DNA of 45,063 nucleotides from positions 1-45,063 of the forward strand of contig CACWHY010000016.1 of NCBI GenBank assembly GCA_902760805.1, written 5' to 3'. Each line of letters opens with the position of its first letter. Within the stretch, counting starts at the first letter, position 1. The notes beneath the pieces are model-generated. The model saw only the letters and a program-made list of their open reading frames with translations. It searched no databases and was not told the DNA's origin. Of this stretch, positions 1-45,063 are shown one piece after another. The DNA comes from Ruminococcus flavefaciens. GTDB lineage: Bacteria > Bacillota > Clostridia > Oscillospirales > Ruminococcaceae. Both the position numbers and the translations under genes were made by a program.

Positions 1-635
1 GTAAAGCGCTTCTGCCGTGATACAAAGGAAAATCCACGCCCAAGTTCCAGCAAAAACTGCTGTAAATGATCTATCAGGGCTTGCTCAATATCGCTCTCGT
101 ACACATGAGTGTCGGGCTTTATCTGCAAAAACTCCATGATATAGGGGTCTTTGATAGCTTTCTCGTATTCCGGTTTCGGTGTGCTGGTCTGAATTTCTGC
201 TGCCACTGAGGACTTATCCTTGCTTGCAAGCAAACGCTGATAGTACATCGTATTGATCTGCCGTTCAAGCTGCCGGACGCTCCACGCAGATTTGGCACAT
301 TCGTCTGTATAGAAGTCACGGACAGTCTTGTCGGCTATCTTCATAAGTATACGGTAATGCGACCAGCTCAATTCGTGGCACAGTGTGTCACGAATGCCCT
401 TGCCGAACTCAGCAGTAAGTCTGTCAGAGAGGTACTTCAAAAGATTTTTGCCATATTCAGCCCTGTCATTCTCACCGCAAGCCTTGTATATCTGCTCACC
501 GATCTCCCAATAGGCTATGACCATTGCCGTATTGACGGCGGCATATACCTTATTCTGTGCTGTTATTACAAAAGAACGTATGGAAGTATATATTTCCTCT
601 GAATTATTCTCAGCTTTTATGATTTCATTATCCAT
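1..635 (-). CDS. DUF1016 (YhcG-type) PDDEXK nuclease family protein, 3' part outside window
   Basis: The minus strand is open from an ATG at 635 to the window edge (about 211 residues) with no stop. The translation holds the DUF1016 N-terminal hallmarks: an N-terminal YWEIGEQI stretch, then LSWSHYRILMKI, WSVRQLERQINTMYY, IKDPYIMEFLQ and LELGRGFSFVSRQKRF. In this family the C-terminal PDDEXK nuclease domain follows, and it lies off the left edge here. The members are putative DNases, often near restriction or mobile genes. Oddity: between GKG and LSWSHY only about eight residues are present, whereas relatives I remember carry a longer stretch with an NLxxMRxFY-like motif, so a small in-frame internal deletion is likely. 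A good divergent promoter lies at 668-696. Family call is confident; activity cannot be judged. Confidence 0.85.
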   Translation of the reverse strand, partial: MDNEIIKAENNSEEIYTSIRSFVITAQNKVYAAVNTAMVIAYWEIGEQIYKACGENDRAEYGKNLLKYLSDRLTAEFGKGIRDTLCHELSWSHYRILMKIADKTVRDFYTDECAKSAWSVRQLERQINTMYYQRLLASKDKSSVAAEIQTSTPKPEYEKAIKDPYIMEFLQIKPDTHVYESDIEQALIDHLQQFLLELGRGFSFVSRQKRF

Positions 636-667
636 AGGGTTCGCCTTCATTCCATGATGATAAATAT

Positions 668-696
668 ATTATACCATACCAAACCCGATTTTTCAA
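668..696 (-). promoter_or_regulatory. Promoter for the DUF1016 gene
   Basis: On the minus strand TTGAAA (696-691) is followed after 17 bp by TATAAT (673-668), preceded by TGG as an extended -10. It lies about 33 bp upstream of the ATG at 635, so the leader is short. Confidence 0.7.
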
Positions 697-925
697 GGGA
701 TTTCTCGGTACTTTCGTAAAAATATAGCTTGCTGTACCTGTCTTACAATGTTTGTCTGAAAACTTCTTTATGCCTACTGTCGTAAAATGGCTGAATTTAT
801 CGAAATGATAAAAGCCATGTGTCAACACATGGCGTTAAACCGACATAATTCGTCAGAAAAAAGCACACAAGTTTTCAGCCTAGTTTTTTGTATCATTCAT
901 CGAACTCTTTCAGCGGGAAGGCTCC

Positions 926-954
926 TTGCAATTCTGTTCCGGGGGTGGTATAAT
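926..954 (+). promoter_or_regulatory. Promoter for recQ
   Basis: TTGCAA (926-931), 17-bp spacer, TATAAT (949-954) with TGG just before it as an extended -10. It lies 39 bp upstream of the recQ start, which has an AAGGAG ribosome binding site. Confidence 0.75.
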
Positions 955-993
955 AAAGCTAACGTTTCTACTATTATATAAGGAGACCCGCCA

Positions 994-3057
994 ATGGACA
1001 AGCTCACCGTACTAAAAGAATACTTCGGACACCAGGGCTTCCGCCCCGGCCAGGAGGAGCTGATCGGACATATCCTCAGCGGACGTGACGTCCTGGGGAT
1101 AATGCCTACAGGAGCCGGAAAATCCCTGTGCTATCAGGTGCCGGCAATAATGCTCAGAGGAGTCACCATTGTGATCTCTCCCCTGATCTCGCTTATGAAG
1201 GATCAGGTCAGGGCGCTGGTCTCATCGGGAGTCAGTGCGGCCTGCATAAACAGCTCACTGACGCCGGAGGAATACTCTGAGACAATGTACCGTGCCTGCC
1301 GTGGCCAGTACAAGCTGGTATACGTCGCACCGGAGCGCCTGGGCACTCAGGAGATGCTGCGGCTCACGTCGTCGGTAGAGGTCTCCATGGTCACCGTGGA
1401 CGAGGCTCACTGCGTTTCTCAGTGGGGACAGGACTTCCGGCCGAGCTACCTCCACATCGCCGAATTCATCAGGAGCCTGCCCTCTCGTCCCATAGTCAGC
1501 GCCTTCACCGCAACTGCCACAGATACCGTCAAGGAGGACATCATTCGGCTCCTTGAGCTGAGCCAGCCCTTCTCCCTTGTGACGGGATTTGACCGGCCAA
1601 ACCTGTATTTCTCGGTCATAAGGCCGGATAACAAATACCTGGAGCTCCGCAGACTGCTGACTGAGCTTGGAGACAAATGCGGCATAGTCTACTGTCTGTC
1701 AAGAAAAAGCGTGGAGGAGGTCTGCGATAAACTGAATGCAGACGGCTTCTCCGCCACAAGATACCACGCAGGGCTTTCCGACGAGGAAAGGCGCCGCAAC
1801 CAGGACGACCTCATCTACGACCGCAAGCGAATAATGGTCGCCACAAACGCCTTCGGAATGGGCATCGACAAGTCCGATGTGGCCTTTGTTATCCACTACA
1901 ATATGCCCAAAAACCTGGAGAGCTACTATCAGGAGGCCGGCCGTGCAGGGCGTGACGGCAGCCCGGCCCAGTGTATCCTGCTGTACGGTCCCATGGACGT
2001 GCGCACCAACGACTTCATGATCGAAAAAAGCCGTGAGGAAAACACCGAGCTCTCCGAAGAGGAAAAGGACATCATGCTTGAGCGTGACAAGCAGCGGCTG
2101 AAGGAGATGACCTACTACTCCACCACCACCGGCTGCTTGCGGGAGTTCATGCTGAGATATTTCGGGGAGAAGGCTCCCTCCTACTGCGGGAATTGCTCCA
2201 GCTGCGTAGACGGCTTTGAGGAGACCGACATAACTATCGACGCCCAGAAAATAGTGTCCTGCGTTTACCGGATGAAGCAGAAAAGCCGGTATTTCGGCAA
2301 GGGAATGGTTGTCGATATTCTCAGGGGAAGCGAAAACGAACGGCTCATGGCTCAGGGCTTCGACAGCCTCTCCACCTACGGGATAATGAAGGAGACTCCT
2401 GCAAAAGTGATCCGCAGACAGCTGGACCACCTGATCTCAGAGAGCTATCTTTCTCTCAGTGACGGCGAATACCCTGTTGTGGAGCTGACTGCCAAGTCCG
2501 CTAAGATCCTGAAGGACCGCATCAGTCTCACCATGAAGCTGCCCAAGGAGCGAACTCACGGAGGACAGAACACCGACCGATACTACGCCGAAAGCGGACT
2601 TTTTGCCGAGCTGAAAAAGCTCCGCAGCCAGCTTGCAGCAGAGGCAGGCGTCCCGGCGTACATCGTTTTCTCTGACGCTGCTTTGAAGGATATGTGCAGG
2701 GTGCGCCCCACCACCACGGCTAAATTCCTCACAGTTTCGGGAGTTGGCAGGCGAAAGGCTGAGAGATACGGCCAGATCTTCTGCGAAAAGATAAGCGGCT
2801 ACCTGGCTGATCACCCTAACGAGGAGAAGGCTCCCGGCACGTCCCCTAGCTCCCTCCAGTCTCAGCTGGACAGCTTCCGGGAAATGGCTGTTGGCCGAAA
2901 GCCCTCTGCCCCTCCGGCAAAGTGGAGCGATGAGGAGGAGAGCCGGCTGTCGTCGGAATTCTCTCAGGGCATGACTATCGCCCAGATCGCAGCTCTCCAC
3001 AAGCGCACCCCCGGCGCCATAAGAGCAAGGCTGAAAAAAATGGGGCTTATCGCCTGA
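994..3057 (+). CDS. recQ: ATP-dependent DNA helicase RecQ with added C-terminal HTH
   Basis: A 687-residue superfamily 2 3'-5' DNA helicase of recombination and replication-fork repair. Visible in order: Q/motif 0 near residue 13-20, Walker A TGAGKS (39-44), DEAH box within VTVDEAHCVSQWG, motif III SAFTATAT, motif VI QEAGRAGRDG, the RecQ zinc cluster (C..CGNCSSC), a winged-helix region, and an HRDC domain around residues 535-605. The last 45 residues (from WSDEEE) look like a further helix-turn-helix with a TIAQIAALHKRTPGAIRARL core, not part of the minimal RecQ. The start is supported by AAGGAG ten bases upstream. A strong terminator follows at 3077-3103, so it is probably monocistronic. Confidence 0.97.
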   Translation: MDKLTVLKEYFGHQGFRPGQEELIGHILSGRDVLGIMPTGAGKSLCYQVPAIMLRGVTIVISPLISLMKDQVRALVSSGVSAACINSSLTPEEYSETMYRACRGQYKLVYVAPERLGTQEMLRLTSSVEVSMVTVDEAHCVSQWGQDFRPSYLHIAEFIRSLPSRPIVSAFTATATDTVKEDIIRLLELSQPFSLVTGFDRPNLYFSVIRPDNKYLELRRLLTELGDKCGIVYCLSRKSVEEVCDKLNADGFSATRYHAGLSDEERRRNQDDLIYDRKRIMVATNAFGMGIDKSDVAFVIHYNMPKNLESYYQEAGRAGRDGSPAQCILLYGPMDVRTNDFMIEKSREENTELSEEEKDIMLERDKQRLKEMTYYSTTTGCLREFMLRYFGEKAPSYCGNCSSCVDGFEETDITIDAQKIVSCVYRMKQKSRYFGKGMVVDILRGSENERLMAQGFDSLSTYGIMKETPAKVIRRQLDHLISESYLSLSDGEYPVVELTAKSAKILKDRISLTMKLPKERTHGGQNTDRYYAESGLFAELKKLRSQLAAEAGVPAYIVFSDAALKDMCRVRPTTTAKFLTVSGVGRRKAERYGQIFCEKISGYLADHPNEEKAPGTSPSSLQSQLDSFREMAVGRKPSAPPAKWSDEEESRLSSEFSQGMTIAQIAALHKRTPGAIRARLKKMGLIA

Positions 3058-3076
3058 TAAGCCGAATACGGGATAG

Positions 3077-3103
3077 CCGCAGCGTAAAAAGCTGCGGTTT
3101 TTT
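3077..3103 (+). terminator. Terminator after recQ
   Basis: CCGCAGC (3077-3083), 7-nt loop, GCTGCGG (3091-3097), then TTTTTT. Confidence 0.9.
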
Positions 3104-3186
3104 GTGTTCACGCTCACTTTCCCCAAAGCAATGACAATTGTCACCGCCAAAATGACGGCCGACACCTTCATTTGGGAGCCTCTTCG

Positions 3187-3195
3187 TGGTATTAT
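3187..3195 (+). promoter_or_regulatory. Possible extended -10 for the polytopic membrane protein gene
   Basis: TGGTATTAT at 3187-3195 matches an extended -10. The -35 region 17 bp upstream (TTCATT) is weak. It lies after the recQ terminator and 44 bp before the ATG at 3239, so some promoter is needed hereabouts. Confidence 0.35.
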
Positions 3196-3238
3196 GGTAT
3201 CACAGAAGAAACCTCTCCCCAATGAAAGGATGGTATAT

Positions 3239-5608
3239 ATGAAACTTTTCACATTATTACTTAGCTTGATGATGCCCATCATCATCCCATTCGGAGTAGT
3301 TGCCGGTATCGTTTTCATGATAGGCAAAAAGGGCAAGGACACCGGTGCTTCCTTTGTGGAGATCCCCGAGGGCGGCGGACAGCCTCCTGAGAAGCCATCA
3401 CGTCCCCCCATGAACACCTCTAACATTCTCCTCCTTATAGGTACAGCCTTCATCGTGCTCTCAGGCCTCGCCTTTGGAGCTGCCGGCTGGGTACACACCT
3501 CAGATGTTGGAAGAGTCCTCATCGTGGCCGCTGCCTCAGCAGTTTCCTTCCTCATAAGCGTTTTCATGAGAAGAGTCATGAAGCTGGAGAACACCTCCAC
3601 CGCATTTTTCTGCACAGGCTCACTTCTGGCTCCCACAGCTGTACTGACAGCAGGCTCATACCGCCTTCTGGGAAGCTGGCTGAGCTTCTCCGGCGATGGC
3701 TGGCCCACACTGGTCGGTCTCTGCATAGCGCTGGTAACTATCCCCTGCCTGATCGGCAGAGCCGTCTACAAGAAGTCCGCATTCACCTACCTGGGAGTTT
3801 CCTCCGCAGCCTTTTCCGTGATCTTCTTCCTGGGACAGATCCTCATGGACCGCCCCTACAGTGACTTCGCAGCAGATCTTATCATAGTTCAGCTCCTGCT
3901 CACAGCTCTTATCCACCTTACTCCCCTTGTTCAGAGCAGAGCAGTCAGGATCACCTGCGACGGCGCTGCTGTCACATACGCAGGCCTGGCCTTCATCTCA
4001 GTGTTCTCAGTTTTTGAGAAGGCCGAGGCCGGACACTTCATCGTTCTCGTGGCACTTATCGCACAGCTGATCTTCTACGGTATCCTGAAAAACAAGAAGT
4101 GGATGTTCCCCATTCAGTCCATGCTCAGCATCTACACAGCACTGGCAGTCACCTCAGTGATCTACGACTCTTCCGACGAGGCTTATCTCCACCTTTTCTG
4201 GCTCAGCACTATGCTGGTAGCGCTCCACATTGCAAACGCATTTATCCCCCAGATCCGCCACAGCTTCTCCACAGCGGCCACATTCATCGCAGCAGTTATC
4301 GAGAGCTTTGTGGAGCTCACCTGCGAGTCCGAGGAGCTCTTCGGCCTTCAAATCGTAATGCCGATCGTGCTGGCTCTGACATCCTACCTGTACTGCTACA
4401 GCAAAAGCAAGGCTGCTCAGGCCGCAGCAGGTCTGGCAGCCCCCGGACTGGCAATGTTCATCATCTTCGCAATTTCAGACGCTGCCTGGAGGAACGCTAT
4501 CTTCATCGGCAGGCGTGAGAGCCAGGCCGTTGTCATCGGTATCGGTGCGATCATCATGCTGGCAGCTGCTGCGCTGATCATGTACCTGCCCAAGATCAGC
4601 TTTGAGCTCCACGCAAGCCACCCCCGCAGCTCCGATACCGTGCTCTACACAACCTTCATCCTCACAGGGATCATGCTCTTCTGGACCACCAACTGGAGCC
4701 GCTTCGTCCTGATACCTCTTGCGGCAGCACTTCTCCACATTTTCCTCTCCAACCAGACCAAGAACAACATCACCGCAGTGATCAGCGGAATACTGGTGCC
4801 GATCTTCATAAGCGTTTTCGAGGAGCACTATATCCCCTACGAGAGCGCCGGCAGAGCGATCGTCCCCTTCGCAGTTCTCATCGTCTACATGGCACTGTCA
4901 AGGATATTCTTCCGCAAGCAGTTCATCGAGCGCCGTGACGGGAATTTCCGCATCGACTTCCTGCTGCTCAGCGGCTGGACAGCATTCACCTTTATGTCGA
5001 GCCTCTCCAGCATAACACGCTTCCTTTCACTGATCGCCGCAGCGCTCTACATCGCCTGCTTCGTCAAGAAAAAGACAGCTCCCGACACCGCCGCAGTACT
5101 GCTGACGATCTCAGCAGTCATCACAGCATACGCTCTTATCACAAGGCCGTTCCTGGTGTTCAGGTCAGAGGAGATCTCCTCCAAGATCGCACTGGGTATC
5201 ACAGCCCTTACAGGACTTGCGCTCCGCTTCATCTGGCGCCACCACCGTGAAGCTGCAAACGTGGCCTCCTCCGTCGTATTCATCTCAGCCTTCGCCGGAC
5301 TCATCCTTGACGCAATGTACTTCCACAACGCCGCAAACACTATCTTCGTTCTGGCAGTTACTATGGCGATCCTCTTAATCGCCTGCACAGTCCACAGCAA
5401 GACCTGGTTCACAGCTTCATCTATCGCACTGCTGACGATCACGGTCTGGTCCACAAGAAAGTACCTCCTGGCGCTGAACTGGTGGGTATACCTGTTCATC
5501 GCAGGCATGATCCTGATCGGTGCCGCCGCTGTGAACGAGTATTGCAAGAAAAACGACACCGACCCCCGAAAGATCGTTGCAAAGCGGTTTGAGGGCTGGC
5601 GGTGGTAA
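3239..5608 (+). CDS. Large polytopic membrane protein (DUF2157-like), unknown function
   Basis: A 789-residue protein that is nearly all hydrophobic helices, with perhaps 20 or more membrane spans. The first span is residues 4-28, then a short cytosolic Pro/Gly-rich linker with KPSRPP, then continuous helix pairs. The start at 3239 is chosen because GAAAGGATGG lies just upstream; in-frame codons further upstream fall inside the recQ terminator. The segment NILLLIGTAFIVLSGLAF followed by GWVHTSD recalls DUF2157/SCO7613-type membrane proteins of Firmicutes and Actinobacteria, whose role is not known. No catalytic motif or soluble domain is visible. It is flanked by terminators on both sides, so it is probably expressed alone. 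Confidence 0.8.
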   Translation: MKLFTLLLSLMMPIIIPFGVVAGIVFMIGKKGKDTGASFVEIPEGGGQPPEKPSRPPMNTSNILLLIGTAFIVLSGLAFGAAGWVHTSDVGRVLIVAAASAVSFLISVFMRRVMKLENTSTAFFCTGSLLAPTAVLTAGSYRLLGSWLSFSGDGWPTLVGLCIALVTIPCLIGRAVYKKSAFTYLGVSSAAFSVIFFLGQILMDRPYSDFAADLIIVQLLLTALIHLTPLVQSRAVRITCDGAAVTYAGLAFISVFSVFEKAEAGHFIVLVALIAQLIFYGILKNKKWMFPIQSMLSIYTALAVTSVIYDSSDEAYLHLFWLSTMLVALHIANAFIPQIRHSFSTAATFIAAVIESFVELTCESEELFGLQIVMPIVLALTSYLYCYSKSKAAQAAAGLAAPGLAMFIIFAISDAAWRNAIFIGRRESQAVVIGIGAIIMLAAAALIMYLPKISFELHASHPRSSDTVLYTTFILTGIMLFWTTNWSRFVLIPLAAALLHIFLSNQTKNNITAVISGILVPIFISVFEEHYIPYESAGRAIVPFAVLIVYMALSRIFFRKQFIERRDGNFRIDFLLLSGWTAFTFMSSLSSITRFLSLIAAALYIACFVKKKTAPDTAAVLLTISAVITAYALITRPFLVFRSEEISSKIALGITALTGLALRFIWRHHREAANVASSVVFISAFAGLILDAMYFHNAANTIFVLAVTMAILLIACTVHSKTWFTASSIALLTITVWSTRKYLLALNWWVYLFIAGMILIGAAAVNEYCKKNDTDPRKIVAKRFEGWRW

Positions 5609-5616
5609 ACGCAGCC

Positions 5617-5648
5617 AAAGGGCGGACCTGTTCCGCCCTTTCTTTTTC
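5617..5648 (+). terminator. Terminator after the polytopic membrane protein gene
   Basis: AAAGGGCGGA (5617-5626), 5-nt loop, TCCGCCCTTT (5632-5641), then a C and a T-run. Confidence 0.9.
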
Positions 5649-5658
5649 TCCGGATATG

Positions 5659-5687
5659 TTGCTTTATTCCTGAAACTGTGCTATAAT
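5659..5687 (+). promoter_or_regulatory. Promoter for the two-component system
   Basis: TTGCTT (5659-5664), 17-bp spacer, TATAAT (5682-5687) preceded by TGC (extended -10). The expected transcript start falls at about the GGAGG at 5694-5698, so the mRNA would have almost no leader before its ribosome binding site. Confidence 0.75.
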
Positions 5688-5706
5688 TTTTTCGGAGGTG
5701 TTGAAT

Positions 5707-7317
5707 TTGAGCAAGATCTTCCCCGTAATGCTGCTCCTGCTGGGACTTCTCGGTATGGGCGGCACCTTCACTTGGATAGTCCGCAAGGGCAACAATAACC
5801 GCATGACCCGGCTGTTTACGATCTGTCAGATCGCGATCATACTCTGGCTGATCTCACAGCTGCTGATACTCTTCTCAGTGACCGTCCACCAGCGCTGGAT
5901 CAGCTACATCATCGGAAATATCGGCATAAGCATATTCAGCCCCTTCTGGCTGATGTTCTCAGAGGAGTACGTTGACGCTCCCCCGGCCATGCGAAAGGCA
6001 GCCTCCTTCATGCCGCTGATCTCGCTGTCAGCCATGATCGTGGTGCTCACCGACCCGCTGCACAGGCTGTACTACTCCTCATTCGGCGAGAAGAGCCTTT
6101 CCTACGGGCCCTTGTTCTACGTTTTCCAGGTGATATACTACCTGTGCATCATCACAGCCATAACGCAAATGTGCATAAAGCACACCCGTGAGAACAACCA
6201 GATCACCCGTCAGGCGATCCTTCTCACCCTGTCAACGGCTGTTCCACTGGCCATAAATACCCTGACCGTTACCCGTGTGATAAAGGCAAGCATCGAGCTG
6301 ACGCCTCTGTTTTTTGCCTTTTCCAGCATGATGATCCTCATCGCTCTCAGCCGCTACGGCCTGCTGAACATCAACAATATCGCCATGAGGGACACTATCG
6401 GCAACATCAACAGCGGCGTGCTGATCTTCAATACCGATGACCGGCTGACCTACCGCAATCCTGCCGCCGGAGAGCTTCTGGGAGAGGAGCTCCCTGAGGA
6501 TTTCAGCGGCTTTCTGGAGCTTTTGGCTAAGATCTCAGGCAAGGCCGCTAAGGAGGACTTCTCCTCTGCCGAGGCGGTCTCCGGAGAGACTATCCTCAGT
6601 CTCCGCCAGACCGCCTGCCGAAACAGATCCGGTATCCGAGTTGCAAGAGTCATAACCGTCACCGACGTCACTGAGTACCATGAGCTTGCAGCTGCGGAAA
6701 AACGCCTTAGCATCGAGCACGAGCGCAACCGTATCGCCCAGGAGATCCACGATTCCGCCGGTCATACCTTCACCATGATCAGCTCCCTGGCAAGAGTCCT
6801 CAAGGCCGAGACTGAAAAGGACTCCCCAGACAAAAAGGCCTTCTCTGACTACATCGATCAAATTGACGGGCTTTCCCGAAGCGGCGTCACTCAGCTGCGC
6901 TGCTCAATAAACAACCTTCGTGACGATACCTTCATGACCAGTATCGTGCAGGCGGTGAACACCGTAACAGGCGCTCTCCGAGGCATCGAGACCGATGTCT
7001 GCGTCCAAGGCACCGAGGACGGCCGCTACGCCTTCTGCATAAGGGAGGTCTATGACAGCGTCCGTGAGACCGTGACCAACGCTATGCGGTATTCCGGCGC
7101 CGACCGTATCGACATGATCCTGAAATTCCTTCCGGAGCGCTTTGAGGCCTATATCCTAGACAACGGCCGTGGCTGCGCCGATATTTCCGAACATAACGGA
7201 CTGAGGGGCATCCGCAGCAGGACTGAGGCTCTCGGAGGAACAGTCAAATTCTCATCAGTGGAGGGCGAGGGCTTCTCCACCGTGATCAAGATCCCCGTAA
7301 AGGAGGCGGACTCATGA
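5707..7317 (+). CDS. Sensor histidine kinase, 7TM N-terminus, NarL/DesK type
   Basis: About 536 residues. The N-terminal ~220 residues form seven membrane helices as in 7TM histidine kinases. A short PAS-like stretch follows (GVLIFNTDDRLTYRNPAAGELLG). The HisKA_3 dimerisation motif ERNRIAQEIHDSAGHT carries the phospho-acceptor His near residue 348. The ATP-binding domain shows the N box (VTNAMRYSGA), DNGRG and GLRGIRSRTEALGG. Start: GGAGG at 5694-5698 is too close to the GTG (5698) and TTG (5701), so the TTG at 5707, eight bases away, is preferred. The stop overlaps the regulator gene by 4 nt (ATGA), indicating translational coupling. The signal sensed is unknown; there is no neighbouring transporter. 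Confidence 0.93.
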   Translation: MSKIFPVMLLLLGLLGMGGTFTWIVRKGNNNRMTRLFTICQIAIILWLISQLLILFSVTVHQRWISYIIGNIGISIFSPFWLMFSEEYVDAPPAMRKAASFMPLISLSAMIVVLTDPLHRLYYSSFGEKSLSYGPLFYVFQVIYYLCIITAITQMCIKHTRENNQITRQAILLTLSTAVPLAINTLTVTRVIKASIELTPLFFAFSSMMILIALSRYGLLNINNIAMRDTIGNINSGVLIFNTDDRLTYRNPAAGELLGEELPEDFSGFLELLAKISGKAAKEDFSSAEAVSGETILSLRQTACRNRSGIRVARVITVTDVTEYHELAAAEKRLSIEHERNRIAQEIHDSAGHTFTMISSLARVLKAETEKDSPDKKAFSDYIDQIDGLSRSGVTQLRCSINNLRDDTFMTSIVQAVNTVTGALRGIETDVCVQGTEDGRYAFCIREVYDSVRETVTNAMRYSGADRIDMILKFLPERFEAYILDNGRGCADISEHNGLRGIRSRTEALGGTVKFSSVEGEGFSTVIKIPVKEADS

Positions 7318-7940
7318 TAAATGTTGTTATCGCAGACGATGTGCAGATCCTCCGTGCAGGACTTAGGGCAGTTCTGGCGCAGGACAGTGAAATAAAGGTG
7401 GTAGGCGAGGCCGGCAACGGCAAGGAGGCCTATGAGCTCTGTGTGCGGCTGAGGCCGGACGTGGTGCTCATGGATATGCGTATGCCGGACTTCGACGGCG
7501 GCTACGGTACCCGAAAGATCAAGGACACCCTTGAGGGCGTGAAGGTGCTGGTGCTGACCACATTCGACGACAAGGAAACTGTGGACAAGGCGGTCTCCAG
7601 CGGCGCTGACGGCTACATATTAAAGGAAATGGACAACGACAAGATCATCAGCTCCATAAAGGCGGTGGCCGGCGGTATCAATGTTTTCTGTGACAATATC
7701 TTCCAATCGATCCGCCGGGAAGTGGCTGCTCCACAGGACGCAAAAAATTATGACCTGACCGAAAGGGAGATCGATTTCCTGCGGCTGATATGCGACGGCT
7801 GCGACAATAAGGAGATCGCCGCCAAGCTCTATCTTGCGGAGGGAACTGTCCGCAACGGCATTTCCCGGCTTTTGGAGAAGCTGAAGCTGAAGGACCGCAC
7901 CCAGCTCGCAGTCTTCGCCATAAAGAACAATCTGGTATGA
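7314..7940 (+). CDS. NarL/FixJ-family response regulator
   Basis: A 208-residue cognate regulator of the kinase it overlaps. The receiver domain has the acidic pair D8-D9, the phospho-acceptor D54 in VLMDMRMPD, the T in LVLTTF and the conserved Lys in LKEM. The C-terminal LuxR-type HTH begins at LTEREIDFLRLICDG and contains NKEIAAKLYLAEGTVRNGISRLLEKL. The pair would take a membrane signal to transcription. Targets are not evident: the next gene is convergent, and a bidirectional terminator follows at 7987-8016. Confidence 0.95.
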   Translation: MINVVIADDVQILRAGLRAVLAQDSEIKVVGEAGNGKEAYELCVRLRPDVVLMDMRMPDFDGGYGTRKIKDTLEGVKVLVLTTFDDKETVDKAVSSGADGYILKEMDNDKIISSIKAVAGGINVFCDNIFQSIRREVAAPQDAKNYDLTEREIDFLRLICDGCDNKEIAAKLYLAEGTVRNGISRLLEKLKLKDRTQLAVFAIKNNLV

Positions 7941-7986
7941 GAACTGAGGGCTGTACTGCGCCCCGCAATTTCGCCTTACGAATTAG

Positions 7987-8016
7987 AAAAAGGACTGCTC
8001 TGGCAGTCCTTTTTTT
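7987..8016. terminator. Bidirectional terminator between response regulator and ABC-F genes
   Basis: A-run, AGGACTGC (7991-7998), loop TCTG, GCAGTCCT (8003-8010), T-run. It serves both convergent genes; the ABC-F stop codon overlaps the T-run. It shares its GACTGC/GCAGTC core with three other convergent terminators in the window. Confidence 0.9.
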
Positions 8017-9940
8017 ACTCGTCAAGCTCGATCATGAGCTCGAAATTCTCGTCTATCTTCTGTTTCAGAGCATCTATCTCCCCGCACTTTTGATTCATCA
8101 GCTCGTAGTCGGAATAGACCTCCTCACGGCCGATCTCCTCGGTGAGTGCGTCGATCTGTGCCTGCATCTCGTCGATCTCCTTCTCCAAACGGCGCATCTC
8201 GTTCTTCCGGGCAGCGTCAGCACTTCTCTGCTGCTTGCTCCTGTAGGCTCGGACGTTTTTCTCCTTGGCAGCCTCAGCGGCCTTGGCGGTCTTCTCCGCA
8301 TCGGCGATACGCTTCTCCTCTGCCTGCTCCTCACGAAGCACATCAAGATACTTCTCGAAACTGTACTCATGGACTCTGTAGCCGCCCTCGGTGAGCTCGA
8401 TCAGCCTGTCAGCGATCCTGCTCAGCAGATAGCGGTCGTGGGAAACGAAGATCACCGTACCGGTGTACTCCTCCAGTGCCTGCTCGATAGCCTCCTTTGA
8501 GCTCAGATCCAGGTGGTTAGTGGGCTCGTCCAGGATCAGCACATTGCCGTGCTCCTGCATCATTATGGCGAAGCACAGCTTTGCCCGCTCGCCTCCCGAG
8601 ATCACTCCGACCTCCTTGAAAACGTTCTCGCCGGTGATCCTTACCTGCGCCAGAAGGTTTCGCACCTCCAGGTCAGAAAGGGAGGGATAGCGGCTGTGGA
8701 GCTCCTCCATCACCGTCAGCGCTCGGTTGAGATTATTGCTTTCCTGCTCGAAATATGAGATCTTGATGTTGCTGTTCCAGCGCACCGTTCCCTTGTGAGG
8801 GAGCTGCTCCTGGATAATGCGCAGGAGGGTGGATTTTCCGATACCGTTGTCGCCGATGATGCCGATCTTGTCACCTCTGCGCACCTCGAAGCTCAGGTCG
8901 TCGATGAGAGTTTTCCGCTGAGCGCCGCTGCCCACGGAGATGTCGATGTCCTTCACCTTCAGCACGTCCAGAGGCGGCTCCACACCGTAGGTGAAGACGA
9001 TCTTAGCGTGGCGGTCATCGTGTATCGGCTTTTCGATGCGGTCCATTTTTTCCAGCTGACGGCGGCGGCTCTGAGCCATTTTCGTGGTGGAGGCTCTTAC
9101 CAGATTTCGTGCAACGTAGTCCTCCATTTTCGCTATCTGCTTCTGCTGGAGCTCATACTCCTTCTCACGGCGAGCGGTGTTCTCCTCACGCTGGCGGACA
9201 AAAGCGGTGTAGTTTCCACGGTAGCGTGTGAGGGTTCCCCGTTCGATCTCGCAAATGGAGGTGCAGAGCCTGTCCAGGAAAAAGCGGTCATGGGAAACGA
9301 TCAGGATAGCTCCCCGGTAGCTGCGCAGGTAGTCCTCCAGCCACATGATCGTTTTGAAATCCAGGTGGTTGGTGGGCTCGTCCAGGATCAGCAGGTTTGG
9401 CTCTTCAAGGAGCAGCCTTGCGATATTCAGGCGGGTCTTCTCGCCGCCGCTGAAGCCGGAAACAGTTCGTCCCAGCTCCTCCTCTGAGAAGCCCATACCG
9501 CTGAGCACCATTCGGATCTTCACATCGGTGTTATAGCCGTCGTTGGCCTCGATCCATGAGGAGAGCTGCTGATACTCGTCGGCGGAGGAATTATCCCCGG
9601 CCTCGATCTCGGCCTCGATCTCACGAAGGCGCTCGATGCCCCGGAGGATCGGAGCAAAAACGCTGCGCATCTCCTGGATGACGGTGTTCTCGGTATTAAG
9701 GCCGCCCATTTGTTCAAGGTAGCCGATAGTTGTCTTGGCGGCAAGTGAGATGATGCCGTCCTTTTCGGTAAAGCGGTCGGGCTCCACGGAGCCTGTAAGG
9801 ATCTTCAGCAGTGTGGACTTACCGCAGCCGTTGTTTCCCACAAGACCGATCTTGTCGCTCTCGTCAATTGAAAGGGAAACATTGCACAGCACCTGAGTGC
9901 CGTTATAGAATTTATTGATATTAGTAAGGCTTGCAAGCAT
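8015..9940 (-). CDS. ABC-F family ATPase (YdiF-like)
   Basis: A 641-residue soluble protein with two ABC domains and no membrane segment, as in the ABC-F translation factors that act in the ribosomal E site. First domain: Walker A GNNGCGKST (about 36-44), signature FSGGEKTRLNIA, Walker B LLILDEPTNHLD. Then the interdomain linker with YRGNYTAFVRQREE and RASTTKMAQSRRRQ, the arm that reaches P-site tRNA. Second domain: GDNGIGKST, ISGGERAKL, VLILDEPTNHLD. A C-terminal charged coiled coil (about 545-641) matches YdiF/Uup-type members in length. Ribosome binding site AAGGAA. This is more likely a housekeeping translation factor than an antibiotic-protection protein, but that cannot be settled by reading. 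The RNA at 10013-10392 lies immediately upstream on the same strand. Confidence 0.95.
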   Translation of the reverse strand: MLASLTNINKFYNGTQVLCNVSLSIDESDKIGLVGNNGCGKSTLLKILTGSVEPDRFTEKDGIISLAAKTTIGYLEQMGGLNTENTVIQEMRSVFAPILRGIERLREIEAEIEAGDNSSADEYQQLSSWIEANDGYNTDVKIRMVLSGMGFSEEELGRTVSGFSGGEKTRLNIARLLLEEPNLLILDEPTNHLDFKTIMWLEDYLRSYRGAILIVSHDRFFLDRLCTSICEIERGTLTRYRGNYTAFVRQREENTARREKEYELQQKQIAKMEDYVARNLVRASTTKMAQSRRRQLEKMDRIEKPIHDDRHAKIVFTYGVEPPLDVLKVKDIDISVGSGAQRKTLIDDLSFEVRRGDKIGIIGDNGIGKSTLLRIIQEQLPHKGTVRWNSNIKISYFEQESNNLNRALTVMEELHSRYPSLSDLEVRNLLAQVRITGENVFKEVGVISGGERAKLCFAIMMQEHGNVLILDEPTNHLDLSSKEAIEQALEEYTGTVIFVSHDRYLLSRIADRLIELTEGGYRVHEYSFEKYLDVLREEQAEEKRIADAEKTAKAAEAAKEKNVRAYRSKQQRSADAARKNEMRRLEKEIDEMQAQIDALTEEIGREEVYSDYELMNQKCGEIDALKQKIDENFELMIELDE

Positions 9941-9970
9941 AGGATCTTCCTTTTCAGTAGAGATAGTTCT

Positions 9971-9999
9971 ATTTTACCACAGTTTAGGAGAAATTGCAA
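9971..9999 (-). promoter_or_regulatory. Promoter for the ABC-F gene
   Basis: Minus strand TTGCAA (9999-9994), 17-bp spacer, TAAAAT (9976-9971) preceded by TGG. It lies just past the terminator of the upstream RNA, so the ABC-F gene can be transcribed independently. Confidence 0.7.
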
Positions 10000-10012
10000 C
10001 CATACAGCGCCG

Positions 10013-10392
10013 CAAAAAAAGAGCTCCCCGGGAAGGAGAGCTCTTCTGCCTAAGTGAAAAATGAACACGGTAACGTTCCGGCGCAGCAAATAAGAGAGGG
10101 TATCTGCATCGGAAGCGTTTTTTGGGTATCGCCGGAGCAGCTGCCTAATTCTGCTCCGGTATCTGAAGGGCAGGCTGCCTGACCTGCTCAGTGTAGATAA
10201 GTGTGCCGCTGGTCAGCTATGGCGGTCATCCTCCTGCCTAATGGAGTAGAGCCGCCGGCTTGCTTCTGCTTGAGAGGGAGGGTAGCGAAAGCCATGCCTT
10301 TGCTTTCCTGCGGAACCACCTGTTCCGGCGTGTCCTGTTATTGCCCGCCGGATCAAGGTCAGATCCCCTAGACCCATTCACATTTTTTCTAC
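10013..10392 (-). ncRNA. Candidate structured RNA (~380 nt), family not recognised
   Basis: This non-coding stretch has a minus-strand promoter (10400-10427) and ends in a minus-strand terminator with a T7 run (10014-10045), giving a transcript of about 380 nt. It is dense in hairpins (plus-strand positions): 10350-10366, 10327-10349, 10311-10327, 10287-10307, 10221-10256, 10163-10191 and 10132-10159. Read on the minus strand, the loops at 10293-10301, 10235-10242, 10175-10182 and 10141-10150 all expose AGGCA, and a fifth copy sits at 10047-10052 (part of AGGCAG). It lacks the tmRNA 5' GGTTTCGAC and tag, the RNase P GAGGAAAGTCC, and the SRP GGAAGGA core. It could be a stand-alone RNA or a long attenuator ahead of the ABC-F gene; stand-alone is favoured because that gene has its own promoter. 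Confidence 0.6.
10014..10045 (-). terminator. Terminator of the candidate RNA
   Basis: Minus strand AAGAGCTC, loop, GAGCTCTT, then T7 (plus A-run 10014-10020). It points away from the plus-strand regulator gene and ends the 10392-to-10013 transcript. Confidence 0.8.
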
Positions 10393-10399
10393 AATTACT

Positions 10400-10427
10400 A
10401 TTATACGGATTTTTTTGTAAAATACAA
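10400..10427 (-). promoter_or_regulatory. Promoter for the candidate RNA
   Basis: Minus strand TTGTAT (10427-10422), 16-bp spacer, consensus TATAAT (10405-10400). The -35 is only moderate. It is divergent from the AraC-type gene promoter at 10492-10520. Confidence 0.55.
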
Positions 10428-10457
10428 TGAATAATACTATCTATTTATAAAGATTTT

Positions 10458-10497
10458 TTGCAAGATTGAATAAGAAATATTCAAAATCATCTTGCAA
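10458..10497. promoter_or_regulatory. Nested palindrome overlapping the -35 of the regulator gene (operator candidate)
   Basis: The outer arms TTGCAAGAT (10458-10466) and ATCTTGCAA (10489-10497) are perfect inverted repeats. Inside them TTGAATA (10466-10472) and TATTCAA (10478-10484) form a second one, with centres offset by 2.5 bp. The right outer arm contains the TTGCAA -35 box itself. This is a plausible autoregulatory site for the AraC/LacI-type protein encoded next. Confidence 0.6.
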
Positions 10498-10520
10498 TTC
10501 GTAGTAAAGTATGATAGAAT
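10492..10520 (+). promoter_or_regulatory. Promoter for the fusion regulator gene
   Basis: TTGCAA (10492-10497), 17-bp spacer, TAGAAT (10515-10520). The leader to the ATG at 10616 is roughly 90 nt. Confidence 0.7.
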
Positions 10521-10615
10521 ATTACATATAGAGGAAAATTACCCGTGTACAATAATATCCAGCGTCCGTTTTTTCGGGAAATAATGGGGTGGACGCTGCA
10601 AAAAGGAGGCGTTAT

Positions 10616-12814
10616 ATGTCCAGGCTGCTGATAGGCGTCATCATAACCGACTGCCACATCGACTTTCAGGAGGAGATCCTCAGAGGCATCATCTCACAGT
10701 CATTCAAAAGCAACTGTGACACCGCTATCATTGCGCCATTCCACAATTTTTCCTTCAAAACAGACCATAAGGAGAACGAAAGGCGTATTTTCAACCTGAT
10801 ACTCTCAGACAAATTTGACGGATTTTTATACGACAGAGCCACCTTCTACGACGAGGAGATCAAAAAGTACATCGACTCTCTCCTGACCCGCTCAGGAAAG
10901 CCCGTTATGCTGCTAGACTCCGCCAACCACAAGAGCTTCGAGACCGCCACTATCGACGACAGCGAGGCCTTTGAAACTATCACCGACCACCTTATCGAGG
11001 TCCACGGACATACCCGTATCTGCTGTCTTACCGGCCCCAAGGGCACCTTCGTTGCGGAGGAGCGCTTGAAGGGCTTCAAGAACTCCATGCGCAAGCACGG
11101 CCTGTACTACGACAGGAACTGCGTCCGCTACGGAGATTTCTGGAAGGACAGCGCCCGTGAAATGGCCGACGACATAATCTCCGGCAATATCGAGCGCCCG
11201 GAGGCCGTGGTCTGCGGAAACGACGTCATGGCCGTCACCCTCACTGCCGCTCTCATGGCTGGGGGCATAAAGGTGCCGGAGGACATAGCTGTTACCGGCT
11301 ACGATGCTTCCATGGACGGCTACCGCAGCGTGCCTTCCATCACAAGCTACTCACGGCCGAATTTCCAGCTTGGCGCAGAGGCCTTCCGCCGGCTCTACCG
11401 CATAATCACAGGCAAGATCTGCAACAAGGTGCCTAACGAGTACGGAAAGCTCCGCCTGGGAAGGAGCTGCGGCTGCTCAGACGACCCAAAGCTCCGCCAC
11501 GACATCGTTCGCAAGGAGAACATCAACCAGCGCTTTGAGTCGGATATGCTCTACGGCGATATGCTCTTCGACATCACAAATGCCGATAATCCCGAGGATT
11601 TCGCCGAAAAGATCGACCACTACACCTACCTTCTGTACAAGATGAGCCACCTGTTCATCTGTCTTTCCAGAAAGTATATCGAGTCTCCTCAAAACAACTT
11701 CGGCGACGTCCTCACCTTCAATCCCGGCGACGAGATGAAGATGATCATTTCCAAGAATTCCGTCAGCCGTGAGCCTGCTTCTGAGGAATACTTCAGCTCA
11801 AACGAGCTGCTGCCCATTTTCAGCCAGGAGAGAGGCTTCCCTGTGGCTTACTACATCTCTCCCCTGCACTACAACAACAATTTCTTCGGATACTGCGCCG
11901 TTTCCTACGGCAAGGAGCCCCTGAGCTTCTCCTCGCTTTACCTGAAATGGATCAACTATGTCAACGTTGCCCTTGAGCAGGTGAGGATCAAGGCCATGAT
12001 GAACAAGACTATCTTCGACACCAACCGTGTGCTCCTCTACGACGAGTACACCGGTCTTCTCAACCGCAACGGCCTTGTCCGGGAGGTGGCTGTTTCGGCT
12101 TCTGTCCCGGTTGACTGTATCCGCATCCAGCTCACAGGCCTGTCGAAAATGTACTATCAGAGCGGTGAGGAGCAGTGCCGGAAGATCGGATCTGCATTTG
12201 CAAGAGCTGTAAGGGACTGCCTCCACGACAGAGAGCTCTGCGGCGTGTGGTCCATGAACACAATGTGCGTCATAACCTTCACTCCAGACCGTGCGGAGGA
12301 GTTTTTCCTTGCACTCAGCGAGAGAGTCCGTGAGAGCCAGTTCAGCGGCGAGGACAACTGCAACATCGACTTCACTGTGGGACAGTATACCTTCCCCGAC
12401 CTGCGTGAGCCGGATCTGCCGGACGCTGTCCACAAGGCCGCCGTCAACCGGATCTACTCCTACAGCCTCTCTGAGCACAACGCAAATCCTCAATTCGAGA
12501 AGCTGTGCTTGCTCCGGAACAAGATCATGAAAAACCCGGAGGAGCCCTGGAACATCAGCGAGATCGCCGACCAGCTCTACCTTAGCAAGAGCTATCTGCA
12601 AAAGATCTATAAGACCTATTTCGGCAAGAGCATCATTGAGGAGATGATCCAGTTCCGCATAGATAAGGCCAAGGCGCTGCTCTCCGGCACAGACCGCACA
12701 GTTACCGATATTTCCAGGGAGTGCGGCTATTCGTCCTACAACTACTTCGTAAGGCAGTTCAAGTCGGCGGAGGGAGTTTCGCCCTCTGAGTACCGCACAT
12801 CCTGCAAGACGTGA
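10616..12814 (+). CDS. Fusion regulator: LacI-type sensor, degenerate GGDEF-like domain, AraC HTH
   Basis: About 732 residues; the start at 10616 follows AAGGAGG. Residues 1-280 resemble a LacI/GalR periplasmic-binding-like sensor without its own HTH: a LIGVIITDCHIDFQEEILRGI opening, SDKFDGFLYD, EVHGHTRICCLTGP and VPEDIAVTGYDAS. A cysteine-containing linker (GRSCGCSDDP) and a middle region of unknown fold follow. Residues ~495-630 look like a diguanylate-cyclase fold (YDEYTGLLNRNGL) but lack a GGDEF active-site motif, so are presumably non-catalytic. The last ~100 residues are an AraC HTH pair (ISEIADQLYLSKSYLQKIYK and VTDISRECGYSSYNYFVRQF). It is probably a sugar-responsive transcription factor; ligand and targets are unknown. 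A palindrome over its own -35 suggests autoregulation. Confidence 0.88.
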   Translation: MSRLLIGVIITDCHIDFQEEILRGIISQSFKSNCDTAIIAPFHNFSFKTDHKENERRIFNLILSDKFDGFLYDRATFYDEEIKKYIDSLLTRSGKPVMLLDSANHKSFETATIDDSEAFETITDHLIEVHGHTRICCLTGPKGTFVAEERLKGFKNSMRKHGLYYDRNCVRYGDFWKDSAREMADDIISGNIERPEAVVCGNDVMAVTLTAALMAGGIKVPEDIAVTGYDASMDGYRSVPSITSYSRPNFQLGAEAFRRLYRIITGKICNKVPNEYGKLRLGRSCGCSDDPKLRHDIVRKENINQRFESDMLYGDMLFDITNADNPEDFAEKIDHYTYLLYKMSHLFICLSRKYIESPQNNFGDVLTFNPGDEMKMIISKNSVSREPASEEYFSSNELLPIFSQERGFPVAYYISPLHYNNNFFGYCAVSYGKEPLSFSSLYLKWINYVNVALEQVRIKAMMNKTIFDTNRVLLYDEYTGLLNRNGLVREVAVSASVPVDCIRIQLTGLSKMYYQSGEEQCRKIGSAFARAVRDCLHDRELCGVWSMNTMCVITFTPDRAEEFFLALSERVRESQFSGEDNCNIDFTVGQYTFPDLREPDLPDAVHKAAVNRIYSYSLSEHNANPQFEKLCLLRNKIMKNPEEPWNISEIADQLYLSKSYLQKIYKTYFGKSIIEEMIQFRIDKAKALLSGTDRTVTDISRECGYSSYNYFVRQFKSAEGVSPSEYRTSCKT

Positions 12815-12885
12815 GCTGTCTATATTTCGACGAACATCAGCTGTTCTTGCCATTTTGACAACGTGCCAGCAAAATAATGGCGATC

Positions 12886-12936
12886 GCGGGGTGCAGGGAG
12901 CCGCTCGCTCCCTGCCGGTGTCCAGAGGCAGAGCCT
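12886..12936 (+). repeat. 51-bp dispersed repeat, copy 1
   Basis: Matches the reverse complement of 38505-38555 at 50 of 51 positions. It contains a GCAGGGAGC/GCTCCCTGC hairpin and half of a CAGAGGC hairpin. It lies downstream of a stop codon, outside genes. Confidence 0.9.
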
Positions 12937-13001
12937 TTGGTCGCTTTTCCCAGCTTACAAAGAAAAGCGAAACTATCGAAGGAGCTCCGCAAGGGGTGAA
13001 T

Positions 13002-13030
13002 GTCAAAATAGTCCGGTGGACTATTTTGAC
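13002..13030. repeat. Perfect 13-bp-arm palindrome, dispersed repeat unit with TCCGGYGGA core
   Basis: GTCAAAATAGTCC (13002-13014), spacer GGT, and GGACTATTTTGAC (13018-13030). A related unit occurs at 35751-35775; both are followed by a GC-rich hairpin with GGCGCC/GGGCGCC, so the two sites share a composite layout. Confidence 0.75.
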
Positions 13031-13126
13031 AGAGGGGGAGCCCTGCGATAGAGGGCGCCCCCTCCTACCGTTTCAAACTAAGGCGGTCTTGCCGCTCAGC
13101 GGCAACAAAAAAGTCAAACAGGCGTA

Positions 13127-13149
13127 ATGTCGAGGACGCTCTCTCCTAC
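13127..13149 (+). repeat. 23-bp dispersed repeat, copy 1
   Basis: Begins ATGTCGAGGACGCT and ends CTCCTAC. It matches 19077-19099 at 20 of 23 positions. Both copies sit just upstream of a bidirectional terminator between convergent genes. Confidence 0.6.
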
Positions 13150-13170
13150 ACACTGCCCACGATCCCACAT

Positions 13171-13201
13171 AAAAAAGAGACTGCCGGGGCAGTCTCTTTT
13201 T
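13171..13201. terminator. Bidirectional terminator between regulator and 181-residue membrane protein genes
   Basis: A-run, GAGACTGC (13177-13184), loop CGGG, GCAGTCTC (13189-13196), T-run. It serves convergent genes and belongs to the GACTGC/GCAGTC terminator group. Confidence 0.9.
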
Positions 13202-13746
13202 CATTCCAGTTCTTCGTCAGGGGCTTCTTCCGGCTCTTCTTCCTCCGGAGGGGCAAGCATTGCATCTCGCTCGCCCTCAAGTGTTTGGCTGAATATCATC
13301 AGCGAAAGAGTCATCAGTACGCAGCCTATGATGTATCCAGCAAAGCCCAAGAAGGAACTTCCTACTATCTGGATATTCGGCACGAGTTTGACTGCGAACA
13401 CCACCGCCATGAGTATGCGGTCCGCCCACAGAAGGCCTGTGATGAACTTCACCGACTGCTTCTTTACCGCAATGAGGGAAAGGACTCCGAAAATCACCAT
13501 GCACAGGGCGTTGAACAGGCATACCGTGCCGATCGCAAGGGCTCCGGCATATATGATGTTCGTCATCCCAGCCCGGAACAGCTCGAAAACTCCCAGTATG
13601 CCAAAGGACAGCAGCCCGGTGCTGACCTCCAGGTGATCGTCGATATAGCGGAGCTGTGTCAGGCGGTATATCCCCCAGCCGCCGATCAACGGCGCTAAAG
13701 CAAGGGAGACTATGCTCAGCAGCTTCAGCGTGACTCTTTTCCCCAT
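13201..13746 (-). CDS. Small membrane protein, 181 residues, unknown function
   Basis: Four hydrophobic segments (roughly residues 8-30, 43-63, 68-95 and 105-150) followed by an acidic tail rich in Glu and Pro (PPEEEEPEEAPDEELE). I do not recognise the family. Start: the ATG at 13746 has AAGGAGG six bases upstream; in-frame codons further upstream lie beyond that site. The gene has a consensus promoter embedded in a hairpin that also carries the ribosome binding site (see 13749-13794). It follows the alpha/beta hydrolase gene by 56 bp on the same strand, and its stop codon abuts a bidirectional terminator. Confidence 0.8.
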   Translation of the reverse strand: MGKRVTLKLLSIVSLALAPLIGGWGIYRLTQLRYIDDHLEVSTGLLSFGILGVFELFRAGMTNIIYAGALAIGTVCLFNALCMVIFGVLSLIAVKKQSVKFITGLLWADRILMAVVFAVKLVPNIQIVGSSFLGFAGYIIGCVLMTLSLMIFSQTLEGERDAMLAPPEEEEPEEAPDEELE

Positions 13747-13748
13747 AT

Positions 13749-13794
13749 AAAGCCTCCTTCCGTTTTTTTCCATTTTACCACGGAAGGAGGCTTT
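13749..13794 (-). promoter_or_regulatory. 14-bp hairpin hiding the ribosome binding site of the 181-residue gene
   Basis: Plus-strand arms AAAGCCTCCTTCCG (13749-13762) and CGGAAGGAGGCTTT (13781-13794) pair perfectly with an 18-nt loop. On the minus strand the 3' arm contains AAGGAGG, six bases from the ATG at 13746. Read-through RNA from the hydrolase gene would hide this site. RNA started from the internal promoter (13772-13800) lacks the 5' arm and would leave it open. Confidence 0.7.
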
Positions 13795-13800
13795 TGTCAA
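13772..13800 (-). promoter_or_regulatory. Promoter for the 181-residue membrane protein gene
   Basis: Minus strand TTGACA (13800-13795), 17-bp spacer, TAAAAT (13777-13772) with TGG before it. The spacer coincides with the 5' arm of the hairpin at 13749-13794, and the -35 sits against the stop codon of the upstream gene. Confidence 0.8.
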
Positions 13801-13802
13801 TG

Positions 13803-14774
13803 TCAGCTATCCAGCTCTGAGATCAGCTTCTTTATATCCTTGCTTATCCTTTCATACTCGAAATCGTGGACGTAGTGTCCGCAGTCCAGCTTTATCAGCT
13901 TTCCGTTTTCGGAGGAGTCCACCATTGCCTGCATACCGCCGATCCAGAGCTCTTCTCCGCTGTAATCGGCAGATGCGTACATTATCATGGGGACTGTAGG
14001 CAGAGGCCTTGAGTTCAGCTCCTCCCTCAGGGCAAGCTCATTTTCAAGGCTGGCCTCTCTCATCATCGTGTCATTTGCAGTTATGCGACAGGTGATCTCG
14101 GTGAGTATCTTTTCCTCGCTGTCGGTCAGAGTGCCTGACATATCCAGGTTCCCAAGCCTGACCAGTCCGGTATATCTGAGCGCTCTGTTGGCAAATTTTG
14201 CAAACCCCATGATTTTATCATTGCTTCTGAGGGCCTCTTCGCTTTCGCAGTTGGGAGTACAGCAGTCAAGTCCCACTATTGCTTCTACCTCATCGGGGTA
14301 CTTCTGCGCCCAGAGTGTTGCCTCATGGCCGGAAAAAGAATGGGGACAAAGGATATACGGACCTTCAACGCCTGCCTTTTCAAGCGCTTCCCTGTCCTGT
14401 CGGAGTATCGTGTCAATATCACGCTCATCATCGATCTCATCACTGAAGCCGTAACCGAATTTTTCCACAACAGCTATCTTGTTCTCATCGGAAAGCCTGC
14501 TGTAAAGGGCCTTGAAATCAAGGATGGGTGAGGGCGTTCCCCAGCCGGAAAGGAAAACCAGAGTGTGGTCGCCCTCGCCTTCGGTGTAGATGCTCATATT
14601 GTGACCGTCTACCTCCACAAGCTGTCCCAGAGGAGTTTCGTAGAGCTCCTTGTTCTTCTTCAGCATTATCTGGTTGTAAATGGTCATAACGATCAGGAAT
14701 ACTGCTAAGATCGCCAGCAGCACCAGCAGTACCCTTCCTATTATCCTGAGGGGAGTTCTCTTTTTGATCTTCAT
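13803..14774 (-). CDS. Membrane-anchored alpha/beta hydrolase
   Basis: 323 residues. A basic N-terminus is followed by one hydrophobic segment (about 12-32), so the enzyme is probably anchored with its catalytic domain outside. The alpha/beta hydrolase fold is indicated by LVFLSGWGTPSP (oxyanion region), a nucleophile elbow PHSFSGHEA, YPDEVEAIVGLD and a C-terminal LDCGHYVHDFE with the catalytic His. The elbow reads H-S-F-S-G, where family members usually have G-x-S-x-G, so the two flanking glycines are changed. Start at 14774 is set by AAGGAGAA. It is last in the DUF2975/HTH operon, 70 bp after the HTH gene. Substrate unknown. Confidence 0.85.
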   Translation of the reverse strand: MKIKKRTPLRIIGRVLLVLLAILAVFLIVMTIYNQIMLKKNKELYETPLGQLVEVDGHNMSIYTEGEGDHTLVFLSGWGTPSPILDFKALYSRLSDENKIAVVEKFGYGFSDEIDDERDIDTILRQDREALEKAGVEGPYILCPHSFSGHEATLWAQKYPDEVEAIVGLDCCTPNCESEEALRSNDKIMGFAKFANRALRYTGLVRLGNLDMSGTLTDSEEKILTEITCRITANDTMMREASLENELALREELNSRPLPTVPMIMYASADYSGEELWIGGMQAMVDSSENGKLIKLDCGHYVHDFEYERISKDIKKLISELDS

Positions 14775-14844
14775 GGTAGTTCTCCTTATATCATATCGGG
14801 AATTTTTGGGGAGAGGCTCTGGTGAGCTCTCTCCCCTGTGTGTG

Positions 14845-15069
14845 TTATTCAGCCGGCTCGTCGTCGGAGTCCTCATACTCCATGATGTCACCTGGCTGGC
14901 AGCTCAGCGCCTTGCAGATAGCGTTGAGGGTGGAAAAGCGAATTGCGCTGACCTTTCCGGTCTTGAGCTTGGAAAGATTTACGTTGCTGACGCCTACACG
15001 GTCGCTGAGCTCGTTGAGGCTCATTTTGCGGTCAGCCATCACACGGTCAAGTCTAAGAATAATTGCCAT
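14845..15069 (-). CDS. YozG-type Cro/CI HTH regulator
   Basis: A 74-residue single-domain protein. MSLNELSDRVGVSNVNLSKLKTG is a Cro/CI helix-turn-helix, followed by STLNAICKALSCQPGDIMEY and an acidic tail. Small regulators of this type (HTH_26/YozG) characteristically sit beside DUF2975 membrane proteins, as yozG does with yoaS in Bacillus subtilis; here two DUF2975 genes precede it. GAGGTG serves as ribosome binding site. It probably represses its own operon through the TTATCG/CGATAA repeats upstream of the first gene (inference). Confidence 0.92.
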   Translation of the reverse strand: MAIILRLDRVMADRKMSLNELSDRVGVSNVNLSKLKTGKVSAIRFSTLNAICKALSCQPGDIMEYEDSDDEPAE

Positions 15070-15080
15070 GCTATCACCTC

Positions 15081-15551
15081 TCAGACTGTCTCGTCGGACT
15101 CTTTTTGGAGCATTGCCCCGTAGCTGAAAAACTGCGCAAAGCAGAATATCAGGATCGAAGGGATCAGCATTGCGATTTCAATGAAAGAGCCGTGGAGAGT
15201 TGCGTATTTTCCGCTGAAAAGGGAGAGAAGAACGTTGGGCAGGAAGGATCCTGCAAAGAGCACCTCAGCGATGAGCTTCATAGCCTTGACTGCGCTCTCT
15301 GTGAAGGGGAGGCCTGTGCGTGAGATCCCTCTGAAAATGTATGAGGCGATGAAGGCGCAGGCCGCAAATATAGTGCCTGTGCTGAGAAGCTGTGCCATTT
15401 CTTCCTTCTTCTCGGCGAATGTGGAGTGGTAGAATGAGTCGCCCACGCCCAGGATAACTGCTCCCAGACAGAGCATTCCGATTATCGCCATGAGAACTGT
15501 CATGCCGGTGCTGTTTTCTTGGATCTTTGCAATAACTGTTGTCTTTTTCAT
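15081..15551 (-). CDS. DUF2975-like membrane protein, second copy
   Basis: 156 residues with about four membrane helices in the DUF2975 arrangement: MTVLMAIIGMLCLGAVILGV, then LSTGTIFAACAFIASYIFRGI, an amphipathic PFTESAVKAMKLI segment, and a last helix ILIFCFAQFFSYGAMLQKESDETV. It is a shorter paralogue of the preceding gene product and ends in the same nine residues, LQKESDETV. Ribosome binding site AAGGAGG. It lies 12 bp after the first DUF2975 gene and 11 bp before the HTH gene, so the three are one operon. Function of the family is not established. Confidence 0.85.
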   Translation of the reverse strand: MKKTTVIAKIQENSTGMTVLMAIIGMLCLGAVILGVGDSFYHSTFAEKKEEMAQLLSTGTIFAACAFIASYIFRGISRTGLPFTESAVKAMKLIAEVLFAGSFLPNVLLSLFSGKYATLHGSFIEIAMLIPSILIFCFAQFFSYGAMLQKESDETV

Positions 15552-15563
15552 GATAGCGCCTCC

Positions 15564-16241
15564 TTAAACAGTCTCGTCAGATTCCTTCTGGAGCTCTGCG
15601 CCGTAGTTGAATACGAAGATGAAGAGAATGATGACCAGGACGAAGAGAGCTGTCAGCAGGCCGACACCCTTGATGATGAGGCTCACTACTGCGAAGGGGA
15701 TCAGTGAGAAGCCGAATGCCTTCATTTTCTTCAGGACGTTATCCTCGAAGGGAGAGTCGCACTTTGCAAGGGCGTCTGCCAGTCTCTTGCCGAAGATACA
15801 GGATACCAGTGAAGCGACGAGGATAAGGATCCCGGCGAGGCAGCCCATTGTTGCTGCGATACCGAAGGCCTTGCAGTTGAACTTTGTTATGTCGCCGTCT
15901 ATGTTGTAGGTGTAGTGGGTATCGTCTGTTTTGTTCTCAATGACGTTGAGGGAGAAATCTGTGCCGAACTGGTCGAAGTGTATGTTTGTTGTGGGGATAT
16001 TGACCAGAGTGCCGGTCTTTATCATTGCTCCTGCCAGTGAGCCCAGCTTGCTCTCGTCAACTACGATCTCTGTTTCTGCTGAGCCTGTGATTTGAATAGC
16101 GTCCTCAGGGAGAGTTGCCATTGTTATTGCGCTGAGAGAAGTTGCCACGATACCGGCGATGATCACTGCCATGAGGATCACTACGATGACCTTTGAAACC
16201 TTACCAAGTGTGTTGATCTTTGAAACATTAGCGTTTTTCAT
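15564..16241 (-). CDS. DUF2975 membrane protein, first copy
   Basis: 225 residues. One N-terminal helix (about 15-40) is followed by an extracytoplasmic segment of roughly 90 residues, three further helices, and the DUF2975 element SPFEDNVLKKMKAFGFSLI. The C-terminus LQKESDETV is identical to that of the next gene product. Start at 16241: GGAGG is positioned well, whereas in-frame codons upstream run through the promoter. Transcribed from a near-consensus promoter (16288-16316) next to repeated TTATCG sites. It presumably works with the YozG-type regulator encoded two genes downstream. Confidence 0.88.
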   Translation of the reverse strand: MKNANVSKINTLGKVSKVIVVILMAVIIAGIVATSLSAITMATLPEDAIQITGSAETEIVVDESKLGSLAGAMIKTGTLVNIPTTNIHFDQFGTDFSLNVIENKTDDTHYTYNIDGDITKFNCKAFGIAATMGCLAGILILVASLVSCIFGKRLADALAKCDSPFEDNVLKKMKAFGFSLIPFAVVSLIIKGVGLLTALFVLVIILFIFVFNYGAELQKESDETV

Positions 16242-16287
16242 GATGTACCTCCAAGTTTGTTCGGGAGTGTTTCCCTTTGATGAGTCT

Positions 16288-16316
16288 ACTATACCACGGG
16301 AATCTGCGTTTGTCAA
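16288..16316 (-). promoter_or_regulatory. Promoter for the DUF2975/HTH operon
   Basis: Minus strand TTGACA (16316-16311), 17-bp spacer, TATAGT (16293-16288) with TGG before it. It lies about 47 bp upstream of the first ATG. Confidence 0.85.
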
Positions 16317-16323
16317 TAACTTT

Positions 16324-16437
16324 TTATCGTTTTTCGATAAATATTGTACGTTTGCATATAAAAAGGGGAGTCCAGATAGGGCTCCCTTGTGCAAAATAAA
16401 CGATAAGTTTTTATCGAGAAACGTTAATTATTTATCG
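16324..16437. promoter_or_regulatory. Cluster of TTATCG/CGATAA sites upstream of the DUF2975 operon (operator candidates)
   Basis: TTATCG-TTTTT-CGATAA at 16324-16340, immediately upstream of the -35; CGATAA-GTTT-TTATCG at 16401-16416 in the reverse arrangement; and a further TTATCG at 16432-16437. Five copies of one hexamer in 114 bp suggest binding of a dimeric HTH protein, most simply the YozG-type regulator. Confidence 0.5.
16357..16388 (-). terminator. Terminator after ylbJ
   Basis: Minus strand AAGGGAG, loop of about 11 nt, CTCCCC with one bulged base, then TTTTTATA. It lies among the TTATCG sites. Confidence 0.6.
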
Positions 16438-17527
16438 ACAGTCTCTCCCGCTCCTTCAAAACTGTCACCGTCATCAGTATCAAAAGCACCGACGGCACAG
16501 GGGAAGATGCGGCGGTGAAGGCTGTTTGGAGGGCTGCGGCTGAGACCGTGCTTCCCATGAGCATTTCCTCCGGGAGAAGTCCCCGGCAGATCAGATAGCT
16601 TAGAGCTCCGGCTATGAGCCTTAACAGGAAAGTCCGCCAAAGAGGGAATTTCCCACGGACAGCCGCACAGAGCTGCACAAAAACGCAAATTCCCCCGAAT
16701 GAGGTCACCGCCGAGAGCGCCGGCAGGAGAGTTGGATCCCCGGCCGGGAGCCGGATAACGGCGGTCACGTCCAAAAACGCAGCACAAAGGCTCTGACATA
16801 CCGCCGAAGGTCTGCCGGTGAGACTGCTGAGGAGCTCCCCGGCGGCAGAGAGGGCTCCCACCGCCTCAAGCGCCGCAGTCACCACCGCAAAGGCCAGCAC
16901 AGCGCAGCAGATCTCCGCCATTGAGCGCCCTGCCGAAAGAGTGCAGTCCGAGATCAGCTCAGGACTAAGCCGGACGGCTCCCCTTTTCGCCGCCGGAGCA
17001 GGCTCCCTTCTTATAATAAAGGACACCGCCACGCCAATGATCAGGTCGGCGGCCAGATTTGAGACAAGGATCAGCCGCCCGGCAGCCGGGTCTCCGTAGA
17101 GCTGGGAGGCGACACAGCCGAAAATAAAGGCCGGTCCCGCCCCGAAGCAGGCTCCCGACAGCCATGCAGCGCTTTTTCGGCTGAGCCTGCCCTCCTCCAC
17201 AAGCCCGGCCAGGAGCTTTGCTCCCACGGGATAGCCGGCCAGGGAGCTCAGCAGGAAAACTCCAAGGGCCTCGCCGCTGCTGCCCAGCAGAAGTCTCCCC
17301 GGCAGCCTGAAGATCCCGGAAAACTGCCGGAGCGCTCCGCTTCTTATAAGAAGAGCCGAAATGATCAGCATTGCGTAAAGAGAGGGGATCAGTATCCCCA
17401 TGCACCGCCCCACCGCCTCGGAAACAGCCCTCCGCACCGCCTCGGAGCCGGCGATACAGAAGGCGGCTCCTCCCAGAAGAATGGCGGTCTTTCCGGCAGA
17501 AGCAGCCTTTTCTCTCAAATCTCTCAT
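16424..17527 (-). CDS. ylbJ: Sporulation integral membrane protein YlbJ
   Basis: About 367 residues with eight or more membrane helices and the nucleoside-recognition (Gate) type layout of YlbJ: SLYAMLIISALLIRSG, LLSSLAGYPVGAKLLAGLVEEG, LSGACFGAGPAFIFG. In Bacillus YlbJ is a mother-cell (sigma-E) membrane protein needed for spore coat assembly and resistance. Start: the ATG at 17527 is preceded by GGGTGAT at proper distance; an ATG at 17548 lacks a good site. It is divergent from yqfC with only about 60 bp between, and a terminator follows. Co-location with two other spore genes supports the call. Confidence 0.9.
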   Translation of the reverse strand: MRDLREKAASAGKTAILLGGAAFCIAGSEAVRRAVSEAVGRCMGILIPSLYAMLIISALLIRSGALRQFSGIFRLPGRLLLGSSGEALGVFLLSSLAGYPVGAKLLAGLVEEGRLSRKSAAWLSGACFGAGPAFIFGCVASQLYGDPAAGRLILVSNLAADLIIGVAVSFIIRREPAPAAKRGAVRLSPELISDCTLSAGRSMAEICCAVLAFAVVTAALEAVGALSAAGELLSSLTGRPSAVCQSLCAAFLDVTAVIRLPAGDPTLLPALSAVTSFGGICVFVQLCAAVRGKFPLWRTFLLRLIAGALSYLICRGLLPEEMLMGSTVSAAALQTAFTAASSPVPSVLLILMTVTVLKERERLSINN

Positions 17528-17553
17528 ATTCATCACCCACTCAATCATATTAT
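17524..17553 (+). promoter_or_regulatory. Possible sigma-E promoter for yqfC-yqfD
   Basis: TCATATT (17524-17530), 15-bp spacer, CATATTAT (17546-17553), close to the sigma-E pattern (KMATATT, CATACAnT). Caution: the -35 overlaps the antisense of the ylbJ ribosome binding site and start, which itself constrains the sequence. Confidence 0.35.
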
Positions 17554-17587
17554 TAAAAGCGGAATTTTATGAGCTGGAGTGATGAAA

Positions 17588-17866
17588 ATGTTTGAGAAGC
17601 TGGCTGACCGGCTGTACCTTGGGCCGGGTATGTACGTTGAGGGCAACCGTGAGATCTTTGTGGAAAACTGCCGCCGCATCGAGGAATGCAACGAGATCCT
17701 CATGCGGCTGATCTCCGGGAAGCTCTGTATCCAGATCTGGGGAAGCGGCCTGCGTGCCTTCGATTTCAAGACCCACGGCCTTGTGATCCGTGGAAGGATC
17801 GAGAGGATCGAATTTGCAGAAAGGAGCGTCCGGCGACATGAGAGATCAGCTGAGGGGCTGCATTGA
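17588..17866 (+). CDS. yqfC: Sporulation protein YqfC
   Basis: About 92 residues, a member of the YabP/YqfC family and typical in length. The core reads GPGMYVEGNREIFVENCRRIEECNEILMRLISGKLCIQIWG followed by LVIRGRIERIEF; no signal or membrane segment is seen. In B. subtilis yqfC is a sigma-E-dependent partner of yqfD. Start: GGAG at 17576-17579 favours the ATG at 17588 (eight-base spacing) over the ATG at 17582 or GTG at 17579. The reading frame overlaps yqfD by 29 nt, so translation is coupled. Confidence 0.9.
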   Translation: MFEKLADRLYLGPGMYVEGNREIFVENCRRIEECNEILMRLISGKLCIQIWGSGLRAFDFKTHGLVIRGRIERIEFAERSVRRHERSAEGLH

Positions 17867-19004
17867 GATAAAGGCACAGGGAAGAGGTCTTTACCGCTTC
17901 ATCAACGCCCTGCACACCGGCAGGGTGAACTGCTTTGAGGAGTTTTGCAGCGGCGAGGTGCTGAGTTTGCAGATCTACCGCCGTGACCTTAAAAAGGTAA
18001 GGGCTCTGGCGGAAAAATGCGGCGTGGAGATCTCCGCCAACGAGCTGACCACCCTCTCCTCCAGCCTGAGGAGATACCGGCGGAGATTTGGACTAATGGC
18101 AGGGGCGCTCATTGCAGCAGCAGCCCTGATCTGGCTATCCCAGACCATACTCATCATCGAGATACAGGGCAACAGCGCTGTTCCTGACAAGGTGATCCTG
18201 GCGGCGCTGGAGGAGCTGGACATTCGCCCGGGAGTGCCGGCCGGGTCTATCGACTACATCTGGAGCGAGGATCAGCTGCGGCTGAAGGTGGACGGTATCG
18301 CCTGGGCAGGTATGCACCGCTCCGGCAGCCGTCTTGTGGTAGAGGTCACTGAGCCGGTGCTTCCCCCTGAGCGTGTGCGGAAGAGGCTGCCCTGCAACGT
18401 GGTGGCTTCCCGTGATGCGGTGATCGTTTACACGGTGGTCAGGGACGGTATGCTAATGCACAAGGTGGGGGACTTCGTGCCTAGAGGGGCCCTCCTCATA
18501 AGCGGCGTTACCGGCGACGACACCGGCCACACCACATTCCACCACGCCATGGGCGACATCATCGGCGAGTATCAGGAGACCGTCACCTTCTCCGGGAGCC
18601 TTGCACCGGAGCGGTGTACTCTCACCGGCAGAAGCAAAAACCGCCGGCGGATCAGGCTTTTCGGGTGGAAGATCCCGCTGTATCTTGGGAAAAACAAGTA
18701 CGCAAGCTCAGTTTCTGAGGTCAGCTCTCAGCAGCTGCACCTCTTCGGGAAGGAGCTTCCCATAGCGGTCGAAAGGGAACGTCTCTCGGAGACCAAGCTC
18801 ACTCAGCAGCAGCTGACGGAGGAAGAACTTTCAGCGGAACTCATGGAGAAGGTCTATCTGTACGAGAAGAACTTTCTCTCCGGCGACACAAAGATCATCT
18901 CCCGGAACATCGAGCGCTCCTCCGATGAAGAGGGCATGACCCTAACGGTGGAGTACACTCTTCAGGGGGATATTTGCTCCCAGAGGGATATTTTCCTGGC
19001 ATGA
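17838..19004 (+). CDS. yqfD: Sporulation protein YqfD
   Basis: 388 residues, typical for YqfD. The N-terminal cytosolic part (RGCIEIKAQGRGLYRFINAL) precedes one membrane span (about 83-105, ending LIIEIQGN), then a large extracytoplasmic region with a POTRA-like beginning (GNSAVPDKVILAALEELDIRPG) and the family motif VVASRDAVIVYTVVRDG. The product acts at the mother-cell/forespore envelope during sporulation. AAGGAG lies 12 bases before the ATG. In many Firmicutes yqfC-yqfD are followed by phoH and ybeY; here a convergent glucanase gene follows instead. Confidence 0.93.
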   Translation: MRDQLRGCIEIKAQGRGLYRFINALHTGRVNCFEEFCSGEVLSLQIYRRDLKKVRALAEKCGVEISANELTTLSSSLRRYRRRFGLMAGALIAAAALIWLSQTILIIEIQGNSAVPDKVILAALEELDIRPGVPAGSIDYIWSEDQLRLKVDGIAWAGMHRSGSRLVVEVTEPVLPPERVRKRLPCNVVASRDAVIVYTVVRDGMLMHKVGDFVPRGALLISGVTGDDTGHTTFHHAMGDIIGEYQETVTFSGSLAPERCTLTGRSKNRRRIRLFGWKIPLYLGKNKYASSVSEVSSQQLHLFGKELPIAVERERLSETKLTQQQLTEEELSAELMEKVYLYEKNFLSGDTKIISRNIERSSDEEGMTLTVEYTLQGDICSQRDIFLA

Positions 19005-19026
19005 GCCTTGTAACCAGAGCAAATCG

Positions 19027-19053
19027 TAGGGGCGGACCCATGTGTCCGCCCGT
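19027..19053. repeat. GC-rich hairpin repeat after yqfD
   Basis: GGGCGGAC-CCATGT-GTCCGCCC, flanked by GTAG and GTA. Short elements of this kind recur between genes in gut Clostridia. No T-run follows. Confidence 0.5.
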
Positions 19054-19076
19054 ACCGTTTGTATGAGTCAGCCAGG

Positions 19077-19099
19077 ATGTCGAGGATGCTATCCCCTAC
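19077..19099 (+). repeat. 23-bp dispersed repeat, copy 2
   Basis: Matches 13127-13149 at 20 of 23 positions; like that copy it precedes a bidirectional terminator. Confidence 0.6.
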
Positions 19100-19101
19100 A
19101 G

Positions 19102-19131
19102 AAAAAAGGACTGCAAAAGCAGTCCCTTTTT
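19102..19131. terminator. Bidirectional terminator between yqfD and the GH5 gene
   Basis: A-run, GGACTGC (19108-19114), AAAA loop, GCAGTCC (19119-19125), then CTTTTT. Same GACTGC/GCAGTC core as three other convergent terminators here. Confidence 0.9.
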
Positions 19132-19133
19132 CT

Positions 19134-21194
19134 TTATTTAGCACCTTCCATTATAGCCGGAAGGATCGTGTCGTTCCATGATTGGGCAAGCCTGTTCAGC
19201 ATTGCGTAGCCGTCCTTGCCTGCCGCCACGCCGTTGCCCCAGATGAAGCACTTGATGCCCTGAGCCTTGGCCGCAGAAATGTAGTACCTGTAGTAGTCCG
19301 CTCTTGTGGAGTCGTCCACCTTGGCAACACAGCCGAATTCGCCGATGATCACCGGCACGCCCTTGCTGATGAAGCGTGAGTTGATGTCGGCGAACTTTGC
19401 GTCAAGCTCGCTCTTCTCGCTGTCGCCGAAGGTGGTAGTGTCGCCGTTGGCAAATCTCCACGGTGCGTAATAGTGCAGAGAAAGAATGATGTTCTTGTCG
19501 CCGGGGATCACCGCATCGTTCATAGCCGCAGCCTCTGCGGAGGCGCCGTAGGTGGTTACGATAAGGGTGCGGTCAGCGTTATTTCCGCCGGAAGCTCTTA
19601 CTGTGTCCACGAAATCCTGCTCATACTTGTTCACAACAGCACGCTCGGCAGAGGTGCCGCCCATCCACTCGTTAGCGCTGCCAACTGTACGGGGCTCGTT
19701 CATGCCCTCAAAGAGCAGCCTGTCGCCGTAGTCCTTGAAACGAGCGCTGATCTGCTCCCAGATCTTCTTGAGCTTGGCGCTGTTTGCGGAATACTGGCCT
19801 TCTTCAGGCGCAAACCAGATGTAGTCGTCGTGGTGCATATTCAGGATAACGTACAGGCCATTATTATAGGCGTAGTCAACTACCTCCTGAACACGGTCCA
19901 TCCAATCGCTCTGGATGGTGTCGCCGTCCATATGCTCGCCCCAGGTAACAGGGATACGGATGGCGTTGAAGCCGGCGTCCTTCACGGAGAGGATCATTTC
20001 CTCAGTGGTCTTGGGGTTGCCCCAGCCGGTCTCTGTGGAGATCCCGGACTTGCTGGTGTTGTAGCTGTCAAGGGTATTGCCCAAATTCCAGCCCACCTTC
20101 AGGTCCCCTGCGATCTCTGATGCACTGCGGAAGCCTGTGGAGGAGGTCTGTGCCGGTTTTTCCTCAGTTTTAGCAGGTGTGGGAGCCGCCGCACCGCTGC
20201 CTGAGCTGTACTTTACTGTAATAGAATCGAGAGTTGCCGTGGGCTGCTGGCTCCACCAATATCCCAGCATAAGCTCACCGTCCTTCGCAATGTAATTCTT
20301 TGCAGCAGTAGGAACGAACCAAGTCAGTGACAGCGAAGAGCTGTCGGTAAATACGGCTGTGTCGGGAGACTGATAGTAGTTCTCACCGGCGCTGTAGCCG
20401 AAAGCTCCCGTGAACTTCCCGAAGGATCCGGAGCTTGAAACATTGTATATCACAGCCTCAGGAACAGCGTCCTCCGGGAGGAAGTCAGCTGTCTTCACCT
20501 TGATCGTGTTGTCGGTGTCGCTGAAGCTGACGCTCTGGCCGACCTGCTGAGTTACTGTGCCGTCAACAGGGATCTCACGGGTGCGGTCGAAGGTACAGAT
20601 CACGCTGTCCAGCCGCACGGAGCCTGCTCCGCCCCACCAGTAGCCGAAGAGCACATCTCCTGCCGGGGAAACGTAGTCGGAGATATTCCCCGGTACCTCC
20701 CACTTTATCTCGCCGTAGGTGCCCTGAGTAGGTGCCGAGAAGTCATCCGACTGGAACCATCCCTCATCGGTAGCCGCCGAGCAATCGCCGTTTACAGAGA
20801 TACCGCAGCCGCCCTTGAAGGTGCCGATGTCGCTGCCGTCGCCGGAGTAGATCACGAAGGTGAATGAGCGGATCTTGTCGCCTTCCTCAATGAAGTCCGC
20901 CAATGGGAGCTGGATGGTGTTGCTGCCCTCCTCACGGCCAACGGTCTTGTCAACAGTCACCTGAGTTGCGCACTGTGCGGAGAGAGTCTCCATGGGGCTG
21001 ACGTGCTCAGTGGGAGCTTCTGTGGGAGCCTCAGTTTCCTCCTGAGAGGACTCATCGGGAGCCTGAGTGGTCTCTGCCGAGCTTTCAGCCGGAGCCTGAG
21101 AGCTGCTCTGAGCCGGCGAAGACTTTTCTCCGCAGCCCGTGAATGAAGCTGCCATAACAGCGGCAGCCATGATCGCTGAAATATACTTTTTCAT
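19134..21194 (-). CDS. Lipoprotein GH5 endo-beta-glucanase (GH5_4-like) with two beta-sandwich modules
   Basis: 686 residues. The signal peptide ends in lipobox FTGC (Cys21), so the enzyme is tethered to the membrane surface. A Ser/Glu/Thr/Pro linker (about 22-70) leads to two tandem ~130-residue modules (about 75-205 and 210-345). These share LFGYWWGG / LGYWWSQQ and LDSVICTF / LDSITVKY motifs and are probably carbohydrate-binding beta-sandwiches of unassigned family. The C-terminal GH5 barrel (from about 355) shows GWNLGNTLDS, AIRIPVTWGEH, the acid/base Glu in FEGMNEP (about E500), LHYYAPW and the nucleophile Glu in IIGEFGC (about E619). Layout fits subfamily 4 cellulase/xyloglucanase. There is no dockerin, so it is not scaffold-borne. 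Promoter at 21229-21257. Confidence 0.95.
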   Translation of the reverse strand: MKKYISAIMAAAVMAASFTGCGEKSSPAQSSSQAPAESSAETTQAPDESSQEETEAPTEAPTEHVSPMETLSAQCATQVTVDKTVGREEGSNTIQLPLADFIEEGDKIRSFTFVIYSGDGSDIGTFKGGCGISVNGDCSAATDEGWFQSDDFSAPTQGTYGEIKWEVPGNISDYVSPAGDVLFGYWWGGAGSVRLDSVICTFDRTREIPVDGTVTQQVGQSVSFSDTDNTIKVKTADFLPEDAVPEAVIYNVSSSGSFGKFTGAFGYSAGENYYQSPDTAVFTDSSSLSLTWFVPTAAKNYIAKDGELMLGYWWSQQPTATLDSITVKYSSGSGAAAPTPAKTEEKPAQTSSTGFRSASEIAGDLKVGWNLGNTLDSYNTSKSGISTETGWGNPKTTEEMILSVKDAGFNAIRIPVTWGEHMDGDTIQSDWMDRVQEVVDYAYNNGLYVILNMHHDDYIWFAPEEGQYSANSAKLKKIWEQISARFKDYGDRLLFEGMNEPRTVGSANEWMGGTSAERAVVNKYEQDFVDTVRASGGNNADRTLIVTTYGASAEAAAMNDAVIPGDKNIILSLHYYAPWRFANGDTTTFGDSEKSELDAKFADINSRFISKGVPVIIGEFGCVAKVDDSTRADYYRYYISAAKAQGIKCFIWGNGVAAGKDGYAMLNRLAQSWNDTILPAIMEGAK

Positions 21195-21228
21195 CGTTTC
21201 TCCTTATTTCAATATTATTCTAACCCTT

Positions 21229-21257
21229 ATCATAGCACGTTTTCGGCTATTTTGCAA
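21229..21257 (-). promoter_or_regulatory. Promoter for the GH5 gene
   Basis: Minus strand TTGCAA (21257-21252), 17-bp spacer, TATGAT (21234-21229) preceded by TGC. The leader is short. Between here and the tRNA terminator (21258-21423) I see nothing coding. Confidence 0.7.
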
Positions 21258-21423
21258 TGGTTTCCGGGAATTTGATATAGCAAACAAACATGAAATATGT
21301 TAACTGATCTGTTTTGTGTGGAAAGTCAGGGTGAACATCTCCCCTTCTCCAAATACTGCTGTATCCCGGGAATTTTCTAAAGAGCAGAAGGCCTCTGCCG
21401 AGCTTTATACTGCTATAGTTTAA

Positions 21424-21459
21424 TGAAAAACAAAACCCCCGGTAGTTTCCTACCAGGGG
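21424..21459 (-). terminator. Terminator of the tRNA-Leu transcript
   Basis: Minus strand CCCC-T-GGTAG, loop GAAA, CTACC-G-GGGG, then TTTTGTTTTT. It starts a few bases after the encoded CCA. Confidence 0.88.
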
Positions 21460-21461
21460 CG

Positions 21462-21548
21462 TGGTGCGAGTGACGGGACTTGAACCCACACGTCGTTTCC
21501 AACACTAGCACCTCAAGCTAGCCTGTCTGCCTATTCCAGCACACTCGC
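21462..21548 (-). tRNA. tRNA-Leu (anticodon GAG), CCA encoded
   Basis: On the minus strand the acceptor arms GCGAGTG and CACTCGC pair, followed by A and an encoded CCA. The anticodon stem CTAGC/GCTAG encloses TTGAGGT, giving anticodon GAG, which reads CUC and CUU. A long variable arm (about TGTTGGAAACGACG) marks a class II tRNA, and the T arm reads GGGTTCAAGTCCC. It has a full consensus promoter and a terminator of its own, so it is a single-tRNA transcript. Confidence 0.97.
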
Positions 21549-21551
21549 ATT

Positions 21552-21569
21552 GCGGTCTATCCTGACCGC
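21552..21569 (-). promoter_or_regulatory. Leader hairpin immediately before tRNA-Leu
   Basis: GCGGTC, six-nt loop, GACCGC between the promoter and the mature 5' end. The whole 5' leader removed by RNase P would be this one hairpin. Confidence 0.5.
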
Positions 21570-21575
21570 CTTAAT

Positions 21576-21604
21576 ATTATACCAAATAACGCTTGCCTTG
21601 TCAA
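21576..21604 (-). promoter_or_regulatory. Consensus promoter for tRNA-Leu
   Basis: Minus strand TTGACA (21604-21599), 17-bp spacer, TATAAT (21581-21576) with TGG before it: full match to the vegetative consensus plus an extended -10. Confidence 0.9.
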
Positions 21605-21623
21605 GAGTTTTCCGAAAATTTTT

Positions 21624-22094
21624 TTATTCTCCGAATCTGCCCTTGCGCCTGAGCCTTAGATCCCGGAAGAAATCCGAGAGGATCGCCGAGCACTCCTCTT
21701 CCATGACTCCGCCGGTGAGGGTGGGCTTGTAGTTGTAGGGCAGCTCGAACATTTTCTGCACCGACACCGCCGAGCCGCTTTTCAGGTCGTAGGCGCCGAA
21801 GATCACATCGTCGATCCGGGAGTTGATTATCGCTCCGCAGCACATGGGGCAGGGCTCCAGGGTGACGTAAATGGCGCACTCCGGCAGCCGCCAGCCTCCC
21901 AGCCGCTTACAGGCGGCATCAATGGCAAGGATCTCAGCGTGGGCAAGAGCGTTTTTTGCGCCTTCACGCATATTCCTGCCCTCTCCCACGATCTCGCCGG
22001 TAGTTTTTTTAACAACGACTGCTCCCACAGGCACCTCGCCCTCATCGTAGGCGATCCGTGCCAGCTCAAGAGCACGCTTCATGTATTTCTCCAT
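21624..22094 (-). CDS. tadA: tRNA-specific adenosine deaminase TadA
   Basis: 156 residues, the normal length. It converts A34 to inosine in tRNA-Arg(ACG). Zinc and catalytic motifs are complete: AHAEILAI (His and Glu) and LEPCPMCCGAI (PCxxC). It also has VPVGAVVV near the N-terminus and the ARE-type substrate region IDDVIFGAYDLKSGS. The ATG at 22094 has AGGAG five bases upstream; in-frame sequence beyond that is out of character. It lies 8 bp after the CPBP protease gene on the same strand, so it is probably co-transcribed. Confidence 0.96.
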   Translation of the reverse strand: MEKYMKRALELARIAYDEGEVPVGAVVVKKTTGEIVGEGRNMREGAKNALAHAEILAIDAACKRLGGWRLPECAIYVTLEPCPMCCGAIINSRIDDVIFGAYDLKSGSAVSVQKMFELPYNYKPTLTGGVMEEECSAILSDFFRDLRLRRKGRFGE

Positions 22095-22102
22095 ATCTAC
22101 TC

Positions 22103-23269
22103 CTAGACCACGGCCCTGATAACTGCGTACAGCAGGCAGATGCCCATTACGATAGAGTAAGGGAAGGTCCTGACAGCGGCCAGGATGCGCTCGCCCTCCT
22201 TCTGCTCTGAGCGGTAGACAGCCAGCTTGGTCTTGCCACGGCGCTTCTTGCTCAGCAGCACGCACAGCATAGCAGCTGCTCCTGCGATACCGGCAGCCAG
22301 CATGAAGGCGTTCCTCATGATCAGCATATTGTCGGAGGTATTTCCCTCAAGGATAGCCAGCGCCAGCAGGTACATCTTGTAGATCACCTGTACAGCGGCG
22401 GCGGTGAAAAGGCTTCCGCTCCTGAGCATACCAAAGCCGGCCACCAGTGAGATCAGCAGGACAGCAGGCATCTCACGGACGTCCTGAGTCAGCAGGGCAG
22501 CTGTCACAGAGGTCATGATCAGGGCGAAGGGGTCGCCGAACTGTCTCAGGGCAGCAAACATCGCTCCCCGGAAGAAGCATTCTGTCATGATCGAAACTAT
22601 GACCACATCGAAGAAGGTATAGATGATGAACTCAGACTGATCCCAGACTGAAACATCTGTAGTAAGTGCATTGAAGAACGAATAGATCTCATGGGTCTCG
22701 CTGGAATAGGCCTCCGGCAGGCTTACCGCCGTGCAGACCAGAAGAGCCATTCCGATGGCTCCCACCAGCTCAGCAGGATCGTTCATGCGGCTCATGAGCT
22801 CCACCCTTCGTGGAAGAGCCATTTTCTTGTGGACGAAATAAGCCGGCAGCAGGATCTTCAGCATGGTTATCGCCAGAAGAGCCGTAACGATCTCGGCTCC
22901 GCCGCCATAGATGACTGAGCTGAAAAAATCGGTGTTCACGTTGATGCCGAGAGTTCCCAGGGCAGCGATCATCAGCTTTCCTGCGAAATCCTCCACCACC
23001 ACCCAGATAAGGGCAGCCACGCCTATAACGTAAAATATCCGGGAGATCCGCTCCTGCTCGGCTTCGGCGATAGAGTTGTCCACGAAGCCTCTGCCGTCAA
23101 CGAAGACGGCCTCCTTTGAATTTTTCTTGAAACGAAATCCGAAGGGGTTGTTGGAATTCTTGCGCCATTTCTTGAACTCGCTGTTGTAGGTCTCGTTTTG
23201 TGTAGAGTAGTCAAACCCATCGACTACGCTCACAACTTCATTAACATCTGTTTTGGCAGTGCTCTGCAT
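22103..23269 (-). CDS. CPBP-family intramembrane protease
   Basis: About 388 residues. A polar N-terminal ~70 residues precedes seven to nine membrane helices. The CPBP (Rce1-like) motif appears as MTECFFRGAMFAAL, giving the E-x-x-x-R element, though the usual double Glu is TE here. The second motif region FALIMTSVTAALL lacks an obvious catalytic His, and the third is weak, so activity is uncertain. Start at 23269 is supported by GGGAGGTGG; the frame is open for nine more codons without a better site. It precedes tadA by 8 bp. Confidence 0.8.
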   Translation of the reverse strand: MQSTAKTDVNEVVSVVDGFDYSTQNETYNSEFKKWRKNSNNPFGFRFKKNSKEAVFVDGRGFVDNSIAEAEQERISRIFYVIGVAALIWVVVEDFAGKLMIAALGTLGINVNTDFFSSVIYGGGAEIVTALLAITMLKILLPAYFVHKKMALPRRVELMSRMNDPAELVGAIGMALLVCTAVSLPEAYSSETHEIYSFFNALTTDVSVWDQSEFIIYTFFDVVIVSIMTECFFRGAMFAALRQFGDPFALIMTSVTAALLTQDVREMPAVLLISLVAGFGMLRSGSLFTAAAVQVIYKMYLLALAILEGNTSDNMLIMRNAFMLAAGIAGAAAMLCVLLSKKRRGKTKLAVYRSEQKEGERILAAVRTFPYSIVMGICLLYAVIRAVV

Positions 23270-23301
23270 TTGACCACCTCCCAAAAAGTTTCTCACCTAT
23301 C

Positions 23302-23310
23302 ATTCTAGCA
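23302..23310 (-). promoter_or_regulatory. Possible extended -10 for the CPBP protease gene
   Basis: Minus strand TGCTAGAAT at 23310-23302. The -35 region (ACAATA) is poor. It lies 33 bp upstream of the chosen start. Confidence 0.35.
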
Positions 23311-23362
23311 TGGATCGGGAGTATTATTGTTATTATTTTGAATACATATCGTGAATAAATTG

Positions 23363-24169
23363 TTAACAAGCACTGATTTTCAGCAGTTTTTCGGCGTTTT
23401 TGTGGAAGATCAGCTCCTGCTCCTCCTCAGTCAGAGGGAGCCGCCTCAGCATTGCGATCTCTTTTTCCGGATGATCCCAGGGGCAGTCGCTCCCGAAGAG
23501 CACCTTGTCTGCGCCCTGAGCGCTGATGATCCGCCACAGCTGCTCGTCGGAGATATAGTCCGCAACTACGCCTGTGTCAAGATAAAGGTTTCCGAATTTT
23601 CCTGCAAGGCAGTCCTCCACGTCGTCAAAGAGCTTCATTCCGCCCAAATGCGCAGCAACGATAGTCAGCTCCGGCAGCCTTTCCGCCAGCCGTGCGAAGC
23701 TCTGAGGAGTTGCCAGCACGTCATCTGTGCCGAAGGGGTCCCAGCCGCCGTGGAACACCACGAAGAGCCCAAGCTCCGCTGCCTTCCGGTAGACCGGCAT
23801 CATGCGCTCCTCGTCCGGCCGGAAATGCTGGTATTCTGAGTGGAATTTCAGTCCCCACAGCCCCAGTGAGGCGATACGCTCCACCTCGGCAACAGCGTCC
23901 TCGGCGTCAGGGTGGACCGTGCCGCAGCAGAAGATCTGGCCGTCCATTATCTCGGCCGCCCAGTTGTTGATAGTGGTCTGCTGAGAGGGCTTCGTAGCAA
24001 CAGGCAGCAGCATCGCACGGCCGATGCCGTTTTTCGTCATTACCCTTTTTAGGCCTGCAAGGGTGCCGTCTGTGGCCGGAGCTATGCCGCTCGTGTCAGC
24101 CAGCGCTCCCACAGCACGCTCTGCAAGAGAGTCCACAAAGGCATGAGTGTGAAAATCAAAGTATTCCAT
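23363..24169 (-). CDS. Amidohydrolase-family (Amidohydro_2) metal-dependent hydrolase
   Basis: 268 residues forming a TIM-barrel hydrolase. Metal-site motifs: FDFHTHAF near the N-terminus, GLKFHSEYQ, VVFHGGWD, IVAAHLGG and FGSDCPWDHP with the catalytic Asp. Proteins like this hydrolyse or decarboxylate small aromatic or cyclic substrates; the actual substrate cannot be read. The gene starts 3 bp after the stop of the ArsR gene (GGAGTGAT ribosome site), so expression is coupled to a metal- or redox-sensing regulator. Confidence 0.85.
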   Translation of the reverse strand: MEYFDFHTHAFVDSLAERAVGALADTSGIAPATDGTLAGLKRVMTKNGIGRAMLLPVATKPSQQTTINNWAAEIMDGQIFCCGTVHPDAEDAVAEVERIASLGLWGLKFHSEYQHFRPDEERMMPVYRKAAELGLFVVFHGGWDPFGTDDVLATPQSFARLAERLPELTIVAAHLGGMKLFDDVEDCLAGKFGNLYLDTGVVADYISDEQLWRIISAQGADKVLFGSDCPWDHPEKEIAMLRRLPLTEEEQELIFHKNAEKLLKISAC

Positions 24170-24172
24170 GTA

Positions 24173-24523
24173 TCACTCCATAACGTGCTCCATGGCGGCG
24201 TAGAAGATCTTCTTCACATGGCCGTCGCAGAGCGAGTAGAAAATAGTCTTTCCCTCACGGCGGGCGCTGACCAGCCTGGCCTGCTTCAGCACACGAAGCT
24301 GGTGAGAGATCGCCGACTGGGTCATCCCCAGCAAATTAGCGATGTCGCAAACACACATCTCGCTCTGACAGAGCACGAAGATTATGCGGATCCTGGTGGA
24401 GTCGCCGAAGACCTTCAGCAGCTCCGCAGCGTCATAAAGGAGAGCCTCGTCGGGCATCACCTTGGACACCTTGTCTACGATGTCCTGATGGATCCCGCAC
24501 TCTCCGCAGATATGTTCTTCCAT
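24173..24523 (-). CDS. ArsR/SmtB-family metal-responsive repressor
   Basis: 116 residues. The winged HTH shows LKVFGDSTRIRIIFVL and MTQSAISHQLRVLKQARLVSARREGKTIFYSL. Metal-site candidates: CVCD in helix alpha-3 (as in CadC-like sensors), an N-terminal HICGECG cysteine pair, and DGHVKKIFYAAMEHV at alpha-5 with two His and an Asp. Several site types are present, so Cd/Pb/Zn sensing is likely but not certain. AAGGAG sets the ATG at 24523. No efflux pump is adjacent; it is followed directly by an amidohydrolase and preceded by a small membrane protein. Confidence 0.93.
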   Translation of the reverse strand: MEEHICGECGIHQDIVDKVSKVMPDEALLYDAAELLKVFGDSTRIRIIFVLCQSEMCVCDIANLLGMTQSAISHQLRVLKQARLVSARREGKTIFYSLCDGHVKKIFYAAMEHVME

Positions 24524-24556
24524 ATTATTCTCCTTCAAAAATCTAAACCGATATTC

Positions 24557-24997
24557 TTACAGCACCATCATCAGCAGGTAAACGATGCCTGCACACATTA
24601 TCCCCGAGCAGATAAGTCCCAGCACACAGGTCAGTATGGTCCAGATGTCAAAGACCTTCCCCATGCGCCTGCTGAAAAGCACAGTGTACGAGCGGTCAGG
24701 CCGGTACATTTTGTCGTTGAGGATCATCTCGCTGGGGAAAACACAGGGGTACTCCTGACCCTCTATGGAGTAGTAGGCCACCTTGAATTTGCCCTTAGGC
24801 GCCTGATCTATGCGGAGGAAGCTGGCCTTGTGCTTCTTGGCAAGAACCATTCTCACGCACATATACTGGAACATCAGCCCCATGGCAAGGATCCCCAGGC
24901 AGATCAGTCCGATGATGCCCGCAACGATCATCTCGCCCTTGACCCCTAGGATCGACAGCAGCACGATGATCACGATAAGTGCAAGAATTACCTCCAC
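24557..24997 (-). CDS. Small membrane protein, unknown function
   Basis: About 146 residues. Two hydrophobic segments at the N-terminus (roughly 3-20 and 25-50), a soluble segment of about 60 residues containing FKVAYYSIEGQEYPCVFPSE, then two helices at the C-terminus. I do not recognise the family; the central part recalls DUF3592-like beta domains. Start: GGGAGG favours the GTG at 24997 (eight-base spacing) over a TTG two codons earlier. It has a good promoter and lies 33 bp upstream of the ArsR gene, making it first of a likely three-gene operon. Confidence 0.7.
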   Translation of the reverse strand: MEVILALIVIIVLLSILGVKGEMIVAGIIGLICLGILAMGLMFQYMCVRMVLAKKHKASFLRIDQAPKGKFKVAYYSIEGQEYPCVFPSEMILNDKMYRPDRSYTVLFSRRMGKVFDIWTILTCVLGLICSGIMCAGIVYLLMMVL

Positions 24998-25030
24998 AGC
25001 CAAGCCCTCCCTTACAGTTTCTTCTTACCT

Positions 25031-25059
25031 ATTGTACCACATTTTTGCAAATAAAGCAA
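25031..25059 (-). promoter_or_regulatory. Promoter for membrane protein-arsR-amidohydrolase operon
   Basis: Minus strand TTGCTT (25059-25054), 17-bp spacer, TACAAT (25036-25031) with TGG before it. Confidence 0.7.
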
Positions 25060-25137
25060 CCTGAAAGAAAAATGCACCTCCAACGGACTTTTTTGTGCTC
25101 CGTTTTCACCCTTTTGTAATAATTTGCAGAAAATCTA

Positions 25138-25166
25138 TTGACATAAGAGGCTAAAAAGTGTATAAT
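25138..25166 (+). promoter_or_regulatory. Consensus promoter for rny
   Basis: TTGACA (25138-25143), 17-bp spacer, TATAAT (25161-25166). It starts a leader of about 270 nt. Confidence 0.9.
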
Positions 25167-25173
25167 AACTATG

Positions 25174-25445
25174 TTGTATTTATTTGCAGAAATATTACTT
25201 TACGGCAGTAGATCGCAGCATTGTTTTACATCATTATCCCCTAGGGCTAAAGACATATCGCCCGGGGCTGAATATTATGATACCGGAACTATCCCCGGAC
25301 GGCTGAGGCTGTCCGAATGATTTCGGGCCGCAGGGGTTTGCGGCTCTTCCTATATTAAATGAATAAAATATTGCGGCATTTACCGCCTTGAGAGTAATAA
25401 GGTTTTATGATACAAACTATTATTTGAAAAGGAGGTAATGCACTG
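25174..25445 (+). promoter_or_regulatory. Long structured 5' leader of rny
   Basis: About 270 nt with strong and partly exclusive helices. GCCCGGGG (25260-25267) can pair upstream with CCCCTAGGGC (25238-25247) or downstream through CCGGGG with CCCCGG (25293-25298). GGACGGC/GCTGTCC (25297-25314) and GCCGCA/TGCGGC (25327-25344) are further hairpins. No T-run follows any of them, so control, if any, would be by processing or translation. It matches no riboswitch class I know. Confidence 0.5.
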
Positions 25446-27026
25446 ATGGACTTGGTTACTATCATTCTTATCATCGTCGCTGTCATCCTGCTCATCGCCG
25501 CCGTTGCTGCTGGCCTTATCGCCTATAACAAGGGCGTTGCTGCCGGTGTTGAACAGCGCAAGCGTGACGCAGAATCTATCGTGGGCTCCGCTGAACAGCA
25601 GGCTAGCCGTATCATCGAGGACGCTGAAAAGGACGCTGATAACAAGAAGAAAAGTGCCCTTATCGAGGCTAAGGACGAGATCCATAGACTTCGTTCAGAT
25701 GCCGATAAGGAGATCAAGGATCGCAGAGCAGAGCTGTCACGTCAGGAAAGACGTATGCAGCAGAAGGAAGAAAATCTCGACAAGAAGACAGACAACCTTG
25801 AAAAGAAGGAGGATACTCTCAACCAGAAGATCAAGTCAGCTGACGAAAAGCTCAAGGAGGCTGACGCTATCAAGAAGTCTCAGATGGATATTCTGGAGAG
25901 GATCTCTGAATTCACAAAGGATCAGGCTAAGGAGTACATAATCTCCAAGCTGGAGGACGACCTCGTCCACGAAAAGGCTGTCAAGATCGCAGCCTATGAG
26001 CAGCAGCTCAAGGACGAGTGCAACGAAAAGGCTAGAAGCTATATCTCCCTGGCTATCGCTAAGGTGGCTGCGGATCAGGTATCAGAGGCCGCCGTTTCCG
26101 TCGTTCCCCTTCCCAATGACGAGATGAAGGGCCGTATCATCGGCCGTGAGGGACGTAATATCCGTACCCTCGAAACACTTACCGGCGTCGATCTTATCAT
26201 CGACGACACACCTGAGGCTATCACCCTTTCATGCTTCGATCAGATCCGCCGTGAGGTGGCTAGGATCGCTCTTGAGAAGCTCATCGCCGACGGCCGTATC
26301 CACCCCACCCGCATCGAGGAAATGGTGGACAAGGCCAGACGTGAGGTGGAATACCGCATCAAGCAGGAGGGCGAGCGTGCCGTTATCGAAACTAACGTCC
26401 ACGGCCTTAACCATGAGCTCATCAAGCTCATCGGTAGACTTAAATACCGCACCAGCTATCGTCAGAACGTTCTTGACCACTCTATCGAGGTGGCTAAGCT
26501 CTGCGGTGTGCTGGCTTCAGAACTGGGCGTTGACGCTAATGTGGCAAGACGTGCCGGACTCCTCCACGATATAGGTAAGGCTCTTACCTCTGAGATCGAG
26601 GGCTCCCATGTTCAGATCGGCGTTGACGTATGTAAGAAATACAACGAAAGCCCCGTTGTTATACACGCCGTTGAAGCTCACCACAACGATGTTGAGCCCA
26701 GAACGGTGATCGCCTGTATCGTTCAGGCTGCCGACGCTATCTCCGCTGCAAGACCTGCCGCAAGAAGTGAGAACTACGAAAGCTACATCAAGAGACTCCA
26801 GAAGCTGGAGGAGATCTGCAACTCCTACGAGGGTGTTGAGAAGTGCTACGCTGTTCAGGCAGGCCGTGAGGTCAGGATCATGGTTCTTCCCGAGGTCATC
26901 AATGATGAGAAAATGGTGCTCGTCGCAAGACAGATCGCACAGCAGATCGAGAATGACATGGATTATCCCGGTCAGATCAAGGTCAACCTCATCAGAGAGA
27001 GCCGTGTGACCGACTACGCAAAATAA
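25446..27026 (+). CDS. rny: Ribonuclease Y
   Basis: 526 residues, the usual length for this membrane-anchored endoribonuclease that starts mRNA decay in Firmicutes. An N-terminal membrane helix (4-25) is followed by a long charged coiled coil (about 30-200), a KH domain with [15 protein letters not shown] (GxxG loop), and an HD domain with [12 protein letters not shown] and [10 protein letters not shown] (catalytic HD), then [15 protein letters not shown] lies just upstream of the ATG. A strong promoter 280 bp upstream and a strong terminator make it monocistronic. The usual neighbours recA, cinA and ymdB are absent. Confidence 0.98.
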
Positions 27027-27034
27027 GCGAAATT

Positions 27035-27065
27035 CTGCGGACGCCGAAAACGTCCGCAGTTTTTT
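27035..27065 (+). terminator. Terminator after rny
   Basis: CTGCGGACG (27035-27043), 7-nt loop, CGTCCGCAG (27051-27059), TTTTTT. Confidence 0.93.
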
Positions 27066-27080
27066 ATAGGCAAAAAAACT

Positions 27081-27100
27081 GCCGGAGCCCTCATTCCGGC
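27081..27100 (+). promoter_or_regulatory. Hairpin just upstream of the protease ribosome binding site
   Basis: GCCGGA, loop, TCCGGC at 27081-27100, ending directly before GAAAGGAGC. No promoter is visible between the rny terminator and this gene, so its transcription start is unclear. Confidence 0.4.
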
Positions 27101-27116
27101 GAAAGGAGCTTTATTT

Positions 27117-28832
27117 ATGAACGTGCAAAAACTCACAGGAACACTGCTAGCGGCTGCGGCCGGCATCGCTGTCAGTGCAGCTATCCCCTCTCTCTCTGCC
27201 GGTGCGGACTGGCAGACCGCCGGCATCATGGGCGACCTTAACGGCGACCAGCAGGTCAATTCCGCAGACCTGGTGATCATGGCCAGGCACCTCCACGGCG
27301 CAGCTCCCCTGAGCTACGATAACGGTATCCAGTTCCAGGAGGACACCGCCGTTTCGATCAACGGTGCCGACTATTACTACACCACCTTCGTGGAGACCGC
27401 CGACATCGACCAGAACAAAAAGGTCAACGTCTTTGACCTGATCCAGCTGAGAGAGCTTGTCTCGCTGAGCTGGGGGGCGCCGGTCTACAACTGGGTGGAT
27501 GAGCCCGCCGTCACGACCACCACCGTCCCCGAAACTACTGCGCCGCCGGTCACAACTACCACAGTTACCGCTCCGATCTCAGGCGAGGACTTCATCGACC
27601 CGCCAATCTACGAGCTGTACGGCTCACTGCCCTCTCAAGGCGATGCTAGGGTGCTGACGATCTATGTGGACTTCCCCGACTGCCGCTACGACTTCGATCC
27701 CTCTACCGACTTCATCGAGCAGGTGTTCTTCGGAAGCCCCGATCCTTCCTCACAATTCTTCCCCTATGAGAGCATAAGTGCCTTCTACTCACGTTCGTCA
27801 AAGGGAGCTGTCACAGTCTCCGGCGACGCTGTCCGCTACACCACAAAGAACGGCCGCACCAACTATGAGACCAACGTCTGGTACACCGATCTGATTGACG
27901 AGGTGCTGGCCTCACTTGACAGCCAGGTGGACTACTCACAGTACGACGGCGACAATGACGGCGTTATCGATACGATCTCGATCTGCGTCCCGGATAAGGC
28001 CAACGAGCTCAACGGCAACGATTACTGGCACTCCTGCGCCGGCGGCTACGGCGGCGAGAACTGGGATCGGCGCTTGGACGGAAAGAGGATCGGCCACGTT
28101 ATAGTTGGCGCTCATCAGATCAATTCTGAGAGCGACTATGCTAATTTCGTAAGGACAAACCTCCACGAAATGGGTCACTGCATGGGTCTGCCGGACTTCT
28201 ATCTGTACAACAACTCCAGCGATTGGGAGGGCCTTCACGGCTCTGCCGGATTTGAGATCATGGACGATGCTGTGGGCGACTTCGGCTCACTGTGCAAGCT
28301 CATGCTGGGCTGGTACAGACAAGATCAGATCCAGGTCTACGATCCATCAGCAGGTGAGCAGACCTTCAAGCTCTATGACAACTGCTCAGACCAAGGGAAC
28401 TGCCTAATCATCCCCAACGGCTCCCTTGCAGACAAGTACCGCTCAGAGTTCATGATACTTGAGTTCGCTACTCTCAACGGCAACGGCGCCGGCAACAACA
28501 CCTACTGGTGGATGGCTCAGGGCGAGGGCGTAAGAGCCTTCCACGCTGAGGCCGCCTGCAATATCTCTCCCGGATATTCCTCCTGGAAGTACGCCAGCGG
28601 TGAGAACGAGGCTACAAACTACGATCAGGGCCGCCGCTTCATCAGACTGGTGAACGAAGGCACTGACGAGACAGACAATCTCTTCCGCAAGGGCAGTACG
28701 ATCGACAGCTCAGTTTCCGACTTCCGCTGGTATGACAGCAGCGGTCAGCTCACTGTGGATACCGGCTTCACGATCACGATAGACGACTACAGCGACGGCG
28801 TGTACACCGTTACAGTTCACCCCGCCGCATAA
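27117..28832 (+). CDS. Secreted M6-family metalloprotease with N-terminal type I dockerin
   Basis: 571 residues. Signal peptide at about 1-28. Two dockerin repeats come first: GDLNGDQQVNSADLVIMARHL and ADIDQNKKVNVFDLIQLREL, each with the calcium-binding D-x-N/D-x-D/N pattern. A Thr-rich linker (TTTTVPETTAPPVTTTT) follows, then the catalytic domain with zinc motif LHEMGHCMGLPDFY (HExxHxxG, about H350), as in immune inhibitor A-like M6 peptidases. The region before the motif has the calcium-type sequence DGDNDGVID. It is presumably exported and docked to a cohesin scaffold. Ribosome site AAAGGAG. The neighbour downstream, an O-antigen-ligase-like gene, starts 36 bp later and may share the mRNA. 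Confidence 0.93.
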   Translation: MNVQKLTGTLLAAAAGIAVSAAIPSLSAGADWQTAGIMGDLNGDQQVNSADLVIMARHLHGAAPLSYDNGIQFQEDTAVSINGADYYYTTFVETADIDQNKKVNVFDLIQLRELVSLSWGAPVYNWVDEPAVTTTTVPETTAPPVTTTTVTAPISGEDFIDPPIYELYGSLPSQGDARVLTIYVDFPDCRYDFDPSTDFIEQVFFGSPDPSSQFFPYESISAFYSRSSKGAVTVSGDAVRYTTKNGRTNYETNVWYTDLIDEVLASLDSQVDYSQYDGDNDGVIDTISICVPDKANELNGNDYWHSCAGGYGGENWDRRLDGKRIGHVIVGAHQINSESDYANFVRTNLHEMGHCMGLPDFYLYNNSSDWEGLHGSAGFEIMDDAVGDFGSLCKLMLGWYRQDQIQVYDPSAGEQTFKLYDNCSDQGNCLIIPNGSLADKYRSEFMILEFATLNGNGAGNNTYWWMAQGEGVRAFHAEAACNISPGYSSWKYASGENEATNYDQGRRFIRLVNEGTDETDNLFRKGSTIDSSVSDFRWYDSSGQLTVDTGFTITIDDYSDGVYTVTVHPAA

Positions 28833-28868
28833 TAAAAACGCCCCTATTTCGGGCAGGAAAGGCTCATT

Positions 28869-30293
28869 ATGGCTAAGGAATTATTCAACTCAAGCGAAAA
28901 ATCAAATTTTATCCTCAACATGACTGAGGAGCAATACGCAAAGCTGGCCTCGGCAGGTATGTATGCTGCCTGCTTCGCAGTGCCGCTGTTCACCATTCTG
29001 CCGGAGGTTTCCGAAAAAGCCTCATTCGCCCTTTCAATGGGCGGCCTGGCAGTTGCTGGCGTATTTGCGATGATCCTTGCACTTATCGCACTAATGAAAA
29101 AATACATCACCGGAAAAGCTATCCTGCCCGTGGCGGCATTTGGCTTCGTCACCCTCTGGGGACTTGTCTCAATGATAGCAGGCTTCGACTTCGCCATCGG
29201 TCTTTACGGATTTACCGGCCGTGGCGAGGGCTTCCTGGCACTGCTGTTCTACTTCTCGTTTTTCACTATGGCAGCCGCAGTCAAGCGCAGCAAGGCTCTT
29301 AGCTCCCTGATCTGGGGAATGACCCTCAGCGGCCTGCTGAACGGCATTTTCGGCGTGATACAGGTGTTTGTCGGAAAACCAAGCTATTACAAATTTGCCG
29401 ACCTCCACACTAGGATCAATGCGGCCGCCGGACTTTCTCACTCTCCCCTGTTTTTAGCATTTTTCATGACTCTGGCAATTACGGCTGCACTGTTCGGACT
29501 GGCCTTCTTCCAAGAAAAATGGCGGAAGGCTGTCTCAGCCGTTGCGGTCTGCATCATGTCCTTCGTAATGGTCTTCACCTACAGCTTCATCGGCTGGTGC
29601 GGCCTGGGACTGTCACTCATCGCCCTGTTTGTCGCAGTTTTCGCAGCTAAGGCTCCCAAGAAGCTGCTGGCAATGACAGCAGGCATCGCTCTTCCGGCGG
29701 TGCTGGGAGTTGTGCTTGTCAACTGCGGAGCTATCGGCAATATCTCCAGCTATCGGCTCTATGACGGAAGGATCCTCTGGTGGGCAGACTCCTACATCAG
29801 ACTCTCTGCCAGCGGCGATCTCGACTCCGATAATCTGGACATCGACGATACTCTGGACGTTTACTCAAAGCTCAACAGCAAGGCGATCCGCCTCATCGAC
29901 AAGGACCCCCTCACCGGTACCGGCCCTGACCAGATGATCTTCCCACAGATCTACAAGACCGATTTCGGCGACGATACCGAGCGTGACTTAAATGACATCA
30001 TCGCTCTGAACAAGGGCTCCTTCGACCGTGTTTACAACGAGTATCTCAACGCAGCCGTCACCCGTGGCGTTCTCTCAGCTATCGGGCTGGGAGTCCTGCT
30101 GATCTCAGTGATAGCCGGAGGCTTCGCAGCCGCCAAAAAGCGCCGCTCCTGGGAGACAGTTTGCCTTCTCACAGTTACTGTCTGGGGAGCTCTTCTGTTC
30201 CTGATCTGTTGCAGCAGCATGGCATTTGCCCCGGTACTCTGGTGCTGTGCCGGCGGAACAGTGGCTGCTCTTGCAAAAAAAGACCGAGCCTGA
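28869..30293 (+). CDS. O-antigen ligase/polymerase-like membrane protein
   Basis: 474 residues with about eleven to twelve membrane helices. The layout fits the Wzy_C/O-antigen ligase family: an outward loop of about 70 residues (from RILWWADSYIRL) lies between late helices and contains IDKDPLTGTGPDQM, the typical GxGxD-like motif, then YNEYLNAAVTRGVLSAIG. Such proteins join or polymerise surface glycans. No glycosyltransferases are adjacent, so its substrate is unknown; a link to cell-surface glycosylation is inference. AGGAAAGG serves as ribosome binding site. Confidence 0.85.
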   Translation: MAKELFNSSEKSNFILNMTEEQYAKLASAGMYAACFAVPLFTILPEVSEKASFALSMGGLAVAGVFAMILALIALMKKYITGKAILPVAAFGFVTLWGLVSMIAGFDFAIGLYGFTGRGEGFLALLFYFSFFTMAAAVKRSKALSSLIWGMTLSGLLNGIFGVIQVFVGKPSYYKFADLHTRINAAAGLSHSPLFLAFFMTLAITAALFGLAFFQEKWRKAVSAVAVCIMSFVMVFTYSFIGWCGLGLSLIALFVAVFAAKAPKKLLAMTAGIALPAVLGVVLVNCGAIGNISSYRLYDGRILWWADSYIRLSASGDLDSDNLDIDDTLDVYSKLNSKAIRLIDKDPLTGTGPDQMIFPQIYKTDFGDDTERDLNDIIALNKGSFDRVYNEYLNAAVTRGVLSAIGLGVLLISVIAGGFAAAKKRRSWETVCLLTVTVWGALLFLICCSSMAFAPVLWCCAGGTVAALAKKDRA

Positions 30294-30423
30294 CCAAATG
30301 GAGCAGATTTGATCAAAATTTTTTGCACAAAAATCATCCTGCTGTTTTGTAGGAATTTCACAGATCGGCGCAGAATAGCCATTTTCAGGCTTGCAGATGT
30401 AAGCATCCGCTAACAAAAACATC

Positions 30424-30451
30424 TTGATTTTCTCCCCGTTTATGCTACAAT
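30424..30451 (+). promoter_or_regulatory. Promoter for the ferredoxin gene
   Basis: TTGATT (30424-30429), 16-bp spacer, TACAAT (30446-30451) with TGC before it. Confidence 0.65.
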
Positions 30452-30499
30452 ATATGTAAAGGGACGACAGTCCTTAATAATTCACGGAGGTGCTGTTTT

Positions 30500-30670
30500 A
30501 TGGCATATATTATTTCTGACGAGTGCGTAAGCTGCGGTGCTTGCGAGGCTGAGTGCCCCGTTGGCGCTATCTCTGAGGGCGACGGAAAGTACCAGATCGA
30601 CGCTGACGCTTGCGTTGAGTGCGGTGCTTGCGCTGGTGTTTGTCCTGTAGGAGCTCCTAGTGCTGAGTAA
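30500..30670 (+). CDS. 2[4Fe-4S] ferredoxin
   Basis: A 56-residue clostridial-type ferredoxin. Two cluster motifs are complete: CVSCGACEAECPVGAI and CVECGACAGVCPVGAP, each CxxCxxCxxxCP. It is a soluble low-potential electron carrier for hydrogenase, pyruvate:ferredoxin oxidoreductase and similar enzymes. Start at 30500 with GGAGG ten bases upstream. It has its own promoter and terminator, as expected for a highly expressed single gene. Confidence 0.97.
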   Translation: MAYIISDECVSCGACEAECPVGAISEGDGKYQIDADACVECGACAGVCPVGAPSAE

Positions 30671-30685
30671 TTAAGCGAAAAATCA

Positions 30686-30716
30686 CAGTCGTCCAGACGG
30701 GCGGCTGTATTTTTTT
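30686..30716 (+). terminator. Terminator after ferredoxin
   Basis: CAGTCGTCC, loop AGAC, GGGCGGCTG (with G-U pairs), then TATTTTTTT. Confidence 0.85.
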
Positions 30717-30794
30717 GCCCGATCACCAAACTAATGCCGCTGACTAAGCACCAATAACTTGCCAGCCAGCAATACAAAGCGCCCCTTCTTTCCC

Positions 30795-30823
30795 TTGACA
30801 TTGCTGCATAGTTGTGCTATAAT
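30795..30823 (+). promoter_or_regulatory. Consensus promoter for the DUF4352-like lipoprotein gene
   Basis: TTGACA (30795-30800), 17-bp spacer, TATAAT (30818-30823) with TGC before it. The short leader holds the direct repeat TGTCCGGG twice. Confidence 0.88.
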
Positions 30824-30872
30824 ACTGTTGTCCGGGCTGCTGTCCGGGTATATATATACGGAGGAAAAAAAC

Positions 30873-31454
30873 ATGAAAAAATACAGATCAGCTGCCCTCC
30901 TGCTGGCCGTTGTTATGGCGGTCTCCGCAGCAGGCTGCTCAAACAGCAAGAATAAGTCTAATTCTCAGCCTGAGTCAAGCTCCGCTCAGTCCAACCTGAA
31001 CGACGTTCTGGCTTCAGACTCTATCGAGGCTTCTATGCTGGAGGAGACCGATAAGCACGATACGGTCTTTACCCTCAATAAGATCATCGACTCCGGCCAC
31101 AGGTCAGAGGATAACGAGCGCTACATCTACCTTGACGTGAACATAAAGAACACTTCCGACCAGGAATACGAGATGAACGCCCTCAATAACTTCTACATCC
31201 TGCTGGACGACGGAAGTGAGATCCACTTCGACGTTAGAACTCAGATCTACGGCCAAAATCACATCGACAACTATGTTGTCAACCCCTTCAAGATCGCTGC
31301 CGGAACTGAACTCAACGGTATCGTAGGCGGATTTCTGCTGAAGGACGAGGTAACTTCCTTCAAGGTTTGCTTCTTCCCCACCGGTGCCGCCGGAAACGAC
31401 AAGAGCAGCGTTATCAAGATCAGCGCTACCTCTGCTGACATCGTTGCACTGTAA
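30873..31454 (+). CDS. DUF4352-like lipoprotein
   Basis: 193 residues. The signal peptide ends in lipobox SAAGC (Cys near 22), then a Ser/Asn/Lys-rich linker. The remainder is an immunoglobulin-like DUF4352 fold: NERYIYLDVNIKNTSDQEYEMNALNNFYILLDDGSE and AAGTELNGIVGGFLLKDE. These lipoproteins are surface-exposed and of unknown role. Start at 30873 is set by GGAGG; in-frame codons upstream run through the promoter. Promoter and terminator enclose the gene alone. Confidence 0.88.
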   Translation: MKKYRSAALLLAVVMAVSAAGCSNSKNKSNSQPESSSAQSNLNDVLASDSIEASMLEETDKHDTVFTLNKIIDSGHRSEDNERYIYLDVNIKNTSDQEYEMNALNNFYILLDDGSEIHFDVRTQIYGQNHIDNYVVNPFKIAAGTELNGIVGGFLLKDEVTSFKVCFFPTGAAGNDKSSVIKISATSADIVAL

Positions 31455-31460
31455 AAAAAC

Positions 31461-31488
31461 AAAACGCTCCGCACACCGGGGCGTTTTT
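31461..31488 (+). terminator. Terminator after the DUF4352-like lipoprotein
   Basis: ACGCTCCG (31464-31471), 5-nt loop, CGGGGCGT (31477-31484) with one G-U pair, T-run. The next gene's ribosome site begins a few bases later. Confidence 0.82.
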
Positions 31489-31503
31489 CTTTAGGAGGAA
31501 AAA

Positions 31504-31929
31504 ATGGATCTGAGGATAGTTCACGATCAGCTCACCGGTGAGCAGTTCATTAAGCTCTGGAGCAGCGTCTGGGACGGCGCTCCAACGCTGAAACAGGCGG
31601 AGCTTGCCATGGAGAACTCACTGCTGCGGGTGACGGTCCTTGACGGCGAAAAGCCCGTAGCTATGGCAAGAATGATCGGCGACCTGGGGCTGTGCTGCTA
31701 CATTAAGGACGTGATAGTTTCGCCGGAGTATCAGGGCAGAGGCCTGGGCAGGCTGCTGATGAAGGAGCTGATCGGCTTCGTGAAAAGCCACGGCGTCCCC
31801 GGAACGGCGGTCTCTGCGGAGCTTTGCGCAATGCCGGACAAAATGCCGTTCTACGGGCAATTCGGCTTCGCTGCCAACGAGGCTCAGCGCATGAGGCTCT
31901 ACATCACAGCTGAGGGAAGCGCAGGATGA
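31504..31929 (+). CDS. GNAT-family N-acetyltransferase
   Basis: 141 residues. The acetyl-CoA-binding motif A is clear: IKDVIVSPEYQGRGLGRLLMKELIGFV (Q/RxxGxG/A). The C-terminal PFYGQFGF segment is typical of GNAT enzymes. The acceptor is unknown. AGGAGG precedes the ATG. It overlaps the next gene by 4 nt (ATGA), so the two are co-translated; no promoter is seen between the lipoprotein terminator and this gene, so read-through may supply it. Confidence 0.93.
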   Translation: MDLRIVHDQLTGEQFIKLWSSVWDGAPTLKQAELAMENSLLRVTVLDGEKPVAMARMIGDLGLCCYIKDVIVSPEYQGRGLGRLLMKELIGFVKSHGVPGTAVSAELCAMPDKMPFYGQFGFAANEAQRMRLYITAEGSAG

Positions 31930-32657
31930 AAAGACTGTCTCTTGACCGAAACCAGATCAAATACCTGGCGATCATCGCCATGCTGCTGGATCACATCGGT
32001 ATGTTCTTCCTGTCAGCCGGACTGCCGGAGGCGCCCTTTCCGCAGATCCTGGCGTATTCCCTGCTGAGAGTCGTGGGCAGGCTCACGGCTCCCATAATGC
32101 TGTTCTTCCTGGCGGAGGGCTTCACCCACACCTCCTCCCGAAAAAAATACGGCACGAGGCTGCTGATCTTCGGGCTGATCTCACAGATCCCCTACGCTCT
32201 GTCTCACTATAACAGTCTGCTGAAGCTGGATCTCAACATGATCATCACCCTGTTCGTCACCTTCATCATGCTTTTGGCGGAGGAAAATATCAGCCGCCCA
32301 TGGCCGAAACGGATCCTGGTATTCGCCCTGATCATGAGCACATTCTGCTGCGATTGGGGAATTATCGGCCCCCTCATGGCCTGGCTCTTCTACAAATTCC
32401 GGAATGACCGCAGCGCTCAGATCAAGGCATTCACGGTGATCTGCCTGATCCAGGTGGTCAGCGCCGCAGTATTCCTGGGAATGAACGGACACCACTGGTA
32501 CGGCGAGCTCTGGCAGGCCGGAATGTTCCTGGTGATCCCGGTGCTGCTGAGCTACAACGGCAGGCCCGGCAGCCGCTCTCCCGTGAACAAATGGCTGTTC
32601 TACGCCTTTTATCCCCTGCACCTGCTGGTGATCTGGCTGATAAAGTTCTGCATATGA
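31926..32657 (+). CDS. TraX-family membrane protein
   Basis: 243 residues with about eight membrane helices. Family marks: LSLDRNQIKYLAIIAMLLDHIGMFF at the N-terminus, RLTAPIMLFFLAEGFTHTSSRKKYGTRLLIFGLISQIPYAL, LNMIITLF, and a final PLHLLVIWLIKF. TraX relatives acetylate pilin N-termini in F plasmids; chromosomal Firmicute members have unknown substrates, and no conjugation genes are near. Its 4-nt overlap with a GNAT gene is suggestive of an acylation pair (inference). Confidence 0.9.
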   Translation: MKRLSLDRNQIKYLAIIAMLLDHIGMFFLSAGLPEAPFPQILAYSLLRVVGRLTAPIMLFFLAEGFTHTSSRKKYGTRLLIFGLISQIPYALSHYNSLLKLDLNMIITLFVTFIMLLAEENISRPWPKRILVFALIMSTFCCDWGIIGPLMAWLFYKFRNDRSAQIKAFTVICLIQVVSAAVFLGMNGHHWYGELWQAGMFLVIPVLLSYNGRPGSRSPVNKWLFYAFYPLHLLVIWLIKFCI

Positions 32658-32659
32658 CG

Positions 32660-32692
32660 AAAAGCTCCGAAGGCTCCTTCGGGGCTTTTTTA
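32660..32692. terminator. Bidirectional terminator between traX-like gene and spoVB
   Basis: AAAGCTCCGAAG, loop GCTC, CTTCGGGGCTTT, then T-run; on the other strand an A-rich flank gives a weaker T-run. Confidence 0.8.
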
Positions 32693-34294
32693 TGTGTGGA
32701 GAGGCCTTATGTGCAGCCGCTTTTTGGCGCCTGTTCCCCACAAGGTGCCCATGTAGGCAGCTCCTCCGGCGGCTGCGGACAGAAGAAGTCTCCACAGGGG
32801 CGGCAGCTCTCCACGGATGCAGGAGCAGTTCACCACAAAGGCCGCTCCTCCGCACATAGCCCCTGCGTAGATCACTGACAGAAACGGCTTGATACTGAGG
32901 GAAAGCTCCGCTCGGCGCAGATAGCTCCTCAGGGCTGCGGCGAGGATAAAGCTGTAGCAGAGGGTGGTGGAAAGGGCAGCTCCGCCGGCTCCCATAATGG
33001 GAACAAGGAGAAGATTTCCTGCCAGCTTCAGCACCGTTGCCGCCGCCATGATCTCCAGCGGCGCCGAGGCTCTTCCGATGGCTTGCAGCATACTGAACAC
33101 CGGAAAGGCCATGCACAGACAGACCATTCCCGGCATGAGGAGCCGCAGAGCTCCCACACAGATCTCTACCTCGTCGGACTGCCTGGGGAAAAGCACCGTC
33201 AGCAGCTCCCGGGGCAGCACCGCCATTCCCACAGCCGCCGGCAGAGCGATCGCTGCTGAGGCAAGAAGCGCCTGCATAGTGTGCCGCCGGAGAGCCGGAC
33301 GGTCTCCCTCCGCCCAGGCCGCCGTCACCGGAGGAAGTATGCCCTTTCCCAGCATATTCGTCACCGACGGCACCAGGTTGAACACCGTCAGAGCTATGCC
33401 GGCGAAGGATCCGTAGATGAAGTGGGGCAGCTCCCAGTTGGTCACTCCCGGGGGAGGAGCTATCCTCGCCCCAAAATGCCTGATACAGCCGATCATGGTG
33501 TACATATCTATCAGGGAGGCCAAATTCGTCACCACTGCGCCAAGTCCCGTGGGAATGGCAGTTCGGAGGAGCTCCCCGGCGATCCTGCGTCGGCTCATGA
33601 GAAGAGGCTCACCGCCCTGGGGAGCCGCCGGACAGAACAGCCGCATGACTGCGAAGAACAGCAGCGCTCCCAGGGAGGAAAGGGTCACTCCCAGGATACC
33701 GGCTGCGGCCGCCAGCGCCCTCACGTCGGTCATTCCCGGCAATATCGCCAAAAAACGGCTGCTGTTCTCCATGACATAGCTGCAAAGCCAAAGCCCTGCC
33801 GCAACCTTCACCACGCCCTCTGCCACCTGAGAAAGCGCCGTGGGGTACATATTGCTCATGCCCTCACAGATCCCACGCTCCACCGCAGTGAGACAGCCAA
33901 GCAATACTGCCGGAGCTATCATGGCCACTGCCAGCCATGCCTGGGGACTGCCGGAAAATCGGCTGAACGGCACCGCCAGAGCTCCCACGGCTGCGCTCCC
34001 CAAAAGTCCGGCTGCGGCGAAGGCTCCCAGCGCAACTCGCCTTATCCGGCGAACGTTCCGGTAAAGCCCAAGGGCGGCGCTCTGAGCTGTCATTCTGGCC
34101 ACAGCTGAGGTCAGCCCCGTCACTGTCAGGGCGTAGACCGGCATGAAAAGACTGTAGGCGCAGCTGAAATAGCTCATGCCAACGCCTCCCAGAAGATTGG
34201 TCAGGGGGATCTTGAACACCGCTCCCAGAGCCTTTGCCGCCACCGCCGATGCCATGAGTATCACCGAGCCCTTGATGAAATCCTGCTTTTTCAA
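32690..34294 (-). CDS. spoVB: Stage V sporulation protein B, MATE/MOP-fold lipid flippase
   Basis: 534 residues with about fourteen membrane helices. The N-terminus KGSVILMASAVAAKALGAVFKIPLTNLLG followed by GMSYFSCAYSLFMP is diagnostic for the SpoVB branch of the polysaccharide exporters (MVF/MurJ superfamily). It is proposed to move cortex precursors in sporulation. Start is a TTG at 34294 with GGAGG seven bases upstream. It lies 2.8 kb from mazG-hup-rqcP but in opposite orientation; in many Firmicutes spoVB is directly ahead of mazG. A sigma-E-like promoter is present upstream. Confidence 0.92.
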   Translation of the reverse strand: MKKQDFIKGSVILMASAVAAKALGAVFKIPLTNLLGGVGMSYFSCAYSLFMPVYALTVTGLTSAVARMTAQSAALGLYRNVRRIRRVALGAFAAAGLLGSAAVGALAVPFSRFSGSPQAWLAVAMIAPAVLLGCLTAVERGICEGMSNMYPTALSQVAEGVVKVAAGLWLCSYVMENSSRFLAILPGMTDVRALAAAAGILGVTLSSLGALLFFAVMRLFCPAAPQGGEPLLMSRRRIAGELLRTAIPTGLGAVVTNLASLIDMYTMIGCIRHFGARIAPPPGVTNWELPHFIYGSFAGIALTVFNLVPSVTNMLGKGILPPVTAAWAEGDRPALRRHTMQALLASAAIALPAAVGMAVLPRELLTVLFPRQSDEVEICVGALRLLMPGMVCLCMAFPVFSMLQAIGRASAPLEIMAAATVLKLAGNLLLVPIMGAGGAALSTTLCYSFILAAALRSYLRRAELSLSIKPFLSVIYAGAMCGGAAFVVNCSCIRGELPPLWRLLLSAAAGGAAYMGTLWGTGAKKRLHIRPLHT

Positions 34295-34323
34295 ATGACC
34301 GCCTCCGCTTTCTTAGTCAAGAA

Positions 34324-34353
34324 ATCATATGCAGGGACCTCTTCCGATAATTC
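34324..34353 (-). promoter_or_regulatory. Possible sigma-E promoter for spoVB
   Basis: Minus strand GAATTAT (34353-34347), 15-bp spacer, CATATGAT (34331-34324). Compared with KMATATT and CATACAnT it matches five of seven at -35 and the CATA core at -10; spacing equals that of the yqfC candidate. Confidence 0.4.
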
Positions 34354-34425
34354 ATGTTTTCGGTAAGGCCAAGGCTCAGACCAGGGCAATATGGAACAAT
34401 TGACTAATAACTTACCGCAAAAGCC

Positions 34426-34454
34426 TTGCAATTTTTCATCATATGTGATATAAT
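34426..34454 (+). promoter_or_regulatory. Promoter for the aminotransferase gene
   Basis: TTGCAA (34426-34431), 17-bp spacer, TATAAT (34449-34454), TGA before it. Confidence 0.78.
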
Positions 34455-34519
34455 ACAAGATAGATAATTGAATTTTATCGACCCTGTGTCGAAGCTATTT
34501 TGAAAGGCTGGTAATATCA

Positions 34520-35713
34520 ATGGAATATAAGTTTTCCGATAAGGTCAGCGGTCTGAAGGCATCGGCTATCCGTGAGATCCTCAAGTTCACAGCAGACCCT
34601 GAGGTCATCTCATTTGCCGCAGGAAATCCTGCTCCCGAGGCCTTCCCCAAGGAGAAGATCGCAGAGATCTCAGCAGATCTGCTCCAGAATGACCCGATCC
34701 TTGCTCTCCAGTACAGCGTTACTGAGGGCTACACTCCCCTGAGACAGTTCCTCAAGGAATGGATGAGCACTAAGGGCTGCTTCCACCCGGAATTCGACGA
34801 CATCATCGTTACCTCCGGCGGTCAGCAGGCTAATGAGCTCTCCTGCAAGGTGCTGCTCAACGAGGGCGACACTCTTCTGGTGGAGTCTCCCAGCTTCATC
34901 GGCTCGCTGAACGCTTTCCGTTCCTACAACGTAAACCTTGTGGGCGTGGATATGGAGGACGACGGCATCGACCTGAACAAGCTGGAGGAGGCGCTGAAAA
35001 CTCAGCCTAACGTGAAGATCCTCTACCTGATCCCTAACTTCCAGAACCCTACAGGCCGCACAATGTCCCTTGCAAAGCGCAAGGCCGTTTACGAGCTGGC
35101 CTGCCGCTATGACTTCATTATCCTGGAGGACGACCCCTACGGCGAGCTGAGATTTGCCGGAGAGAACATCCCCACCATCAAGAGCATGGACACCGAGGGT
35201 AGAGTCATCTACTCCAGCACATTCTCTAAGCTGATCTCTCCCGGCTTCAGAACAGGCTTCGTTTCTGCTCCCTCTGAGATCATCCAGAAGATCGTTGTCT
35301 GCAAGCAGGTCTCCGATGTTCACTCTAACATCTGGGCTCAGGTCATCTGCCACCGCTTCATGACAACTATCGACCGTGAGGAGCACTTCAAGAAGCTGAG
35401 AGCTATCTACAAGGAAAAGTGCGACCTGATGTGCAGCTACATCGAGGACGGATTTTCCGACAAGATCACCTATGTACGGCCTGAGGGCGGACTCTTCATC
35501 TGGTGCAGCCTCCCTGAGAGCATGGACATGAACGGCTTCTGCACAAGAGCTGTTCAGGAGTACAAGGTGGCTGTTGTTCCCGGAAACGCCTTCAACATCA
35601 ACGAGGGCGACGTCAGCCACGCTATCAGACTGAACTACTCCACACCTACTAATGATCAGATCAGAAAAGGCATGGACATCCTCGCCCGCATGACAAGAGA
35701 GCTGCTGGACTGA
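34520..35713 (+). CDS. PLP-dependent aminotransferase, class I/II (LysN/2-aminoadipate type)
   Basis: 397 residues. Fold-type I features: FAAGNPAPEAFP near the N-terminus, TSGGQQANELSCKVLL (cofactor phosphate region), LIPNFQNPTGRTMS, ILEDDPYGELRF, the PLP Lys in SSTFSKLISPGFRTGFV, and RPEGGLFIWCSLP near the C-terminus. This subfamily includes 2-aminoadipate and aromatic or branched-chain transaminases, usually 2-oxoglutarate dependent; the substrate here is not assigned. Ribosome site is weak (AAAGGCTGG). The gene stands alone, with its own promoter and a repeat region after it. Confidence 0.93.
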   Translation: MEYKFSDKVSGLKASAIREILKFTADPEVISFAAGNPAPEAFPKEKIAEISADLLQNDPILALQYSVTEGYTPLRQFLKEWMSTKGCFHPEFDDIIVTSGGQQANELSCKVLLNEGDTLLVESPSFIGSLNAFRSYNVNLVGVDMEDDGIDLNKLEEALKTQPNVKILYLIPNFQNPTGRTMSLAKRKAVYELACRYDFIILEDDPYGELRFAGENIPTIKSMDTEGRVIYSSTFSKLISPGFRTGFVSAPSEIIQKIVVCKQVSDVHSNIWAQVICHRFMTTIDREEHFKKLRAIYKEKCDLMCSYIEDGFSDKITYVRPEGGLFIWCSLPESMDMNGFCTRAVQEYKVAVVPGNAFNINEGDVSHAIRLNYSTPTNDQIRKGMDILARMTRELLD

Positions 35714-35750
35714 GCTCTCCTCATCACACCGCTTAACATGGGGTCGAACC

Positions 35751-35775
35751 CAAAACGGTCCGGCGGACTGTTTTG
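35751..35775. repeat. Palindromic repeat unit with TCCGGYGGA core, copy 2
   Basis: CAAAACGGTCC (35751-35761), spacer GGC, GGACTGTTTTG (35765-35775), one G-U pair. Followed at 35783-35816 by a GGGGCGCCT/AGGCGTCCC hairpin, the same order of elements as at 13002-13062. Confidence 0.7.
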
Positions 35776-35863
35776 AAAGAAAGGGGCGCCTGCCGAACAA
35801 AGGCGTCCCTTGCCCCGACAAATATTATTTCAAAAAGGACACCCAAACGAAAGGAAAATCATT

Positions 35864-36382
35864 ATGCCAAATCCAAGAACCGACAGATACCCTGTTACAC
35901 AGAAATACCTCATGACCCGTGGCCAGGCTATCAACTTCCCCTATAAGTATTTCAAGACCAACTTCGCCAGAGATGATGTTTTCGGCGTTGTTATAGATAT
36001 GCCCCTTCCCGGCGATATCCTCACATCTATGGTCTGCTTCATAAACGGCGCTGCAAACCTGTATTTCAACAACGGAAACGAGTATTCCGGCGCTTCTCAG
36101 AAGTACCGCAACCTGGTACAGGCTGCTAGAGTCATGGTCCTCAACGCTAAGGAGGTACTTCCTAAGTGCGAGAAGACTACTTCCTACGACCTTCCCAAGG
36201 GAAGAGCTCACAACATCTTCCTGCTGACTAAGGGCGGCATCTACAAGACAGTCCTCACCCCCGGTCTTATCCCCGAGGATCAGCCTGAGATGCGTACATT
36301 CTACGTTCTCTATCAGCGTGTTCTGGGCGAGCTCAGAAACTGCCAGCTGAAGGACGAGGCTGAGAGAAGAAAGAATGGCTAA
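35864..36382 (+). CDS. Conserved-looking hypothetical protein, 172 residues
   Basis: I do not recognise this protein. It is soluble-looking, with no signal or membrane segment. Sequence with regular hydrophobic spacing includes NFPYKYFKTNFARDDVFGVVIDMPLPGD and AHNIFLLTKGGIYKTVLTPGL. Codon use resembles the neighbours. Start at 35864 is set by AAAGGAAAA. It overlaps the next gene by 8 nt, so the two are translated together. No clear promoter is visible in the repeat-bearing region upstream; read-through from the aminotransferase gene is possible. Confidence 0.7.
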   Translation: MPNPRTDRYPVTQKYLMTRGQAINFPYKYFKTNFARDDVFGVVIDMPLPGDILTSMVCFINGAANLYFNNGNEYSGASQKYRNLVQAARVMVLNAKEVLPKCEKTTSYDLPKGRAHNIFLLTKGGIYKTVLTPGLIPEDQPEMRTFYVLYQRVLGELRNCQLKDEAERRKNG

Positions 36383-36905
36383 GATCTTCGCTTACAAGAA
36401 GCAGAAAAGGATCTTTGCGCTGCTTGTGGTGCTCTTCCTGCTGATCGTTGGATACAGCGTAAGAGCAAGCATTTTCGAGAAGGAATGGTACAACTTAGAG
36501 TACGGCAACTATAAAAAGTCCCCTGACAGCTGGGTGGTCACTGAGGCCAAGATCAAGGACACTAAGACCTACAACGGCTCTAATGACAGCGCTCTGACGC
36601 TGCTGGATCTCTATCAGACCGCTATCGTTGACGTGGAAACTGCTGACGGCCGCACGCTGACCTTCCGGACCTCACGCAAGAGCTCCGAGAAGATCGGCGA
36701 CAGGATCCGTGTCTGCTACGATGCACGCTACGATACAGGCTGGTCTCCAGCCGTTGAGGGCGAAGGACCGCCGGAGGTGATCCCCAGAAGCGAGCCCACC
36801 GAGAACCATTTTTTCTCAGGCATGGCTAAGATCTTGGCAGTCCTCACTGCGGCTTGTGCCGCCGGATATGCCTTTATCTGCTACAAAAAGAGTGATCAAA
36901 ACTGA
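36375..36905 (+). CDS. Membrane protein, DUF3592-like
   Basis: 176 residues: a basic N-terminus, a membrane helix (about 12-32), an extracytoplasmic domain of about 110 residues, and a second helix (about 149-168). The middle domain (SWVVTEAKIKDTKTY, TAIVDVETADGRTLTFRTSRKSSEKIGDRIRVCYDARYD) has the small beta-barrel pattern of DUF3592: a value tested against a flag-like V-x-Y-D ending. Function of that family is unknown. It overlaps the preceding unknown by 8 nt and is followed by a hairpin terminator. Confidence 0.75.
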   Translation: MAKIFAYKKQKRIFALLVVLFLLIVGYSVRASIFEKEWYNLEYGNYKKSPDSWVVTEAKIKDTKTYNGSNDSALTLLDLYQTAIVDVETADGRTLTFRTSRKSSEKIGDRIRVCYDARYDTGWSPAVEGEGPPEVIPRSEPTENHFFSGMAKILAVLTAACAAGYAFICYKKSDQN

Positions 36906-36910
36906 CGCAA

Positions 36911-36945
36911 ACAGCGGGCGGCCAAAACCGTCCGCTGTAATAGTT
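36911..36945 (+). terminator. Terminator after the DUF3592-like gene
   Basis: ACAGCGGGCGG, 6-nt loop, CCGTCCGCTGT; a T-run follows after AATAG, so strength is moderate. Confidence 0.6.
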
Positions 36946-37027
36946 TTTGCGGCTATAGCTATAATTAACAAAACGCAATATTCTTTTTCCGGTTATTTTT
37001 CATAATTCACAAAAATGTAAAAATCTG

Positions 37028-37056
37028 TTGCAATTTGCCGGAATTTAGGGTATTAT
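37028..37056 (+). promoter_or_regulatory. Promoter for mazG-hup
   Basis: TTGCAA (37028-37033), 17-bp spacer, TATTAT (37051-37056); 18 bp before the ATG, so the leader is very short. Confidence 0.7.
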
Positions 37057-37074
37057 AGAAGGAGTGCTTTTTCT

Positions 37075-37896
37075 ATGGTAGAATATCAGCAGAAGGATCG
37101 TTATAATATCGGGGACCTCCTCGACATCGTTAGGCTACTGAGAGGCGAGGGCGGCTGTCCTTGGGACAGAGAACAGACCCATAAGTCTATCAAGAGCGAC
37201 TTCATCGAGGAGACCTGCGAGGCTATCGAGGCTATCGACCTTGAGGACACCGACCTGCTCCGTGAAGAGCTGGGCGACGTGCTGCTCCAGGTGGTTTTTC
37301 ATTGCAGGATCGAAGAGGAGAATGGGACCTTTACATTCAGCGAGGTGTGTGACGAGATCTGCAAGAAGCTGATAGTCCGCCATCCCCATGTTTTCGGCGA
37401 CGTTAAGGCCGATACAACAGACCAGGTGCTCAAAAACTGGGACGCTATCAAAAAGGAAACTAAGGGTCAGGAGACCTACACCGATACCCTTAAAAGCGTG
37501 GCTAGATCCCTCCCTGCCCTCATGAGAGCGCAGAAGGTGGGCAAGCGTGCTATGCGTGCCGGTATGGATCTCAACAACGCTCAAGAGGCTATGGACTGCA
37601 TTACCCGTGAGAAGGCCGAGTTGGACGCCGCTGTGGCTGCCGGTGATCAGGCCAATATCGAGGAGGAGCTGGGCGACCTGCTTTTCTCCTGCGTAAACGC
37701 CGCCCGTCACCTTGGCGTAAATGCTGAGATGGCGCTGACCGCCTCCACCGAAAAGTTCATCGGCCGCTTTGAAGAGACTGAGAAGCTGGTCGCACAGGAC
37801 AAGCTGGATATGAAGGAGCTGCCTATCGAGGAGCTGGACGTCTACTGGGAAAAGGCTAAGAATAACATAAAATCGGAGGAAATGAAAAATGACTAA
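37075..37896 (+). CDS. mazG: Nucleoside triphosphate pyrophosphohydrolase MazG
   Basis: 273 residues with two MazG domains. The first has GCPWDREQTHKSIKSDFIEETCEAIEAID and the EExxD-type metal motif EELGDVLLQVVFHCRI. The second repeats the pattern as EEELGDLLFSCVNAARHLG. The enzyme hydrolyses (d)NTPs to monophosphates, sanitising the pool. AAGGAG is upstream of the ATG. It overlaps hup by 8 nt. The order mazG-hup-rqcP is the common clostridial arrangement. Confidence 0.96.
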   Translation: MVEYQQKDRYNIGDLLDIVRLLRGEGGCPWDREQTHKSIKSDFIEETCEAIEAIDLEDTDLLREELGDVLLQVVFHCRIEEENGTFTFSEVCDEICKKLIVRHPHVFGDVKADTTDQVLKNWDAIKKETKGQETYTDTLKSVARSLPALMRAQKVGKRAMRAGMDLNNAQEAMDCITREKAELDAAVAAGDQANIEEELGDLLFSCVNAARHLGVNAEMALTASTEKFIGRFEETEKLVAQDKLDMKELPIEELDVYWEKAKNNIKSEEMKND

Positions 37897-38164
37897 GACT
37901 GAGCTCATCAACTCTATCGCTGACAAGGCTAATTGCACTAAGAAGGACGCAGGCGTTGCTCTTGAGGCTACTCTGGGCGCTATCCAGGAAGCACTGGAGA
38001 ACGGCGAGAAGGTCTCCATCACAGGCTTCGGCACATTCGAGGTTCGTGAGAGAGGCGAGAAGACCTGCATCAACCCCAAGACCAAGGAGAAGATGGTATG
38101 CGCTCCCTGCAAGGCTCCCGCTTTCAAGGCTGGCAGAGCTCTCAAGGAAGCCGTAAACAAGTAA
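37889..38164 (+). CDS. hup: HU family DNA-binding protein, cysteine-containing
   Basis: 91 residues, the standard HU length. KTELINSIADKANCTKKDA and VSITGFGTFEVRERGEK are family signatures, followed by the DNA-binding arm ending PAFKAGRALKEAV. The protein bends and compacts DNA. Oddity: four cysteines, one at the start (KANC) and three in or next to the arm (TCINPKTKEKMVCAPCKAP), where most HU proteins have none; reactive thiols or a metal site are possible. The gene overlaps mazG and is followed by a good terminator. Confidence 0.95.
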   Translation: MTKTELINSIADKANCTKKDAGVALEATLGAIQEALENGEKVSITGFGTFEVRERGEKTCINPKTKEKMVCAPCKAPAFKAGRALKEAVNK

Positions 38165-38169
38165 TTCTG

Positions 38170-38195
38170 AAAGGGACGGGGTGCCGTCCCTTTTT
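38170..38195 (+). terminator. Terminator between hup and rqcP
   Basis: AAAGGGACGG, loop GGTG, CCGTCCCTTT, T-run. It would leave HU more abundant than RqcP, which probably depends on read-through. Confidence 0.85.
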
Positions 38196-38211
38196 ATTTA
38201 AGGAGGATATT

Positions 38212-38454
38212 ATGAGACTTGACAAATATCTGAAGGTCACAAGACTTATCAAGCGCCGCACTGTGGCTAACGAGGCCTGTGACGCCGAAAAGATCATGGT
38301 GAACGGAAAGGTCGCCAGAGCCTCCTACGACGTGAAGGTGGGCGACATCATTGAGATCAATATGGGAACTCGTCCCCTGAAGGTGAAGGTGCTCAGCGTT
38401 ACCGAGCACGCCACTAAGGAGACTGCTGCGGATAACTATACTGTTATCGAGTGA
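38212..38454 (+). CDS. rqcP: RqcP, S4-domain ribosome quality control protein
   Basis: 80 residues, a single S4 RNA-binding domain: MRLDKYLKVTRLIKRRTVANEACDAEKIMVNGKVARASYDVKVGDIIEI. RqcP (YabO/HslR-like) binds 50S subunits with peptidyl-tRNA and supports RqcH-driven alanine tailing of stalled chains. AGGAGG is well placed before the ATG at 38212. In Bacillus and many Clostridia it is followed by yabP and yabQ (spore genes); here neither is present, and a repeat-laden intergenic region follows. Confidence 0.95.
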   Translation: MRLDKYLKVTRLIKRRTVANEACDAEKIMVNGKVARASYDVKVGDIIEINMGTRPLKVKVLSVTEHATKETAADNYTVIE

Positions 38455-38475
38455 GCTGGTATGGGAAGTCACTCC

Positions 38476-38548
38476 TTGCAGGGCTCTGCCCTGCAACCCG
38501 ACAGAGGCTCTGCCTCTGGACTCCGGCAGGGAGCGAGCGGCTCCCTGC
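38476..38548. repeat. Array of three hairpins after rqcP
   Basis: TTGCAGGGC-TCT-GCCCTGCAA (38476-38496), CAGAGGC-TCT-GCCTCTG (38502-38518) and GCAGGGAGC-GAGCG-GCTCCCTGC (38526-38548). The first two share a TCT triloop. The last two make up most of the 51-bp dispersed repeat. Confidence 0.8.
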
Positions 38549-38555
38549 ACCCCGC
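38505..38555 (-). repeat. 51-bp dispersed repeat, copy 2 (inverted)
   Basis: Reverse complement matches 12886-12936 at 50 of 51 positions; the single difference is in the short spacer between two hairpins. Confidence 0.9.
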
Positions 38556-38600
38556 AATTGCAATTGTGGACGGACGTTACGGACATCATGATCATAAATC

Positions 38601-38632
38601 AAAAAAGGGACTGCGCTAAGCAGTCCCTTTTT
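38601..38632. terminator. Bidirectional terminator between rqcP and epimerase genes
   Basis: A-run, GGGACTGC (38607-38614), 5-nt loop, GCAGTCCC (38620-38627), T-run. Fourth member of the GACTGC/GCAGTC group. Confidence 0.9.
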
Positions 38633-38633
38633 C

Positions 38634-39590
38634 TTACTTTGTGTTGTGGATGTCCCAGCGGAAGGACGTCAGCTTGGCAGCCTTTGTGTTGTCAAGCATA
38701 TTGTTGTTTTCCAGCTTAGACATATCAAGATAACGATAGTTGGTCTTCTCTTCCTTTCCTCCGCCTCCAAACAGGCCCTTGATCTTGCTCAGGGCTCCTC
38801 CGGGAGACTTCTGGATAACAGTACCCAGGCTGTGGTGCTCACGCATGAAGCTGATGATGTCAGCGGCTGTAGTGAGCAGCTTGTCGCTTACGTTGTACAC
38901 GCCTGCATACTTCATATCGTCTGCATTCTTCACGAAGCACAGGATGAAGTCTACAAGATTGTGTACACAGCACATCTGGAAGCCATACTGACCCTTTCCA
39001 TAGACGAACTTTGTTCCGTCCTTGGGGTCGGTGATCTTTGCCATAAGGTTATCTGTGAAGTTCAGGGTATAGACCGGTGAATATCTGGCAATACAGCACA
39101 TAACTGTCTTATGATGCTGCATCTCGCCAAAAAGTGCCTTCTCAGCATTCATCTTTAGAGTTGCATAATTGGTGGAAGGCTTTAGGTCGTTATCCTCTCT
39201 GATAGGCTCACGAGTCTTGGGAAACTCATAGACCTGGTCCGTGCTAAGAAGGATCACCTTCTCAACATTCTCTGTCATAGCATAACGGTAGATAAATTTA
39301 TCGCACTGTTTAGACTCGTTTATCTCCTTATCGGTGACAATAGGTCCAAGGTCGTTATCTACAGTACAAGCAGCATGAATCAAAACATCTATCTTATTCT
39401 GCTCAAAGATCTCGGCATATTTGTTTTTGTCGGTAGGTTCACACTGAATGAAGTTATAATTGAGCTTGCCTGTATTATAGTCATGCTCTTCCCTATCAGC
39501 AGCAATTACAGCGAATCCCTTTTTGAGCAGTCCGGAGCAAATATGCTGTCCAATAAGGCCGCATCCTCCGGTAACAAGAACTGTCTGCAT
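38634..39590 (-). CDS. NAD(P)-dependent epimerase/dehydratase (extended SDR)
   Basis: 318 residues. The Rossmann motif TGGCGLIGQHI (GxxGxxG) opens the protein; IHAACTVDND follows, then ILLSTDQVYEFP (active-site Ser/Thr) and the Y-x-x-x-K in NYATLKMNAEK. The C-terminal part is variable and ends with a Gly-rich loop (LFGGGGKEEK). Proteins of this type act on nucleotide sugars; substrate unknown. AAAGGAGGG precedes the ATG. It has its own promoter. Codon use has somewhat more A/T-rich choices than neighbours, so it may be a later arrival (weak). Confidence 0.9.
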   Translation of the reverse strand: MQTVLVTGGCGLIGQHICSGLLKKGFAVIAADREEHDYNTGKLNYNFIQCEPTDKNKYAEIFEQNKIDVLIHAACTVDNDLGPIVTDKEINESKQCDKFIYRYAMTENVEKVILLSTDQVYEFPKTREPIREDNDLKPSTNYATLKMNAEKALFGEMQHHKTVMCCIARYSPVYTLNFTDNLMAKITDPKDGTKFVYGKGQYGFQMCCVHNLVDFILCFVKNADDMKYAGVYNVSDKLLTTAADIISFMREHHSLGTVIQKSPGGALSKIKGLFGGGGKEEKTNYRYLDMSKLENNNMLDNTKAAKLTSFRWDIHNTK

Positions 39591-39631
39591 TTCATACCCT
39601 CCTTTCTGGTTTCTAGCTCTCCTATCAGATA

Positions 39632-39660
39632 ATTATATCACATTTTGGAGTTTTATGCAA
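39632..39660 (-). promoter_or_regulatory. Promoter for the epimerase gene
   Basis: Minus strand TTGCAT (39660-39655), 17-bp spacer, TATAAT (39637-39632), TGA before it. Confidence 0.78.
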
Positions 39661-39692
39661 TACCCTTTTGAAAAGTTTACCTAGTGCAACGA

Positions 39693-41108
39693 TCATTCCT
39701 CGGTAGATCTCAGGGGATTTGCATTTACATCGTCGATAAATGTCTGAACAGCTGCATAGAGTGACTCATAGGTCTCGTTCCAGGGTGTACCTCTTGCGGC
39801 AGCTCTCAGCTGCTGATCCAGAAGGTCGCCGCAGTCCTTAGAAACGCCTGCTGACAGGTCATAGCAAGGATTCTCGTCAGCGATACGCTGCATCTCGTCC
39901 TTCATATCCAGCATTTCCTGAGTCCAGCCATAGTCCTCCCGGAACTGCTGGTCGGCAACAGTCTTAGTATCCTCGTCCAGTATAGCGAAGCGCTTGCAGT
40001 CCAGGAACTTAGCAACGCCCTCGGGGTTTCCGCCGCCCTTAACGAAGGTATATGCCTCCATGCGGGTGGGGATATAGTAATCGTCAGCCTCGGGATCCTT
40101 CGGCATGGGAACGAAGAATGCGTCCTCGCCGAACTTGGTCTTCCACTGGCTCTCCTCTGTGTAGAACTCATACAGACCAACGGGGTAGAACAGCACCTTG
40201 CCCTCGCCCACGAACTCAGGGTGAGCGTTCCAGCCGTAGTCGCCTACGCCGATAGCGATGCAGTTTGTGGAATACAGGTCATACAGCCAGTTCTGGACAC
40301 GCTCCATAGCAGGATCTGCCAGGTTGCTTACCAGCTTGCCGTCTTCGATAGTAACAGCGGCCACACCGGTCGTTCTGATAAGTCCGTTCTCAAACCACCA
40401 GCCGTCGATACCGTAGTGCTGCTGATCAACGTCAACGAAGCTCTGGAGCATGGACTGGAAAGCGTTCCAATCCCACTCGCCGTTTGCATACAGCTCAGCC
40501 GGATCGCTAAGGCCGGCCTCCTGCATGGTCTTCCTATTATAAACGCAGGCAACGTCGTCGCCTGTAGACTGAACGATAGCGCAGTAGTGATTTCCTGCCC
40601 ATACCATTTCGTCATTGATGTCCTTAACATCCTCCCAGAGGGGTGATGAGAAGTCGATATAGTCATCCACCGGTGCGAAGATACCGCTTACAGCTCCCTT
40701 GGGGAAGGCATCCATATCGCCTGCCCAGAAGAAGTCGATGCCCTCGCCGGAGTTGATATACTCAGCCAGCTTCTCATAGCGGTTGTCCCATGTTACCTGG
40801 TAATACTGGATATTTCCGCCGTACTTCTCCTCGAAAACTACCAGCTCGGTAGGCTTATTTTTTCCTGTACCATCGGGGTTTATGTCCCAAGTTGCCAGCC
40901 ACTTGATGGTCTTGTTCTCAAGCTCAACGTCCTCTAAGAGGTCAGAGTCGTTTGCTGCCTGATTAACGCTGTCACGCACTTCTGAGTCAACGTCCACATT
41001 CTCATAGGGGTTGCTGCTGGAGGATGAGGAATTATCTCCACAGGCAACGAGAGAGAGGGACATTGCCGTGAGGATCAATGCGGAAATGAACGCTCTTGCT
41101 TTTTTCAT
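39693..41108 (-). CDS. Extracellular solute-binding lipoprotein (family 1), orphan
   Basis: 471 residues. The signal peptide ends in lipobox SLVAC (Cys near 23), then a Ser-rich linker. The mature part has the family 1 (sugar/oligosaccharide) binding-protein layout: TELVVFEEKYGGNIQYYQVTW near the N-terminus, YINSGEGIDFFWAGDMDAFPKG, VYNRKTMQEAGL and EWDWNAFQ in the middle, and VKGGGNPEGVAKFLD later. It would present a sugar to an ABC importer, but no permease or ATPase gene is adjacent, so partners lie elsewhere or were lost. AAGGAG sets the ATG at 41108. Confidence 0.92.
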   Translation of the reverse strand: MKKARAFISALILTAMSLSLVACGDNSSSSSSNPYENVDVDSEVRDSVNQAANDSDLLEDVELENKTIKWLATWDINPDGTGKNKPTELVVFEEKYGGNIQYYQVTWDNRYEKLAEYINSGEGIDFFWAGDMDAFPKGAVSGIFAPVDDYIDFSSPLWEDVKDINDEMVWAGNHYCAIVQSTGDDVACVYNRKTMQEAGLSDPAELYANGEWDWNAFQSMLQSFVDVDQQHYGIDGWWFENGLIRTTGVAAVTIEDGKLVSNLADPAMERVQNWLYDLYSTNCIAIGVGDYGWNAHPEFVGEGKVLFYPVGLYEFYTEESQWKTKFGEDAFFVPMPKDPEADDYYIPTRMEAYTFVKGGGNPEGVAKFLDCKRFAILDEDTKTVADQQFREDYGWTQEMLDMKDEMQRIADENPCYDLSAGVSKDCGDLLDQQLRAAARGTPWNETYESLYAAVQTFIDDVNANPLRSTEE

Positions 41109-41130
41109 CGTTAAAACTCCTTTTTGAATT

Positions 41131-41145
41131 TGCCCGAAACGGGCA
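41131..41145 (-). promoter_or_regulatory. Hairpin in the leader of the solute-binding protein gene
   Basis: TGCCCG, 3-nt loop, CGGGCA, about 23 bp upstream of the ATG. It has no T-run; it may stabilise or gate the mRNA. Confidence 0.4.
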
Positions 41146-41163
41146 TAATTGCGCATTTTTTTT

Positions 41164-41193
41164 ATTATAACATTTTTTCAGCGGCAATGTCAA
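41164..41193 (-). promoter_or_regulatory. Promoter for the solute-binding protein gene
   Basis: Minus strand TTGACA (41193-41188), 18-bp spacer, TATAAT (41169-41164) with TGT before it. Confidence 0.8.
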
Positions 41194-41275
41194 TATCCAT
41201 TTTTCATATAAAGAAGCACAGTTTTATGTATATTTTGCCGTATTATCAAGGCGAAATTGTACGATCTGTAAACAG

Positions 41276-41303
41276 AAAAAGCCCCCTCTGGCAAGGGAGC
41301 TTT
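41276..41303 (-). terminator. Terminator after the MetH-activation gene
   Basis: Minus strand AAAGCTCCCT, loop TGCCAG, AGGGGGCTTTTT with one G-U pair. Confidence 0.8.
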
Positions 41304-41307
41304 CATG

Positions 41308-41982
41308 TCAATTTTTCCCGCAGCCTCCACGGGCTGAAAAGGCGCAGCGGTCACGCATATTGCAGCTGTCACAGCCGGTGCTGCCCTTCTGGTGGAGCTC
41401 ATTCTCGGAGATCCCGATGATCGCCGTTACTGATTTCGACGGCACCATGAGAAGGCTGTCAGTGACCGTCAGGCCGATCCTCCGCTGAGCGTTAAGGACT
41501 TTCAGCAGGGGCTTTTGCAGGTCAAGGGGCAGGTCGCCGTAACCTGGGCTGAATCGCCAGGTCCTGTAGGGCGCATTTATCCGGGAGAAGATCTCCTCCT
41601 CCGCCAGATCACAGATCTGCTCGATCGCTGCGCTGCACAGGCAATCCACCGCCAGCGCATCTGCCATTCCGGCAACAGAGGCCTGCCGGATCAGCTTATC
41701 GGCCTCCGCAGAAGCCGTTGCCGCCAGAAGGATCACTCTGTCGCAGCCGTCAAGGTGTCTGCGGACGTCATTTCCGGTGAGGGGCACGTCCATTCCGCTG
41801 AGCCAAACGCCATCCGGAGCGAGCTCCACCTCGGCCTCACGATAGACGAAGCCTGGCCTGAGCTTCTCACGCACTATGGGCTCCCACCTATCCAGGATCG
41901 CCGCAACCGCCGGATCCACCTCTCCCCTGACGCCCATATATCGGGCAGCCTCGGACTTGTTCAGGGGCTTTAGCTGGATCAT
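41308..41982 (-). CDS. Cobalamin-dependent methionine synthase activation-domain protein
   Basis: 224 residues. It corresponds to the reactivation domain of MetH as a separate protein: RTWRFSPGYGDLPLDLQKPLL matches the S-adenosylmethionine-binding core of that domain (RxSPGYG), with AVDCLCSAAIEQICDLAEEEI before it and LLMVPSKSVTAIIGI after. A Cys-rich tail (CDSCNMRDRC...GGC) is typical of these clostridial versions. It restores oxidised cobalamin on methionine synthase. It overlaps metF by 4 nt, placing both in methionine/one-carbon metabolism; metH itself is not in the window. Confidence 0.93.
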   Translation of the reverse strand: MIQLKPLNKSEAARYMGVRGEVDPAVAAILDRWEPIVREKLRPGFVYREAEVELAPDGVWLSGMDVPLTGNDVRRHLDGCDRVILLAATASAEADKLIRQASVAGMADALAVDCLCSAAIEQICDLAEEEIFSRINAPYRTWRFSPGYGDLPLDLQKPLLKVLNAQRRIGLTVTDSLLMVPSKSVTAIIGISENELHQKGSTGCDSCNMRDRCAFSARGGCGKN

Positions 41983-42839
41983 GCTCCGATTATGCCGGAA
42001 ACAGCCTCGCTGATCTTCCGGGCAACGTAGGCGTTGTTCATTGTGTACAGGTGGATACCGTCAACTCCGCTGGCTGCCAGGTCAACGATCTGGTTGATCG
42101 CATAGGCGATGCCAGCGTCCCGAAGAGCCTCGGGGTTGTGCTCATAGCGCTGCATGATCTTGACGAACTTCCGGGGAAGACTGGCTCCGCAGGTCGTGAC
42201 CATGCGCTCGATCTGATTTTTGTTGACAACAGGCATGATACCGGCCTCGATCGGCACGTTTATCCCGGCAGCAGCCACCTTATCCTGGAAGCTGTAGAAG
42301 CTGTCGTTGTCGAAGAAGAGCTGTGTGATCAGGTGCTCTGCGCCTGCGTCCACCTTCTTTTTCAGGTTTTCGATGTCCTGTTCGATGCAATCACAGTCCG
42401 GGTGACATTCCGGATAGCAGGCTCCGGCGATGTCGAACTGACCCAAAGTTTTCAGAAATGCGATCAGGTCGCTGGCATAGCGGAAGTCGCTTTTCGGCGG
42501 GATATTGGGATTTATGTCACCTCTTAGAGCAAGCACATTCTCGATTCCACGGCGTTTCAGTTCCTCAACTGTAGCCCGGATCTCCTCTTTAGTGTAGTTG
42601 ATACAAGGCAGGTGCATTACAGGAGTGACTCCGCTCTCCTTGATCTTAGAGGCGATGTCGCAGGCCAGGGCGTTGTTGCTGCTTCCGCCGGCGCTGAAGG
42701 TCACGCTGATGAAGTCAGGCTTCAGGTCGTGGAGCTGATCCAGTGTGTCGTAGATAACATCTATCGAGCTTGTTTTCTTAGGCGGGAAGACCTCGAAGGA
42801 AAAGACGGTCTTCTGGGAAAAAAGATCCTTAATACTCAT
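41979..42839 (-). CDS. metF: Methylenetetrahydrofolate reductase
   Basis: 286 residues, typical of bacterial MetF, an FAD enzyme giving 5-methyl-THF for methionine synthesis. Signatures: FSFEVFPPKK with the conserved Glu near the N-terminus, DFISVTFSAGGSS, VLALRGD, the GACYPECHPDC region, and HLITQLFFDND. AAAGGAGG lies upstream. It follows ung by 12 bp and overlaps the MetH-activation gene, so ung-metF-activation gene probably form one transcript. Confidence 0.97.
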   Translation of the reverse strand: MSIKDLFSQKTVFSFEVFPPKKTSSIDVIYDTLDQLHDLKPDFISVTFSAGGSSNNALACDIASKIKESGVTPVMHLPCINYTKEEIRATVEELKRRGIENVLALRGDINPNIPPKSDFRYASDLIAFLKTLGQFDIAGACYPECHPDCDCIEQDIENLKKKVDAGAEHLITQLFFDNDSFYSFQDKVAAAGINVPIEAGIMPVVNKNQIERMVTTCGASLPRKFVKIMQRYEHNPEALRDAGIAYAINQIVDLAASGVDGIHLYTMNNAYVARKISEAVSGIIGA

Positions 42840-42851
42840 GGTTAGCCTCCT

Positions 42852-43523
42852 TTAATCAATGCTCCAGTCGATCTCGCCCAGGCCGTGCTCCCGGAGGAAG
42901 CGGTTGGCCTGAGAAAAATGCCGGCAGCCGAAAAATCCGTTGTAGGCCGACAGCGGACTTGGGTGAGCCGCTTTCAGCACGAGGTGGTTGGGGTTTGTGA
43001 TGAACTGCGCCTTGGCCTTGGCATCGCCGCCCCAAAGCATGAATACCATGGGCTTCTGGCGCTGGTTCAAAAGGTGGATAACGTCGGTGGTGAACTGCTC
43101 CCAGCCCAATCCCCTGTGGCTCCGAGCCTGATCCGCCCGAACTGTGAGAACTGAGTTCAGCAGGAGCACGCCGCTTTCCGCCCATTTGGTCAGCTCGCCG
43201 TGCTTGCCGAGGTTGTCGATGCCCACGTCGTCCCGGATCTCCTTGAAAATATTCACCAGAGAGGGCGGCGGAGCAACTCCCTTTCTGACAGAAAAGCTGA
43301 GCCCGTGAGCCTGGCCTGCGCCGTGGTAGGGGTCCTGACCCAGGATCACGCAGCGCACGTCCTCATAGGAAGTCAGCTTCATTGCGTTGAAAATATCGTA
43401 CATTCCGGGGTAGATCCTCTGAGTTTTGTACTCGTTGATGAGGGTCTGGCGGAGCTTCAAATAGTATTCCTTGTCAAATTCGCCCTGAAGCAGAGCGTCC
43501 CAATCGTTGCCAAAATTGACCAT
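42852..43523 (-). CDS. ung: Uracil-DNA glycosylase, family 1
   Basis: 223 residues, the usual size. The catalytic water-activating loop VILGQDPYHGAGQAHGLSFS is intact, as are PPSLVNIFKEI, GVLLLNSVLTV, VFMLWG and the Leu-intercalation loop HPSPLSAYNGFFG. It removes uracil from DNA to begin base excision repair. Start at 43523 has AGGAGG seven bases upstream. No clear promoter is visible; it may be read through from the gene upstream. Confidence 0.97.
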   Translation of the reverse strand: MVNFGNDWDALLQGEFDKEYYLKLRQTLINEYKTQRIYPGMYDIFNAMKLTSYEDVRCVILGQDPYHGAGQAHGLSFSVRKGVAPPPSLVNIFKEIRDDVGIDNLGKHGELTKWAESGVLLLNSVLTVRADQARSHRGLGWEQFTTDVIHLLNQRQKPMVFMLWGGDAKAKAQFITNPNHLVLKAAHPSPLSAYNGFFGCRHFSQANRFLREHGLGEIDWSID

Positions 43524-43571
43524 AATTCCTCCTAAAACTACAAAAAAACTAGGTCTAGCCATTCTGAATAA

Positions 43572-43589
43572 GGGCGACCGAAGCCGCCC
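43572..43589 (-). terminator. Weak terminator after the DUF2500-like gene
   Basis: Minus strand GGGCGGC, TTCG tetraloop, GTCGCCC, then TTATTC, which is a poor T-run; some read-through into ung is likely. Confidence 0.45.
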
Positions 43590-43593
43590 TCTT

Positions 43594-44067
43594 TCAGCTG
43601 TTGAAAACCGTGTCCTCGTAATACTTGAACTTGACCAGAGTGTTGCGCTTGTAGGTCAGGGATCCCTGCTGGTTGAATGGGATCTTGTCATAGGCCTCCC
43701 GTGAGCACTCGATCTTTAGCTTTTGGCCTTTTCTTGTGACGAAGACCAGCTCGTAGTATTCGTCCACCAACTTGACTTGGCCTGTGCTCTCGATTATCCT
43801 CATTCTATCGTCGCACTTCTGGACCAGCGTCGCCATTTCGACGATCGGCTCTGAGGTCTTTTTCTGAGCAGGCTGCTCCTGGCGGCTTGCCCTCATTCTC
43901 TGAGCAGAGCTTACACGGGGAGCGCCGTCTTCGCCGCCTTCCTCCTCGAGAAAAATCGACATGAAGCGCATGAACGGGCTGCGTCCGCCAAAAAGGAGTA
44001 TAGCCACGATAAGTACGATTACGATAGCTGCAAGAAGAATTAACAGATTTCTCAGCTGTGGTGTCAT
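43594..44067 (-). CDS. Membrane protein with DUF2500-like domain
   Basis: 157 residues. One N-terminal membrane helix (about 6-27), a Glu/Gly/Arg-rich segment, then a small beta domain resembling DUF2500: YYELVFVTRKGQKLKIECSREAYDKIPFNQQGSLTYKRNTLVKFKYYE, which matches the family pattern of Y-x-V-x-F, a core Y, and G-x-L-x-Y-x-x-x-x-L/F. The family has no known role. AAAGGA is upstream of the ATG at 44067; in-frame codons further upstream run through the promoter. Confidence 0.8.
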   Translation of the reverse strand: MTPQLRNLLILLAAIVIVLIVAILLFGGRSPFMRFMSIFLEEEGGEDGAPRVSSAQRMRASRQEQPAQKKTSEPIVEMATLVQKCDDRMRIIESTGQVKLVDEYYELVFVTRKGQKLKIECSREAYDKIPFNQQGSLTYKRNTLVKFKYYEDTVFNS

Positions 44068-44116
44068 TTGATTTATCCTTTCAATTGAACGATCTAATGG
44101 GTCTTTATACTCTATT

Positions 44117-44145
44117 ATTATATAATATTTTGGGAAATTTTGCAA
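44117..44145 (-). promoter_or_regulatory. Promoter for the DUF2500-like gene
   Basis: Minus strand TTGCAA (44145-44140), 17-bp spacer, TATAAT (44122-44117). Confidence 0.75.
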
Positions 44146-44193
44146 GATATATTTGCTAATTTTATTGAGTATGTAAGCAAAATCCGATTTTAG

Positions 44194-44222
44194 TTGCCAT
44201 TTTTTCAGCATTGTGTTATAAT
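44194..44222 (+). promoter_or_regulatory. Promoter for the TtcA-like gene
   Basis: TTGCCA (44194-44199), 17-bp spacer, TATAAT (44217-44222) with TGT before it; divergent from the DUF2500-like promoter. Confidence 0.78.
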
Positions 44223-44251
44223 AATGTTGAAAACTGAAAGGCGGTGGAGCT

Positions 44252-44974
44252 ATGCAGCGTGTTCTTGGGCAGATGCGCAAGGCTATAAATGAGTACGAAA
44301 TGATCCGTGAGGGCGACCGTATCTGTGTGGGAGTTTCCGGTGGAAAGGACAGCTTGGTGCTTCTGACGGGGCTGATCCGGCTGAGGAAGTTCATCGGGAT
44401 CAGCTTCGATGTGGTGGGACTGACCATTGACCCGAATTTTGGCGGAGTTCCCGGGGACTACTCCTCAGTGGCTGAGCTCTGCAAAAGAGAGGGCGTGGAG
44501 TACCACGTTCTTCCCACTCAGATCGGAGAGATAGTTTTCGATGTGAGGAAGGAGCCTAACCCGTGCAGCCTCTGTGCAAGAATGAGGCGAGGGGCTCTCC
44601 ACAACGAGGCAGTAAGGCTGGGCTGCAACAAAATCGCCCTTGGCCACAATTACGACGACGCCGTGGAGACCTTCATCATGAACCTGTTCACTGAGGGGCG
44701 GCTGGGGTGTTTTTCCCCTAAAAATGAGCTGGACGGCAAAGAGCTGACCCTGATCAGGCCACTGGTCTTCGCAAGGGAAAAGGAGATACGCCACGCCGCC
44801 CGGAGCTGTGACCTGCACATCGTCAAGTCAAAATGCCCAGCGGACGGTCACACAAACCGCCAGACCACCAAGGAATTTCTGGCAGAAATGGAACGGAAGG
44901 ACCACGGCTTCAAGGACAGGATCTTCGGAGCCATGCGGCGCAGCGGCCTTGACGGCTGGGGGAACAAATCATAA
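44252..44974 (+). CDS. TtcA-like tRNA 2-thiocytidine biosynthesis protein
   Basis: 240 residues, an N-type PP-loop ATPase. The PP-loop SGGKDSLVL (about 31-39) activates the base with ATP. NPCSLCARMRRGALHNEA has the CxxC motif, LGHNYDDAVETFIMNL follows, and a lone Cys lies in KSKCPADGHTNRQ; TtcA uses such cysteines for a [4Fe-4S] cluster. It would thiolate C32 of certain tRNAs. GGTGGAG is upstream of the ATG. Related TtuA/TtcA-type proteins differ in target base, so the exact tRNA position is not certain. Confidence 0.88.
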   Translation: MQRVLGQMRKAINEYEMIREGDRICVGVSGGKDSLVLLTGLIRLRKFIGISFDVVGLTIDPNFGGVPGDYSSVAELCKREGVEYHVLPTQIGEIVFDVRKEPNPCSLCARMRRGALHNEAVRLGCNKIALGHNYDDAVETFIMNLFTEGRLGCFSPKNELDGKELTLIRPLVFAREKEIRHAARSCDLHIVKSKCPADGHTNRQTTKEFLAEMERKDHGFKDRIFGAMRRSGLDGWGNKS

Positions 44975-45042
44975 CCACCACTGAAGTGGTGGTTTGCACA
45001 GCCCCTAAAAGGGGCGAATACAGGCTCACCCACTAAAGTGGG
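44972..45042. repeat. Cluster of three hairpins at the right edge
   Basis: AACCACCAC-TGAA-GTGGTGGTT (44973-44994), GCCCCT-AAA-AGGGGC (about 45001-45015) and CCCACT-AAA-AGTGGG-like pairing (45029-45042). The first could end the TtcA-like mRNA. Serial short hairpins with AAA/GAA loops resemble sequences at ends of IS200/IS605-type elements, but no transposase is in view. Confidence 0.55.
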
Positions 45043-45063
45043 CACTGAAGGTTTGACATTGCA

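Follow-up and report, generated by a model that had tools for sequence, protein, structure and literature searches.

What does a short intergenic RNA do if it codes for no protein and exposes the same few nucleotides in hairpin after hairpin? We asked this question of a locus in Ruminococcus flavefaciens, within a 45,063-nt stretch of contig CACWHY010000016.1 (assembly GCA_902760805.1; hereafter, the window). A first-pass annotation made from the sequence alone had described an unassigned RNA of about 380 nt, with several hairpins of differing stems that carry AGGCA in the loop. Ruminococcus species are fiber degraders of the rumen and gut and, to our knowledge, the post-transcriptional coordination of their secreted enzymes has been little studied.

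The RNA unit in the window

Rereading the sequence placed the unit where the annotation had put it (10013..10392, minus strand), between a divergent regulator gene (start 10616, plus strand) and an ABC-F gene (start 9940, minus strand). Both the consensus -10 element (TATAAT) and the terminator with seven T residues that had been described are present (Table 1). The -35 element (TTGTAT) is poor, and the promoter is absent from the list given by a consensus scan. On its own strand, the RNA folds more stably than shuffled versions of itself (z -3.2; 0 of 100 shuffles equally stable). The only full-length homologue found, in the genome designated G094, does so weakly (z -1.9; 3 of 100 equally good).

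Table 1. Features of the RNA locus and its neighbors (positions in the window)
Feature	Position	Strand	Remarks
ABC-F ATPase gene	8015..9940	-	Own promoter-like site 9999-9971
Non-coding RNA	10012..10393	-	~380 nt; predicted start near 10393; bounds from promoter and terminator
Intrinsic terminator, seven T	10014..10045	-	Read directly from the sequence
Fifth AGGCA copy UUAGGCAG	10046..10053	-	UUAGGCA conserved in G094
CAGAUACCCU, third GATACC copy	10097..10106	-	Part of the family-wide 3' ACCCUC signal
GATACCC, second copy	10124..10130	-	Predicted 3' partner of the 5' G run
UAGGC hairpin ccggagcag-AATTAGGCAG-ctgctccgg	10132..10159	-	R1 match, E 2e-4 (training-set member); identical in G094
Hairpin gcagg-TCAGGCAG-cctgc	10170..10187	-	Conserved in G094
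UAGGC hairpin ctcc-ATTAGGCA-ggag	10231..10246	-	R1 match, E 0.06 (hairpin in the R1 training set)
Hairpin gaaagc-AAAGGCATG-gctttc	10287..10307	-	AGGCA loop (10301 loop); motif not kept in G094
UAGGGGAUCUG	10360..10370	-	5' strand of a possible long-range helix; predicted folds
RNA promoter	10400..10427	-	-35 TTGTAT 10427-10422, 16-nt spacer, -10 TATAAT 10405-10400
Divergent regulator	10616..12814	+	LacI-type sugar-binding domain and AraC HTH (Pfam Peripla_BP_3, HTH_AraC)

The view that the unit contains no coding gene was borne out. The longest internal open reading frame, of 54 aa, shows no Shine-Dalgarno sequence on visual inspection and is cut short after 4 codons in G094; a 94-aa frame begins in the 3' part of the RNA, crosses the terminator, and enters the ABC-F gene. 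Among 43 related RNAs (see below), 8 contain a frame of at least 50 aa, and peptide similarity is confined to close relatives (6 pairs). Frames of at least 100 aa overlap the RNA in G007, G068, G070, G073, G100, and G134, and all but that of G070 begin upstream of the promoter. The window RNA has no conserved open reading frame.

As described previously, AGGCA occurs five times (starts 10299, 10239, 10180, 10146, and 10051), with four copies in the loops of hairpins whose stems are unrelated; the fifth, also noted at the time, lies just 5' of the terminator stem and outside any loop. The reported recurrence of GATACC stands for the window RNA, which has three copies, but only in part for G094, which keeps two of the three. 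Folding predictions for both RNAs place the G run of UAGGGGAUCUG opposite the CCC in the second GATACC/AAACCC copy; by eye, CAGAUACCCU (10106-10097) could be the partner instead. For another clade, too, the predicted structure includes a helix of AGGGG with C-rich sequence toward the 3' end. Across 2,000 dinucleotide shuffles, five copies of AGGCA gave p=0.003 and three of GATACC p=0.0005, both motifs having been picked post hoc; the corresponding values were 0.096 for any 5-mer five times and 0.005 for any 8-mer three times. The statistics from this single RNA sequence are modest, and it is the comparison among genomes that carries the strong evidence. We ruled out a DNA operator in place of an RNA hairpin because the stems share no sequence.

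Given that the RNA lies directly upstream of the ABC-F gene on the same strand, an attenuator or leader of that gene had been offered as an alternative. This proposal failed. The RNA ends in a terminator that is followed by the separate promoter-like site of the ABC-F gene, no such RNA was seen by eye in the 750 nt upstream of 10 ABC-F genes, and regulators distant from ABC-F (G009, G032, and G070) keep the RNA, again by eye. Across genomes, the RNA does not appear to be tied to ABC-F. Because ABC-F has its own promoter-like site and the RNA goes with the regulator when the two genes are apart, we consider an attenuator almost certainly wrong, and the ABC-F gene is probably a neighbor without functional link to the RNA.

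A family of RNAs beside a sugar-sensing regulator

Searching 125 genomes of the genus at the DNA level returned a single full-length homologue, in G094 (82% identity; the genome of the window is G000). The G094 RNA contains six copies of YYAGGCA: three of the four loops and the copy before the terminator are kept, the 10301 loop is lost, and two copies are new. Since plain DNA homology yields only this one homologue, we relied on synteny via the regulator, which has relatives at E<=1e-60 in 104 of the 125 genomes. The ~380 aa between the sugar-binding and AraC domains of this protein have no Pfam match at E<=0.001; by eye, a DEYTGLLNRNG stretch in this middle part is presumably GGDEF-like.

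We scanned 87 regulator upstream regions by script (two of them from G098) and read 48 of these by eye as well. A non-coding RNA occupies 49 of the 87 regions and a rhamnogalacturonan lyase gene 31, while 7 have neither, including one (G081) that ends at a contig edge. The identity of the lyase comes from Pfam matches to RGL11_C at E 1e-188 or better in 3 of the 31 genes. In the 49 RNA-type regions, a promoter is followed by non-coding sequence that in most cases ends in a recognizable intrinsic terminator. We set RNA bounds for 43 of the 49 by script and by eye, and dereplication left 34 RNAs.

The first-pass annotation held that known RNAs of this size do not fit, and Rfam 15 agrees, with no matches for the window RNA or for 20 related loci; the only Rfam match in the window is a tRNA elsewhere. 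At E<=10, the RNA region drew five weak matches, all scoring well under the gathering cutoffs (best E 0.055); the best three center on the terminator. The RNA family belongs to no known Rfam family (tmRNA, RNase P, SRP, 6S, or others). Among the literature matches listed, neither the RNA nor the UAGGC loop was found; coverage is thin for subscription journals, hence this is not proof of novelty.

Among the 34 dereplicated RNAs, UAGGC is the commonest 5-mer in hairpin loops (23 of 34; across 100 shuffled sets, no 5-mer exceeded 6 of 34). The shorter AGGC occurs in loops of 25 of 34 RNAs and in at most 7 of 34 in 100 dinucleotide-shuffled sets, and there are 118 hairpin loops overall vs 55 in shuffles. 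A YAGGC hairpin is found in 40 of 43 RNAs. The number of recognized loops per RNA is mostly low: 3 RNAs have none, 30 have one, and 8 have two; G000 has three and G094 four. In some species, the loop of the terminator hairpin itself carries the motif. Across the family, the stems of the hairpins are thus exchanged freely and the loop sequence, UAGGC(A/G), is conserved. On a contig of G076 other than the regulator's (C198, L212), we observed a second RNA-like unit with a AATTAGGCAC loop (ccggag-...-ctccgg) and a terminator-like hairpin.

The usual changes in the loop are U or C before AGGC and A or G after it, which are changes that G-U pairing with one fixed partner allows. They would suit a kissing interaction between these loops and a UGCCU(A/G) loop of some RNA encoded in trans, a partner over which the RNA and the mRNA leaders described below would compete. 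Nevertheless, no such partner was noticed, the invariant core has only 4 nt and a few loops read AGGCU (G022 and G090), and we regard RNA-RNA kissing as quite unlikely.

Three further signals recur in the 34 RNAs: a CAGG[AT]CA-type sequence (26 of 34 vs 3.1 in shuffles, maximum 9), [AU]CCCUC within the last 110 nt (20 of 34 vs 2.8, maximum 8), and AGGGG in the 5' part (19 of 34 vs 7.8, maximum 15). Covariation among homologues had been proposed as a check on the structure, and RNAalifold supplied it for one clade of 13 sequences, the window RNA not among them: of 31 consensus pairs, 15 have compensatory changes, which supports a conserved structure in that clade. The clade fold contains an AGGGG helix with the C-rich stretch beside the terminator as well as the UAGGC hairpin stem, and it leaves the ACCCUC and CAGGACA stretches unpaired. 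Pair counts taken from individual hairpins are inflated, since these sequences were selected for forming hairpins.

Two conserved, unpaired stretches would suit a base-pairing sRNA that acts in trans through CAGGACA or ACCCUC, for example on Shine-Dalgarno sequences. The UAGGC hairpins in the RNA (in some clades, the terminator) and in leaders would then dock one RNA chaperone. The single loop in 30 of 43 RNAs and the terminator loops of one clade fit this model, which leaves the hairpins in lyase coding sequences (below) unexplained; in addition, folds of G000 and G094 predict internal pairing for a C run in the second copy of GATACC. We consider the chaperone-assisted sRNA model doubtful.

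UAGGC hairpins in lyase mRNAs and in leaders of secreted enzymes

We searched for further hairpins with three covariance models: R1, built from spacer RNAs only; R2, built partly from leader hairpins found with R1; and R3, for 7-nt loops. R1 matched within the lyase coding sequence in G030, G014, G096, G093, G147, and G110 and in the lyase terminator in G027, and R2 added a lyase terminator match in G017. The main coding sites encode VTLGTN, VELGSN, and SELGDG, mostly with TTA GGC within the stem, and the stems differ between species yet stay complementary. In total, 19 lyase coding sequences (those of G030 and G083 being partial genes) contain 20 UAGGC hairpins vs a mean of 0.54 and a maximum of 4 in 100 synonymous codon shuffles, although 5 of the 19 have none. 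Seven of nine control pentamers gave 0 to 3 hairpins; the two high ones, AAGGC (8 vs 0.9) and CAGGC (7 vs 2.8), are close variants of the motif. GGC follows TTA, a rare Leu codon, in 25 of 68 cases and other Leu codons in 42 of 1,158. Because the lyase genes are related, p values from these tests overstate independence. Selection at the level of codons argues that the hairpin acts as a nucleic acid, most simply as RNA.

By eye, a tRNA-Leu-like stretch lies downstream of the lyase in G095, G011, and G114, with GGAATAGGCAGAC in its D-loop; this D-loop holds AATAGGCA, as do common loops of the RNA family. R1 matches that share a score of 21.6 bits may be tRNA-Leu. The likeness is probably coincidence and not tRNA mimicry by the loops.

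The lyase and the RNA have promoter position, neighbor, and 3' signal in common, with 10 of 18 lyase 3'UTRs containing [AU]CCCUC (1.4 in shuffled sequences). The promoter block of the window RNA, which aligns as conserved in G094, is ~80% identical over 70 nt to the lyase promoter region of G024 (G024:C18:15545-15615, L008), and this common block is likely a regulator-binding region. In G024, it is the lyase and not the RNA that lies beside the regulator. A weak lyase-like remnant was detected in G098b/G099 (tblastn E 0.03-0.05, 42% over 33 aa), and none with reversed proteins. From these data, we infer that a lyase transcript lost its coding part and became the RNA; since the coding relic is weak, the case for an mRNA-to-ncRNA origin draws mainly on the common promoter, neighbor, and 3' signal.

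Those shared features and the remnant are also in keeping with hairpins that serve as stability or processing tags of secreted-enzyme mRNAs and with an RNA that is a functionless leftover of a decayed lyase transcript. That account does not sit well with hairpins kept across 34 diverged RNAs, with compensatory pairs in one clade, or with two G094 loops that are absent from G000, none of which neutral decay predicts. We hold a functionless leftover to be unlikely.

In G000, R1 recovered the RNA itself and three matches at E 0.5-1.4. One lies in the leader of a GH5 cellulase gene (Pfam E 2e-47), where a loop hairpin (AGTAGGCA; G000:C8:82209-82235, L148) precedes the start codon by ~70 nt; it scored E 0.55 with R1 and 0.006 with R2, a model trained in part on this very hairpin. 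R3 found no match in G000 at E<=0.5, and the GH5 leader is the single convincing leader match in this genome. Hairpins with a similar loop precede GH5-like genes in G094, G017, and G117, and a second GH5 gene in G094. Other leader hairpins precede genes for GDSL esterases (G129, G128, G061, G069, G023, and G080), DUF6055 proteins (G027, G069, G096, and G030; in G005, 194 nt upstream), a GH31 enzyme, a sugar-binding lipoprotein, a transglutaminase-like protein, and, in G120, the lyase itself. Downstream families were assigned by Pfam for 9 proteins, one member of each family where run, and by eye for the remainder.

At E<=0.1, R2 gave 49 matches across 26 genomes; 17 fall at the RNA/lyase locus and 32 elsewhere. 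By hand tally, 18 of the 32 lie in leaders whose downstream protein has a signal-peptide-like start, a count that is partly circular because R2 training includes leader hairpins. The other 14 comprise 11 in other coding sequences, which weigh against the reading proposed below, 1 in a GH31 leader, 1 before a small membrane ORF, and 1 near the RNA-like unit of G076. Leader and coding classes were assigned by script and by eye, and signal peptides by eye. For R1, we read the contexts of 53 matches, nearly all off the RNA/lyase locus, among about 100 matches listed. In 24 genomes from 24 other families of the order, there were 17 matches at E<=0.3, none in such leaders; at the same threshold as above, the comparison is 18 of 32 vs 0 of 10 outgroup matches (Fisher p 0.002).

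In 13 of 20 leaders, the hairpin begins 1-17 nt past the predicted start site (26 nt in the GH5 leader of G000), where the predicted site is the best-scoring match near the hairpin, a choice that favors short distances. In 7 leaders, the hairpin ends 14-19 nt before the start codon, beside the ribosome-binding site. Such placement, near the mRNA start and in part near the ribosome-binding site, suggests that translation or stability is what the hairpins control.

With R3, two kinds of site were gained: the leader of the G080 esterase gene and, behind GH43-like genes (type by eye), terminator-like hairpins whose loops read UUAGGCA. An identical hairpin, AAAGCCGTGC-TTAGGCA-GCACGGCTT, occurs ~100-160 nt behind GH43-like genes (by eye) in six places in five genomes (L318, L319, L339, L320, L321, and L323), and these look like terminators with the motif in the loop. 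A coding hairpin, ccgc-AATAGGCA-gcgg, lies at a conserved TAIGSGF-like stretch of one protein family in nine genomes (L177, L211, L216, L220, L231, L256, L258, L259, and L260), where protein-level conservation could explain it.

A candidate UAGGC network and its relation to known systems

The first-pass annotation had read the loop, rather than the stem, as the selected part of an unassigned RNA. This observation holds and, as far as sequence comparison can tell, extends well beyond the window: the motif sits on unrelated stems throughout the genus in RNAs without an Rfam match, and the selected-loop reading is backed as well by the compensatory changes of one clade and by loops in lyase coding sequences and mRNA leaders. 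The presence of the same loop on the tips of RNA hairpins and on leaders of functionally related fiber-enzyme messages suggests one common binding partner.

We propose that one trans-acting factor, most probably an RNA-binding protein other than CsrA, may recognize the UAGGC hairpins, and that the RNA would be a decoy or co-client of that factor. In leaders, the sites would often lie near the ribosome-binding site. The RNA would be made once the regulator senses its sugar, control by the regulator being suggested by position, and would then compete for the factor, coupling the sensing of a sugar, probably from pectin, to the output of a fiber-enzyme regulon. Csr-like competition is the simplest link between the RNA and the leader hairpins. 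Species with the lyase at this promoter would use the lyase mRNA in place of the RNA; in others, the coding gene would have been lost and a pure RNA left. Because most RNAs have few loops, multivalent titration as by CsrB fits G000 and G094 and not most species, and the one or two loops of most RNAs fit a chaperone-assisted sRNA too. Overall, we put the probability of this decoy or co-client reading, jointly with membership of the window RNA in a new Ruminococcus RNA family divergent from a sugar-sensing AraC-type regulator, at just under one half. More tentative is the broader claim of a genus-specific network unrelated to Csr, in which a candidate factor reads UAGGC loops in the leaders of cellulase and pectinase mRNAs and the lyase mRNA doubles as a regulatory RNA by means of hairpins within its codons; in many species, the gene at this promoter would have shed its coding part and persist as a pure decoy.

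A hairpin common to cellulase, esterase, and lyase messages points to a candidate regulon and a candidate decoy RNA, and it could serve as bait to isolate the factor. A coding gene giving way to non-coding RNA at a single promoter would, in turn, be a clear bacterial case of an mRNA becoming a regulatory RNA.

The RNA resembles decoy riboregulation but does not belong to any named family. In CsrB-type RNAs, GGA loops are the sites of CsrA/RsmA. CsrA was rejected as the binder, none having been found in G000: a PF02599 search of this genome (96.5% complete) had no match, in a test whose control detects the family in 3 of 14 known genomes. CsrB/CsrC and RsmY/Z are sponge RNAs for CsrA/RsmA (PMC5027483). 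As in those systems, a short loop motif of the Ruminococcus RNA recurs in mRNA leaders, in a context of carbon metabolism. In contrast to them, the top loop 5-mer is UAGGC and not GGA, most of the RNAs have one or two loops, and no CsrA was found in the genome of the window.

Leader hairpins recognized by a regulator are also known from ANTAR and LicT-type antiterminators, whose loop consensus differs from UAGGC. The Ruminococcus leader hairpins are likewise putative regulator sites; unlike antiterminators, they show no overlapping terminator in the leaders that we read by eye. Stem-loops in transcripts of fiber-degrading enzymes have a precedent in the cip-cel operon of Clostridium cellulolyticum, where selective RNA processing and stabilization occur and stem-loops affect mRNA abundance (PMC4423207). 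The cip-cel stem-loops are described as intergenic, lie at processing sites, and are rated by folding energy, whereas in Ruminococcus it is the loop sequence that is conserved, in leaders and in a stand-alone RNA.

One parallel concerns an mRNA that acts as a regulator. In Campylobacter, the coding flaA mRNA reportedly titrates CsrA. It is a dual-function mRNA in the CsrA network (PMC4894983). Like flaA, the lyase mRNA is proposed here to titrate a post-transcriptional regulator; unlike flaA, its sites lie in the coding sequence or terminator, and in many species a non-coding RNA takes the place of the gene.
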